47,248 nt of DNA from Acidobacteriota bacterium (GTDB taxonomy: Bacteria; Acidobacteriota; CAIWXX01). The stretch lies in NCBI GenBank assembly GCA_016191015.1, contig JACPPM010000180.1:1-47248 (forward strand), given 5' to 3'. A program made the translations under genes and the position numbers. Below are positions 1-47,248 of the stretch, one piece after another (position 1 is the stretch's first letter; each line of letters opens with the position of its first letter). The notes below the pieces were generated by a model. It was not told where the DNA came from and made no database searches. It worked only from the letters and a program-made list of their open reading frames with translations.

Positions 1-213
1 AGGGCTGCGGCAAAGTCGAGGCGCCGATTCGGGCGAGTCCGTTCCGTACGTAACCGCAGATCGCGCAGATCTCCGCGCAGATTACGCAGATTCTTCCAGC
101 ATTCAACCGACGAGCAACTTCTGATGACTCGCAGGTCAGCGCGAAGCAATCTGCGACATCTGCGAGTCAATCTGCGGAATCTGCGGTTTCCGGGACTTTG
201 CCGTAGCCTTGGC
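1..213. repeat. Dispersed repeat copy A with terminal inverted repeats
   Basis: The left end reads AGGGCTGCGGCAAAGTC (1-17) and the right end GACTTTGCCGTAGCCTTG (about 195-212), so the ends are inverted repeats of each other. Inside, the left half carries repeated CGCAGATT-like words (54-100) and the right half their complements, AATCTGCG-like words (about 148-190), giving a long imperfect hairpin. A nearly collinear copy lies at 41017-41230, differing at roughly one base in ten by eye. No credible gene lies in it. The copy may begin before the window. Confidence 0.85.
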
Positions 214-229
214 AGCACCCCCCCGCTTG

Positions 230-258
230 TTGACGCCCTCACCCCCCGACGATATAGT
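230..258 (+). promoter_or_regulatory. Sigma70-type promoter for the UMF1 transporter
   Basis: TTGACG at 230-235, a 17-base spacer, and TATAGT at 253-258. Transcription would start near 265, giving a leader of about 23 bases before the ATG at 288. No strong Shine-Dalgarno is visible in that leader. The promoter lies just outside repeat copy A. Confidence 0.6.
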
Positions 259-287
259 CCGCCATCGGACGGGCTGGGCGAAATCCA

Positions 288-1622
288 ATGGCAAACACTG
301 CTCCGACATCCTTCCTTTCGCGACTTGGGCTGAATCGCCCAGAGCTGCGCGCGTGGGCCATGTACGACTGGGCCAATTCCGCGTTCATGACCACGATCAT
401 CGCGGCGGTCTTTCCGGTCTACTACTCGTCGGTCGCGGCGGTCGACCTGCCGGCCGAGGTGCGTCTCACCCGCTTCTCTCTGGCAACGACGATTGCCCTC
501 GCCATCGTCGCCGTCATCTCGCCGCTCCTCGGAGCCGTCGCGGATTACGCCGGCATAAAGAAGAAGATGCTCGCGACCTTCCTGGCAATCGGAGTCCTCG
601 CGACGGCCGACATGTACTTCATCGGCCGAGGTGAGTGGCTTTTCGCGCTGGTTCTCTTCGTCGTCGGCAACATTGGCGTCAGTGGCAGCTTCGTATTCTA
701 CGATTCGCTCCTCCCGCACATCGCGCGCCACGACGAGCTGGACCGGGTCTCGAGCGCCGGCTCTGCGCTGGGATACATGGGCGGCGGATTGCTGCTCGCC
801 ATCAACACACTCTGGCTGCTCAAACCTGCGATGTTTGGGCTCTCAGGAGAAGAATCCGCGGCGAGGCTGTCCTTCTTGAGCGTTGCCGTGTGGTGGGTCG
901 GCTTCTCGATCCCGCTCTTTCGGAAAGTGCCCGAACCCCCGCGGCAGCTCGAACCGGATGAAGACATCCGCGCCAGCGCCTGGCTCGTCGCGTTCGGACG
1001 GGTCGGCGAAACCTTTCGCGAGCTGCGCGTGTTCAAGAACGCTTTCATCATGCTCATCGCGTTCCTCATTTACAACGACGGCATCAACACGATCATTCGC
1101 ATGGCGGCCGTCTACGGAGAGACTCTGGGAATCCCCCGCCAGCATCTTATCGCCGCTATCCTGCTCGTCCAGTTCGTCGGCATCCCCTTCGCGTTCCTCT
1201 TCGGTGACCTGGCCGGTCGTATCGGGGCGAAGCGCTCCGTCTTCCTGGCCCTGATCGTGTACACGGGCATCAGCATCGTGGCCTACTCGATGAGGAGCGT
1301 CTGGCAGTTCTATTTACTCGCCTTCCTTGTGGCCACGGTACAGGGCGGCAGCCAGGCCCTCAGCCGATCCCTGTTTGCCGGCATGATCCCGCGCCACAAG
1401 TCCTCGGAGTTCTTCGGATTCTTCGGGGTTTTCGAGAAATTCGCGGGCATCATCGGACCGGCCCTCTTCGCGGCCGTAACCGCGGCCACCGGTTCGGGCC
1501 GGGGCGCCATTCTCTCGGTCATCGCGTTCTTCGCCGTCGGCGGCGGTTTCCTCGCTCTCGTCAACGTGCCGGAAGGCCAGAAAGCCGCGCAAGAAGCCGA
1601 TGCGAAGGCGCGGCCCACGTAG
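288..1622 (+). CDS. UMF1/Atg22-like major facilitator transporter
   Basis: This is a 444-residue polytopic membrane protein with about 12 hydrophobic segments. The N-terminal YDWANSAF motif (residues 26-33) is the hallmark of the UMF1/Atg22-like branch of the major facilitator superfamily; the fungal relative exports amino acids from vacuoles, while bacterial substrates are mostly unknown. The length fits the family. The ATG at 288 puts the hallmark near the first membrane segment as expected. The acyltransferase gene begins 9 bases after the stop, so the two are probably co-transcribed. The family assignment is firm; the substrate cannot be inferred. Confidence 0.9.
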   Translation: MANTAPTSFLSRLGLNRPELRAWAMYDWANSAFMTTIIAAVFPVYYSSVAAVDLPAEVRLTRFSLATTIALAIVAVISPLLGAVADYAGIKKKMLATFLAIGVLATADMYFIGRGEWLFALVLFVVGNIGVSGSFVFYDSLLPHIARHDELDRVSSAGSALGYMGGGLLLAINTLWLLKPAMFGLSGEESAARLSFLSVAVWWVGFSIPLFRKVPEPPRQLEPDEDIRASAWLVAFGRVGETFRELRVFKNAFIMLIAFLIYNDGINTIIRMAAVYGETLGIPRQHLIAAILLVQFVGIPFAFLFGDLAGRIGAKRSVFLALIVYTGISIVAYSMRSVWQFYLLAFLVATVQGGSQALSRSLFAGMIPRHKSSEFFGFFGVFEKFAGIIGPALFAAVTAATGSGRGAILSVIAFFAVGGGFLALVNVPEGQKAAQEADAKARPT

Positions 1623-1631
1623 GAGCGATTC

Positions 1632-3008
1632 ATGAGCCGCCCGGAGCTGCCGCGTGCGGTTCCGCGCGCGGTCCCGCGTGCGGTGCCGCGCGCGGTGCCG
1701 GCGCTCGCCCGGTTCGTCGCATGGTTGTTCTACCGGCTCGAACGCACAGGTGATGCCGTCCCAGAAGGTCCAGTGCTCCTCGTCGCGAACCACCCCAACG
1801 CCCTTCTCGATCCGTCGCTCGTCTGGGCCACTGCCGGGCGCGACATCCGGTTCCTTGCGAAGTCGACCTTGTTTGCGGGAAACGTCCTGGCGCCCCTGAT
1901 TCGTCGTTCCGGCGCAATCCCTGTGTATCGTCGAACGGACGAGGGATCGGATCTCTCCAGGAATGCAGAGATGTTCGCGGCGGTCGGTGCGGCGCTCTCT
2001 CAGGGGGACGCCGTCTGTCTCTTCCCTGAGGGCAAGAGCCACTCCTCGGGGCGGCTCGAGGATCTCCGCACCGGCGCGGCACGGATCGCCTTGGCAGCCG
2101 CGGCCGAGGGTATCCCGCTGAAGATTGTCCCGATCGGGTTGAACCTCAACCGGAAGGCCGTTTTCCGATCGCGCGCGACGGCACTCTACGGCCGCCCGTT
2201 CGGCGTCGATGATCTGCTGGATCTTTTCGCACGCGACCCGGCCGCGGCGGTGGCGGCGCTGACCGATCGGATCGCGGAGCGGCTACGAGCGCTCATCGTC
2301 GAAGCGGATCCCCGCTCGGATGCACAACTCGTGGAACGCGTCGAGAGGCTCTACGCGGCGGCGAGGGGTGTTCCCGCCGATCCCCGCGACCGGATTGAGA
2401 GAAGTCAGATCATCGCCCGCGGAGTCGAGCGGCTCCGGTCGGCCGATGCCGGACGATATGAGGCGATTCGTGAACGCGTGAGGGCATATGACGCCCTGAT
2501 CGCGAGGTTCGGGCTGCGTGATCGTGACATCGGTCAGTCGGTGGCCATGTGGACCGCGGCCCGATTCGCTGTGCGCGAGCTGGCCCTCGCAGCTCTGCTG
2601 GTACCCGTGGTGATCGGGGGCGCTGTCCTCCATCTGATTCCGTACCTGGTGACCGATTCGGTGGTACGCGTGTCGCGCCCGTCATTCGACGTCCGGGCTA
2701 CGGTGAAGGCGCTTGCGGGGTGCGTCTTCTACCCGCTCTGGTACGTGGTCCTCGCCACATTCGCGTGGCGGCGGATCGATCCGTGGCTCGGGGGGGCCGT
2801 CGTGCTTTTGATGCCGCTCCTCGCGATCACTACACTCTTCGCCGTCGAGCGGGAGTGGGCGGTCGCGCGGGCCGTGCGAGCCTATCTCGCGGCGCGGAGG
2901 CTCCCGCGCCCGGTTCACTCGCGCCTGAAGAGAAGCCGCGCCGAGATCGCTGAAGTCCTCGAACAGGTCTATGAGTGGCTCAACGTCGAGGCCCCGCAGC
3001 AGCCGTAG
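1632..3008 (+). CDS. Membrane 1-acyl-glycerol-phosphate/glycerol-3-phosphate acyltransferase (PlsC-like)
   Basis: 458 residues. The acyltransferase block has NHPNALLDP (residues 53-61; the HX5D form seen in Sct1/Gpt2-like glycerol-3-phosphate acyltransferases) and FPEGKSHS (131-138), the phosphate-binding FPEG motif. The C-terminal third (about 310-420) holds several hydrophobic segments, so it is membrane anchored. It likely transfers acyl groups to a glycerophosphate in phospholipid synthesis. GGAG precedes the ATG. Oddly, residues 8-23 are four exact RAVP repeats encoded by near-identical 12-base units (1648-1697), which may vary in number between strains. If the repeats are not translated, an internal start is possible, but none has a better ribosome site. 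Confidence 0.85.
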   Translation: MSRPELPRAVPRAVPRAVPRAVPALARFVAWLFYRLERTGDAVPEGPVLLVANHPNALLDPSLVWATAGRDIRFLAKSTLFAGNVLAPLIRRSGAIPVYRRTDEGSDLSRNAEMFAAVGAALSQGDAVCLFPEGKSHSSGRLEDLRTGAARIALAAAAEGIPLKIVPIGLNLNRKAVFRSRATALYGRPFGVDDLLDLFARDPAAAVAALTDRIAERLRALIVEADPRSDAQLVERVERLYAAARGVPADPRDRIERSQIIARGVERLRSADAGRYEAIRERVRAYDALIARFGLRDRDIGQSVAMWTAARFAVRELALAALLVPVVIGGAVLHLIPYLVTDSVVRVSRPSFDVRATVKALAGCVFYPLWYVVLATFAWRRIDPWLGGAVVLLMPLLAITTLFAVEREWAVARAVRAYLAARRLPRPVHSRLKRSRAEIAEVLEQVYEWLNVEAPQQP

Positions 3009-3034
3009 ACGTGTCGCACCGTCGGAGTCAGTCG

Positions 3035-3158
3035 GGACCGAAGTGCCGTCGCAAGGAGTTCAAAGTTCAAAGTTCAAAGTTCAAGAAACCCCGATTCATG
3101 TCAAGACGGTTGAACTTTGAACTTGGAACTTTGAACTTCGAACGTTGAGCTTCGGTCC
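3035..3158. repeat. Hairpin built of GTTCAAA tandem words between convergent genes
   Basis: The outer arms are GGACCGAAG (3035-3043) and CTTCGGTCC (3150-3158), a perfect 9-base inverted repeat. The inner left arm (3058-3085) is four GTTCAAA units in tandem. The inner right arm (3110-3143) is the complementary TTTGAAC/TTGGAAC series. The element fills the gap between the acyltransferase stop at 3008 and the minus-strand aminopeptidase stop at 3184, so it could act as a bidirectional terminator, although it lacks a long T run. Its architecture matches the repeats at 1-213 and 22861-23038. Confidence 0.8.
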
Positions 3159-3183
3159 GGTTCGGCGCCGTAATCGAAATAGG

Positions 3184-5862
3184 TCACCGGTACTGAGTTA
3201 GGAACCCGATGACGCTGGGCTGCTGGGCCTCCTTGAACGCGGTGCACAATGAGATGATCTCGAGGGCCTGGGCTAGCGTCCTCGGGCCCCCGGTGAGCTT
3301 CTCCACTCGGTGCTTGAAAAACGATTCAAGATCAGCCGCGTGTGCCTTGTCGCAGAACGAGCCGCCCACGAAGGGCAGGTCCGAGACTGCATCTCTGGGG
3401 AGCTTCGCCATCAGCCCATCGAAGTTCTTCTTCACGAACTCATAGACCATCTCGCGGCTCTTCGGATCGTCCAGCCCGGACCAGAAGATGACGTCGGCCT
3501 CGCGTATGTCGAACTCTCCACTGAGAACGATGTCGAGCGCGGCCCGCTCGATGGCCTCGTCCCGGAACGAGCCGAGAGCGCTCAGGAGCCTGCCCCTCTC
3601 GCGGCGGTCATGAGTCTTGGCGGCCTCGGCATGGAAGAGGTCGAACAGGGCACGGTCGCCGTTACGGGCGGCGACCCGCAGGACGGTCGAGACCAGATCC
3701 GAGTTGACCGCGCTGCGGTCTTTGAGCCAGAGCCGGGCGAGCTTGGCGGCCTCGGCAACGAGAACCGGATCCTCCCCCTCGTCAGCCACGAGGGCGATGA
3801 TGCGGGACCGGAGCAATCGTGTCTCGTCGTCCTCGCCGGGGTTGGGCGTGAAGCCAAGGGCCCGAGCCCGTTCACCGAAGACCTGCTGGATAAATCGGCT
3901 GTAGCTCTGCCGAAGCTCATAGGGAACCAGGTGAGAATCGATCGAGGCGGCGATTCGGAGAGTACGCTCGATGATGTGTCGATTGTTGTCCTTGGCGAGG
4001 AGGACGGCGAGGTTGAGTGCATCGCGCATCGAGACATCGCCCGTTTCTACCAGTGCGGCAACGTCGCCGACGACCCCGGTGCGCTCCGCAACACTCATCA
4101 CAGCTCCGCCGTCTTTCAGAAGTCGGTCCAGGAAACCGCCCTTGTAAAGAACGCGGTAGTACCCCGATTCGCCCTCGTTCGCCAGGATCCAGTCAGGATG
4201 GGCGCCCGGACTCAGGGAAATCTCGGCGGTCTCGGTGGTCATGAGCAGCCGCGTTTGACTCTCGACTCCGGCCGCCCTGTAGCGAACACGTATCGGGATG
4301 TGCCATGTCTGCTTCGCCGAGCCGGTCGAACCGACCGGGAGAAAGCGACGTTGCGTGAGGAAAAGAGACGGCACCGAGTCGCTGTTGGCTTTGAGCTCGG
4401 CCGTGACTAGCGGGACACCGGGCTGTTCGAGGAAGGTCGAGATCGCCGGTCCGATCTCCTTGCCGCCCTCGGCGCTCATCGCCGCGAGGAAATCATCGGC
4501 CGAAGCGTTACCGAAGGCGTGAGCTGCCAGGTAGTGGTGGACGCCGTCGCGAAATTTCTCTTCGCCCATCCACGCCTCGAACATCGCCAGAACGGCAGCT
4601 CCCTTCCCATAGGAGATTCCGTCGAACGCGTTCGCGATGTCATGCCTGGTCTCGATGGGCTGGCGAATCTTGCGCGCCGTCACGAGGGTGTCGTTGCCCA
4701 TGGCGTTTGAACGCGACACGACCTTGTCGACCCTGCTGCCCCATTCGGGCTTCCACTGATCGATGATCTTCGGGGTCATCCATGTGGCAAACGATTCGTT
4801 CAGCCAGATATCGTCCCACCACTTCATGGTCACGTAGTCGCCGAACCACTGGTGGGCTACTTCGTGGACACACACGTTTGCATACGCCCTCTCGAACGAG
4901 ATCGTCTGATCCTGCGGCTTGGCGAGAATGAGCGGTACCCGATACGTGATCAGCCCCGCGTTTTCCATGGCCCCGAATCCGACGGTCTCCGGGATCGCAA
5001 GGCAGTCAAGCTTTTCGTAAGGAAAGGGGATACGGAAATACTGTTCGAGCAGCGCTAGCAGTGCGGGGGTGGTGGCGGCGGCATAGCGGGCTTCTGCGGC
5101 CTTCCCCTTCGGAGTGATGATGCGCACAGGCGTGTTCTTCGTTCCCGATCGGCCGGCGTCGACCACATCGAAGGGGCCAACGCCGATTGCGACGAGGTAG
5201 CTTGGAAGTGGTTTCGTCACGGCAAACCGGACCGTCTTCATTCCGTCGCCCTCATCGATCTCGGAGATCACCGGCGTATTGCTGACCGCTACGTTCTTCC
5301 TGCTCACATGGAGCGTCAACTGCCAGGGCGTCTTGTAGGACGGTTCGTCGAAGCAGGGGAATGCTTTCCGTGCGTCCGTCGCCTCGAACTGGCTGAACGC
5401 ATACCAATCACCGTTTTCCTGCTGCCGGAAGAGACCATTGGTCTCATTCTTGTTCAACATGCCGGTGTAAGCCACATGAAGCGTCGCCGGACCCTCGGAC
5501 ACAGGGCGGTCGAACGCGAAACCGACGAAGTCCTCCCCGCCCGGGACCGGCTTGCTGCCGACCCTCTCCCCGCCCGAGGTCACCGATGCATCCCGGATCG
5601 TGAGCTCGGTGGCGTTGAGCCAGAGGAGCGATGTCTTCTCTCCGACCAGCAGCTCGATGTCCAACGTTCCGGCAAAAGTGTCGGCGGTCGGATCGATCGT
5701 CAGCTCGGCTTGATAGTGGACGGGCTGGACGGTGCCCGGCAACCTCAACGCGGGCGGTGCGGTTTCCACGGGACCGGGCCCGGCAGCCATCGCGAGGCGC
5801 CACGTGCCGAGCAGAATCATGCCGCACCGGACCAGACCCAATCGTCGTGCCCTACTCCTCAT
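3184..5862 (-). CDS. M1-family zinc aminopeptidase, secreted
   Basis: 892 residues from the ATG at 5862, chosen because GGAGCTTGAGGTG stands just before it and it gives an N-terminal signal-like segment (residues 1 to about 27: Arg-rich start, hydrophobic core, ending MAAG). The M1 signatures are clear: exopeptidase motif GAMEN (297-301) and zinc site HEVAHQ (333-338), with the downstream NESFATW glutamate. The long C-terminal half resembles the helical ERAP1_C-type domain. It removes N-terminal residues from peptides, probably in the periplasm or outside the cell. Its length matches PepN/ERAP-type enzymes. It is transcribed away from the thioesterase operon. Confidence 0.95.
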   Translation of the reverse strand: MRSRARRLGLVRCGMILLGTWRLAMAAGPGPVETAPPALRLPGTVQPVHYQAELTIDPTADTFAGTLDIELLVGEKTSLLWLNATELTIRDASVTSGGERVGSKPVPGGEDFVGFAFDRPVSEGPATLHVAYTGMLNKNETNGLFRQQENGDWYAFSQFEATDARKAFPCFDEPSYKTPWQLTLHVSRKNVAVSNTPVISEIDEGDGMKTVRFAVTKPLPSYLVAIGVGPFDVVDAGRSGTKNTPVRIITPKGKAAEARYAAATTPALLALLEQYFRIPFPYEKLDCLAIPETVGFGAMENAGLITYRVPLILAKPQDQTISFERAYANVCVHEVAHQWFGDYVTMKWWDDIWLNESFATWMTPKIIDQWKPEWGSRVDKVVSRSNAMGNDTLVTARKIRQPIETRHDIANAFDGISYGKGAAVLAMFEAWMGEEKFRDGVHHYLAAHAFGNASADDFLAAMSAEGGKEIGPAISTFLEQPGVPLVTAELKANSDSVPSLFLTQRRFLPVGSTGSAKQTWHIPIRVRYRAAGVESQTRLLMTTETAEISLSPGAHPDWILANEGESGYYRVLYKGGFLDRLLKDGGAVMSVAERTGVVGDVAALVETGDVSMRDALNLAVLLAKDNNRHIIERTLRIAASIDSHLVPYELRQSYSRFIQQVFGERARALGFTPNPGEDDETRLLRSRIIALVADEGEDPVLVAEAAKLARLWLKDRSAVNSDLVSTVLRVAARNGDRALFDLFHAEAAKTHDRRERGRLLSALGSFRDEAIERAALDIVLSGEFDIREADVIFWSGLDDPKSREMVYEFVKKNFDGLMAKLPRDAVSDLPFVGGSFCDKAHAADLESFFKHRVEKLTGGPRTLAQALEIISLCTAFKEAQQPSVIGFLTQYR

Positions 5863-5957
5863 CACCTCAAGCTCCTTGCTGCCGTTCTCGTTTGTGCCGC
5901 TCACACACTTGGACCTCCAGTGCATACGAGAATCCTGTTCATAGGTTTCAAGACCGT

Positions 5958-5986
5958 TTGACAAGCAACGCGCTCGCCCGTAGATT
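5958..5986 (+). promoter_or_regulatory. Promoter for the thioesterase operon
   Basis: A perfect TTGACA -35 box (5958-5963), a 17-base spacer and TAGATT (5981-5986). It lies in the divergent gap between the aminopeptidase and the thioesterase. Predicted transcription start is near 5993, about 60 bases before the chosen ATG at 6056. Confidence 0.65.
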
Positions 5987-6055
5987 CTCCGCGGTTCATG
6001 AGGTTGAGTATTTCCGGGATGCAGGTGGCGCGTGAGCTCGAAAGCGGAGGACTCT

Positions 6056-6481
6056 ATGTTTCATTTCTCAACTGAGGTTCGCGTCCGGTTGCCGGAGACC
6101 GACGCGTTCGGAATCGTCTTCCACGGATATTTTTTCACCTACTTCGACGTTGCGCGGATGGACTATCTACGCAATCTCGGCATCATCGACTACATCTCCC
6201 CAGCTCACGGAACCACCAACGTCGTGGTCCACTCGAGCGCCGATTTCCGAAGCCCCGCACGCTTCGATGAACCGCTGGTCATCCAGGCCAGGATATCCGC
6301 CTTCGGCACGACGAGTTTCACATTCGAATTTCGTGTCTTGCACAAATCGGAGAACCGACTCATCGCCACGGGAAAAAGCACTCACGTCGTCCTTGACCCG
6401 AAGACATGGAAACCGGCCCCGGTGCCCAGGGAGCTCAAGGATAGGGTGGAGCAGTACGAGGGGCTGATTCCCGGAGCCTGA
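6056..6481 (+). CDS. Hotdog-fold acyl-CoA thioesterase (YbgC/4-hydroxybenzoyl-CoA thioesterase family)
   Basis: 141 residues. The N-terminal block ETDAFGIVFHGYFFTYFD carries the family's catalytic Asp (residue 16) and the conserved His and aromatic residues of the D-x3-G-x-V-x-H-x2-Y pattern. It hydrolyses acyl-CoA or acyl-ACP thioesters in the cytoplasm; the substrate is not predictable. The ATG at 6056 is preceded by GGAGG with a 5-base spacing and starts at the usual family length. An in-frame GTG at 6032 would add eight residues. The next two genes follow closely (16-base gap, then a 4-base overlap), so this is the first gene of a three-gene operon. Confidence 0.9.
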   Translation: MFHFSTEVRVRLPETDAFGIVFHGYFFTYFDVARMDYLRNLGIIDYISPAHGTTNVVVHSSADFRSPARFDEPLVIQARISAFGTTSFTFEFRVLHKSENRLIATGKSTHVVLDPKTWKPAPVPRELKDRVEQYEGLIPGA

Positions 6482-6497
6482 ACTGGAGGCAGCGCAT

Positions 6498-7250
6498 ATG
6501 CCCGAAACCCAGAAGAGCAGAAGGCCTCAGAGTGTCCTCACCCTGACCCCGACCGGTGTCTTGAAGGTGCTCGGCGGGTTCGTCGCCGTCCTGATCATCG
6601 CGAGCAGTCTGGGGCAGGTGGTCCGTTTCACAATGGAGACCGGCCGCCGGCACGGTATCGTCCACCTCTTCTACGTCGGCGGCGAAGCCAACATTCCGAC
6701 CTGGTATTCGGCAACGGCTCTCTTCATCTGCGCGATGCTTCTCGCCCTCGTCGCATCGGTGAAATGGCGGGAGCGGGATCGTTACCGACACCACTGGTCG
6801 ATCCTGGCCGCGGCGTTTGTGTATCTCTCCTGCGATGAAGCCGCCCAACTGCACGAGACGGGCATCGAATGGTTGAGGGCGATGCTATCGAACACACGGC
6901 TGGAACACGTTCGTTGGGTCGTCCCTGCGACCCTGGTTGTTGTCATATTTGCTGCAGGCTATCTCAGGTTCCTGTTCTCGCTCCCCCGCAAAACGGCCCG
7001 CCATTTCATCATGGCCGGCATGCTCTACGTCGGAGGTGCGGTCGGCCTGGAATCGCTGGTGATCTGGCGCGATCTTCGATACGGGGGAAAAAGCCCGGGG
7101 CACGTCGCGCTCACCACACTCGAGGAGCTTTCCGAGATGGCCGGCGTCGTCCTGCTCATCTATGCCCTCCTGCACTACCTGGCAGCCGAATGCGATGTAG
7201 TGATAGGGCTCGGGACGCGCGCCAGGGACACGAGGAACGGGCAGACGTGA
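6498..7250 (+). CDS. Conserved polytopic membrane protein of unknown function
   Basis: 250 residues with about six hydrophobic segments. Polar residues lie within or beside them: SCDEAAQLHE in the middle and EELSEMAG near the C-terminus. These acidic/His clusters look like a buried active or metal site. I do not recognise a characterised family. A good ribosome site (GGAGG) precedes the ATG. It lies between a thioesterase and a sulfatase-fold lipoprotein, which hints at an envelope or lipid role, but that is only inference. Confidence 0.75.
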   Translation: MPETQKSRRPQSVLTLTPTGVLKVLGGFVAVLIIASSLGQVVRFTMETGRRHGIVHLFYVGGEANIPTWYSATALFICAMLLALVASVKWRERDRYRHHWSILAAAFVYLSCDEAAQLHETGIEWLRAMLSNTRLEHVRWVVPATLVVVIFAAGYLRFLFSLPRKTARHFIMAGMLYVGGAVGLESLVIWRDLRYGGKSPGHVALTTLEELSEMAGVVLLIYALLHYLAAECDVVIGLGTRARDTRNGQT

Positions 7251-8581
7251 GGTGTCTGCGGCCGATCGTGGGGGCGGCCACGGCGATCATCGTGGCAGTG
7301 TCCTGCAGCTCATCCCCGGGACGCCGTGGCGTCCTCCTCATCACCCTCGACGCGGTCCGCGCCGATCATCTCTCCTGTTACGGCTACCATCTGAAGACGA
7401 CCCCGTTCATCGATGAGCTCGCCACGCAGGGGGTGCGATTCGATCAGGCAATCGCCGTCTCTTCGAATACGCCGGTCACCCACGCATCTCTTCTGACGGG
7501 TCTCTACCCCGCTCGCCATGGATTGCGATTCATTCACGGTTATCAGGCCCACCAGCTCGGATCGGGCATCGTCACAATCGCGCGCGTATTCTCGAAGGCG
7601 GGATTCAAGACCGCTGCTTTTGTCAGCGCCTTCCCACTGACTGCCCGGCGTTCGGGGCTTCAATCCGGGTTTGATGTCTACGACGACGACATCATCCGCA
7701 ACGAAACCAGTGCGATCTCGCCCGATGGAAAAGTCCGAATCAAAGAAAACCAGCGAAGCGGCGACGAAACCATCTCGCACTTCCTCGACTGGCTCACCCG
7801 CGAAAAGCCACGGCGATTCTTCGCGTGGGTCCATCTCTTCGACGCGCACGATTTGAATATCAAACCTCCGGAAGAGTTCATGAGGGAGTTCGAAAAGAAG
7901 GCGGCGATCAGATATCCCAACGAACCCGTCCGCCACCGGCACTACGACAGCGAAATCGCCTACATCGATCTTCTGCTCAGGCGGATGCGGGAGAAGATGA
8001 AACCGGTCATCCCTTGGGAAGACCTGCAGGTCGTCATCGTCTCGGACCACGGTGACGGCCTGGGTGACCACGGATATGAAAGGCACACGAGCCGGATCTA
8101 CCAGGAACAGATCCGTGTCCCGTTGATCATCTCGGGACCGGGACTGCCGCGAGGAATGAGAATCTCCTCCGAGGTGAGCACGGTCGACGTTGCGCCAACC
8201 CTGCTCGCGATCAACAATCTGCTGCCGCCTGTCCGGGTCGACGGCCGGAGCCTCCTCCCGATGATGCAGGGGTCGGCACCCAGCCGCGCATGCTACGCCG
8301 AGGCGCTCTCGGCCATGCTCGAAAACCAGCCCCCTCTCTTCGCCGTCGTGAAGGACGGGAAGAAGCTGATCTACGCTCCGACCGAGCAGCGATTCGAGCT
8401 CTATGATCTCCGCAAGGATCCGGCCGAGCTCGCGAACCTGGCCTCCGATGTCGCTCACGCCGGCCTGCGTGATGCGCTCTTCAAGGAGCTGCAAAACTAC
8501 CCGCTGACCATCGACCTGAAGCCGGGCGACGCCCTCACCGCCGAAGACACGGAGAAACTTCGCGCGCTCGGCTACCTCTAA
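7247..8581 (+). CDS. Sulfatase/alkaline-phosphatase-superfamily lipoprotein
   Basis: 444 residues from a GTG at 7247 that overlaps the previous stop by four bases (GTGA), suggesting translational coupling. The N-terminus has a short hydrophobic stretch ending VSCSSS, a probable lipobox with Cys20. The metal-binding LLITLDAVRADH motif (residues 30-41) and later SDHGDG are clear, and the protein ends EKLRALGYL as many of these enzymes do. At the nucleophile position the sequence is NTPVTHASLLTG, without the Cys or Ser of the C/S-x-P-x-R formylglycine signature; a Thr may act as in phosphatase or phosphotransferase relatives. A true arylsulfatase role is therefore doubtful. Confidence 0.88.
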   Translation: MRCLRPIVGAATAIIVAVSCSSSPGRRGVLLITLDAVRADHLSCYGYHLKTTPFIDELATQGVRFDQAIAVSSNTPVTHASLLTGLYPARHGLRFIHGYQAHQLGSGIVTIARVFSKAGFKTAAFVSAFPLTARRSGLQSGFDVYDDDIIRNETSAISPDGKVRIKENQRSGDETISHFLDWLTREKPRRFFAWVHLFDAHDLNIKPPEEFMREFEKKAAIRYPNEPVRHRHYDSEIAYIDLLLRRMREKMKPVIPWEDLQVVIVSDHGDGLGDHGYERHTSRIYQEQIRVPLIISGPGLPRGMRISSEVSTVDVAPTLLAINNLLPPVRVDGRSLLPMMQGSAPSRACYAEALSAMLENQPPLFAVVKDGKKLIYAPTEQRFELYDLRKDPAELANLASDVAHAGLRDALFKELQNYPLTIDLKPGDALTAEDTEKLRALGYL

Positions 8582-8675
8582 ATGTCCGTGGTGTGAACCC
8601 GAGTGACCAAGACATCTGCCGTCGCGGTCGGACCAGGCCCAATGCTGGAAGGGGCTAGGTGCGCGCGAAGCGAGC
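8582..8675. other. Short intergenic stretch after the sulfatase operon
   Basis: I see no gene, strong hairpin or T run here. It joins the end of the sulfatase gene to the start of the decayed MoxR duplicate. Confidence 0.4.
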
Positions 8676-9135
8676 CAAGCTGCTGGACATTCTCTGATGT
8701 GAGCAGGTAAGATCAATGGCAAACAATGACCTGCAATCGAGTCCCTGGTTCCCGTCCCTCTTCCACAGCATCCAATCTCCATTGAGCATGGCGAAGCACC
8801 TCGGGCGCGTGCAACGAGTGTCGGAATCACCGCCCAGGCCGGCGGGACGGCAGCCATGTTCGATGTCGCCGATCTCTATCGCGGATCCGTCGCGCGTGCC
8901 GCCTGGAAGGAGGAGGCCTGGCCGCGCCCCGACGAGAAGCTGCGACAGGCATACTGATGGATCGCGAACCACCCGATCATCGGCATTTCTTACGACATTG
9001 AATACGACAATACTCCGCCACAGCGCTTCCAGTTCGGTGATGGCAAGGTCGCGATCAATCTCCGATCCGAGCGGAGTCACTCGAGCTATCTGCTCCTCGC
9101 TCTCCTCAACCTGGCCGTACTGCGCCGAGCCGTGG
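8676..9135 (+). pseudogene. Decayed duplicate of the promoter and 5' end of the MoxR gene
   Basis: This stretch aligns with 12950-13400, the promoter and first roughly 135 codons of the intact MoxR gene. It includes the same TGGACA-18-TAAGAT promoter (8684-8713) and the start at 8716 (MANNDLQ against MAKDDLQ). The copy is broken twice: a net loss of 7 bases near 8845-8862 shifts the frame, and a TGA at 8955-8957 replaces the TTC of AYFWI. Homology resumes in the shifted frame (DVADLYRG, NTPPQRFQFGD) and stops near 9135, before the Walker A motif, so no ATPase can be made. Partial duplication followed by decay is the simplest reading. Confidence 0.9.
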
Positions 9136-9285
9136 ACGAGCGACGGGACGGCGATTGGCAGCCGGACGCCCGCCGAGGTCGTTTCCGGTGGTTGAGGCGG
9201 GGTTGCCGCACCCGCCCCCCAGCGGCGGCGACCGTCCGCGCCGCGCCGTCCCGTCCGACAACATCGCCAGCGCTCTGGACCGGCA
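9136..9285. other. Gap between the MoxR remnant and the sensor kinase
   Basis: GC-rich sequence with no convincing gene. It carries the region upstream of the sensor kinase start, but I cannot pick a clear -35/-10 pair. Confidence 0.35.
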
Positions 9286-12200
9286 GTGAGAGATATGCCC
9301 GCATTTCTCGCCCGTCTCTTCCTGCGCCGCTTTCCCAGGTCGCTCGTCCCTTCGCCCCGCGCCTCGATCCCGGTCGCTCTCTCGGCGATCCTCCTCGCCC
9401 GGCCAGCCCCCGCGCAGACGCTCGATCCGCGCTGGGCGCTTGACGAATACCTCGTAGACCGGTGGCAGACGAACGACGGGCTACCCCAAAACTCGATCAA
9501 CGCGATCGCACAGACGCCTGACGGGTATCTCTGGTTCGCCACCTTCGACGGACTCGTCCGCTACGACGGTGGCGATTTCACGACGTTCAGGGCCGGTGAG
9601 ACTCCAGGGCTTCCAGGCAGCCGGATCACCGCGCTCGCAGTTGGCCCAGACGAAACGCTCTGGATTGGGACCGAGGGCGCCGGCATGGCCAGTTACCGGG
9701 CCGGCCGGTTCGGGGCCGGCCACGAATCGGGCGTCCTCGCGAACGACGTGATCGTGGCCATCTACCCGGACCCGAAAGGGGGTGTGTGGATAGCGACACG
9801 CGATCGAGGCCTCCTGTTGGCCCGCGAGCGAGACGTCTCGTCGCTCCGGACCGGCTCAGGACCCTCCGCAGCCACGGGGCTCGCACCTGTGCCGAATGGC
9901 AGGCTTTTCGTCGGCTTCGCAGACGGCCTCTACGAGGTCGACGGCCGCAAGCTCGTGCGGGTATTGCCGGAGCTTGTGCCCGACACGATGATGGTGATGG
10001 CAGCGGGGGACGACGTCCTCGTCTCGACGTCGTCCGGACTGATCCGGGTCCGTTCGGGGAACGTGCATGGGGCGGAGATCTTGTCGCGTGCTTCATTTTG
10101 GGCGGCGCTTGAGGACCGCGCCGGAAGCCAGTGGCTAGGCCACATCGACGGCAAGCTATCGCGCATCCGGGACGGGGCGTTGGAGACGCTGGGAGGCGGG
10201 AGCCTGGAGGATGAGTGGCCCATCGTCAAGATCCGGTCGCTCTTCGAGGACCGCGAGGGAAGCCTCTGGGTCGGCACGGACGGGTTCGGCCTCATGCGCC
10301 TGAGGAACCCCGTGCTGCAGCCCTTTGCCCGGAAAGAGGGGCTCCCGCACACTGTGGTCCTGCCGATCCTCGAGGATCGGGAGGGGGCGATATGGATCGG
10401 CACGAACTGCTCGGGCCTCTATCGGCTGAAGGACGGCCAGATCACCCGATACGGAGAGGCGGAAGGCCTCCTCAGTACCTGTGTCTGGTCCCTCCTCGAG
10501 GCACCCGACGGAACGCTCTGGATCGGGACATGGGGCCCTGGGACCGCCAGCCTCTTCCGAATGAAAAAGGGAAGGATCGGGCGGATCAGCCTCGAACCGG
10601 CGCCCTCGGGCGGCATCGAGGTCGTCTTCTGTCTCGCGAACGACGGACGGGGAGGCATCTGGGCAGGAACGCCGAACGGCTTGGTACACATCGAAGGTCC
10701 GTCGGTGCGGATGTTCACGGAGCGCGACGGCCTGCCGGGAAACGACGTGAGGCAGCTCGCACGCGATCGGGACGGCCGGCTCCTGATCGGCACCGATAAA
10801 GGGCTCGCCTCCCTGACGCAAGACGGAAATTTCGTGCGGGTTGTCGATGGGGCTGCGATCCGCGCAATCCACTGCGACCGGGACGGGACGCTGTGGCTGG
10901 GGACGCGCGGCACCGGCCTCATCCGCCTGAAGGACGGGAAAGCCGTCATCGTCCGGCGTCGAGACGGCCTCTTTGACGACACGGTCTCGCAAATCCTGGA
11001 GACCCCATCCGGCGACCTCTGGATGAGCTGCAACCGAGGGGTGTTCCGGGTCCGCAAGGGCGATGTCGATGCGTTCGCACTTGGGCGGAGGAGCTCCGTC
11101 ACCTCCACTGCGTACGGTCGCCGGGACGGGATGCTGAGCGAGGAGTGCAATGGCGGCTTCCAGCCGGCCGGGATCGTGACGCGATCGGGTCGCCTCCTGT
11201 TCCCTACCACGAACGGGATTGCGAGCGTCGACCCCGGCCGGATCGCCGAGAATCCCGTCCCTCCGCCCGTCCGAGTTCAGGCGCTCATGGCCGACGCGGT
11301 GCCACAGCCAATCGGCGGTCGGCTCGAAATCCAGCCGAGCGTGAGGCGGGTCGGGCTGCGCTTCGCCGCTCTCACCTTCCTCGCTCCGGAGCGGGTCCGC
11401 GTCCGCTACCGCCTCGAGGGAATGGACCCCGACTGGGTCGAGTCCCTCGGCGTGCGCGACACGTCTTACACGAACCTACCGCCGGGCTCGTACACCTTCC
11501 GAGTGACCGCCTCGAATAGCGACGGGGTCTGGAACCGCGAAGGGGCGGCGCTCGCGTTCACCGTCCTCCCACACTTCTGGGCGACGTGGTGGTTCCGGGC
11601 CGCATGCGTCTTCGTTTTCATCCTCGCGGCGCCATCGCTCGCCCTCCTCAGGATCCGTAGCCTGAAGACCCGGCAGAACGCGCTGGCACTCCTCGTGGAG
11701 GAGCGCACCCGGACACTCAGCGCCAGCGAGGAGAGGATCCGTGCCATAATCGCGACGGCGCAGAACGCTTTCATCGCGATGGACGCAGCGGGCCGGATTG
11801 TCGAATGGAACCCTCGCGCGGAGACGATGTTCGGTTGGTCCCGGGCCGAGGCCCTTGGTCTCTCTCTGGCCGACACCATCATTCCGCGCTCCCTTCGCGA
11901 CGCTCATCGGGACGGCGTCAAGCGGCTGGTCGAAGCAGGAGAGGAGCGAATCCTGAATAAGCGAATCGAGCTATCCGGTCTGCGCCGCGACGGTCGCGAG
12001 TTCCCGGTGGAGCTGACGGTCGCCGTGGTGGGCTCCGGAGCGACCCGGCTCTATCACGCCTTTCTGCAGGACATTACCGATCGCAAGCTCGCCGAGCACC
12101 TGCGCGAGGATCTGACGCACACCATGGTCCACGACCTGCGCACCCCTCTGACGTCGATCATGGGCTCTCTCAGCCTCCTTCGCCACGACAGCGGCGATGC

Positions 12201-12795
12201 CCTCCGGGCATCGGAGCTGCAGATGATCGAGATCGCAGAAGCGAACAGCAAGAGGATGCTCGACCTGGTGAATGCAATCCTGGACGTGAGCCGTCTCGAG
12301 AGGGGCGCGATGCCGCTCCAGCGCGAACCGGTCGACATGCGGACCCTGACATCCGAAGCGCTAGAGCTGCAATTGCCGACCGCCAGGGAGAAGCTCGTGA
12401 TCCTCCTAAACGAAGTCACGTTGGGGCTGCCCGAGGTGTCGGGAGATCGGAGTCTCCTTGGGCGGGTGCTGCAGAACCTCGTTGGAAACGCGGTGAAGCT
12501 CTCCTCCCGCAACGATGTCGTTAGCGTCACAGCTGAGGCCGACGGATTGGAGCCGGGGATGCTACGCCTGTGCGTGAGTGACAGCGGCCCGGGTATTTCA
12601 GACGACCTGCGGACGCGGCTCTTCCAGAGGTTCGTAACAGGCCGACAACCTGGCAGCGGGAGCGGGCTGGGCCTGGTCTTCTGCCGGCTCGTGGTCGAGG
12701 CCCACGGAGGGCGAATCTGGGTGGAGAGCGAACCCGGGCGAGGGGCCGCGTTCAGCTTCACCCTGCCGCTCGCCAACGCTCCGGCCCGGCCGTGA
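9286..12795 (+). CDS. Hybrid periplasmic beta-propeller sensor histidine kinase (Reg_prop/Y_Y_Y/PAS/HisKA/HATPase)
   Basis: 1169 residues. A signal peptide (ending near ARPAPAQ) precedes about 12-14 Reg_prop repeats of the type G-x-LWIGT-x-GxGL, forming two sensor propellers (about 40-650). A Y_Y_Y domain (about 695-765), one membrane segment (about 770-790), a PAS domain (about 815-930), an HDLRTPL H-box with phospho-acceptor His949, an N-box (NLVGNAV, Asn1068) and G-boxes (DSGPGIS, GSGLGL) follow. It should sense an extracytoplasmic ligand, often a glycan in relatives, and autophosphorylate. No receiver or DNA-binding domain and no adjacent response regulator are present, so the partner is elsewhere. 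ATG at 9295 is an alternative start. The gene sits between the MoxR remnant and the intact MoxR gene. Confidence 0.93.
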   Translation: MRDMPAFLARLFLRRFPRSLVPSPRASIPVALSAILLARPAPAQTLDPRWALDEYLVDRWQTNDGLPQNSINAIAQTPDGYLWFATFDGLVRYDGGDFTTFRAGETPGLPGSRITALAVGPDETLWIGTEGAGMASYRAGRFGAGHESGVLANDVIVAIYPDPKGGVWIATRDRGLLLARERDVSSLRTGSGPSAATGLAPVPNGRLFVGFADGLYEVDGRKLVRVLPELVPDTMMVMAAGDDVLVSTSSGLIRVRSGNVHGAEILSRASFWAALEDRAGSQWLGHIDGKLSRIRDGALETLGGGSLEDEWPIVKIRSLFEDREGSLWVGTDGFGLMRLRNPVLQPFARKEGLPHTVVLPILEDREGAIWIGTNCSGLYRLKDGQITRYGEAEGLLSTCVWSLLEAPDGTLWIGTWGPGTASLFRMKKGRIGRISLEPAPSGGIEVVFCLANDGRGGIWAGTPNGLVHIEGPSVRMFTERDGLPGNDVRQLARDRDGRLLIGTDKGLASLTQDGNFVRVVDGAAIRAIHCDRDGTLWLGTRGTGLIRLKDGKAVIVRRRDGLFDDTVSQILETPSGDLWMSCNRGVFRVRKGDVDAFALGRRSSVTSTAYGRRDGMLSEECNGGFQPAGIVTRSGRLLFPTTNGIASVDPGRIAENPVPPPVRVQALMADAVPQPIGGRLEIQPSVRRVGLRFAALTFLAPERVRVRYRLEGMDPDWVESLGVRDTSYTNLPPGSYTFRVTASNSDGVWNREGAALAFTVLPHFWATWWFRAACVFVFILAAPSLALLRIRSLKTRQNALALLVEERTRTLSASEERIRAIIATAQNAFIAMDAAGRIVEWNPRAETMFGWSRAEALGLSLADTIIPRSLRDAHRDGVKRLVEAGEERILNKRIELSGLRRDGREFPVELTVAVVGSGATRLYHAFLQDITDRKLAEHLREDLTHTMVHDLRTPLTSIMGSLSLLRHDSGDALRASELQMIEIAEANSKRMLDLVNAILDVSRLERGAMPLQREPVDMRTLTSEALELQLPTAREKLVILLNEVTLGLPEVSGDRSLLGRVLQNLVGNAVKLSSRNDVVSVTAEADGLEPGMLRLCVSDSGPGISDDLRTRLFQRFVTGRQPGSGSGLGLVFCRLVVEAHGGRIWVESEPGRGAAFSFTLPLANAPARP

Positions 12796-12959
12796 GGTAG
12801 CGCAGCTCCCTCGCCCGCCGCCTCCTGCTCCGCTTCCGCGGCCCATTCACGGCGTGGACTTCTCTGACGACCGCCTGTGAGACGGCGGAGCTATGTAAGA
12901 TGTACGTTGTTGCGGGGGATCAGACAAGTCGAGGCTGATAGCGCAGAGTGTCAAGCTGC

Positions 12960-12989
12960 TGGACATTTTCTGACGGGGGCGGGTAAGAT
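12960..12989 (+). promoter_or_regulatory. Promoter of the MoxR/VWA operon, conserved in the decayed duplicate
   Basis: TGGACA (12960-12965), an 18-base spacer and TAAGAT (12984-12989). The same boxes and spacing occur at 8684-8713 in the degenerate copy. The -10 box ends two bases before the ATG at 12991, so a transcript from here would begin inside that codon region. Either translation starts further down, at 13062, or another promoter is used. Confidence 0.5.
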
Positions 12990-12990
12990 C

Positions 12991-14649
12991 ATGGCAAAGG
13001 ATGACCTGCAGCGAAGTTCACGGCTTCTCTCCCTCTTCCGCCGCCACCCGTCTTCACTGAGCATGGCGAAGCACATCGAGCGGGTGCAACGGATTTCGGA
13101 ATCGCCGACCAGGCCGGCGGCAGCCGGGCCGGCTGGCAAGTTCGACGTCGCCGATCTCTATCGCGGCCCCGCTACGCAGGCTGCGTCTCAAGAAGAGGCC
13201 GGGCCGCCACTGGACGAGAAGTTGAGGCAGGCATACTTCTGGATCACGAACCACGCGATTATCAGCCCCTTCTACGACATCGAATACAACGATACGCCGC
13301 CACAGCGCTTCCAGTTCGGTGATCGCAAGGTCGCGATCGACCTCCCATCCGATCAGAGCTACTCGAGCTACGTCCTCCTCCCATTGCTCAACCTGGCCGT
13401 CCGGCGCCGCTGCCTGCTCGTTGGGGGTCCGGGCCGAGGCAAGACCGCGATCGCGATCCTCATGGCGGTTCTTTCCGGCTACAAGCTCAGCGAGATCCGC
13501 CGCGCCATCCAGCACGGCCAGCCCCAAATGACAATCGCCGATCTCTTCGGCAACCCGCTCCCATCGACCCTCGTCACGGCCGCAACCATGGAGGCGGTGA
13601 AGATCGGATGGCGGCGATGGTTGAGCATGAGGGTCAGGATCATCGACGAATACAACCGAATTCCGACGCGCACCCAATCGGCCCTGCTGACGGTCATGGC
13701 CGACAACTACGCCGAGATGTACGACCAGGTTTTCGAGTGCCCCGAGGCGTCCTGGTTTCTCACGGCCAACGACGATATCGGCGGAGGCACGTACCAGGTA
13801 ATAGAGGCGCTCAGGGATCGCATCGACATTGTCGTCAAGGCTCTCCACTTCAACACGCGATTTCTGAACGAATTGCTTCTGCGAATCGAGGACGACCTCA
13901 GACCCGAGGAGGTCGTGCCGCCTCAGGTCATCTTCTCCGTGGACGAGATTGACCGTGTGGGTCAGGAGATCCGGAGCGTTATCCTGCCGCCGCCGCTTCG
14001 TAGGCGCATCGAGTTCTTCGCCAGCCATTTCGAGTTCTTCGAACCCGCCGCAGCGCAGATGGAGTACATGACGAAGGACACAGTCAAGCTTGCGGCGGTG
14101 GATTTCGCCAGCATCGCGGCCCAGAGCACCGGCAAGGACCCGTTGGCCGACCTGGGCAGCCAGACGCGCAACGGGCTCTCGGTGCGCTCGTTGATGACGT
14201 CGCTGATCTTCGTCAAGGCCATGGCGCTTTTTAGAGGGGCAAGCGAAGTGACGTTCGAGGACATCCGTCAGATCGTGCCATTCGTCCTCCACGACAAGCT
14301 CGTCCAGAACCCGGATTGTCCCGTGTTCGAGCAGGAGGAGAAGAAGGCGCACCGTGTGGATCGTATCAGCTGGATTCGCGGGCTCTTCGATGCGTCCTGC
14401 CGCGAATACGAAAGGCTGAACCTCGACCGCGATGACCCGCTCGCCGGCCTCGACGCTCAATTCGAACAGGGACTCGAGGGAGTGCCGGAGAAGGAGGTGC
14501 GCACCAGGTTGGCCTCCATCGAACGCATTCTGCGCGAATGGAGCAAGGGACGGAAGCTCTACGGGCACATGTTCGACGACATCCTCAAGCTCAAGTACTA
14601 CCACCAGCGCTACACGAACTACCTGAAGTGGCTCACGTGGAAAGGTTGA
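12991..14649 (+). CDS. MoxR-type AAA+ ATPase
   Basis: 552 residues from the ATG at 12991. Walker A is GGPGRGKT (145-152), Walker B is RIIDEYNR (Asp219) and sensor 1 is LTANDDIGG (Asn260), followed by ALRDRID as in MoxR/RavA enzymes. A non-conserved N-terminal extension of about 140 residues and a helical C-terminal region make it longer than a minimal MoxR (about 330). MoxR ATPases remodel or load partners that carry a von Willebrand A domain, and one is encoded two genes downstream. The frame with ATG 12991 is kept in the decayed duplicate, but the promoter position favours ATG 13062 (MAKHIERVQ) as an alternative start. Confidence 0.92.
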   Translation: MAKDDLQRSSRLLSLFRRHPSSLSMAKHIERVQRISESPTRPAAAGPAGKFDVADLYRGPATQAASQEEAGPPLDEKLRQAYFWITNHAIISPFYDIEYNDTPPQRFQFGDRKVAIDLPSDQSYSSYVLLPLLNLAVRRRCLLVGGPGRGKTAIAILMAVLSGYKLSEIRRAIQHGQPQMTIADLFGNPLPSTLVTAATMEAVKIGWRRWLSMRVRIIDEYNRIPTRTQSALLTVMADNYAEMYDQVFECPEASWFLTANDDIGGGTYQVIEALRDRIDIVVKALHFNTRFLNELLLRIEDDLRPEEVVPPQVIFSVDEIDRVGQEIRSVILPPPLRRRIEFFASHFEFFEPAAAQMEYMTKDTVKLAAVDFASIAAQSTGKDPLADLGSQTRNGLSVRSLMTSLIFVKAMALFRGASEVTFEDIRQIVPFVLHDKLVQNPDCPVFEQEEKKAHRVDRISWIRGLFDASCREYERLNLDRDDPLAGLDAQFEQGLEGVPEKEVRTRLASIERILREWSKGRKLYGHMFDDILKLKYYHQRYTNYLKWLTWKG

Positions 14650-15671
14650 TCGACGGCCCATTCGCTCGCGCCCTCGAACGCCGGCGCGATCACTGCAACT
14701 CCGCTTTCGCCTATGCGCGCCGCACACACCGGCGGCTCGACCCCGATCAGTTCAGTCGCGTCCTTGTGAAATCCGTCGACCCAATCGTTCGGGCGCTCGC
14801 CGTGCACAATGCCGAGGCCGTGGATGCCACCGTCGAAGCCCTCTACGACATCTCACTCGAGCTCCTCGCCCGCGATTGCCTCGGCGACAATCCACGCTAC
14901 CCGCTGATCCCCCTTGCTTGGCAGAAACTGCTCCCCGCGGCCGCGCCCCTCCTTGCCTCCGACCCCCGTCGCATCACTGCTTCCGTCTCCAACGCCGTCC
15001 ACACGCTCTCGCTCGAACCCGCCGCTCGCCCCGTGGAATGGATCGATCGGATGACGGCGATCATACCGCTCTGCACCGGTGTCGACCAGTTCCTGGATGC
15101 CGGCAAGGTTGAGGCGTGGCGATGTGGGATGGCACACTACAGGGCCGCCGCTATCGACATTTGGCAACGTCTCCCTGACTCCTTGAAGTACGCGGCTTTG
15201 CATATTGATGGGAGTGGGAAGCAGATGTCGCTCGCAGATGTCCTGGCCGGGCTGAGCGATCCATGGTGGGTTCCGGGTTCCGAGCGGCGTCGAGACCGTG
15301 AGATCGTCCTGGTCGCCGCGGCCGGCGGGTTTCGCGGGTTCGGTGCTCCGTTCGGCGGGCCGTTCATTGCTCCGCCCGAGGTCACCTGCGTCGACGGCAC
15401 ACTCTATGTGCTCGACACCGATTCCTGCTGGACCCTGCACGCCGACTGCTTCGGCGCGACCTTGCAGCGGCATGGCGCTGAGCTGCCAAAGGGAGCGGGC
15501 ACCGCGTGGCGTGGCCAGTATTCAATCACTGCGGCCGGAAAGGTGACGGGGCGCGGCTTGGGCGCCTCCTTCCCATGGCTCGCCGATTCGAGCAGCAGCT
15601 CATCCTCCGAGACCACGCTCGCCGTGACGCTGCCACGGAGCCACAAGGTCTACCTTGTGGCGGCGAGGTAG
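14637..15671 (+). CDS. Unknown protein of the MoxR/VWA operon
   Basis: 344 residues if read from the GTG at 14637, overlapping the ATPase gene by 13 bases; GTG 14628 and TTG 14646 are alternatives. The N-terminal two thirds look helical (for example DAVDATVEALYDIS-like stretches and EAWRCGMAHYR near residue 160). The last 100 residues are rich in strands and glycine. I recognise no catalytic motif, signal peptide or membrane segment. Tight packing between the MoxR ATPase and the VWA gene suggests it is an adaptor or substrate of that pair, perhaps like the VMAP component described for ternary MoxR-VWA conflict systems. That role is inferred from position only. Confidence 0.75.
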   Translation: MERLIDGPFARALERRRDHCNSAFAYARRTHRRLDPDQFSRVLVKSVDPIVRALAVHNAEAVDATVEALYDISLELLARDCLGDNPRYPLIPLAWQKLLPAAAPLLASDPRRITASVSNAVHTLSLEPAARPVEWIDRMTAIIPLCTGVDQFLDAGKVEAWRCGMAHYRAAAIDIWQRLPDSLKYAALHIDGSGKQMSLADVLAGLSDPWWVPGSERRRDREIVLVAAAGGFRGFGAPFGGPFIAPPEVTCVDGTLYVLDTDSCWTLHADCFGATLQRHGAELPKGAGTAWRGQYSITAAGKVTGRGLGASFPWLADSSSSSSSETTLAVTLPRSHKVYLVAAR

Positions 15672-15675
15672 AGGG

Positions 15676-17457
15676 GTGAGTCTGCCGGCGCCGTCTGCGA
15701 TGGTCGGTTCGGAGCTCGAGGAGCATTGGCAATCGCGATGGCAGGATGCTCTGGCCGCCTGGAGCCGTTTCACGAAACTGGCGGAGCCGCGCTGGTGCCA
15801 CACGGAGAAAGCCGAGAGAGCTGAGCAGCTCACCGGGTCCTTTGCGATGATCCGCCTGAACGACCACGCCGTCGTCATCAGCTTGCGACAGGTTAAGGAA
15901 CGGCATTTGGAGGACCTGCCCGTGGAAGTTCTCGCGCACGAAATCGGGCATCATGTGTACGCGCCGGCCGATCTGCGCGATAACGCCCGTCTCATGGCTC
16001 GAATTCGCCGCGGCCTGCCCACGCGCGAGAGCTTCGCCCCGATCGTCTCCAATCTCTACACCGACCTGCTGATCAACGACCGACTCCAGCGTGGCGCGGG
16101 GCTGCACATGGACGAGGTGTACAGGAGACTGAGGGGCCCGGAGCCGGATCGCCTCTGGAAGCTCTACATGCGCATCTACGAGATCCTCTGGAGTCTCCCC
16201 ACCGGAACGCTCTTCGACGGCAGCCCTGATCGTCAGGTCCAATCGGACGCACAGCTGGGCGCGCGCCTCATTCGTGCGTACGCGAAGGACTGGATGGATG
16301 GCGCGGGCCGCTTTGCGGCCCTTCTCCTCCCCTACCTGCTCGAGGCGAAGGAGTCGCAACTGATGAAGGTCGTGACTCCGTGGCTCGACACGCAGCGCGC
16401 CGGCGAAGGCGAAGCGATACCGGATGGGCTGACCGAGATCGACGAGGGAGAGGAGGAGGGCGCGATCCATCCTGCCGAAGACGACAGGCTCACCGGGATC
16501 GACCGCGCCGAGGGCGAGGCGGACGATGAAGGCAGTGCGCCGCGGGCCGGGGGACGAGCGGAGAAGGGCGGGCACAAGAACGCGATTCGATCGCCACAGC
16601 AGTACACGGAGCTTATGAAGAGCGTTGGCGTCAAGATCTCAGAGGACGAGATCGCCATCAGGTACTATCGCGAGCTGGCCGTACCGCACCTGGTGCGCTT
16701 TCCGGCACGCGATGTCCCGGAAGCCCAGGACCCTTTGCCCGAAGGGCTGGACGTATGGGACGTCGGCTCACCGATCACCGATGTCGACTGGATTGAATCC
16801 GTCGTCCGCAGCCCGCAGGTCATTCCGGGAGTCACGACCCTGCAAAGGATGTACGGAACGACTGAAGGGGCGTCGCCGGAACGCCTTCCGGTGGATCTGT
16901 ACCTGGGCGTGGACTGCTCGGGATCCATGGGCAACCCGAAATACGGCCTCTCCTATCCCGTGCTCGCCGGAGCCGTGATCGTGCTTTCGGCCTTGCGCGC
17001 CGGCGCGCGCGTCATGGTGACGTTGTCGGGTGAGCCCGGAGAGTACACAAGCACGAATGGATTCATCCGGAACGAGCACGAAGCGATGAAGACGCTGACA
17101 GGATATCTCGGAACAGGTTATTCCTTCGGCATCCTCAGGCTCAAGGAGACATTCATCGATGGCTCACAGCTGAAACGCCCCGCGCACATTCTCATCGTGA
17201 CCGACTCGGACATGTTTTCGATGCTGCAGTCCACGCCCCGCGGTTGGGATATCGCGCGGGAGGCGGTCGGTGCGGCGGGGGGCGGAGGCACTTTCGTACT
17301 CCAGTTCGCTCCCGCCATGGGCTGGGGATCCGAAGTCGCGCGGATGCGCGAGATCGGCTGGGACGTCCACTTCATTATCACTCAAGAAGACCTGCTCGCG
17401 TTCGCCCGCGCCTTCAGCCAGAAGAAGTACGGAGAGCACGGGAAAAAGACGAAATGA
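15676..17457 (+). CDS. Metallopeptidase-like (HEIGHH) protein fused to a von Willebrand A domain
   Basis: 593 residues from a GTG at 15676 with GAGGG just before it; ATG 15700 is the alternative. The N-terminal part holds EVLAHEIGHHVYAP, an HExxH zinc-protease signature (residues 88-93). A middle acidic, low-complexity stretch (about 245-310) links to a C-terminal VWA domain with the MIDAS motif DCSGSMG (413-419) and a later TDSD. The layout recalls DUF2201-type putative metallopeptidase/VWA proteins that travel with MoxR ATPases. The ATPase probably acts on the metal-dependent adhesion site. Protease activity is a prediction: the third zinc ligand was not identified. No signal peptide is seen, so it is cytoplasmic. 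Confidence 0.85.
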   Translation: MSLPAPSAMVGSELEEHWQSRWQDALAAWSRFTKLAEPRWCHTEKAERAEQLTGSFAMIRLNDHAVVISLRQVKERHLEDLPVEVLAHEIGHHVYAPADLRDNARLMARIRRGLPTRESFAPIVSNLYTDLLINDRLQRGAGLHMDEVYRRLRGPEPDRLWKLYMRIYEILWSLPTGTLFDGSPDRQVQSDAQLGARLIRAYAKDWMDGAGRFAALLLPYLLEAKESQLMKVVTPWLDTQRAGEGEAIPDGLTEIDEGEEEGAIHPAEDDRLTGIDRAEGEADDEGSAPRAGGRAEKGGHKNAIRSPQQYTELMKSVGVKISEDEIAIRYYRELAVPHLVRFPARDVPEAQDPLPEGLDVWDVGSPITDVDWIESVVRSPQVIPGVTTLQRMYGTTEGASPERLPVDLYLGVDCSGSMGNPKYGLSYPVLAGAVIVLSALRAGARVMVTLSGEPGEYTSTNGFIRNEHEAMKTLTGYLGTGYSFGILRLKETFIDGSQLKRPAHILIVTDSDMFSMLQSTPRGWDIAREAVGAAGGGGTFVLQFAPAMGWGSEVARMREIGWDVHFIITQEDLLAFARAFSQKKYGEHGKKTK

Positions 17458-18041
17458 CCAGCTCGGAGCCGCCAGTCCTTGATCGCCTGACGCACCGTCT
17501 TACGGAATGTCCGGCCGAGTTCCTCGCGGAGCCTCGAATCGCTGGCAGCGGCAGGATCCACGTCGATGCCGTCGTCTCCGACCTGCTCGTCGATCTCGGC
17601 GGGCAGCCCCTCACCGTCGACGAAGCACGCACGTTCCAGAGCGCCTCTTCCAAAGACCGCAATCTGCTCCGGCTTGTCCTCGTGGCCACATGGCTCATGC
17701 ACGACGACTTCTTCTGCGAGGCACGCAACGTTGCCGCAGCAGTGCAGGATTGGCTCCGAGGTGGCCTTGCGGAGCTGGCCGCGCTCGTTTCCGCGGATCA
17801 GTTCGTGGGCGACCCCGATCGACGCGAAGAGCTGGTACGGCTCGGTCTCGCCGCCCTCGGCCTTCGCCCCGCCGGAGAGACGCCGGAGCAGGCCGCCGAC
17901 AGGCTGAAGACGCTGAGCAGTGTCGAGCGAGCCGCTCTGATTCGCGAGACGAAGGCACAGATCGAGCGCGCGCGTGTGCTGAGGAGGAAGATGGAGGAAG
18001 AGGCGGCGCGCGAGGCCGCCGCTCGGGTGACGCGAGAATGA
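17454..18041 (+). CDS. Small helical protein of the MoxR/VWA operon
   Basis: 195 residues. The ATG overlaps the preceding TGA in an ATGA junction, typical of translational coupling. The protein is almost wholly helical by composition, with a charged, probably coiled-coil C-terminus (about 160-195: repeated Glu, Arg and Lys with Ala). No known domain, signal peptide or membrane segment is visible. It is likely a structural partner of the VWA protein; this rests on position only. Confidence 0.75.
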   Translation: MTSSEPPVLDRLTHRLTECPAEFLAEPRIAGSGRIHVDAVVSDLLVDLGGQPLTVDEARTFQSASSKDRNLLRLVLVATWLMHDDFFCEARNVAAAVQDWLRGGLAELAALVSADQFVGDPDRREELVRLGLAALGLRPAGETPEQAADRLKTLSSVERAALIRETKAQIERARVLRRKMEEEAAREAAARVTRE

Positions 18042-18057
18042 TGGAAGATCCAAAGGA

Positions 18058-19440
18058 ATGAGTAGCAGCATCGTACCGCCGGCAAGACGGGCGCGGAACC
18101 CGCTCATCACCGAGGCGGGATACAGTTTGCTCCAGAGGATTACCCAACACCCGCTGGCGCCGAAGTGGAACTACGAAGTCGGAGATCGTGTGATTGCGGC
18201 GGATTTGCAGGATGTCGAGCTCTTCCGTGCGGCGCTCCGGGCCGAGCGCAGCCCTGGGTCGATCGGACCGCCGCCCCGGATTCGGGATTGGATCAGGTCG
18301 ATGCACGATCGGGTGACACTCTTCGGAGAAAGGCTGGCGGAGGGGTTCGATCTCGAGCGTGACTGGGCGTACGTGCCCACGATGAACCGTGAAGATATTG
18401 CCGTCCGCATCGACAAGATTGTTCCGGCCGGCGTTGATCTGACGAGGATGATTGTTTACGACACATCAGGGACGACCGGGCATGCGATTGTGGTCCCCTA
18501 CCACCCTGTGACGATGGCTCAGAATCATCCACTGCTCGAATACGTGCTGAGCCGCTATGGGGCAAGCCCGAAATTCGACCATGATCACGTCGCATGCTTC
18601 AACGTCGGAGCGCAAGCCAGCACGGTTGTTTTCCCCATGGTCTTCAGCGTTTGGAAGCAGGCCGGGTTTGCGAAGGTGAACCTGCATCCGCGCTGCTGGG
18701 CGGAGGTCGAGCAGGCTCGACAATTCTTCGAAGACCTTGCTCCTCAGTTCATCACAGGGGACCCCGTTGGCTTCGCTGAGATGATCAGGTGGGAGATACC
18801 GATCCGACCGTCGGCGATGGTGTCGACGGCGGTAGCGTTGAGCGCAGGGCTGAAAGCTCGATTGGAGGCGTCTTTCGGATGTCCTGTGATCGACTACTAC
18901 TCATCGACCGAGACGGGACCGATTGCCTATGCGTGCCCGGACGGACGAGGCATGTGCATCCTCCCGCATGACATCTACGTTGAAATCGTGGATGCCGAAG
19001 GATTTCCGGTGACGGAAGGAGAGCGTGGCGAGATCGCCGTCACGGGTGGCCGCAATCCGTACCTGCCGCTACTCCGTTATCGTACCGGCGACTTTGGCAG
19101 ATTCGAGAAAGTTCCTGGCGGCGAAGCGCAGCCGAGGATTTTCGACCTCGAAGCGCGGGAGGCCGTGGTCTTCCGCGCCGCTGACGGATCGGCCGTCAGC
19201 CCCGTCGACATCGGTCGCATCCTCCGGCTCTATCCGGTCGTGATGCACGAGCTCGTCCAGCGCGGTGATGGCTCGTGCGATCTGGCGATCCGCCCGCCGG
19301 CGGGAGCGGCCGTCGACGAAGAAGAAATCAAGCGTCGGCTGGAAACGCTCTTCGGGGCTGGGAGCAGCGTGCACGTCACGATCGACGAGAACCTCGGCGA
19401 GAGCGGCAAGTCCCGTCCATTCCGATCGGAGTTGACCTAG
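18058..19440 (+). CDS. PaaK-like adenylate-forming enzyme (phenylacetate-CoA ligase family)
   Basis: 460 residues. The ATP-binding YDTSGTTG loop, the YSSTETG motif and YRTGDFG are the standard adenylation motifs, in order. The family activates a carboxylic acid as an acyl-adenylate, usually then forming a CoA thioester; CapK-like members act in polysaccharide or surface modification. AAAGGA precedes the ATG, 16 bases after the previous stop, so it is the fifth gene of the MoxR/VWA operon. The substrate is unknown. An adenylating enzyme beside a MoxR/VWA set is unusual and may indicate that the system modifies or produces a small molecule. Confidence 0.88.
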   Translation: MSSSIVPPARRARNPLITEAGYSLLQRITQHPLAPKWNYEVGDRVIAADLQDVELFRAALRAERSPGSIGPPPRIRDWIRSMHDRVTLFGERLAEGFDLERDWAYVPTMNREDIAVRIDKIVPAGVDLTRMIVYDTSGTTGHAIVVPYHPVTMAQNHPLLEYVLSRYGASPKFDHDHVACFNVGAQASTVVFPMVFSVWKQAGFAKVNLHPRCWAEVEQARQFFEDLAPQFITGDPVGFAEMIRWEIPIRPSAMVSTAVALSAGLKARLEASFGCPVIDYYSSTETGPIAYACPDGRGMCILPHDIYVEIVDAEGFPVTEGERGEIAVTGGRNPYLPLLRYRTGDFGRFEKVPGGEAQPRIFDLEAREAVVFRAADGSAVSPVDIGRILRLYPVVMHELVQRGDGSCDLAIRPPAGAAVDEEEIKRRLETLFGAGSSVHVTIDENLGESGKSRPFRSELT

Positions 19441-19507
19441 AGATGAGCCGGGAAAGATCGGTGCGGTGTCTTGGGTAGGATCCACCGGCTGCCGATTCCC
19501 TCGGAAT

Positions 19508-19576
19508 GAACCACCAAGGCACCAAGAGTGTGCGAGAAGAGGCCGGCTTTGTGGTGTCTTGGTGTCTTGGTGGTTC
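19508..19576. repeat. Hairpin of CACCAAG words between convergent genes
   Basis: The left arm GAACCACCAAGGCACCAAGA (19508-19527) pairs with TCTTGGTGTCTTGGTGGTTC (19557-19576), 19 of 20 positions complementary, with a 29-base loop. Each arm is itself a short tandem repeat. It lies between the PaaK-like stop (19440) and the minus-strand NadR stop (19579), so it can serve as a terminator for both. Its design matches the GTTCAAA hairpin at 3035-3158. Confidence 0.85.
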
Positions 19577-19578
19577 CT

Positions 19579-20577
19579 TCAGGCTCTTTCCAGGAGATCG
19601 TCCACCGCCGCGCACGCTCGCGCGAATCGCTCCTCCCACGTCCCGCTGATTCTCGCATACGGCCGGCGGCGGCGTTCGAGCTCGCCGATGCAACGCTGCA
19701 GGAACTTTCGGCGATCGGTGTCGGCGGGCTGGTATCTCTGCGGATCTTTCACCCAGGGAACGTCCACGTCGGTGAGCAGGTAGAGATGGTACGCGCGTCG
19801 GTCAGCCTCTTCGCGTATCCACTTCGGGCAGCCTCCGAAGAGGATCTCGCTCCAGATCGTCGTCGTGATCACGTCCGTGTCGCAGAACAGGACGCGATTC
19901 GCCTGTCGGGCGAGCGCTTCCTCCGATGCGATGTGGCCTCGCGCGATGCGCTCGATATCTTCGGGATCGCACCTCCCGTCCTTGTGATCGAGCAGCCCCC
20001 GGGCGTACTCCGCAGCGTAGACAGTGCGATAGTGTTTCGCAAGCTGACGGGCGAGAGAGCTCTTCCCGGTCGACTCCGGTCCAAACACGCAGACGCGACG
20101 CACGTAATGGGGTCGCACACACGAGGGAATGTAGTCCCAGTTCTGCATCGGGCGATCCCTGATCTCCGAGCCCGAGATCGGAACTAGCTGACGCGCATGA
20201 TCGACCGGCACGTATTCAGCGCCCAGAACCTCGGCGAGCTTCCACCCGTAGCTCTCTGAAGCGAACACGAAGTCGGGTCCCTCAGGCAGCACCCTCCGGA
20301 TCGTCCGTTCCCAGATCTGCCAGAATTCAGGGTGCTCGCGCGGATCCTGGGGGTTCTCATCTGTGACATGCACGACGCGCGCACAGGGGATCATCTCGCG
20401 CACCCACGCTGCCCGTGTCTCTCCCGGGATCGGCTCAGTCCGCAGAGTGCAGACGAGAACCGTCAACCGCTCGGCGTAGCTCCGCGCGAAATCGAAGAGG
20501 TATTGGTGCCCCTGATGAGGCGGCAGAAACTTGCCAATGATCAGGCCGCTGCGACCGGCCTCAGCGATCTTTTCCAT
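19579..20577 (-). CDS. nadR: Bifunctional NMN adenylyltransferase/ribosylnicotinamide kinase (NadR-like)
   Basis: 332 residues. The N-terminal nucleotidyltransferase domain has GKFLPPHQGH (15-24) and ISGSEIR (134-140, the ISxTxxR-type motif). The C-terminal kinase domain starts with Walker A GPESTGKS (166-173). It phosphorylates nicotinamide riboside to NMN and adenylates NMN to NAD in the cytoplasm. It lacks the helix-turn-helix repressor domain of enteric NadR, so it is an enzyme only. It overlaps the PnuC gene by 37 bases, which fits uptake followed by trapping of nicotinamide riboside. Confidence 0.93.
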   Translation of the reverse strand: MEKIAEAGRSGLIIGKFLPPHQGHQYLFDFARSYAERLTVLVCTLRTEPIPGETRAAWVREMIPCARVVHVTDENPQDPREHPEFWQIWERTIRRVLPEGPDFVFASESYGWKLAEVLGAEYVPVDHARQLVPISGSEIRDRPMQNWDYIPSCVRPHYVRRVCVFGPESTGKSSLARQLAKHYRTVYAAEYARGLLDHKDGRCDPEDIERIARGHIASEEALARQANRVLFCDTDVITTTIWSEILFGGCPKWIREEADRRAYHLYLLTDVDVPWVKDPQRYQPADTDRRKFLQRCIGELERRRRPYARISGTWEERFARACAAVDDLLERA

Positions 20578-21110
20578 GCGACAAGTCCACTGGTTGCAAG
20601 CGCAAGAAACACGGCATAGAGGCATCCCATCAGCGGGAGGCGTTTGACGGCGAACAGGCCAATGTAAAGCAGGTCGACCGTGATCCAAATCAGCCAGCTC
20701 TCCAGCACCTTTCTCGCCATCAGCCACTGGGCCATCAGCGAGAGCACGGTTGTCGCGGCATTCCAGTACGCGAGGTCGGCGTCGGTCCGTGTGGCCATGA
20801 AATAGCCGAGAGCCAAACTGCCGCTCACCGCCCCACACGCCGCGGCCGCAGAGGCGCGCGCGGACATGCGCGAGACATCCAGGACTCCACTCACCCGCCC
20901 TCCGTGCAGCCAGTTGTACCAGCCGTAGATCTGCAGGAAGACAAACACGACCTGCAGCATGACATCCGAGTACAGACGGACCTGATAGGCCAGGATCCCG
21001 TACAGCACCACCATCGCGATCCCCGTCGGCCAACACCAGATGTTCTGCTTCACCGTCAGCCAGACAGAGACGAGGCCGAAGACGAAAGTCCCGATCTCCA
21101 AAGGACTCAT
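20541..21110 (-). CDS. pnuC: Nicotinamide riboside transporter PnuC
   Basis: 189 residues with about seven hydrophobic segments. The N-terminal KQNIWCWPTG (21-30) holds the family's W-x-WP-x-G signature, and the C-terminal ESWLIWITVDLLYIGLF segment matches the substrate-binding helix with conserved Trp and Asp. It carries nicotinamide riboside across the inner membrane by facilitated diffusion; NadR encoded next traps it. The ATG overlaps the dehydrogenase stop by one base (TGATG). Confidence 0.92.
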   Translation of the reverse strand: MSPLEIGTFVFGLVSVWLTVKQNIWCWPTGIAMVVLYGILAYQVRLYSDVMLQVVFVFLQIYGWYNWLHGGRVSGVLDVSRMSARASAAAACGAVSGSLALGYFMATRTDADLAYWNAATTVLSLMAQWLMARKVLESWLIWITVDLLYIGLFAVKRLPLMGCLYAVFLALATSGLVAWKRSLRPVAAA

Positions 21111-22735
21111 CAAAAGATGAAGTCCGTCGACAGGAAGTTCGACCGGCGCTCCCGCACGATCGCGCTGAGAATCGACCTGTTCGCATCGCACTCCTTCGTC
21201 GCGACGAGCGTCCGGATCGAGAAGGCGCGAAGCGCATCGGAGACGGACAGTGTCCCTTCGGCGGAGTCCTTGCGGCCGGTAAAGGGGAAAGCATCGGGCC
21301 CGCGCTGGCACTGCGAGTTGATATTGACCCGGCACACCTGGTTGACGAGCGGGTCGATGAGCTCCGCCAGGTGGGCCGGGTCGGTTCCGAAGATGCTGAC
21401 CTGCTGCCCGTACCTCGACTTTTCGACCCATTCGATCGGCACGCGCAGATCATCGAATGGGACCACCGGAACCACCGGTCCAAACTGCTCTTCGTGGTAC
21501 AGACGCATCTCGGGAGTCACTGGGCTCAGGATCGCGGGTGTAAACATCGTCTCGCACGACGTCCCGCCGCGATCATTGACGACACGCGCGCCGTGCCTCA
21601 CGGCGTCGTCGACCAGTTCGGTCAGATATCCGGGCTTTCCGGGGACCGGCAGCGGCGTGATGGTGACTCTGTCCTCCCACGGCATCCCTAATCGCAACTG
21701 TTCCACCGCAGTGGCAAACCGGCTCAGGAACTGGTCGATGACCGCTCGATGGACGAACAGGATCTTCAGTCCCGTACAGCGCTGGCCATTGTACGAGAGG
21801 GATCCCTGAACGCACTCTCTCACGGCGAGCTCGACATCCGCATCGGGAAGTAAGATTGCAGGGTTCTTGGCGCCAAGACCCAGGATCGAACGGAGACGGT
21901 GTGGCTGCGGGTGACGGTCTTTCAGTGTGTCGGCGACCTTGGTCGAGCCGATGAAGCCAAGGACATCGATCTTTCCTGAGTCCATGAGAGGCCCGATGAT
22001 CGTCTCTCCATCGCCGTAGACCGTATTCACGACGCCGGGGGGAAATGCGTCGCGATAGGCTTCCAGGAGCGGCCGGTGCAGAAGCACGCCCAGCTTCGCC
22101 GGTTTGCACACGATGGTGTTCCCCATGATGAGCGCGGGGATCAGGATGGTGAAAGTCTCGTTGAGCGGGTAGTTGTAGGGTCCCAGGCAAAGGGCGACTC
22201 CGAGCGGGGCGCGACGGATCTGCGCGATGATCCCATCGGTGATCGTGAACCGCGATCCGGCACGATCCAGATCTTTGAGAGCATCGATCGTGTCGTCGAT
22301 GTACTGCAGGGTACGGTCGAGCTCCTTCTCGGCATCCGGGACCGTTTTCGCGATCTCCCACACGAGCAGCCTGACGATGTCGCGCTTCCGATCGCGCATC
22401 ATGCCCGCGAATCGCCCCACGCATCCGATCCTCTCGCTCACGCTCATCGTCGGCCAGGCACCCCGGCCACTGCCGTAAGCGCGAACCGCCGCCTCGAGCA
22501 CCGTCAGGGACGCTTCCGCGGTCATCCGAGGAGCCTGCCCGATCACCGTACGGGCGAGACCGGTCGCCGTCCTCACGAGAAGGGGCGACTCCACATTCTG
22601 AAACGGCCCGTCCCACTCGCGCAGGTGACCGTCTGCCAGGAATTCGGTTTGCTTGATGAACCCCGGCAATCGGATCAGTTCGGGGATGGATTCCTGGTCC
22701 GGAAACAGTGCTTCCAGGTGGGTCGAATGTGTCAC
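21110..22735 (-). CDS. NADP-dependent aldehyde dehydrogenase, non-phosphorylating GAPDH (GapN)-like
   Basis: 541 residues from the GTG at 22735, preceded by GGAGGG; an ATG at 22750 is the alternative. The signature LCLGPYNYPLN, the catalytic cysteine in YNGQRCTGLKI and the C-terminal FPFTGRKDS point to the GapN branch of the aldehyde dehydrogenases, which oxidises glyceraldehyde 3-phosphate to 3-phosphoglycerate with NADP. At the place where most family members have E-L-G-G-K the sequence is GLGAK, so the usual general-base glutamate is missing; this may be normal in this branch or affect activity. Its operon with PnuC and NadR connects the enzyme to cofactor supply. Confidence 0.88.
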   Translation of the reverse strand: MTHSTHLEALFPDQESIPELIRLPGFIKQTEFLADGHLREWDGPFQNVESPLLVRTATGLARTVIGQAPRMTAEASLTVLEAAVRAYGSGRGAWPTMSVSERIGCVGRFAGMMRDRKRDIVRLLVWEIAKTVPDAEKELDRTLQYIDDTIDALKDLDRAGSRFTITDGIIAQIRRAPLGVALCLGPYNYPLNETFTILIPALIMGNTIVCKPAKLGVLLHRPLLEAYRDAFPPGVVNTVYGDGETIIGPLMDSGKIDVLGFIGSTKVADTLKDRHPQPHRLRSILGLGAKNPAILLPDADVELAVRECVQGSLSYNGQRCTGLKILFVHRAVIDQFLSRFATAVEQLRLGMPWEDRVTITPLPVPGKPGYLTELVDDAVRHGARVVNDRGGTSCETMFTPAILSPVTPEMRLYHEEQFGPVVPVVPFDDLRVPIEWVEKSRYGQQVSIFGTDPAHLAELIDPLVNQVCRVNINSQCQRGPDAFPFTGRKDSAEGTLSVSDALRAFSIRTLVATKECDANRSILSAIVRERRSNFLSTDFIF

Positions 22736-22755
22736 GGGTGCGCCCTCCATGCAAC

Positions 22756-22814
22756 GCCTCGCGCAGAGTGCGGCGAGGCTCCTCCCTGCAGGTGGCGATT
22801 GTGTCTCACCTGCA
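22756..22814 (-). promoter_or_regulatory. Two stem-loops in the leader of the GapN-PnuC-NadR operon
   Basis: On the minus strand, TGCAGGTG (22814-22807) pairs with CACCTGCA (22794-22787) across 12 bases, and GCCTCGC (22779-22773) pairs with GCGAGGC (22762-22756) across 10. They stand one after the other, 20-80 bases before the start codon. A perfect 10-base palindrome, GGTTGCAACC (22820-22829), precedes them. The pattern suggests a structured regulatory leader, possibly NAD-related given the genes, but I cannot match a known riboswitch. Confidence 0.4.
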
Positions 22815-22860
22815 TGGTGGGTTGCAACCGGTCGCGCCCTCCGGGGGCATGACGGTCCTA

Positions 22861-23038
22861 GGGCAAGGCTGCGGCAAAGTCACATCCGCGGCCCGTTCTG
22901 ATCAATTCGTACCCGTACCCGTTCCCGTACCCCTACCAGAAATGCCTGATTCCGGGTACGGGTACAGGTACGGGTACCGGCATTCGGCCTCGGTGCGGAA
23001 CGGTGATGGGCGGATTTCGGGACTTCGCCACAGCCCTC
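22861..23038. repeat. Dispersed repeat copy B: same ends, different hairpin words, inverted orientation
   Basis: The left end GGGCAAGGCTGCGGCAAAGTC (22861-22881, written here split as GGGCAAGGCTG and CGGCAAAGTC) matches the right end of copy A reversed. The right end GGGACTTCGCCACAGCCCT (23019-23037) matches copy A's left end reversed. Internally, arms of repeated GTACCC words (22909-22938) and GGGTAC words (22953-22979) form a hairpin unrelated to the CGCAGATT words of copies A and C. The 22736-23257 gap otherwise holds the operon leader, a one-armed repeat and the integrase upstream region. Confidence 0.8.
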
Positions 23039-23110
23039 GTCCTGGGGTCGGTCGCATTGACGTCCGGCGCGCGGCGGAGATAGGGAGCGACTGGAAATCG
23101 TGACCCATCA

Positions 23111-23148
23111 CCACGGAGGCACGGAGAGCACGGAGATCCACGGAGACC
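23111..23148. repeat. Single-armed ACGGAG short tandem repeat
   Basis: Four ACGGAG units begin at 23113, 23121, 23130 and 23140, spaced 8-10 bases apart. I find no complementary arm nearby. It resembles one arm of the hairpin repeats elsewhere in the window and stands at the left edge of the integrated element. Confidence 0.6.
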
Positions 23149-23257
23149 ATCATCATGGAAGCGCCGCCAACTCTCCTGTGACAGTTGATTCAAGTTGCTT
23201 CCATTGCGTTACCACTGCGTTACCCAAGTGGCCTCGGACACCCCAAGAGGAGGGCAG

Positions 23258-24069
23258 ATGAACGCCAAGATCACGAGCAGATTCATGCCAGGAGTGACGG
23301 CGCCAGAGTCGGGCCGGCTTGTCTGGTGGGATACTGAGCTCCACGCCTTCGGGCGGGCCGTCCCGACAGTCGGCGAGTACCGGCAGGAATACCTTGCGGA
23401 AGTGGCGGCGCGAAAGAAAGAACCACAGCGAGACCGCTACGTGCTCGTGAGCAAGACGCCCACGAGATGGTCCAACATTCCGTTGGATCAGATCACCGTT
23501 TCGATGGTGCAGCGGCGCTTCGATGAGTACGCGAAGAGTTTCCCGATCGCGTGCAACCGCTGGCTTGCGAGCCTCTCCGCAATGCTCCAAAGCGCCTGGC
23601 GCAAGAGTCCGGTGAGCGAGAACCCGGCGAGCAAGGTAGGGAAGCGGCCCGATGGGGCGCCGCGCACCCGTGTGCTCTGCGACGATGAGATGACTCGCCT
23701 TCTCGCTGTGGTGGACGCACTCAGGCCTCACGATCCGGCATTGCGGCGGGTGATCATCGAAACCGGCTCCTGCGTAAGGGGCTTTACGTGATCCCCGGGA
23801 AGCAGGGCGACCCGCGGACCCATCCACGCGAGCTGTGGGCGCGGGTGTGCGAACGGGCGAAGCTGGAGGGCGTCCACGTCCACGACCTGCGGCGGTCGGC
23901 GGGCCTCTACTGGGCGCGGACGGCGGGGCTTCACGTTGCATCAAGAATGCTGCGGCACAGCAACATCTCAGTCACACAGGCGCACTATGCGCCCCTGGGT
24001 GTCGACATCCTGCGCGAGGCAGCGGAGGCCCGCTCGAAGGTTTTGCCCTTCGCCAAGGCCGGAAGGTAA
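23258..24069 (+). pseudogene. Decayed tyrosine-recombinase integrase
   Basis: GGAGGGCAG precedes the ATG at 23258. The reading frame runs as a phage-type integrase to RRVIIETG near 23767, then goes out of frame and stops at 23791. The C-terminal catalytic part continues in another frame from about 23765 to 24069, with HDLRRSAG (His and second Arg), LRHSNIS and the catalytic Tyr in AHYAP. The segment with the first catalytic Arg and the following strands is missing. A second, in-frame loss appears at HAFG/RAVPTV, where the arm-binding domain should be. The recombinase cannot be active, so the element is fixed. Confidence 0.85.
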
Positions 24070-24188
24070 CGGACGAGGATCATCGCGGATGCTTTCTCGG
24101 CCTGGGTCTTGGATTGCAGGCAACTTGACCGCGACGCGCGCCGGAGTCAGAATCGGCTCATGGCAACCAGATCGAACGTGAGGGCGAG

Positions 24189-24449
24189 ATGACACGTCTC
24201 AGTGTGACCGAGGCCCGGCAGCACTTCTCAAAGACCGTCCGCCGCGTATCCGTGGCCAAAGAGCGGATACTCCTGGAAGACCACGGCGAGGACGTGGCGG
24301 CCGTCATTCCCGTCGACGATCTCAAGCTCCTGGAACGGCTTATTGAGGAGGAAGAGGACCGGCTCGACGTGGAAGCCGCACGCGAGGCGCTGAAGGAGCC
24401 GGGCTCGATACCCTATGAAGAGGTGCGGAAGAAGCTGGGACTCGACTAG
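24189..24449 (+). CDS. Phd/YefM-family antitoxin
   Basis: 86 residues. The N-terminal TRLSVTEARQHFSKTVRRV and the strand EDVAAVIPVDDLKLLERL are typical of Phd/YefM DNA-binding antitoxins; the acidic C-terminus would wrap the toxin. The toxin gene begins directly after its stop codon. It should neutralise the toxin and repress the shared promoter. The pair may have stabilised the integrated element. Confidence 0.88.
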   Translation: MTRLSVTEARQHFSKTVRRVSVAKERILLEDHGEDVAAVIPVDDLKLLERLIEEEEDRLDVEAAREALKEPGSIPYEEVRKKLGLD

Positions 24450-24707
24450 GTGGCCTATAGGGTCATCTTGAAGCCGGCGGCAGAGCGGGACCTTTCTTCT
24501 CTGCCGCGTGATGTTCTGAGGCGCGTCGATAGTCGTATCCGCGCACTGTCAGAAGATCCCCGCCCGCATGGCTCCCAGAAGCTTGCAGGCGGAGGAGGGC
24601 TCTACCGAGTTCGAGTTGGGGAGTACCGAGTGATCTACACCGTTGACGATGACGTTCTGCTCGTCATGGTGGTGAGGGTCCGTCACCGCAGGGACGCCTA
24701 CCGGTAG
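24450..24707 (+). CDS. RelE/ParE-family toxin
   Basis: 85 residues, starting with GTG immediately after the antitoxin stop (no gap). The pattern YRVILKPAAERDLSSLP, then LAGGGGLYRVRVGEYRVIY and VRVRHRRDAYR at the end, is the standard RelE fold with C-terminal basic residues used for mRNA cleavage at the ribosome. It appears intact. It is expected to be co-translated with its antitoxin. Confidence 0.9.
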   Translation: MAYRVILKPAAERDLSSLPRDVLRRVDSRIRALSEDPRPHGSQKLAGGGGLYRVRVGEYRVIYTVDDDVLLVMVVRVRHRRDAYR

Positions 24708-24813
24708 CATCGGCTTTCATCAGCTTGTTCGCCGCTCGGGATCGACGCTTTGAACGAACAGGCCGAGGGACGAACGAAAACGCTGCGCTTCGAGAAAAAG
24801 GCGGCAAAAGCAT

Positions 24814-24884
24814 GACCACAACATCTTATGGTGTCGTTCAACGACCACAATGAGTTTTACAACATGCGACCACGCTGGTACAAT
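24814..24884 (+). promoter_or_regulatory. Promoter with three GACCAC direct repeats
   Basis: TTTACA (24856-24861), a 17-base spacer and TACAAT (24879-24884) form a strong promoter. GACCACA at 24814 and 24843 and GACCACG at 24868 are direct repeats spaced 29 and 25 bases apart, the last inside the spacer, so they could be an operator. Transcription should start near 24891, at or beside the ATG at 24892. Confidence 0.55.
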
Positions 24885-24891
24885 GGCAGGG

Positions 24892-25404
24892 ATGGGCAGA
24901 CTGGTGATCAACGAGGACGGGACGGCCAGAATGGCAACCCCCGACAAGCGGCGGGAGGCTGCAATGGCCGCGTACCCGAAGGAATCGGAGGAGTCGCGCA
25001 GGGTGTCTCCGGAACTGCTGCGCCTCCTGGCGAAGGTGTGTGAGCACCCTGGCCCCGCTTTCACTTTCATTCGTGTGACCGACCGTCTTACCCTCAAGGC
25101 GGTGACCGACGCGCTCGAGCGCCTGCGTCTCCCGAACGGGGTCACCTTTCTGGGAGTTTGTGGTGGCGGACTTGCGAACGTTTGGACTGAGGCGACCCGA
25201 ACGACAATCGAAGGGGGCAGGAACCTCCGGGAGGCATCTGCTCGCCTCCGAAAGACTCTGTTTCCTGACATGCCAGAAACGGGGCGGCTCGAACTCAACG
25301 TGCATCAAGGCGTCGTCACTCATCTGGAGATCCGCTACAAGCTTGACTCCCGTGGGAATTGTGGCAGACCGATGACCGCAACCCGCGGCTTGTCTCAACA
25401 GTAA
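24892..25404 (+). CDS. Unknown protein of the integrated element
   Basis: 170 residues from the ATG at 24892. The open frame extends upstream to 24850, but the ATG codons at 24850 and 24883 lie within or before the promoter, so 24892 (leaderless) or 24931 is more likely. The protein has a helical N-terminus, a central FTFIRVTDRLTLKAVTDALERLRLP segment and GVTFLGVCGGGLANV. No known domain is recognised. A weak terminator-like hairpin with seven T residues follows at 25414-25437. Confidence 0.6.
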   Translation: MGRLVINEDGTARMATPDKRREAAMAAYPKESEESRRVSPELLRLLAKVCEHPGPAFTFIRVTDRLTLKAVTDALERLRLPNGVTFLGVCGGGLANVWTEATRTTIEGGRNLREASARLRKTLFPDMPETGRLELNVHQGVVTHLEIRYKLDSRGNCGRPMTATRGLSQQ

Positions 25405-25413
25405 CCTTTCCGG

Positions 25414-25437
25414 GCCGTCCGAGACTCGGCTTTTTTT
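25414..25437 (+). terminator. Weak intrinsic terminator
   Basis: GCCG (25414-25417 with its neighbours) can pair with CGGC (25427-25430), or CCGA with TCGG, followed by seven T residues (25431-25437). The stem is short, so this is tentative, but its place just after the stop at 25404 is apt. Confidence 0.4.
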
Positions 25438-25471
25438 CGCTGGCCCTGAGCCGGCGAAGGAGTCGAGTCCG

Positions 25472-25774
25472 ATGAATCCAACATCCGAATTCCTCGACAC
25501 GGGTGAACTCGCCCGGCGCTTGGGCGTAAAGCCTCAGACGGTTCGCTGTTGGCGACTGCGAGGCGGCGGGCGCGGGCCGAAGTTCGTCAAGTTCGGCGGC
25601 AGTCTCGGCCGCTGCCGGTACAATTGGCAGGATGTGCTTGCGTGGCTCGATCAGTGCACGCATGAAAGCACGGCCGAGCTGCGCGCGACTCCGCCCGTCC
25701 ATCGCGGCCGGAAGCCAGGCTCACAGAACGGGGAGGCCAACGAATTGAAGGAGGGAGGCCCCGATGCACGCTGA
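25472..25774 (+). CDS. MerR-like helix-turn-helix protein (AlpA/excisionase type)
   Basis: 100 residues. The first 70 match the small HTH_17 group: FLDTGELARRLGVKPQTVRCWRLRG, then GRCRYNWQDVLAWLD. These proteins act as excisionases or regulators in satellites and plasmids. GGAG stands before the ATG. The C-terminus is basic and probably disordered. It overlaps the primase gene by 11 bases, so both are translated from one message. Confidence 0.85.
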   Translation: MNPTSEFLDTGELARRLGVKPQTVRCWRLRGGGRGPKFVKFGGSLGRCRYNWQDVLAWLDQCTHESTAELRATPPVHRGRKPGSQNGEANELKEGGPDAR

Positions 25775-28061
25775 TACCGAGACCCCCTCCGAGAAACTGT
25801 CTACTACCAGTGTAGCAAAAGCGGCTGACGATTTCGAGAAGATCCCGAGCGAACTGAAAGCTCTCTTGCGTTGGGTCTGCTGGGAAGCGGGGGAACGGGG
25901 CGGAAAGCGGACCAAGATCCCCATCGACCCCAACGGCGAAGGGTGCGCCAGCGTGAGCGACTCGGCAACCTGGGCCGATTTCGATAGAGCCGTAGAGTTC
26001 GCCCGCGAGCACGGTTGTGGGATCGGATTCATGTTGGGCAGCGGCTTTGTCGGCATGGATCTTGACCACGTCCGCGAGGTTGAGACCGGTCTGCTAAGCG
26101 CCCGGACGCGCGAGATCATCGACGAGATCGACAGCTACACCGAAGTTTCCCCGAGCGGGACGGGTGTGCACATCATCGCGAAGGGCATACTTCCGTCGGG
26201 CGGACGGAAGAAGGGCCCCCTTGAGATGTATTCCGACGGCCGGTACTTCACGGTCACGGGGGCTGTCGTGGATGACCGTTTCACGGTTGAAGAGCGACAG
26301 GCCGAGATCGAGGCGCTCCACCGCCGGATCTTTGGCAAGTCCAACGGCAAAGCTCATGCTAGTCGGACAGGCGTGCCAACCCCTGAGAGCGAGGATAAGG
26401 GGCTCGTCGAGCGAGCTTGTGCGAGATTCGGCACGCGCTTCACCATGCTGTACGTCGAAGGTGACCGCGCCGGGTACCCATCTCAATCGGAAGCCGACAT
26501 GAGACTCTGCGGCATGTTCGTCGCGTTGGGCTGCCAGGACCCCGAGGCTCTCGACCGTCTCTTTCGTGGCTCGAAGCTCTTCAGGCCGAAATGGACCGAG
26601 GCTCATTCCTCCGACGGTCAGACGTACGGCACCATGACGATCGAGAAGGCCCTCTCCAGCGCTCGGCAGAGTGAGACCGGGCATCGAACCGACGAGGGCG
26701 CGGCGCTTCGGCTCGTTGAACACCATGGCGGGGACATCCGTTACTGTCACCCCTGGGGCGCATGGATGGTTTGGGATGGGAAGCGCTGGCGTCCCGACGA
26801 CACGGGAGAAGTGGGCAGGCGCGCCGCGGAAACCGCCAAGGTCATCTTGCGGGAGGCCGTCGAGGTTCAGGACGAGGAGCCGCGAAAGGCGCGCGTGAAA
26901 TGGGCGCTCGGGCTCGAATCCGCTCAGCGGCAGCAGGCGATGATTCAGCTTGCGCGAAAGTGCGTGCCCGTAACGCCCGATCAATTCGACCGGGACCCCT
27001 GGCTCTTTAACGCGTTAAACGGGACCCTGAACCTCAGGACAGGGGAGCTGCGCGCGCAGAAGAGGGAGGACTTGATCACGCGGATTGCTCGAGTCGAGTT
27101 CGATCCGAAGGCGACCGCTCCGACCTGGGACGTGTTCTTGGATCGGATCTTCGGCGGGAACAAGAAACTCATCAGATTCGTCCGGTGCTGCATCGGCTAC
27201 TCCCTCACGGGCGACACCGCCGAGCAGCGATTCTTCCTTTGCTACGGCACGGGTGCAAACGGGAAATCCACCCTCCTGAACACGATCCGCTCCCTTCTCG
27301 CCGACTATGCCAGGCACGCGGCGCCCGATCTCTTGCTTGCGAAGAGTGGCGAGAGACATCCCACCGAGCTTGCGGACCTGAGGGGCGCTCGGTTCGTCAC
27401 GATCGTCGAGCTGCCGGAGGAACGGCGGCTCAACGTTTCACTCTTGAAGAGTTTGACCGGCGGCGAGCCCGTCAAGGCCCGGCGGATGCGTGAGGACTTC
27501 TCCGAGTTCCCGATGCAGGCAAAGCTCTGGATTGCTGCAAACCATCGGCCGGAGATGTCGGAGAGCACTCATGCGCTCTGGCGTCGAGTGCTCCCGATCC
27601 CCTTCACCGTGACAATTCCGCCGAAGGAGCAAGACCGCGGGCTCGAGGAGAAACTCAAGAAGGAGCTACCGGGCATTCTCACATGGGCAGTTGCGGGTTG
27701 CCAGGAGTGGAGTCGAATCGGGCTCAAACCGCCGAGGGCGGTCAAGGAGGCGGTGGAGTCCTACCGCGACGAACAGGATGTCCTAGGCGAGTTCATTGAA
27801 ACAGCGTGCGAACGGGGTCCGAAGCGCAAGGAAAGCTCGTCCAGGCTTTTCAGCGCATACTGGGTGTGGGCCGACGAAAACCATCTTCGCCCGCTCTCCA
27901 AGATTCGATTCGCCGGGCGCTTGGACCAGGCCGGTTTCAAATCAGTGAAGGGCTCGAAGGGCGCTCGCATGCGCGTCGGGCCGGGCCTGAATGGGGCGTG
28001 GACCTACAAGAGCGCGCTTGCAGAGCCACTAACGCGCTTGAGAGGTGGATTTCACGGGTGA
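25764..28061 (+). CDS. PrimPol/P4-family primase-helicase
   Basis: 765 residues. The N-terminal half resembles the NrS-1-type primase-polymerase: VGMDLDH (Asp99 and Asp101), then SPSGTGVHII and EMYSDGRYFTVTG. The C-terminal half is the P4/D5-like superfamily 3 helicase, with Walker A GTGANGKST (495-503), the FVTIVELPEE region and WIAANHRPE. It would prime, possibly polymerise, and unwind DNA at an origin of the element. GGAGGGAGG precedes the ATG. A nested inverted repeat follows the gene directly. Confidence 0.92.
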   Translation: MHADTETPSEKLSTTSVAKAADDFEKIPSELKALLRWVCWEAGERGGKRTKIPIDPNGEGCASVSDSATWADFDRAVEFAREHGCGIGFMLGSGFVGMDLDHVREVETGLLSARTREIIDEIDSYTEVSPSGTGVHIIAKGILPSGGRKKGPLEMYSDGRYFTVTGAVVDDRFTVEERQAEIEALHRRIFGKSNGKAHASRTGVPTPESEDKGLVERACARFGTRFTMLYVEGDRAGYPSQSEADMRLCGMFVALGCQDPEALDRLFRGSKLFRPKWTEAHSSDGQTYGTMTIEKALSSARQSETGHRTDEGAALRLVEHHGGDIRYCHPWGAWMVWDGKRWRPDDTGEVGRRAAETAKVILREAVEVQDEEPRKARVKWALGLESAQRQQAMIQLARKCVPVTPDQFDRDPWLFNALNGTLNLRTGELRAQKREDLITRIARVEFDPKATAPTWDVFLDRIFGGNKKLIRFVRCCIGYSLTGDTAEQRFFLCYGTGANGKSTLLNTIRSLLADYARHAAPDLLLAKSGERHPTELADLRGARFVTIVELPEERRLNVSLLKSLTGGEPVKARRMREDFSEFPMQAKLWIAANHRPEMSESTHALWRRVLPIPFTVTIPPKEQDRGLEEKLKKELPGILTWAVAGCQEWSRIGLKPPRAVKEAVESYRDEQDVLGEFIETACERGPKRKESSSRLFSAYWVWADENHLRPLSKIRFAGRLDQAGFKSVKGSKGARMRVGPGLNGAWTYKSALAEPLTRLRGGFHG

Positions 28062-28068
28062 GATACGC

Positions 28069-28174
28069 GGGTGGCACAGGTGGCGTACAAACATGATTTT
28101 CAGGTTAACTTTTTCAGTAATTTTCTCATGAGACTAATACTGAAAATGACAAAGTTGCGCCACCTGTGCCACCC
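28069..28174. other. Nested inverted repeat with AT-rich core, putative replication origin
   Basis: The outer arms are GGGTGGCACAGGTGGCG (28069-28085) and its exact complement CGCCACCTGTGCCACCC (28158-28174), 17 of 17. Inside lies a 72-base AT-rich core, unlike its GC-rich surroundings, with a second pair TTTTCAGTA (28111-28119) and TACTGAAAA (28138-28146). GGGTG words recur around it (28056, 28069, 28199, 28215 and 28231 regions), as in iterons. It begins 8 bases after the primase-helicase stop. An origin is the favoured reading; a large terminator or a mobile repeat is the alternative. The rest of the gap to 28363 holds no credible gene. Confidence 0.6.
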
Positions 28175-28363
28175 ACATCAAAACCCCTATGGACATTGGG
28201 TGGAATCGAGATCGGGTGACAATGCCGGGTGGCGCATACCCCCTTTTTCGCCCCACGGAACCCCCGAACACGGCATTTTTCACGGCTCGACGGCTTGGCG
28301 CTGGAGCGGGAAAAGGTCGAACGGCAATAAGTTAAACGCATAAAACGAACATGGAGGTTCGTG

Positions 28364-28822
28364 ATGAAGAAAGAAGAGAGCGCTACTACACGAGTGGCAA
28401 AACGGCGGTTGACGAAGTTGACACCCCCCGACGGCCACCACCATGTGCACACAGAAGCGGCGCTGGCCTCGGCGCTAGCGAAATCCTTCGGCCTGGTCGG
28501 CGCGGCTGCGAAGGCCCTCCGCGTGTCGCGGGCCGCGTTGTACAAGCGCATCGCGGCCTCGCAGGCTCTGCGCGACGTTGTCGAGGCCGGGCGCGAGCTC
28601 CTGATCGACCAGGCCGAGGCTGCCTTGCGGCAGGCGGTCCGGCGGGGCGAGAGTTGGGCTGTGCTTTTCACCCTGAAGACGATCGGACGCGGCCGAGGCT
28701 ACGTCGAGCGCACCGAGATTGAGATCGCGCACCGCATGTCGACCGAAGAGTTGATGGACTACTTGTTGAAGCACCGCAAGCTTCTCGAAGAGGCGGGCGA
28801 CGACCAGTCGGCGGTCAACTGA
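28364..28822 (+). CDS. Small HTH protein, possibly terminase small subunit-like
   Basis: 152 residues from ATG 28364 (GTG 28361 is possible); GGAGG lies 6-9 bases upstream. It contains ALAKSFGLVGAAAKALRVSRAALYKRIAAS, a clear Fis-like or HTH segment (about 45-75). The following helical part resembles LLIDQAEAALRQAV and TIGRGRGYVERTE, common in phage-type small terminase subunits and related DNA binders. No packaging ATPase is nearby, so a regulatory role is equally likely. Confidence 0.7.
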   Translation: MKKEESATTRVAKRRLTKLTPPDGHHHVHTEAALASALAKSFGLVGAAAKALRVSRAALYKRIAASQALRDVVEAGRELLIDQAEAALRQAVRRGESWAVLFTLKTIGRGRGYVERTEIEIAHRMSTEELMDYLLKHRKLLEEAGDDQSAVN

Positions 28823-29183
28823 GGCCTCGCCTGATGCGCCTGCGAGCCCGCGCACGCCGTTCTCGAAAAGGGGGGGATGCTTACCCCCCCTACCCGATGC
28901 CCGAAGTCTCATCCTGGGGCATCCTGGCGCGTCGGTCTGAGGAGTTCTGAATGGACTGGCTCTGTGCTAGGATGCCTGCGTGGCGCCGAGAACAGGTCGC
29001 CGTTGTGGCGCCACACCTTGCGGACTGCCGTTGGGGCAAGACCCCGAACAGTCATCACACACTCCCATAAGGGAGTTGCCTCGCTCGCCGACTGGTGACG
29101 AACAACGCCGGTTTGCGGCATGGCAAGGCACGGCAAGGGGCGACCGGGGCGGGGCAACCCGCCCCTCTACTCTCTGGAATTAG
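28823..29183. other. Gap with two GC hairpins, no credible gene
   Basis: A run of seven G residues (28870-28876) pairs with seven C residues (28884-28890). GGGGCGGG (29146-29153) pairs with CCCGCCCC (29158-29165) around a GCAA tetraloop. Neither has a T run. A possible small RNA or processed region cannot be excluded. Open frames here have poor codon patterns. Confidence 0.4.
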
Positions 29184-29267
29184 TTGACATAAGCGTTGTT
29201 ATGCGACACTACATCTCCGGAGTACGATTCGGTAGCTATTGACTGTAGTGCTACACTGGAGTATTGT
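29184..29267 (+). promoter_or_regulatory. Double promoter and operator palindromes for the RHH gene
   Basis: TTGACT (29239-29244), a 17-base spacer and TATTGT (29262-29267) form the proximal promoter. A TTGACA (29184-29189) lies upstream. The palindrome CATAA-6-TTATG (29188-29203) overlaps that -35 box, and CACTACA (29207-29213) is inverted as TGTAGTG (29244-29250). This suits autorepression by the ribbon-helix-helix protein encoded next. Confidence 0.5.
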
Positions 29268-29284
29268 CGCGGGACGGAGGGAAT

Positions 29285-29509
29285 ATGAAACCGAACATTG
29301 GAGCAGGACACAGGCTGGAGAAAGCCCTTGAAGCGACCATTAGGCGAGTCACAGAGACTCGGCGCACCATGGCGCTTTCCGTCCGTTTGACCGAGGGTGA
29401 GCGGGAACGGCTGGAGATCGCAGCGAAAAAACGAGGAATACCCACAGCTACGTTCGCAAAGAGCATCATCCTCACCACCCTTGACACTCTCGAGCGGGAC
29501 GGCGAGTAG
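29285..29509 (+). CDS. Ribbon-helix-helix-like DNA-binding protein
   Basis: 74 residues from the ATG at 29285, preceded by GGAGGGAAT. The segment MALSVRLTEGERERLEIAAKK (with an ATATFAKSII helix after it) is the strand-helix-helix pattern of RHH repressors and of MobC-like relaxosome proteins. No toxin follows, so it is more likely a solitary regulator or mobilisation accessory. The operator palindromes upstream support autoregulation. Confidence 0.75.
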   Translation: MKPNIGAGHRLEKALEATIRRVTETRRTMALSVRLTEGERERLEIAAKKRGIPTATFAKSIILTTLDTLERDGE

Positions 29510-29618
29510 GAGCGGGGCGTTCCGCTGACGTTTGATCCGTCTCCGACGTCGATCTGAATCAGGCCTTCGGATGGTCGACCGATGCGAATGCGCCGAGGCA
29601 CGACGACCTGCCTGCGAG

Positions 29619-30878
29619 CTAACTCGTTAGCTGCTCGGCACCAACATCCGTGACGCCAGCGCGTTTGAACGCTTCTGAGAGTATCTGTCGGGCCGCTCCT
29701 AGGCCGTTGGGCACCACACCGTCTGCGAAGTACTCGTAAGTGAATACCGAGCTCCCTGAACCCTCCTTCTCGACCACCTTGATGGATCCGGGCGTTTCCT
29801 CCGATTGGCGGTGATACTTCCAAGGGCCGCCTCTGGTGACTTGCACCTCCTCTGGCAGAGCGGCCACTACGAACTCAACGAGGGAAGGCCGGGCATATGG
29901 GCAGTACCGGAATGCATGCAGACGAGTTCTTAGCTCGTGCAGCATCCGCGTTTTGTCAAACACCCAAAGGGTCTGGTTCCTCAGAAGGCCGCCCTTCTTG
30001 AACGATCCAAAGGTGAACCAGTCCGCCCACTCTTGCCACTCCATGCGAGCCTGTTTGCATCCCCAAAGATTGAGGCGTTTTTCGTCAGTCCCGAAACAGT
30101 ATTCCACTGGTCGATAGGCCGCCTCCCTCTGCCGCGCGCACCAGCAGAAACCAAACACCTCGTCCCATGGATGCTCTTGCCCATCGACGTAGCATCTGCG
30201 GTTTCGTAAGCCGCTCAGGCTCTCTGCCAACCGTGCGCAATCGCGAAAGGCCTCCCTCGGCCATGCAGTGAGATACCAGGTCTTCTTGTTCCGCACGCAC
30301 GATTGAAACGTGGGCGCGGATTTCGCCATGCTGAGTGCTGCCGGGAACCCGCTCCCCGTCGATTCGCAGAACTCGATCGCATAGCCGGCCGTCGGGATCT
30401 CAAGGTTCACATTGTGTGCCTGTGCTTCCTCGACCTTTGCGAGGGCCAGTCCGCAGTGGGGACAGAACCTCGCCCTAGCCTCGATGCGCTGATTACAGGA
30501 TGGACAGAGTGCTTGAGCGGTGGCGCTCTGTCTGTCAGCGTCGGCTACGACTCGGTCAAGCTGCTCTTGTGATAGGCCAACGTGTTGGCAGAATCCGGAG
30601 ATGATCTGCCCTTCCTTCTCGGCTAGCTCCCCGTCCACGAGTGCTAAATAGGCCATGTCCTCAAGGTTTCGCACTTGGTGGCCGAAGGACCCGACTGGCG
30701 CGGCGAAGAACCCGTCGGCCTCGGCCATCCTGGTGGCCTTCGCGAGGTCTCCTTTCTTCGCGCCGATATCCTGCCTGATTTGCTCGACTGCTCCGAGTTC
30801 TTTCGACGAGAGCGCCCCATCAGCGCGGGCCACAAGGATCACATTCGCGAGATAGGCTACTACTTCGTCGTCATGCAT
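29619..30878 (-). CDS. TerB-like domain/zinc-ribbon protein
   Basis: 419 residues from the ATG at 30878, chosen because AGGAGGTAAC stands just before it. Residues 1-115 form a TerB-like helical domain with the acidic ARADG and LVDGE sites. A zinc ribbon with Cys125, Cys128, Cys139 and Cys142 (CPSC and CPHC) follows. The remaining 270 residues are rich in aromatics and cysteines and resemble nothing I know. TerB domains are linked to tellurite, stress and phage-defence systems; whether this is such a protein is not shown. The GC content is lower than in the flanks. Confidence 0.7.
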   Translation of the reverse strand: MHDDEVVAYLANVILVARADGALSSKELGAVEQIRQDIGAKKGDLAKATRMAEADGFFAAPVGSFGHQVRNLEDMAYLALVDGELAEKEGQIISGFCQHVGLSQEQLDRVVADADRQSATAQALCPSCNQRIEARARFCPHCGLALAKVEEAQAHNVNLEIPTAGYAIEFCESTGSGFPAALSMAKSAPTFQSCVRNKKTWYLTAWPREAFRDCARLAESLSGLRNRRCYVDGQEHPWDEVFGFCWCARQREAAYRPVEYCFGTDEKRLNLWGCKQARMEWQEWADWFTFGSFKKGGLLRNQTLWVFDKTRMLHELRTRLHAFRYCPYARPSLVEFVVAALPEEVQVTRGGPWKYHRQSEETPGSIKVVEKEGSGSSVFTYEYFADGVVPNGLGAARQILSEAFKRAGVTDVGAEQLTS

Positions 30879-31008
30879 GTTACCTCCTGCACGCTTGGTC
30901 AACGCATCTAGAACTCCGGATCGGAGAGAATGAATTGTATGCTCTTCGAGGAGTTCGCACCACCGATCGTGTGACTCGGTAACTCGGCATCGTCGGACAC
31001 GTCCCTAA

Positions 31009-31320
31009 TTAAGCTCCGCGAGACCTGTGCTCCTCATCGAGTTGACGATCCCGAACGCGACGTTTGCTTGCCGCGAGGATCTTCCGATCACTACGCGCTG
31101 TGTGGAGCACGGAGAACCCGACAAACACGGCGGCCAGTGATCCTACCCACAACCATTCCTGGGGTACATCGAAAAGCCAGAACAAGGTGACTCTGCCCTT
31201 GGCCTGGCCGAGGCGGAGGCTTGGCAGCAGATTCCAGAGAAGGTAGCCAGCCAGAGCCAAGAACGCGACGCCAATCCTGCACTTCAACCGCGCGCTGCGT
31301 TCCAGTTCGTCGATCTGCAT
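31009..31320 (-). CDS. Small two-helix membrane protein
   Basis: 103 residues with hydrophobic segments at about 15-33 and 55-70, separated by a basic loop; both ends are charged. GGAGGTACG precedes the ATG. The function is unknown. It is transcribed toward the TerB-like gene. Confidence 0.65.
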   Translation of the reverse strand: MQIDELERSARLKCRIGVAFLALAGYLLWNLLPSLRLGQAKGRVTLFWLFDVPQEWLWVGSLAAVFVGFSVLHTARSDRKILAASKRRVRDRQLDEEHRSRGA

Positions 31321-31406
31321 CGTACCTCCATGCTCATCGCACTTGCTGAGATGCGCCGAGTTCTTTCCGCGCTGTTACCCGGCTGAAATGCGGCGGGGGT
31401 AGTTGA

Positions 31407-32528
31407 TCATCGCACCTTGAAGCTCACCGCGTTGCTTGTCTCGCCGTATGCCTCAACGGTCACTTGGTAGCTCTTACCCTTCCTGCACTTGCTCGGGATA
31501 GTAACCGTGAGCTTCGTCGAACTCGCCTTCGTCACCTTCGCTTGATACTTGCCGAATTTGACGGTATTCGACGCGGTCTGTGGTGCGAAGTCCGTTCCCA
31601 CGATCGTCGCCGGGTTGCCGGGCGTGCCCTTCTTGCTGGTGACTGAGGTGATCGTTGGACCGTCCGTGTAGCCCGCCTGGTCGACTGTGTAAGTCCATCC
31701 CGCAATCGTCACTGTTCCACTCCTTGCCGCCAGGTCGTAGTTCGGCTGCACCGTCATCGTCGTCGAGCCGCTGCCCGTCCGGCCGTTGGGGGTGAAGTAG
31801 ATCCACGGGACCGAGCTAGTCGCGTCCCAGGCGCACCCTGTTTGCGTGCCCACATAGACAGACACGCTTCCGCCCTGATCGCCAAACGATCGAGTAAACG
31901 TGCCCACGCTGGCGCTGCACGGCACTCCGTTGACATTGATCGACCAAGGCCCCACCGCCTGAACGTCGAGGCAGCCGGTGGTCGAAGGGACGATCACAGT
32001 GCCCGAGTACGGACTCGTCGTATTCACAAGCAGATCGAGCCAATTGCCGGTTCGGCTGTAGCTGATCACGCCGAAGTAGCGATCCGCCGCGTTTCCGGAG
32101 ATGTTCGCCGTGTTTGGGGTGCCGCCCGAGAGCGCGACCACGTCATCGCCGCTGCCGGCATATGCACCCGGCACCACTATGCTGTGGGCGGCCGATACGG
32201 GAAGGATTTCGATTGCCCACGCACCTGTCGCTGTGATCTCGAATCGCCCGGCGTGTGTACCCTCGAAATCGAGCGGACGGATCCCGTCGTAAGGATCGGT
32301 GGTGTTGGCGAGCAGGTCGATGTAACCACCCGAGCTCGTGTACGAGACGACTCCGAAATAGTCGCTCCCGGCGTTGCCGGTGATGCGAACCAGGGCCGGC
32401 GTGGCGGGCCGGCTGGAGTCAATCACGAAATCACCCGATCCGCTCCAGGACTGCGCGGAGGAAATAGGAGCCGAACACAGAAGAACGACCATCACGAAAG
32501 GAGTCAGCGAAGTTGAAGCTTTTCTCAT
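31407..32528 (-). CDS. Secreted BACON/IPT-domain surface protein
   Basis: 373 residues from the ATG at 32528, which opens a signal peptide ending near ISSAQ. Two tandem copies of an unrecognised beta-rich repeat follow (about 28-115 and 122-203; each with SGSG, YFGVxSY, DLLxNTT and GxW). A BACON domain (about 205-287, PWIYFTPN and TVDQAG) and a C-terminal IPT/TIG fold (about 290-373) come next. BACON and IPT domains are common in secreted glycan-binding and surface proteins. It probably binds a polymer outside the cell. Confidence 0.82.
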   Translation of the reverse strand: MRKASTSLTPFVMVVLLCSAPISSAQSWSGSGDFVIDSSRPATPALVRITGNAGSDYFGVVSYTSSGGYIDLLANTTDPYDGIRPLDFEGTHAGRFEITATGAWAIEILPVSAAHSIVVPGAYAGSGDDVVALSGGTPNTANISGNAADRYFGVISYSRTGNWLDLLVNTTSPYSGTVIVPSTTGCLDVQAVGPWSINVNGVPCSASVGTFTRSFGDQGGSVSVYVGTQTGCAWDATSSVPWIYFTPNGRTGSGSTTMTVQPNYDLAARSGTVTIAGWTYTVDQAGYTDGPTITSVTSKKGTPGNPATIVGTDFAPQTASNTVKFGKYQAKVTKASSTKLTVTIPSKCRKGKSYQVTVEAYGETSNAVSFKVR

Positions 32529-32751
32529 GGGCGTTCTTTCTCCTGATGATGGTGGGATTATGTATCGCACCGACGCGGATGTAAATGTGGATGGATCAAA
32601 CGCGCCGCCCTGGCTGACCGCTCGGACACGTCGGCACGCTTGGCGGCCGTACGCGCCCCGAGTGGAGATGCCATCGAGAGATAGGCAATCGCCGAAGGCG
32701 GCCAGCCATTTCGAGCGGGGGTGAAGTGCGGCTGGGGTCTTTCAGCATGAA

Positions 32752-33702
32752 CTATTTCGCGGCAACTCTGAATTCGAAACTGAGGGGTTTCTGAATTGTG
32801 CCTATTTCCAGGGGTAGGAAGATTCCAAAAGTCGTGCCATCAAGCGCCTTTGCCAAAGCGATATCAACTGGGAAAAGCTCGGCTTCCTTCCATCCATCGT
32901 CCGACAATTCAATGCCCCCGATCGGTATCAGTTCTTCCGAGATCTCTGATCCTGGAGGAACAACCGTTGGTTCCTGTCGCTCTTCTTTGGCGGCATAGCG
33001 GATACCCGAATGCATTACTTTCTGTGCTCGCTTGTCGCGCCCGATGTACGAGATCTTGTTCCAATCAACCGTGATGGGTTGCGCGCTCTTGTTCGCAAGG
33101 ACAATCCCGATTCTTGACTTGTGGAACGAGAATCGGATGGCGTATGCCTGAGTGGAGTAGTAGTCGGACGCGCTCTTGAGCGGTTTGATCATTTCGATTG
33201 CATAGCTAGCGACGGGTTCTCCGACAACGAAAGTGATCACGCAATCGCTGATCTCTTTCGCATCTCCAGCAATCCAGTACTCGACACCGACGCCGGTTCG
33301 GGTCTCGTCGGCGCCGGGCAATAGCTTACCTACTGTGTAACGCGAGGGCGATGATCCCGCGATTACCATCTTCTGACCGTCAGATCGGAGAAATGCTATT
33401 TCGAAAGTCGCATAGTTCCATGTACGAATAGTCTTGTTTGTGACCTTGGCCAGAAGATGGAGGGTGTCATGACTGAATTCGGTGGTTTCCAATGCCAATT
33501 CGGAGAATACGAAGACCCCCTCCGGTGTTGTAACTTCCCTCTCCGGAAGAGCCCGTTTTTCCGCGGATAGGGTGGATGGGCTCAACATCACGAGGCAAGC
33601 AACAAATGCTCTCACTCCGCACGAAAGGCGCATTCCAAGACTTCCTAGGTGTGATTCCAGACCTTCGGTCAGCAAGACACATCCGACCTGTGGTGTTGTC
33701 AT
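32752..33702 (-). CDS. Unknown exported protein with low GC
   Basis: 316 residues from the ATG at 33702, which has an AGGAGGATC ribosome site. An internal ATG at 33633 begins MRLSCGVRAFVACLVML and gives a better signal peptide, so it may be the true start. The mature part is beta-rich (LHLLAKVTNKTIRTWNYATFEI), suggesting an immunoglobulin-like fold, as in proteins that bind other proteins outside the membrane. Base composition is less GC-rich than its neighbours, consistent with transfer. The function is unknown. Confidence 0.7.
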   Translation of the reverse strand: MTTPQVGCVLLTEGLESHLGSLGMRLSCGVRAFVACLVMLSPSTLSAEKRALPEREVTTPEGVFVFSELALETTEFSHDTLHLLAKVTNKTIRTWNYATFEIAFLRSDGQKMVIAGSSPSRYTVGKLLPGADETRTGVGVEYWIAGDAKEISDCVITFVVGEPVASYAIEMIKPLKSASDYYSTQAYAIRFSFHKSRIGIVLANKSAQPITVDWNKISYIGRDKRAQKVMHSGIRYAAKEERQEPTVVPPGSEISEELIPIGGIELSDDGWKEAELFPVDIALAKALDGTTFGIFLPLEIGTIQKPLSFEFRVAAK

Positions 33703-33929
33703 GAGATCCTCCTGATACATAGAGTATAGGTCAAAAGCGCCGGCCGAGCCATAAAGCAGCCCATGGGAGGATGTCAACGTCACGGGGGCGTTCGTCGATA
33801 GGCCGGCACACGCGAGTTTCACCCGCGCTGTCACCCAGCTGTCACCCCATTACCACGACAGTAGTAAATAGCTTGGCCTGGCGTTGACGTGCCATCATCA
33901 CGGAAGCCTTACTGCGTCCAGCTTGGCGC

Positions 33930-34018
33930 TGGTGCCGGGGGCGGGGATCGAACCCGCACGGGCCTTGCGGCCCACGGGATTTTAAGTCCCGTGCGTCTGC
34001 CAACTTCGCCACCCCGGC
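33930..34018 (-). tRNA. tRNA-Leu (anticodon UAA)
   Basis: On the minus strand the acceptor stem GCCGGGG pairs with CCCCGGC, followed by discriminator A and an encoded CCA (33930-33932). The anticodon loop CTTAAAA gives anticodon UAA. The TTCGATC T-loop and a long variable arm (GGGCCGCAAGGCCC) mark a class II leucine tRNA of 86 bases plus CCA. Its 3' end faces the accessory region. Confidence 0.95.
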
Positions 34019-34062
34019 GCGGTGCGGGTATCGTAGACTACCGCGAGATCGGTGACAACCGT

Positions 34063-34092
34063 TTGATCGGCGGCGGCGGCGCGTGATATTGT
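34063..34092 (+). promoter_or_regulatory. Promoter of the YdjM-like gene
   Basis: TTGATC (34063-34068), an 18-base GC-rich spacer and TATTGT (34087-34092). The expected start near 34099 leaves only a few bases before the ATG at 34103, so the message may be leaderless. Confidence 0.5.
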
Positions 34093-34102
34093 CCGCGCCC
34101 TC

Positions 34103-35056
34103 ATGGACCTTGTGACGCATGCATTGTCGGGGCCGCTCCTCGGGCGAGCTGGGCTGGAGCGATGGTTGGGGCCTGAGCCGTCCCGGCGTGCGACGTGGCT
34201 CCTGCTGGTCGCAGCGCTCGCCCCCGACATCGACAATCTCCTCTTCGTCAAGGGCACCGCCGCGTACCTCGACTATCACCGCGGCTTCACGCACTCGTTC
34301 GCGGGAGGCATTGTCGTCGCCCTCGTCGTGGCTGCCATCTTCTGGCTGCGGCGGCCTCGCCCACGCTTTCGCGCTGCCTTCCTCCTGGCGCTCGCAGGAG
34401 TCTACGCACACATCTTCCTCGATCTCATCACGTCGTACGGCACGCAGATCTTCTATCCGTTCACTCAGCGCCGCTACGGCCTCAACCTCGTGTTCATCAT
34501 CGACCCCCTGTTCACCTTCCTCTTCACGCTCCCCTTTCTGATGAAGCGCCGTGGGCGTGGCCCCGCCGCGCGTTTGGCTCTCGGCACAATCAGCGCCTAC
34601 CTGCTCCTCTGCGGCGCTCTCAACCTCGGCGCCCGCGCCGCCACGCGGCACTACCTCATTTCCTCGGGGATGTCTCCGGGCGAGACGGCGGCTTTTCCGC
34701 GACCACCCTCTCCCCTGGGCTGGTTTGCAATCGACGTCACGCCCGAGGCGTACCGTCAGTTCCATTGGAGCCTCTGGCACCCGCGTTCTCCCCAGATGGT
34801 CATCTACCCGCGTGCAGTCCGAACGGATCTACTCGAGGAAGCACGGCGCCAGCCAGATGTCCGTGCATTTCTTCGATTCTCGAGATACCCGCACATTTAC
34901 GTCGAGGAGAAGGCCGGCACCCGCACGCTCAACTTCTTCGACCTCCGCTTCAACGGCATCCCGGACCGCTCGGTCCGCCCGTTCCTGCTCCGCGCGGTCT
35001 TCGACGAGAACGGCCGGGTGAGTAGCTGCGGCTTCGTCCGGGACCAGGAATCATAG
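34103..35056 (+). CDS. YdjM-like membrane-bound metal-dependent hydrolase
   Basis: 317 residues with about four membrane segments. Conserved metal-site motifs include DLVTHALSG at the start, LAPDIDN, HRGFTHSF and YAHIFLDL, diagnostic of the YdjM/DUF457 family (LexA-regulated inner membrane protein in Escherichia coli). The natural substrate is unknown. A long hydrophilic C-terminal region (about 200-317) is probably outside the membrane. No ribosome site is obvious, in line with a leaderless message. Confidence 0.9.
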   Translation: MDLVTHALSGPLLGRAGLERWLGPEPSRRATWLLLVAALAPDIDNLLFVKGTAAYLDYHRGFTHSFAGGIVVALVVAAIFWLRRPRPRFRAAFLLALAGVYAHIFLDLITSYGTQIFYPFTQRRYGLNLVFIIDPLFTFLFTLPFLMKRRGRGPAARLALGTISAYLLLCGALNLGARAATRHYLISSGMSPGETAAFPRPPSPLGWFAIDVTPEAYRQFHWSLWHPRSPQMVIYPRAVRTDLLEEARRQPDVRAFLRFSRYPHIYVEEKAGTRTLNFFDLRFNGIPDRSVRPFLLRAVFDENGRVSSCGFVRDQES

Positions 35057-35124
35057 ACGCATAGCATGCCACGACAGTTCGGTGACCTTCCTCATCTCTG
35101 CATTCCTCCCTCGGAGGTGCACGA

Positions 35125-35709
35125 TTGAACAAGATCCTGCTTTTTTTCAAGGCCTACGTCCTGCCGCTCGGCGGGCCGGGCATCTTTGCGATGACTTTCC
35201 TGGATTCGACGTTCGTGCCACTCCCGAGCATCATGGACATGACCTTCATCGGCTTCTGTCTGGCACGCCGAGCACTCATCCCCTACTACTGCCTCATGGC
35301 CACGGCCGGCTCAGTGGCCGGCTGCTTTGTGCTTTTTTCCCTCTCCCGCCGAGGTTCCGCCTGGGTCAAGTCAAGAATGAAGGGCGACGGCCGGATCATG
35401 AAGGCCGTAGGAAAACACGGTGCCTACGCCCTCTTGCTTGCCTCTCTCATGCCCCCTCCTTTTCCATTCAAGGTCTTTGTCTTCGCATCCGGGATGTTCC
35501 CGATCAGCCACGCAAGGTTTCTTCTTGCGCTTGCGATCGGCCGGGGGTTTCGATTCGTCTTCCAGGGCGCATTCGCCTATGTGTACGGCGACAGGGTGAT
35601 CCAGTACATGCAGGAGGATTTCGCGCGGCTTTCCCTTATCGTTGTCGGAGTTGCCGCCGTGCTATTCCTGCTGTCGTATTTTGCAAAACGGCGATTCTTC
35701 TCCGAATAG
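35125..35709 (+). CDS. VTT-domain membrane protein (YqaA/DedA-like)
   Basis: 194 residues starting with TTG, preceded by GGAGGTGCACGA. Hydrophobic segments and the motif F-x-(S)TFVPLPS...MDMTFIGFCL followed by AYALLLASLMPPPFPFKVFVFASG match the VTT (SNARE-associated, DedA) family, whose members move or scramble lipids across the membrane. It ends four bases before the minus-strand glycosyltransferase stop, a tight convergent junction. Confidence 0.9.
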   Translation: MNKILLFFKAYVLPLGGPGIFAMTFLDSTFVPLPSIMDMTFIGFCLARRALIPYYCLMATAGSVAGCFVLFSLSRRGSAWVKSRMKGDGRIMKAVGKHGAYALLLASLMPPPFPFKVFVFASGMFPISHARFLLALAIGRGFRFVFQGAFAYVYGDRVIQYMQEDFARLSLIVVGVAAVLFLLSYFAKRRFFSE

Positions 35710-35713
35710 AGTC

Positions 35714-37597
35714 TCAAGGAAAGACGACGGCGATGGCCGGTACTCCGGCGATCTTCAGGAACGCGCCGAGAAAACGGCTCTCCCTGGAGCCGGGAACCGC
35801 GAGGCGCGGAACGATTCCGCTCTCGGTCTCGACCTCGAGCACGTAGCTGTACCCGAGCTCGACCATGTACCCCTTGGCGGGGACATCGATCGTCACGGGC
35901 GATCCTGGCTTCAGAACGATGGTGGTGGCAGCCCTTCCGGCCTTGATCGTCACCCTGTTGGGCACCATGCTGTCGGCGGAGACGGTAATCGCCGATAGCT
36001 CAACGGGCACCCGGATCAGGATCTCCGTTCGGGCTCTCCCTGCGACCCAGATTCCACCCAGCTCGGGCAGCCACGCGTTGTCGTCGAGGAAATAGAGCTT
36101 GAGTTGGGGATTCTCCCCGTACGGGATTCGGGAGCGCTGCTGGTTGAGCATGATCGGGAGGTCGTTCGGCATGGTCATTTCGATCGGCAGCAAGCGCAGC
36201 AACCCGTACTGGGTGTTGATCCAGGGCCAGGAGGAGGCGACGAAAGGATTGACGAGGAGATGTCCCACGAAGGCCACGCCACCGACCCACGCAACCAGGC
36301 CCGGCCACATGGAGCGGAGCGGGGGGAGGAGAAAAACGAGCATCGGATAGATGCCGAGGAAATACCTGTTGCCCGGCTGGCCGCCTCCTCCTGCCCAGTT
36401 ATGTGCCATCCAGATCATCGAGAAGCTCTGGGTCGCCAGCGCAGCCGCGACGATGAGGAGGCGCCAGACCTGACGTCTCCCCGGGGAGATGAGGTAGAGG
36501 AGCAAAGCCAGCGCGCCGGGGAAGAAGAATGGAATGAATCCTGTGTGCCGCCCGAAGAAGAAGTAAAACCAGTTCCTCGCGAACTGCCTCAGGAAATATC
36601 CCTCTTCAAACGCGTCCTCGGCAGTAAACTCGTTTGTCGTCACATCGGTCCCTCGATTGTTGAAGCCATACTGCGCGTTTTCAAACGGGAACTTGCCGTA
36701 GAAAGTCTTCCTGTCCCCGCCCTGATAGTTCGCTTCGCCTGTGATGGCCACATTGATCGCGAAAAGCGCGATGAGACAGGCGCCGTAGACCGCACCCGTT
36801 TTCAGAGCCTGAACCCAGCGGCGCCGCCAGAGGAGCGTGAGGACAATCGGAGCGGCGAGCGGGAGGTTGAGTGGTTTCGAATACGTCGCGACAGCCAGGA
36901 TCGCAGCGGCGGCGATGTCGGAAGCCGGAGATCGGAGAAACCGAGCCCAGCGCCCCTCGGCTGCCGGCGCCACTTCCTTGTATAGCCAGAGAAAGTAGGC
37001 ATACAGCACGGTCGAGAAGATGAAAAAATCAGAGTAGTATCGGACAACATACGTGGGCATCACCGACGCTCCGAAGAACGCGAGGGCGTAGAGCAGGGCG
37101 GAAGTCGGCGAGGAGCGGGTGGCGAGGAAGGCGTACACGGCCAGAAGGCCGGTGGCCAGGAGGAGTGCGTGGAGCATGTAGAAACCGCGCAGCCCCGCCA
37201 GCCTGATGAATGGTGCCGCGGCGAGGGGGTAGCTCAGAGCCTTGCCGAAGTACAGCCGCTCGCTGGCGCTGTCGGGCTCGCCGCCCAAATGCAAGAACGG
37301 CCAGGTGCGATCCACGTCGATCGACGGGCGCGTCCCGCGCTTGAGAAAGATCCCCTCCGGACCCGATTGGTAGTGCTGGAAGAACCGGTCGAGATCTACG
37401 CGTTCGTAGGTGAAGTCCCAATCATAGGCCGCGCTCAGCCCCATAGCGACGTATGTCGACTCATCACCCTTCAGTCCCAGCCCCGCGCGCGCGGGGTTCA
37501 TCGAGAAGGTCGCAAACAGGCACACGACGAGAATGACCCCTGCCGCAATCAGGCCTGTGTTCGCGGAGGAGCCGGAATCCGTGGGAGTGGTAGCCAT
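35714..37597 (-). CDS. GT39-like polytopic glycosyltransferase, paralog 1
   Basis: 627 residues with about ten membrane segments and a C-terminal beta-rich extension. The first periplasmic loop carries the acidic pair in GDESTYVAMGLSAA (Asp45, Glu46), as in lipid-linked-sugar transferases of the GT39/ArnT type. The signature NWAGGGGQPGNRYFL is shared with a paralog at 41234-43129. The donor is probably a polyprenyl-phosphate sugar and the acceptor a protein or glycan outside. The start codon lies inside a TAGCCAT tandem repeat and has no ribosome site. Confidence 0.85.
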   Translation of the reverse strand: MATTPTDSGSSANTGLIAAGVILVVCLFATFSMNPARAGLGLKGDESTYVAMGLSAAYDWDFTYERVDLDRFFQHYQSGPEGIFLKRGTRPSIDVDRTWPFLHLGGEPDSASERLYFGKALSYPLAAAPFIRLAGLRGFYMLHALLLATGLLAVYAFLATRSSPTSALLYALAFFGASVMPTYVVRYYSDFFIFSTVLYAYFLWLYKEVAPAAEGRWARFLRSPASDIAAAAILAVATYSKPLNLPLAAPIVLTLLWRRRWVQALKTGAVYGACLIALFAINVAITGEANYQGGDRKTFYGKFPFENAQYGFNNRGTDVTTNEFTAEDAFEEGYFLRQFARNWFYFFFGRHTGFIPFFFPGALALLLYLISPGRRQVWRLLIVAAALATQSFSMIWMAHNWAGGGGQPGNRYFLGIYPMLVFLLPPLRSMWPGLVAWVGGVAFVGHLLVNPFVASSWPWINTQYGLLRLLPIEMTMPNDLPIMLNQQRSRIPYGENPQLKLYFLDDNAWLPELGGIWVAGRARTEILIRVPVELSAITVSADSMVPNRVTIKAGRAATTIVLKPGSPVTIDVPAKGYMVELGYSYVLEVETESGIVPRLAVPGSRESRFLGAFLKIAGVPAIAVVFP

Positions 37598-37614
37598 TAG
37601 CCGTTAGCCATTAG
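37591..37614. repeat. TAGCCAT tandem repeat containing the glycosyltransferase start codon
   Basis: Seven-base units TAGCCAT, TAGCCGT, TAGCCAT and TAGCC lie in a row. The minus-strand ATG (37597-37595) is part of the first unit; TAGCCATTAG appears twice, 14 bases apart. Slippage would move the ATG relative to upstream sequence. Confidence 0.7.
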
Positions 37615-37711
37615 CCCGAGCGGGTCTGCGGTGGATTGGCGGGCCGATGTATCGGACACAGACCGGCATTCTATCCTCAGGGTCGTGTCCCGCCAAACGC
37701 TCGGCGATCGC

Positions 37712-38770
37712 TCAGCGACGCTTCCGCTGCGTGTCTGTCAGATAGAAGTACGCCCCGGGGAGCCCGTTGAGAATCGCTCCGATGTTGGAGCCGACGCCGA
37801 GCACGAAGGCGGCGGTTGGGTGGATCCCGGCCAGAGACATGAAACCCATGAGGACACTCTCTTGCAGACCGATGCCGCTCAGCGAAACCGGAATGCGTGC
37901 CAGAAATTGGGTGACCGGGATAATGCACAGCAGGTGGCGCGCGGGGATGTCCAGGTTGAGCCCTCTGGCGAGCGCGTACATGATCACGATCGGAAGGAGC
38001 TGCTCGCCCAGCGACCACAGGAAAAACCGATAGAGGACTCCCGGGTGGCTGCGGAAGCCCGAAACAGAGGTCGCGATCTTCACCAGCTTCCGTGCCAGTG
38101 GGAGCTTTCCGAACAGACCCGGGCGTCTCTGCAGAAACTCGCCTCCCAACAACACCGTCATGAGGCATGCGATCCCGAGCCCGAAGGCAATGCCGAGGGG
38201 CAGGAGGATTTGAACGGGCGTCTCGAGTCCGAGCGGGACCGCTAGCAGGAGCCCGGCGAGCGCCAGGATCGCCGCCGACAGGAAGCCGACGAACCTCTCC
38301 ATGACGATCGAGGACACGGCGGTCTCGAACGGCCCTCCCCGCTTGACGACCTCATACGTTCGGATGGCATCACCACCCAGCGATGTCGGCAGGAGGTTCC
38401 CGATGAAAGTCCCCTTGTAGTAGATCAGCGTCAGTTCCCCGAGCCGTCGCTTGAATCCGACCGCCTCCAGAAGTAACCCCCATTTGTAGGCCATGACAAC
38501 TCGATCAATGAACATGAGGAGGATGTAGGCGAACAGGTACGAGGGATGCGGGTGGGCAGTGATCGTCCGCAGCTCTCCATAGTCAACCCAGTGGAGTGCC
38601 GCAACAAACAACAGAATGCTGAAGCTCAGCTTCCACAAATACGAGGCGATCGACGATCTCACGCCGTTCCCGCTGGGTGCGGGTGGCGTCGAGGCTGGCT
38701 GCTCGGTTTCCAAAGTGGGATGCTCCTCTACCGCCACATTCGAGGACTTTTCGCGCCGAAGTTCAGGCAT
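37712..38770 (-). CDS. Lysylphosphatidylglycerol synthase/AglD-type membrane protein
   Basis: 352 residues from ATG 38770 (GTG 38797 is possible). A 50-residue hydrophilic N-terminus precedes seven or eight membrane segments. FIGNLLPTSLGGDAIRTYEV and PVSLSGIGLQESVLMGF are the conserved loops of the UPF0104/LPG_synthase_TM family, which includes the flippase part of MprF and glycan-related AglD. It sits among glycosyltransferases and a methyltransferase, so it may help transfer a lipid-linked glycan. Confidence 0.88.
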   Translation of the reverse strand: MPELRREKSSNVAVEEHPTLETEQPASTPPAPSGNGVRSSIASYLWKLSFSILLFVAALHWVDYGELRTITAHPHPSYLFAYILLMFIDRVVMAYKWGLLLEAVGFKRRLGELTLIYYKGTFIGNLLPTSLGGDAIRTYEVVKRGGPFETAVSSIVMERFVGFLSAAILALAGLLLAVPLGLETPVQILLPLGIAFGLGIACLMTVLLGGEFLQRRPGLFGKLPLARKLVKIATSVSGFRSHPGVLYRFFLWSLGEQLLPIVIMYALARGLNLDIPARHLLCIIPVTQFLARIPVSLSGIGLQESVLMGFMSLAGIHPTAAFVLGVGSNIGAILNGLPGAYFYLTDTQRKRR

Positions 38771-38866
38771 GAGGTCTACGACCTCTCGGCCGCGCACTCG
38801 GCGTCACAGGATGAGTATGGGGCACCCCGCGCGGGGCGGGGTGCGCCATGAGACAACAGAGCCGGC

Positions 38867-39865
38867 CTACTGCTGCTTGCGACCGGCGATCGAGTAGCAG
38901 TAGAAGCGCAGGGCGAAAGGCATCCACGCCATCTGGCAGATGCCTCTCTGGATCATGCCCGGCCTCGGGAACGGAGGCTTCGTCACCGCCCCGAAGAGCT
39001 TCGATACCTTTGTGAGGGCGTCCGAGGTGAAACGGAGCCCTGGGAACCCGACAAACGTCTTGCGGAAGTCGGTATACTCGGGCTGGCTGAAGGCGAAGAA
39101 ATAGTCCTGGACGCGGAACGGCGGGAATCCGCCCATGTATTTCACGCCGGTCTTGTCGAACCAGCTGAGCAGCTCGCCCACTGTGTGGATCGTCTCGTGA
39201 GGAAGGGCGAAGTTGTCGAAGACCAGCTCTTCGTTGTTGAGGCCGTGGAAGCGCTTCTTGAGTCTCCAGACGGAGATCGGGAAGAGCCGCTTGGCCCACC
39301 GGGCGCGGGCTTCGAGGTCATTGCCGCCGAGCCAGTGGCAGATCCACTGCTTGGGCCTCAGGGCGCCGCGCGTAAACTTATTGGGCACCGAGAAAATCAC
39401 GGGGGCTCCCGGCTTCGCCATACGCACGAGGTTTTTGAAGCCCCCGAATGTATCGCCGGTAATGTGCATGACACCCACACTGTAGACGTAGTCGAAGGAG
39501 TTACTGGGCAGGTCGAGCGTCAGGACATCGTGCTTGATGAACGTGATGTTCTTGACATTGCCATCGGCCGCCTTCTCGCGAGCCCGAGCCAGCGAGCCAT
39601 CGGAAAGATCGACGGCGGTCACGTGCTTCGCGCCGTGCGTGGCATACCAGAGCGCATAATCACCGGTGCCGCAGCCGAGCTCAAGCACCGTCTTGCCCAC
39701 GTAGTCCTCAGGGGTAATGCCCAGACACTTGAGCCTCCACCCCATTTCTTCGTCGGATCGGCGATCTCCGGGCCAGGGATGTTTGTGATACATCCCGACG
39801 ACCCGTTGCTGGATCTTCGCGATCCTCTCATCGGTTGGTTTTTCGGCGACCGCAGCGTTGCTCAA
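38867..39865 (-). CDS. SAM-dependent methyltransferase
   Basis: 332 residues starting with TTG, preceded by GGAGGAG. The Rossmann core has VLELGCGTGDYALWY (motif I), VTAVDLSDGSL (motif II) and YVYSVGVMHITGD (motif IV-like). It methylates a small molecule or sugar; the C-terminal 130 residues are probably a substrate-recognition part. Its place in a glycan cluster suggests a surface polysaccharide target. Confidence 0.9.
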   Translation of the reverse strand: MSNAAVAEKPTDERIAKIQQRVVGMYHKHPWPGDRRSDEEMGWRLKCLGITPEDYVGKTVLELGCGTGDYALWYATHGAKHVTAVDLSDGSLARAREKAADGNVKNITFIKHDVLTLDLPSNSFDYVYSVGVMHITGDTFGGFKNLVRMAKPGAPVIFSVPNKFTRGALRPKQWICHWLGGNDLEARARWAKRLFPISVWRLKKRFHGLNNEELVFDNFALPHETIHTVGELLSWFDKTGVKYMGGFPPFRVQDYFFAFSQPEYTDFRKTFVGFPGLRFTSDALTKVSKLFGAVTKPPFPRPGMIQRGICQMAWMPFALRFYCYSIAGRKQQ

Positions 39866-40071
39866 GTGGTGCTCCTCCTCGGTATTTGGAATACGTGCTT
39901 TATCCCTGAATCATGCCCGCGCACAAAGGTGGCCTCCCACAGAACCACGGCAAGAAATATCCCGCTAGAATCCGACAGAGGCACGAATGCCTCTGTGGCC
40001 ACCAACCGCGCGTTCCAGCCTCATCACGGCCGGAGAGCATACGAAAACAGGCATGAGATTGTCAACTTGCC

Positions 40072-40100
40072 TTGACCCGATCAGATCCGGGAGGTATAGT
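40072..40100 (+). promoter_or_regulatory. Promoter of the acetyltransferase gene, leaderless layout
   Basis: TTGACC (40072-40077), a 17-base spacer and TATAGT (40095-40100). Transcription would begin at about 40107, while the ATG is at 40109, so translation is likely leaderless. No Shine-Dalgarno could be transcribed. Confidence 0.65.
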
Positions 40101-40108
40101 CCGGCCGC

Positions 40109-40858
40109 ATGAAGAAGACACACACTTCCGTTACGCAGGGAGGCTCGGCGCTGGCCCGATACCAGCAGGTCATCGTTGGCCGCAAGTCCTTCTCCTCCCT
40201 GATCTACTTCGAATTCTGCGCCTGGCTCGGCCACATTCCCGGCGCCGCAGGACTGGTCCTCAGGAAGATCTTCTGGCCGCGCCTCTTCAGGTCGTGCGGA
40301 AAGGGCGTGCTCTTCGCGGAAAACGTCGTTTTGCGCCACCCGAAGCGGGTTTCGATCGGGAATCGCGTCGTCGTGAGCGAGGGATGCGTACTGGACGGTC
40401 GCCACACGAGCTCGGATCGAGCGATCACGATCGGCGACGATGTGATTCTGTCGGTGGATGTTGTGCTCTCGTGCAAGAACGGCTCGATTTCGATCGGAGC
40501 GCGCAGCGGCCTTGGTGCCCAAACCGTTTTTGCCGTCGGCGAGGATTGCACAGTCCAGGTGGGGGATGACGTGGCAATCGGGCCACACTGCTCGATCACG
40601 GCCGGTGGGTACAACACCGATCGTCACGATATCCCAATCATCCAACAGGGCATCCTGGCCGACGATGCCATCATCGAAGACAACGTATGGCTGGGAGCTC
40701 ACGTCACGATGATCGGCGGGGCGAGGGTCGGGCACGGGAGCATCGTCGCTTCCGGCGGAGCTGTGATCAGCGACATCCCACCGATGACCGTGTGCGGGGG
40801 CGTACCCGCCCGGCCGCTCAAGTCGAGGATTCCCGTGCCTGAGGAAACCGCGCAGTAG
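40109..40858 (+). CDS. Hexapeptide-repeat acyl- or acetyltransferase
   Basis: 249 residues. From about residue 70 there are left-handed beta-helix repeats: VLRHPKRVSIGNRVVVSEGCVLDG, AITIGDDVILS, SISIGARSG and VGDDVAIGPHCSI. The C-terminal DNVWLGAHVTMIGGARVGHGSIVASGG is the typical acetyl-CoA transferase end. The N-terminal 60 residues include a hydrophobic patch. It probably O-acetylates a sugar of the neighbouring glycan. Confidence 0.9.
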   Translation: MKKTHTSVTQGGSALARYQQVIVGRKSFSSLIYFEFCAWLGHIPGAAGLVLRKIFWPRLFRSCGKGVLFAENVVLRHPKRVSIGNRVVVSEGCVLDGRHTSSDRAITIGDDVILSVDVVLSCKNGSISIGARSGLGAQTVFAVGEDCTVQVGDDVAIGPHCSITAGGYNTDRHDIPIIQQGILADDAIIEDNVWLGAHVTMIGGARVGHGSIVASGGAVISDIPPMTVCGGVPARPLKSRIPVPEETAQ

Positions 40859-40899
40859 CGGATCGATTCCGAAACGGCTACACGGACCCAATACATCGA

Positions 40900-40970
40900 T
40901 AGGCGCAGGCTTCAGCCCGCGTTCGCCACGACGAGTCAACTGGCAGACGCAGGCTAAAGCCGGCGCCTAC
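40900..40970. repeat. Inverted repeat of AGGCGC...GCAGGCT words
   Basis: TAGGCGCAGGCTTCAGCCCG (from 40900) faces CGCAGGCTAAAGCCGGCGCC (to about 40968) with imperfect complementarity across about 25 bases. It lies in the convergent gap after the acetyltransferase and just left of repeat copy C. The 40859-41233 gap has no gene. Confidence 0.6.
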
Positions 40971-41016
40971 CACCGTGACGGAGCCCGGCAGAATCGAGGG
41001 GCGGCAGTTTTCAGGC

Positions 41017-41230
41017 AGGGCTGTGGCAAAGTCGAGGCGCCGACTCGGGCGAGGCCGTTCCGTGCGAAACCGCAGATGGCGCAGATTTCCGCGCAGATTA
41101 CGCAGCTACTTCCAGCATTCAACCGACGAGCAACTTGCTCCTCGCTCCCGGGTCGGCGCGAAGCAATCGGCGACATCTGCGAGTCAATCTGTGAAATCTG
41201 CGGTTTCCGGGACTTTGCCGTAGCCTTGAG
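41017..41230. repeat. Dispersed repeat copy C
   Basis: The left end is AGGGCTGTGGCAAAGTC (41017-41033); the right end is GGGACTTTGCCGTAGCCTTG (41209-41228). The interior follows copy A word for word except for scattered substitutions and one single-base gap, including the CGCAGATT words and their complements. It lies between the convergent acetyltransferase and glycosyltransferase genes, ending about four bases before the latter's stop. Confidence 0.88.
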
Positions 41231-41233
41231 TTT

Positions 41234-43129
41234 TCAGGGTCCGGGCTGGGAATCCCGGTTGCGGCCGGTGAATTTCACGTAGACCCCGAGGTACCTGGGC
41301 TCTTCCATCGCGGGGATGGTGAGGCGCGGAGCGGCCCCGATGGCGCACTCGATCGAGAGCAGATAGTGGTGGCCCCACTCAGCATATTGCCCTTCGACTG
41401 GCAGCTCGAAAAAGACAGATTCGTGGGCCGGGACGGTCACGACTTTTTCGCCGCCGCCCGCCGACAGCCGCACGGAGTTCTCGACGAACGAGTGGAGCTC
41501 GAAGTTGAGAGAGGAGAGCGGCTTCCAGGTCGAGACCAGTATCTCCGCTCGCTTGTTCCCGTACACCCAGATCCCACCCGCCTCCGGGGCCGATGCGTTC
41601 TCATCCAGGAACGAGACACGAAGTGCCGGGTCCTCTCCTCCGTAGGGTACCCTCGCCCGGCCCTGATTCAGCTGGACCGGGAGGTCGTTGGGCATGGTCA
41701 GCTCGACCGGCAGGAGCCGTAACAGGCCGTTTTGTGGGTTCATCCAGGTCATCGCAGACGAGTAGAACGGGTTGATGATCATGTGGGCAAGGAACATTGC
41801 TCCGCCGACAGCCGCGATCAGTGACGGATAGGCCGTCCGTAAGGGTGGCACGAGGAAAAGCATGACAGCATACCCCGGCAGGAAATACCTGTTTCCCGGC
41901 TGCCCGCCACCGCCTGCCCAGTTGCGGACCATCCAGAGAAGAGAGAAGAGTGCGGTCCCGGCCACACCACCAAGCGCGAAAACACGCCAGCAGTCACGCC
42001 TCGCCGGGGAGCGAAGCCATAGCAACATCGCAACCACAGCAGGGAAGAAATAGGGAATCAGTCCCGCGTGCCTTCCGACGAAGAAGTACATTGTGTTTCG
42101 TGCAAGCTGGGGAAGGAACACCCCTTTTTCGAACATCGACTCGGTCTCGAAGCGGTTCGTAGTCAGCGACGTGCCGCAATCCTCGAAGCCCAGATCGGGC
42201 GTCTGGAAGGGCCAGGTTCCATAAAAAGTCCGCCGATCGCCGCCCTGGTAGTTGATCTCGCCGGTGACGACCGCGTTGAGGCCGAAGAGCGCAGCGATGA
42301 CGAACGCGTAGACGCAGCCGAGACGGAAGCCGGCGGGCCACCGGCGGCGCCAAAAATGAGTCAGGATCGGCGGTGCGCCGAGGAGGATGAAAATGGGCTT
42401 CGAGTACACGGCGAGCCCGAGAAGAAATGCGGCGAAGATGTCGGACGCGGGTGATCGCAGGAATCGAGCCCATCGGCCGGGGGCCGACGGGGCGAGCTCC
42501 TTGTAGAGCCAGAAGAAGTATCCGAAGAGCACCATGCAGAAGATGAAGAAGTCAGAGTATAGCCGGACCACGTAGAGCGGGACGACCGACATGAAAAGGA
42601 AGGCCAGAGTGAAGAGGCGAGCGGCCCGAGGCTCGGAGCGTGCGGACAGAAACGCATTGGCCGCGAGAAAACAGCCGGCTAGCAGGAAGGCGTGGAAGAC
42701 GAAAAAGCCCCTGAGACCGGCGAGGCGAACGAAGGGGGCTGCCGCGACCGGGTAGCTGAAGGCCTTGCCGAAGTACAGACGGTCGTCACGTCGATCAGGC
42801 CGTTTGTCGATCTTGAGAAACGGCCAGCCCCCTTGCAAATCGAGATGGATCTCCTTCCCCCGCTTCAGGAAAATGCCCTCGGGACCCCAGGAGTACAGGC
42901 TCCAGTACCGCAGGATGTCCCGGCGTTCGTAGACGAGGTCCCCATCCGCGGCAGCACTGAGCCCCATCATGATGTACGTTGATTCGTCTCCTCGCAGCCC
43001 GAACCCCGTGCGTACCGGATCGATCGAAAACGACGCCGAGATTCCGCCGACAAGGATGATGGCGGCCGTGACGAGCCCGCCACGCCACGCCGGCGTGGGG
43101 GCGATCGCGCTGACTTCGTCTTCCTTCAT
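41234..43129 (-). CDS. GT39-like polytopic glycosyltransferase, paralog 2
   Basis: 631 residues from ATG 43129, which overlaps the hydrolase stop by four bases (ATGA); ATG 43144 would add five residues. The organisation matches paralog 1: GDESTYIMMGLSAA with the acidic pair, roughly ten membrane segments, NWAGGGGQPGNRYFLPGY and a beta-rich C-terminus. The two genes probably descend from a duplication and may transfer different sugars or use different acceptors. Confidence 0.88.
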   Translation of the reverse strand: MKEDEVSAIAPTPAWRGGLVTAAIILVGGISASFSIDPVRTGFGLRGDESTYIMMGLSAAADGDLVYERRDILRYWSLYSWGPEGIFLKRGKEIHLDLQGGWPFLKIDKRPDRRDDRLYFGKAFSYPVAAAPFVRLAGLRGFFVFHAFLLAGCFLAANAFLSARSEPRAARLFTLAFLFMSVVPLYVVRLYSDFFIFCMVLFGYFFWLYKELAPSAPGRWARFLRSPASDIFAAFLLGLAVYSKPIFILLGAPPILTHFWRRRWPAGFRLGCVYAFVIAALFGLNAVVTGEINYQGGDRRTFYGTWPFQTPDLGFEDCGTSLTTNRFETESMFEKGVFLPQLARNTMYFFVGRHAGLIPYFFPAVVAMLLWLRSPARRDCWRVFALGGVAGTALFSLLWMVRNWAGGGGQPGNRYFLPGYAVMLFLVPPLRTAYPSLIAAVGGAMFLAHMIINPFYSSAMTWMNPQNGLLRLLPVELTMPNDLPVQLNQGRARVPYGGEDPALRVSFLDENASAPEAGGIWVYGNKRAEILVSTWKPLSSLNFELHSFVENSVRLSAGGGEKVVTVPAHESVFFELPVEGQYAEWGHHYLLSIECAIGAAPRLTIPAMEEPRYLGVYVKFTGRNRDSQPGP

Positions 43130-44067
43130 GGGTTCATCAACCATCGGTCGATCGATGCCGCGAGGTCCTCGACAATCGACTCCCTGAACTGATCCGCCGG
43201 CCGTGGCCCACGCCAGAGCCGTCGAGTCCCGTAGAAGTGCTCGGCTCCCTCGATAGCGACGTACTCTTTCGGTCCCTGAATCTTCTCGTACAGATCCTTG
43301 AGAAATTGCCTGTCCTCAGGCCGTTCCTGAGCGCCCTCGACGAAAAGAACCGGGACGTGAACAGGGTGCTCGAGTAGCACGTCCGGCACAAGCTCCCGCA
43401 TCACCGGGTAGAGAATCTCCCTCGGGAGCCCCTCCGGGAGCCTCATCGCATACTCGATCATGTCCTCCAGTGCCTCCTCGTTCTTCGCGTCCTCCCCCAG
43501 ATGCAACTCGAGGCTGCGCCGGGGCGGAGAGATCGCCACGACCTTTCGGACGCGAGAATCGTCCAGGGAGTATCTGATTGCCACCCCGGCCCCGAAAGAA
43601 TGACCTACGAGATACAGCTGTTCACGATCCACGCCGGGTTGAGACAGCAGGTGGCCGACGGCCTGCCTCAGGTCCCCGAGAAAATCGAGGTCGTCGGGCG
43701 AATCGACTTGGGGTGGATCGGAGGACCTGCCGAAGCCGCGAAAATCGAAAGCAAGAACGGGGTAGCCACGGGCGGCGAGTTTCTGACAGAGCACGACGTA
43801 CAGGGTTTGATTGCACCCGAAAATCGAACGGCCGTGGGCAAAGACGACGGCGGGGTGAGCGACATTCTGTTTCGGAAGATAGAGGGCCCCGCGTAAGTCG
43901 AGTGTCCCGCTTTTGAATTCGGTGCGCCGCGTCGTGAAGGATGGGGCGGGCTCTCGAGGTGCGGGTGCAGGGTCATCCTGGATTCGCCGATCTGCGAGGA
44001 GAAAGAAGATTGCGGTGCCAGTTCCCCCGAGGAAAACAAGAACCGCCAGGATCCACGGCCATCTCAT
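43126..44067 (-). CDS. Membrane-anchored alpha/beta hydrolase
   Basis: 313 residues. An N-terminal membrane segment (about 4-24) anchors the enzyme, with the hydrolase fold outside. The nucleophile elbow is GHSFG (155-159, Ser157), with a likely Asp in FVEGAQERPED and a His in IEGAEHFYG. It hydrolyses an ester or similar bond; specificity is unknown. It is translationally coupled to glycosyltransferase paralog 2. Confidence 0.88.
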   Translation of the reverse strand: MRWPWILAVLVFLGGTGTAIFFLLADRRIQDDPAPAPREPAPSFTTRRTEFKSGTLDLRGALYLPKQNVAHPAVVFAHGRSIFGCNQTLYVVLCQKLAARGYPVLAFDFRGFGRSSDPPQVDSPDDLDFLGDLRQAVGHLLSQPGVDREQLYLVGHSFGAGVAIRYSLDDSRVRKVVAISPPRRSLELHLGEDAKNEEALEDMIEYAMRLPEGLPREILYPVMRELVPDVLLEHPVHVPVLFVEGAQERPEDRQFLKDLYEKIQGPKEYVAIEGAEHFYGTRRLWRGPRPADQFRESIVEDLAASIDRWLMNP

Positions 44068-44192
44068 GTCAGCATACCAGCCGGCGAATCTAGTCCAGGG
44101 TGTTTTTTCGTGTCAAACGAGCCTGCCACTCTTCGCCCTGTGGTGTGATCAATTCACTACAGATGTAGAGTGCACCCGAGGCCGTGGGTCCC

Positions 44193-45245
44193 TCACTCTT
44201 CCCGGCCATGGGCGCCTTCTCCCATGATGACCGTTCTGATCGGTGTCGCCACCGCGATCCCTTCCTCACGGTATCGGCGATTCACGCGCTTGATAAGCTC
44301 GTGCTTCAGGAGGAATTGATCGACGAAGGTAGAGGCCTGGAGGGAGACTGAAAATGTGATACCGGAATCAGCGACTGCCTGGAAGCGGACCTGCGGCTGG
44401 AACTCGCGGACGCTCCCCGGCACCGTCATCTGGCAATCCCGCGCCACCTCCTCCGTGACACGTTCGACGGCTTCCAGATCGCCGCCGTGGGCGACAGTGA
44501 CCTGGACGGATACGGAGACGGCCATGTCCCGCGCATGAAAGTTGGTGACGATGCCGGAGGCCAGCTTGGAGTTGGGGATGTTGATGATGTTGTTGGCGAG
44601 GCTCTTCAGTGTGGTGTGCCTCCACGAGATGTCCACGACGTGCCCCTCATGTGCCTCATCGAGGCGCACGTAGTCGCCTGGATTGACATGCCTGGAGGCC
44701 ATGATCTGCAGACCGGCGAAGAGGTTGGTCAATGTGTCCTGAAGGGCCAGAGCGACGGCGATGCCGCCGACACCGAGTGCCGTCACAATCGGCGTGATCC
44801 GGATCCCGAACGTGTCGCAGATGACAAGAGCACCCGTGACGAAGACCGCTATTTTTCCCAGGTTAGCCAGGAGCGACGTGGACGGCAGCACTCCTTGAAC
44901 GCGGCCTGCGTAAAGGCGGATGAGCCCCGCGGCAATCCTCGCCAAGGCGATCGTCGCGGCGGCCATGGCGATCAGTAGCAGGGCGCTGCTGGCCCGTGCG
45001 CGGTGGAGGGGGTCGATGCGCAGCTGGAGAATCGCGGCGTACAGGCCCACCAATGCGCACCCGAGCAGGGTCATGCCGTGGATCGCCTGGAGGATGATCT
45101 CGTCGCCCGACCAGCTCGTTCGCGCGGCGACAGTCTTGAGGCGCTTCACGACGAAGCGCTCGAGCACGAGCCCGATCAGCAATCCGCCCCCGGCCAGGGC
45201 GGCCGGAATCCACCAGTCCTGCATCTTCGAGATGTCAAACCACAC
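44193..45245 (-). CDS. MscS-type small-conductance mechanosensitive channel
   Basis: 350 residues from a GTG with GGAGGGAGAG upstream. Four membrane segments precede the pore helix GVGGIAVALALQDTLTNLFAG. The beta domain HVNPGDYVRLDEAHEGHVVDISWR and the IPNSKL segment are typical MscS. It releases solutes when the inner membrane is stretched. The extra N-terminal segment fits the longer MscS-like group. Confidence 0.93.
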   Translation of the reverse strand: MWFDISKMQDWWIPAALAGGGLLIGLVLERFVVKRLKTVAARTSWSGDEIILQAIHGMTLLGCALVGLYAAILQLRIDPLHRARASSALLLIAMAAATIALARIAAGLIRLYAGRVQGVLPSTSLLANLGKIAVFVTGALVICDTFGIRITPIVTALGVGGIAVALALQDTLTNLFAGLQIMASRHVNPGDYVRLDEAHEGHVVDISWRHTTLKSLANNIINIPNSKLASGIVTNFHARDMAVSVSVQVTVAHGGDLEAVERVTEEVARDCQMTVPGSVREFQPQVRFQAVADSGITFSVSLQASTFVDQFLLKHELIKRVNRRYREEGIAVATPIRTVIMGEGAHGREE

Positions 45246-45272
45246 TTTTTCTCTCCCTCCTCGAGGCGGACA

Positions 45273-46439
45273 TCATTCCGAAGAGCCTCGATGTTCCGCC
45301 GATCGTTTGGGATCAGATTCGGGCGCCATCGCCTCTCGCGCGCGAAGCCGGGCGAGCTGCCTGAAGCCTGCGGCGGGGCTGGTCAGAGGCAACGTGACTC
45401 GTGCACCTCTTCGCGACGCTGAGAGGTAGATCGCGTTGATCACGTCGAGCGCCGCCAGCCCATCGCGTCCCGACGAGATGCTGGCTCGCCCCGTACGAAC
45501 GCAGTCGACTAACTCCCGGACCGCCCCCACGTAACCGTTCGGTTCACCCGGAGGTTCGGGCGGGAGCTCCGCCGGCAGCAGGTCCTCGAACCCGGTGTAC
45601 CTGCGGCTCGTCCCCGAAAGCTCGTACTCGAGAATCCCGTTCCCGATCCGTATCCGTCCCCCGCTCCCCTGTATGTCCAGCTCGAAATTGAAGTAGCGGC
45701 GATCCCCGCCCGCCTCCAGGAATCCCATGCCGCCATCTCGGAATTTGAGCATGGCGACCGCACCGGTCTCGACCCCCCCGGCCCTCTCATCGAAGCACGC
45801 GTCGGCGGAAACCCATTCGATATCTCCGGCGAGAAACCGCATCATGTCGATGAGGTGAGTGCCGTCGTGGATGAGGGGTCCTCCGCCTGCCAGATCCGGG
45901 CTCGCTTTCCAGCTGGCCGCAGGCCACTTGGGACAGAGCACGTTCCCGACGATCGTGCGCAGATCCCCGATAGCACCATTGCGGATCAGGTCCCGCACCT
46001 GCTGATAACGCACCGCGAAACGCCGCTCGTGATTGATGATGAGGGAGGCTCCGCGGGCGCCGCACTCCTCCACCAGCCGGCGGCCGGACCGAATGTCAGT
46101 GGCAATCGGCTTCTCGCAGAGGATCCCGCGAACGCCGTTCCGGCATGCCTCCACTCCAATGGCCACGTGGGTTGATGTCCAAGAAGAAATGCACAGCAGA
46201 TCGAGCCGTTCCGAACGTAGCATCTGCTTGTACGATGTGGTGAGTCTCCCGATCCCGTACCGCCTCCCGAACTCACGCAGTCTTCCGTCGTCAATGTCGC
46301 ACGCGGCGACAATCGCCGTTTCAGGAACCGTCGAGAAAGCGCCGGCGTGTGTACACGGATGCCCGCGGAGGGGATCATCCTCGAGCAGAAAGCCGATGCG
46401 ACCGCACCCGACAATCCCCACCCTCAGCGGCTCCGACAT
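45273..46439 (-). CDS. Gfo/Idh/MocA-family NAD(P)-dependent oxidoreductase
   Basis: 388 residues from ATG 46439, which starts directly with the Rossmann motif VGIVGCGRIG; ATG codons at 46493 or 46481 would add a weakly supported tail. CEKPIA is the conserved EKP active-site motif. The C-terminal beta sheet domain binds the substrate. It likely oxidises or reduces a sugar or inositol derivative, in keeping with the glycan genes nearby. Confidence 0.9.
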   Translation of the reverse strand: MSEPLRVGIVGCGRIGFLLEDDPLRGHPCTHAGAFSTVPETAIVAACDIDDGRLREFGRRYGIGRLTTSYKQMLRSERLDLLCISSWTSTHVAIGVEACRNGVRGILCEKPIATDIRSGRRLVEECGARGASLIINHERRFAVRYQQVRDLIRNGAIGDLRTIVGNVLCPKWPAASWKASPDLAGGGPLIHDGTHLIDMMRFLAGDIEWVSADACFDERAGGVETGAVAMLKFRDGGMGFLEAGGDRRYFNFELDIQGSGGRIRIGNGILEYELSGTSRRYTGFEDLLPAELPPEPPGEPNGYVGAVRELVDCVRTGRASISSGRDGLAALDVINAIYLSASRRGARVTLPLTSPAAGFRQLARLRAREAMAPESDPKRSAEHRGSSE

Positions 46440-46529
46440 GCGCTCAGCCTGGGAAGGCACCGCTCCGAGTAAATGCGTCATGACTGCCCACAACTCCCGG
46501 CAAGGGGGCGATCATCGTGGGGACAGCGG

Positions 46530-47132
46530 CTACAGCAGGTCTTCGTCGCCGATGCCCGTCATGATCAGCATCAGTGTCGTATTGCCGATGCGGAACTCCG
46601 AGTGGTTCTCCATCGGATGCAGCTTGATCTTCACCCCGTCGACGAAGGTGCCATTGGTCGAATTCAGGTCGCGGACGATGCACTTGTCGGAGAAGACTTC
46701 GATGGCGGCATGCTGCCGCGAGACCTCCATATCATTGACGACAATGTCCGCGCTCGAGCGGCCGATCGTCATCCGGGGCCGGTCAAGCGGAAAGATCTTC
46801 CCCTGGTTGTTTCCCTTGATGATCGCGAGCGAGAGCTTCTTGTCGGGGGGCAACTCGAGAACCCCTTCGTTCATCTGCCCGAAAAGCCCGTCCATCCCGT
46901 CCTTCTGGCTCGTGGTCTCGTCTTCCCGGCGCCGAGGATGTTCGGGCCGAGCCTCATCATGCCACTGGCGGTCGGGCTCGGCCGCCTGCATGATCTCCTC
47001 TACCGAATCCGGGTTGGCAACCTCAAAAATATGTTCGCACTTGGGGCACTTGATCTTCTTCGTCGGCCGTCCCGCAAACTTCGCCTCATCGAACTTGTAC
47101 TTGGTCTGGCACTTCACGCACTGGACGATCAT
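46530..47132 (-). CDS. MJ0042 zinc-ribbon/FHA-domain protein
   Basis: 200 residues from ATG 47132, which starts with the zinc ribbon (CVKC...CPKC, residues 4-30). The linker is charged. The C-terminal FHA domain has TIGRSSADI, VSRQHA and DLNSTNGTFVDG, which recognise phosphothreonine peptides. It would read out a Ser/Thr kinase signal, as in many Acidobacteria and Myxococcota. A strong hairpin lies 12 bases upstream in the leader. Confidence 0.9.
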   Translation of the reverse strand: MIVQCVKCQTKYKFDEAKFAGRPTKKIKCPKCEHIFEVANPDSVEEIMQAAEPDRQWHDEARPEHPRRREDETTSQKDGMDGLFGQMNEGVLELPPDKKLSLAIIKGNNQGKIFPLDRPRMTIGRSSADIVVNDMEVSRQHAAIEVFSDKCIVRDLNSTNGTFVDGVKIKLHPMENHSEFRIGNTTLMLIMTGIGDEDLL

Positions 47133-47144
47133 TGGAATACCTAA

Positions 47145-47185
47145 CGCGGCGGAGCCGCAACCAAAGAGGTTGCGTCTCCGCCGCG
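47145..47185 (-). promoter_or_regulatory. Strong hairpin in the FHA gene leader
   Basis: CGCGGCGGAGCCGCAACC (47145-47162) and GGTTGCGTCTCCGCCGCG (47168-47185) pair at 17 of 18 positions around a 5-base loop. It ends 12 bases before the start codon and next to the TTAGGT ribosome site, so it may block or regulate translation. It could also be another dispersed repeat. Confidence 0.6.
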
Positions 47186-47217
47186 CGTGAGAGCGTGGAG
47201 CGTGGAGAGTGAGAGCG
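47185..47217. repeat. Short tandem GAGCGTG/GTGGAG words
   Basis: Imperfect units of AGCGTGGAG with spacers of about 9 bases, one-armed, just upstream of the FHA hairpin. This resembles the single-armed ACGGAG repeat at 23111. Confidence 0.5.
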
Positions 47218-47248
47218 TTCTTCCGAGCCACCCCGATCGGCCGAGACG

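Follow-up and report, generated by a model that had tools for sequence, protein, structure and literature searches.

Introduction

Shared ends around differing hairpin middles are a familiar pattern for non-autonomous transposons (MITEs). Bacterial examples include MITEPye1, which has IS1182-type ends and occurs at 1–3 copies per chromosome (PMC11578231), and MITEAba12 (PMC6382973). The element analyzed below resembles both in its small size, its lack of an open reading frame (ORF), its IS-like terminal inverted repeats, its target duplications and its hairpin potential. It differs in its ISAs1-type ends and duplication length and in carrying two unrelated interiors under one end set; it is also present at more than 100 sites in its host genome, as opposed to the 1–3 copies of MITEPye1 (PMC11578231).

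The closest insertion sequences are those of the ISAs1 type, whose ends measure 14–22 bp and start with CAGGG, and which generate 10-bp duplications (PMC11946415). The present element shares the CAGGG start, with CAAGG at one of its ends, and the 10-bp duplications (PMC11946415), and the matching elements of related genomes encode a transposase composed of DDE_Tnp_1_assoc and DDE_Tnp_1. By contrast, it is geneless and only 122–217 bp long, the matching transposases add a DruA domain, and the host lacks an intact one. A further likeness is to REP/REPIN sequences with RAYT, in which short conserved inverted end pairs likewise surround a variable middle at high copy number; the element described here is distinct in having target duplications, no Y1_Tnp linkage and ends that match a DDE transposon.

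The window is a stretch of 47,248 nucleotides that constitutes contig 132 of an acidobacterial assembly of 6.43 Mb in 349 contigs. An earlier note had described three copies of a repeat in it (A, B and C) with fixed ends and exchangeable hairpin interiors. Our analysis identifies a new ISAs1-type MITE family, which is a known kind of element and is well supported. The statistics are based on about 1.2 Mb of host DNA together with element-centred loci, and 149 related genomes, of which G001 is the only one of the same family as the host and none belongs to its genus, were searched for the ends. The 64 collected copies are a biased sample, since members of the second class were fished with copy B as probe.

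Paired ends across the host genome

The element has the structure 5'-CAAGGCTACGGCAAAGTC…GACTTTGCCGCAGCCCTG-3' and is delimited by 18-bp terminal inverted repeats that face inward. These repeats are of ISAs1 type in length and start, with CAGGGCTGCGGCAAAGTC at one end and CAAGGCTACGGCAAAGTC at the other. The degenerate end 15-mer GGCTRYGGCRAAGTC has 243 matches in the genome (124 + 119), as compared with a single match of its reversed control, and the full 18-base end CARGGCTRYGGCRAAGTC has 208 matches as compared with none for the control. Most end pairs in the host genome face inward and bound a 213-bp unit, which is also the predominant size of an element that, being multicopy and without genes, falls within the range of about 100–500 bp typical of MITEs. 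Of 47 exact pairs that combine the two kinds of tip in a single end orientation, 45 have a gap of 151–181 bases.

Contig ends fall inside the element at several contigs. Copy A is among these cases and starts at base 1 of the window because several contigs begin or end in an element copy. The element is thus a high-copy repeat that breaks the assembly, and its identity as a MITE explains the repeat.

Copies A, B and C in the window

All three copies are present in the window, which confirms the earlier observation, with borders corrected to 1–211, 22,864–23,038 and 41,016–41,228, respectively. Copy A (minus strand) belongs to class 1, which carries CGCAGATT words; its first base is cut off at the contig start, its ends lie at 3–17 and 194–208, and its inner word hairpin (52–188) is formed by arms 52–92 and 148–188, which are 80% complementary. 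Copy C (minus strand) is a complete class 1 element of 213 bp, in which the arms of the inner word hairpin (41,066–41,207) occupy 41,066–41,103 and 41,170–41,207 and are 79% complementary. It is flanked on both sides by a perfect 10-bp target duplication, AGTTTTCAGG, at 41,006–41,015 and 41,229–41,238 (plus strand). The ORF at 41,234–43,144 (minus strand) kept its stop after the insertion of copy C, because the right-hand duplication contains its TGA.

Copy B (plus strand, 175 bp) belongs to class 2, which carries GTACCC words, and its tips have the opposite arrangement, with respect to the interior, to those of most class 2 members. Its left terminal inverted repeat, CAAGGCTGCGGCAAAGTC, lies at 22,864–22,881 (plus strand) and its right one, GAGGGCTGTGGCGAAGTC when read from outside inward, at 23,021–23,038 (minus strand). 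Between them, GTACCC words form an inner hairpin (22,909–22,977) with arms 22,909–22,932 and 22,954–22,977 that are 92% complementary. The flanking 9-bp target duplication, GTCCTAGGG at 22,855–22,863 and GTCCTGGGG at 23,039–23,047 (both plus strand), has one mismatch. This duplication, together with about ten near-full-length relatives of copy B that were found by blastn and have the same ends, disposes of the concern that the ends of copy B are chance matches. The whole elements are predicted to fold nearly end to end, with energies of –111, –91 and –102 kcal/mol for A, B and C, respectively.

The earlier observation that the window holds no transposase stands for the types represented by PF01797, PF13808 and PF14236, all genome matches of which lie off the window's contig. 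A reading of the repeats as an RNA family was rejected, the sole Rfam match in the window being a tRNA; this tRNA gene is located at 33,933–34,018 on the minus strand. At 23,110–23,147, some 70 bases beyond the right border of copy B, lie CACGGAG words (ACCACGGAGGCACGGAGAGCACGGAGATCCACGGAG) that belong to another word repeat with few matches in the sampled genome.

Target duplications and empty sites

An abutting target duplication of 8–10 bp with at most one mismatch is found at 41 of the 64 copies, while random re-pairing of the left and right flanks of the same copies (1000 trials) gave a mean of 0.75 and a maximum of 6. Flank identity peaks at 10 bp, which is the most frequent duplication length among the 64 copies, and the direct repeats of 8–10 bp are those characteristic of ISAs1; about one third of the sampled copies have no clean duplication.

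Empty sites were sought by comparing the sampled host DNA with the fused flanks of every copy. For the class 2 copy L041, uninterrupted repeats were found at L143 and L219 (85–86%), and for the class 1 copy L075 at L057, L059, L217 and others (78–85%). These repeats cross the respective junctions directly with a single target sequence, and they are paralogous, not orthologous, to the interrupted sites. Together with the end pairing, the duplications and empty sites therefore establish the element as a non-autonomous transposon. The repeats that served as targets of L041 and L075 constitute a third word-palindrome family (CACAGAAGGCACAGAACGCGCAAA and TTTTGTGCGTTTTGTGGTG words), with members at L217 (10456–10600), L057, L059, L143 (6069–6350) and L219 (14649–14874). 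We also considered gene interruption, for which long ORFs across the joined flanks were counted at 26 of the 64 copies, and dropped it as uninformative in a GC-rich genome without a null.

Two subfamilies under one set of ends

The collected copies fall into two classes. Class 1, to which A and C belong, comprises 55 of the 64 copies (median pairwise identity 94%), and class 2, represented by B, comprises the remaining 9 (median 82%), with lengths of 122–181 bp, a spread that results from differing numbers of six-base units. Class 2 is the older subfamily. Both classes have the 18-bp ends in common, and on one side the similarity continues, with some differences, for about 13 subterminal bases (CCCGGAAACCGC in A and C versus CCCGAAATCCGC in B). 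The interior of copy B had been described as having no similarity to those of A and C, which is correct for the arms and core but not for these subterminal bases. Likewise, the term 'exchangeable' is too strong for the interiors, as the two subfamilies are stable and none of the 64 copies looks like a recombinant of class 1 and class 2.

The inverted orientation of the ends of copy B, also reported previously, is common to three class 2 copies (B, L037 and L038); in the remaining six, the outer tips stand the other way round with respect to the interior. Either a few point changes or an inversion or conversion involving the two inverted ends could account for this difference.

The unrelated arms and core of A and C versus B, and the different median identities of the two classes, could be taken to mean that the classes are separate, unrelated MITE families, each with its own transposase, whose ends have converged. 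We regard this as very unlikely, given that the 18-bp ends are nearly identical, that the shared sequence extends over the subterminal bases at one end, and that the duplication has the same length in both classes.

Alternatively, the element might be a modular repeat that does not transpose and in which replication slippage or template switching builds the hairpin core on site. Such a process would fit the variable number of GTACCC-type units in class 2 and the occurrence of CGCAGATT-word hairpins in other frames. It is nonetheless highly improbable as an account of the family, as the duplications, the paralogous empty sites and the near-identical 213-bp copies at unrelated sites show insertion of the whole unit in one piece; slippage may have tuned the unit number within class 2. 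The earlier suggestion that the core is generated by replication or recombination is accordingly not supported in that form. The CGCAGATT-word arms do occur outside the element and may have been acquired by the MITE.

Transposons with matching ends in related genomes

Among the 149 related genomes, the exact ends were found only in G001. An 848-bp element in that genome (L102, 1501–2348) has both ends identical to those of the host MITE at 18 of 18 positions. The start of its 160-aa ORF matches the N-terminus of a DruA–ISAs1 transposase and the remainder matches the C-terminal end; the ORF thus joins N- and C-terminal transposase parts, and the element is therefore an internally deleted transposon. 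A second, shorter element of G001 (L106, 1352–1519) has nearly the same ends at left and right around yet another hairpin interior, the third and unrelated to the other two, with no clear duplication.

DruA–ISAs1 genes between CAGGG-like ends with 10-bp duplications were found in four other genomes of the phylum. In G063 (L129), the ends CAGGGCTACGTCAAAGTC and CACGGATACGTCAAAGTA and the 10-bp duplication CTCTACCTAT enclose a 479-aa frame with DruA, PF13808 (DDE_Tnp_1_assoc) and DDE_Tnp_1 domains (Pfam), and the transposase continues in another frame. The elements of G391 (L232), G289 (L228) and G321 (L235) carry DruA–ISAs1 genes and 10-bp duplications, and their ends are CAGG-type or related. 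The G321 gene consists of a single intact frame of 613 aa, and copies of this element are 98–100% identical, which suggests that it was active recently. The properties of these elements agree with the published ends and duplications of ISAs1 (PMC11946415). By comparison, the classical ISAs1 genes without DruA in G001, G007, G050 and G062 showed no matching ends within 4 mismatches.

A complete matching transposase was not found in the host genome, which has no PF13808 match and contains fragments only. These are a DruA fragment between degenerate related ends on C209 and a DDE fragment on C280; a standalone DruA gene on C343 is unlinked, with no such ends nearby. The pair of DDE_Tnp_1_assoc and DDE_Tnp_1 is present in the relatives' elements, absent from the MITE and not complete in the host, and we therefore classify the MITE as an ISAs1 derivative rather than an ISAs1 insertion sequence. 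Past the ends, no similarity between the interior and any parent element was detected. Judged from the sequences of the ends, the likely parent of the MITE would be an ISAs1-type transposon with a DruA-like transposase domain.

We rejected as extremely improbable the reading of the copies as REP/REPIN-type palindromes moved by a RAYT (IS200-like HUH) transposase. The short palindromic units, their high copy number and five Y1_Tnp matches in the genome would fit it, but the Y1_Tnp genes that were checked have no ends within about 1.5 kb, the copies show 8–10 bp target duplications, which HUH/RAYT movement is not known to make, and in G001 a DDE transposase fragment lies between identical ends.

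DruA is a component of the Druantia phage-defence system. In the elements at L129 (850–2289), L235 (1174–3015), L232 and L228, DruA (PF14236) is fused or adjacent to an ISAs1-type transposase within 10-bp duplications, an arrangement suggesting that transposons are a native setting of DruA; as a transposase domain, it bears on where the Druantia defence protein came from. A search of our paper library returned no description of DUF4338/DruA in ISAs1 transposases and no paper on ISAs1-type MITEs in Acidobacteria.

A model for mobilization in trans

We conclude with high confidence that the three copies are MITEs, probably mobilized in trans by an ISAs1-type DDE transposase with a DruA-like N-terminal domain. 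The first of the two readings offered by the earlier note, a non-autonomous mobile element, is thereby upheld by the terminal inverted repeats, the 8–10 bp duplications, the paralogous empty sites and the matching ends on DruA–ISAs1 transposons in relatives. In our model, the transposase would have bound the ends of about 18 bp, excised or copied the element and inserted it via a staggered cut of about 10 bp. As recognition would select the ends only, two lineages with unrelated palindromic cores could have been propagated by one enzyme. Exchange need not be invoked to explain the unrelated interiors, because any DNA between recognized ends can be moved, and transposase end sequences can thus carry unrelated palindromic cores. 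The family is probably idle at present, since the host holds transposase fragments only, unless an intact gene sits in an assembly gap.

CGCAGATT-word palindromes beyond the element

In the host, CGCAGATT words are strongly associated with the element, 70 of the 76 two-word matches lying near an element end. A second repeat family of the host (L139, L142, L215 and L224), whose flanks are quite different, contains them as well. Members of this family at L139 (19419–19661), L142 (118–377), L215 (3609–3839) and L199 (9134–9321) have the flanks TTACCAACATGTTGTCAGA, and family members are 77–84% identical to the L139 copy. Doubled CGCAGATT words were further found in 18 of 395 other sampled genomes of the phylum, without the ends described here. 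The doubled GTACCC-type pattern was found in the host only. At many of the inspected CGCAGATT sites in other genomes, the words form palindromes whose loops are unrelated; at some, they stand on one side only or may be coding. A search of the paper library returned no paper on CGCAGATT palindromes.

Given the second host family and the other genomes, the class 1 core looks like a widely distributed palindromic module contained in the MITE. It is conceivable, though we consider it rather doubtful, that the CGCAGATT palindrome is an independent module that is moved or copied between unrelated frames, including the ISAs1-type MITE and the second repeat family. If so, the MITE would be one of several vehicles for a self-propagating or functionally selected hairpin. 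The CGCAGATT-word palindromes at L258–L286 in other Acidobacteria are often bounded by ATCCGCAGATT and AATCTGCGGAT, and in a few of the 18 genomes the CGCAGATT matches reach ten to thirty-six.
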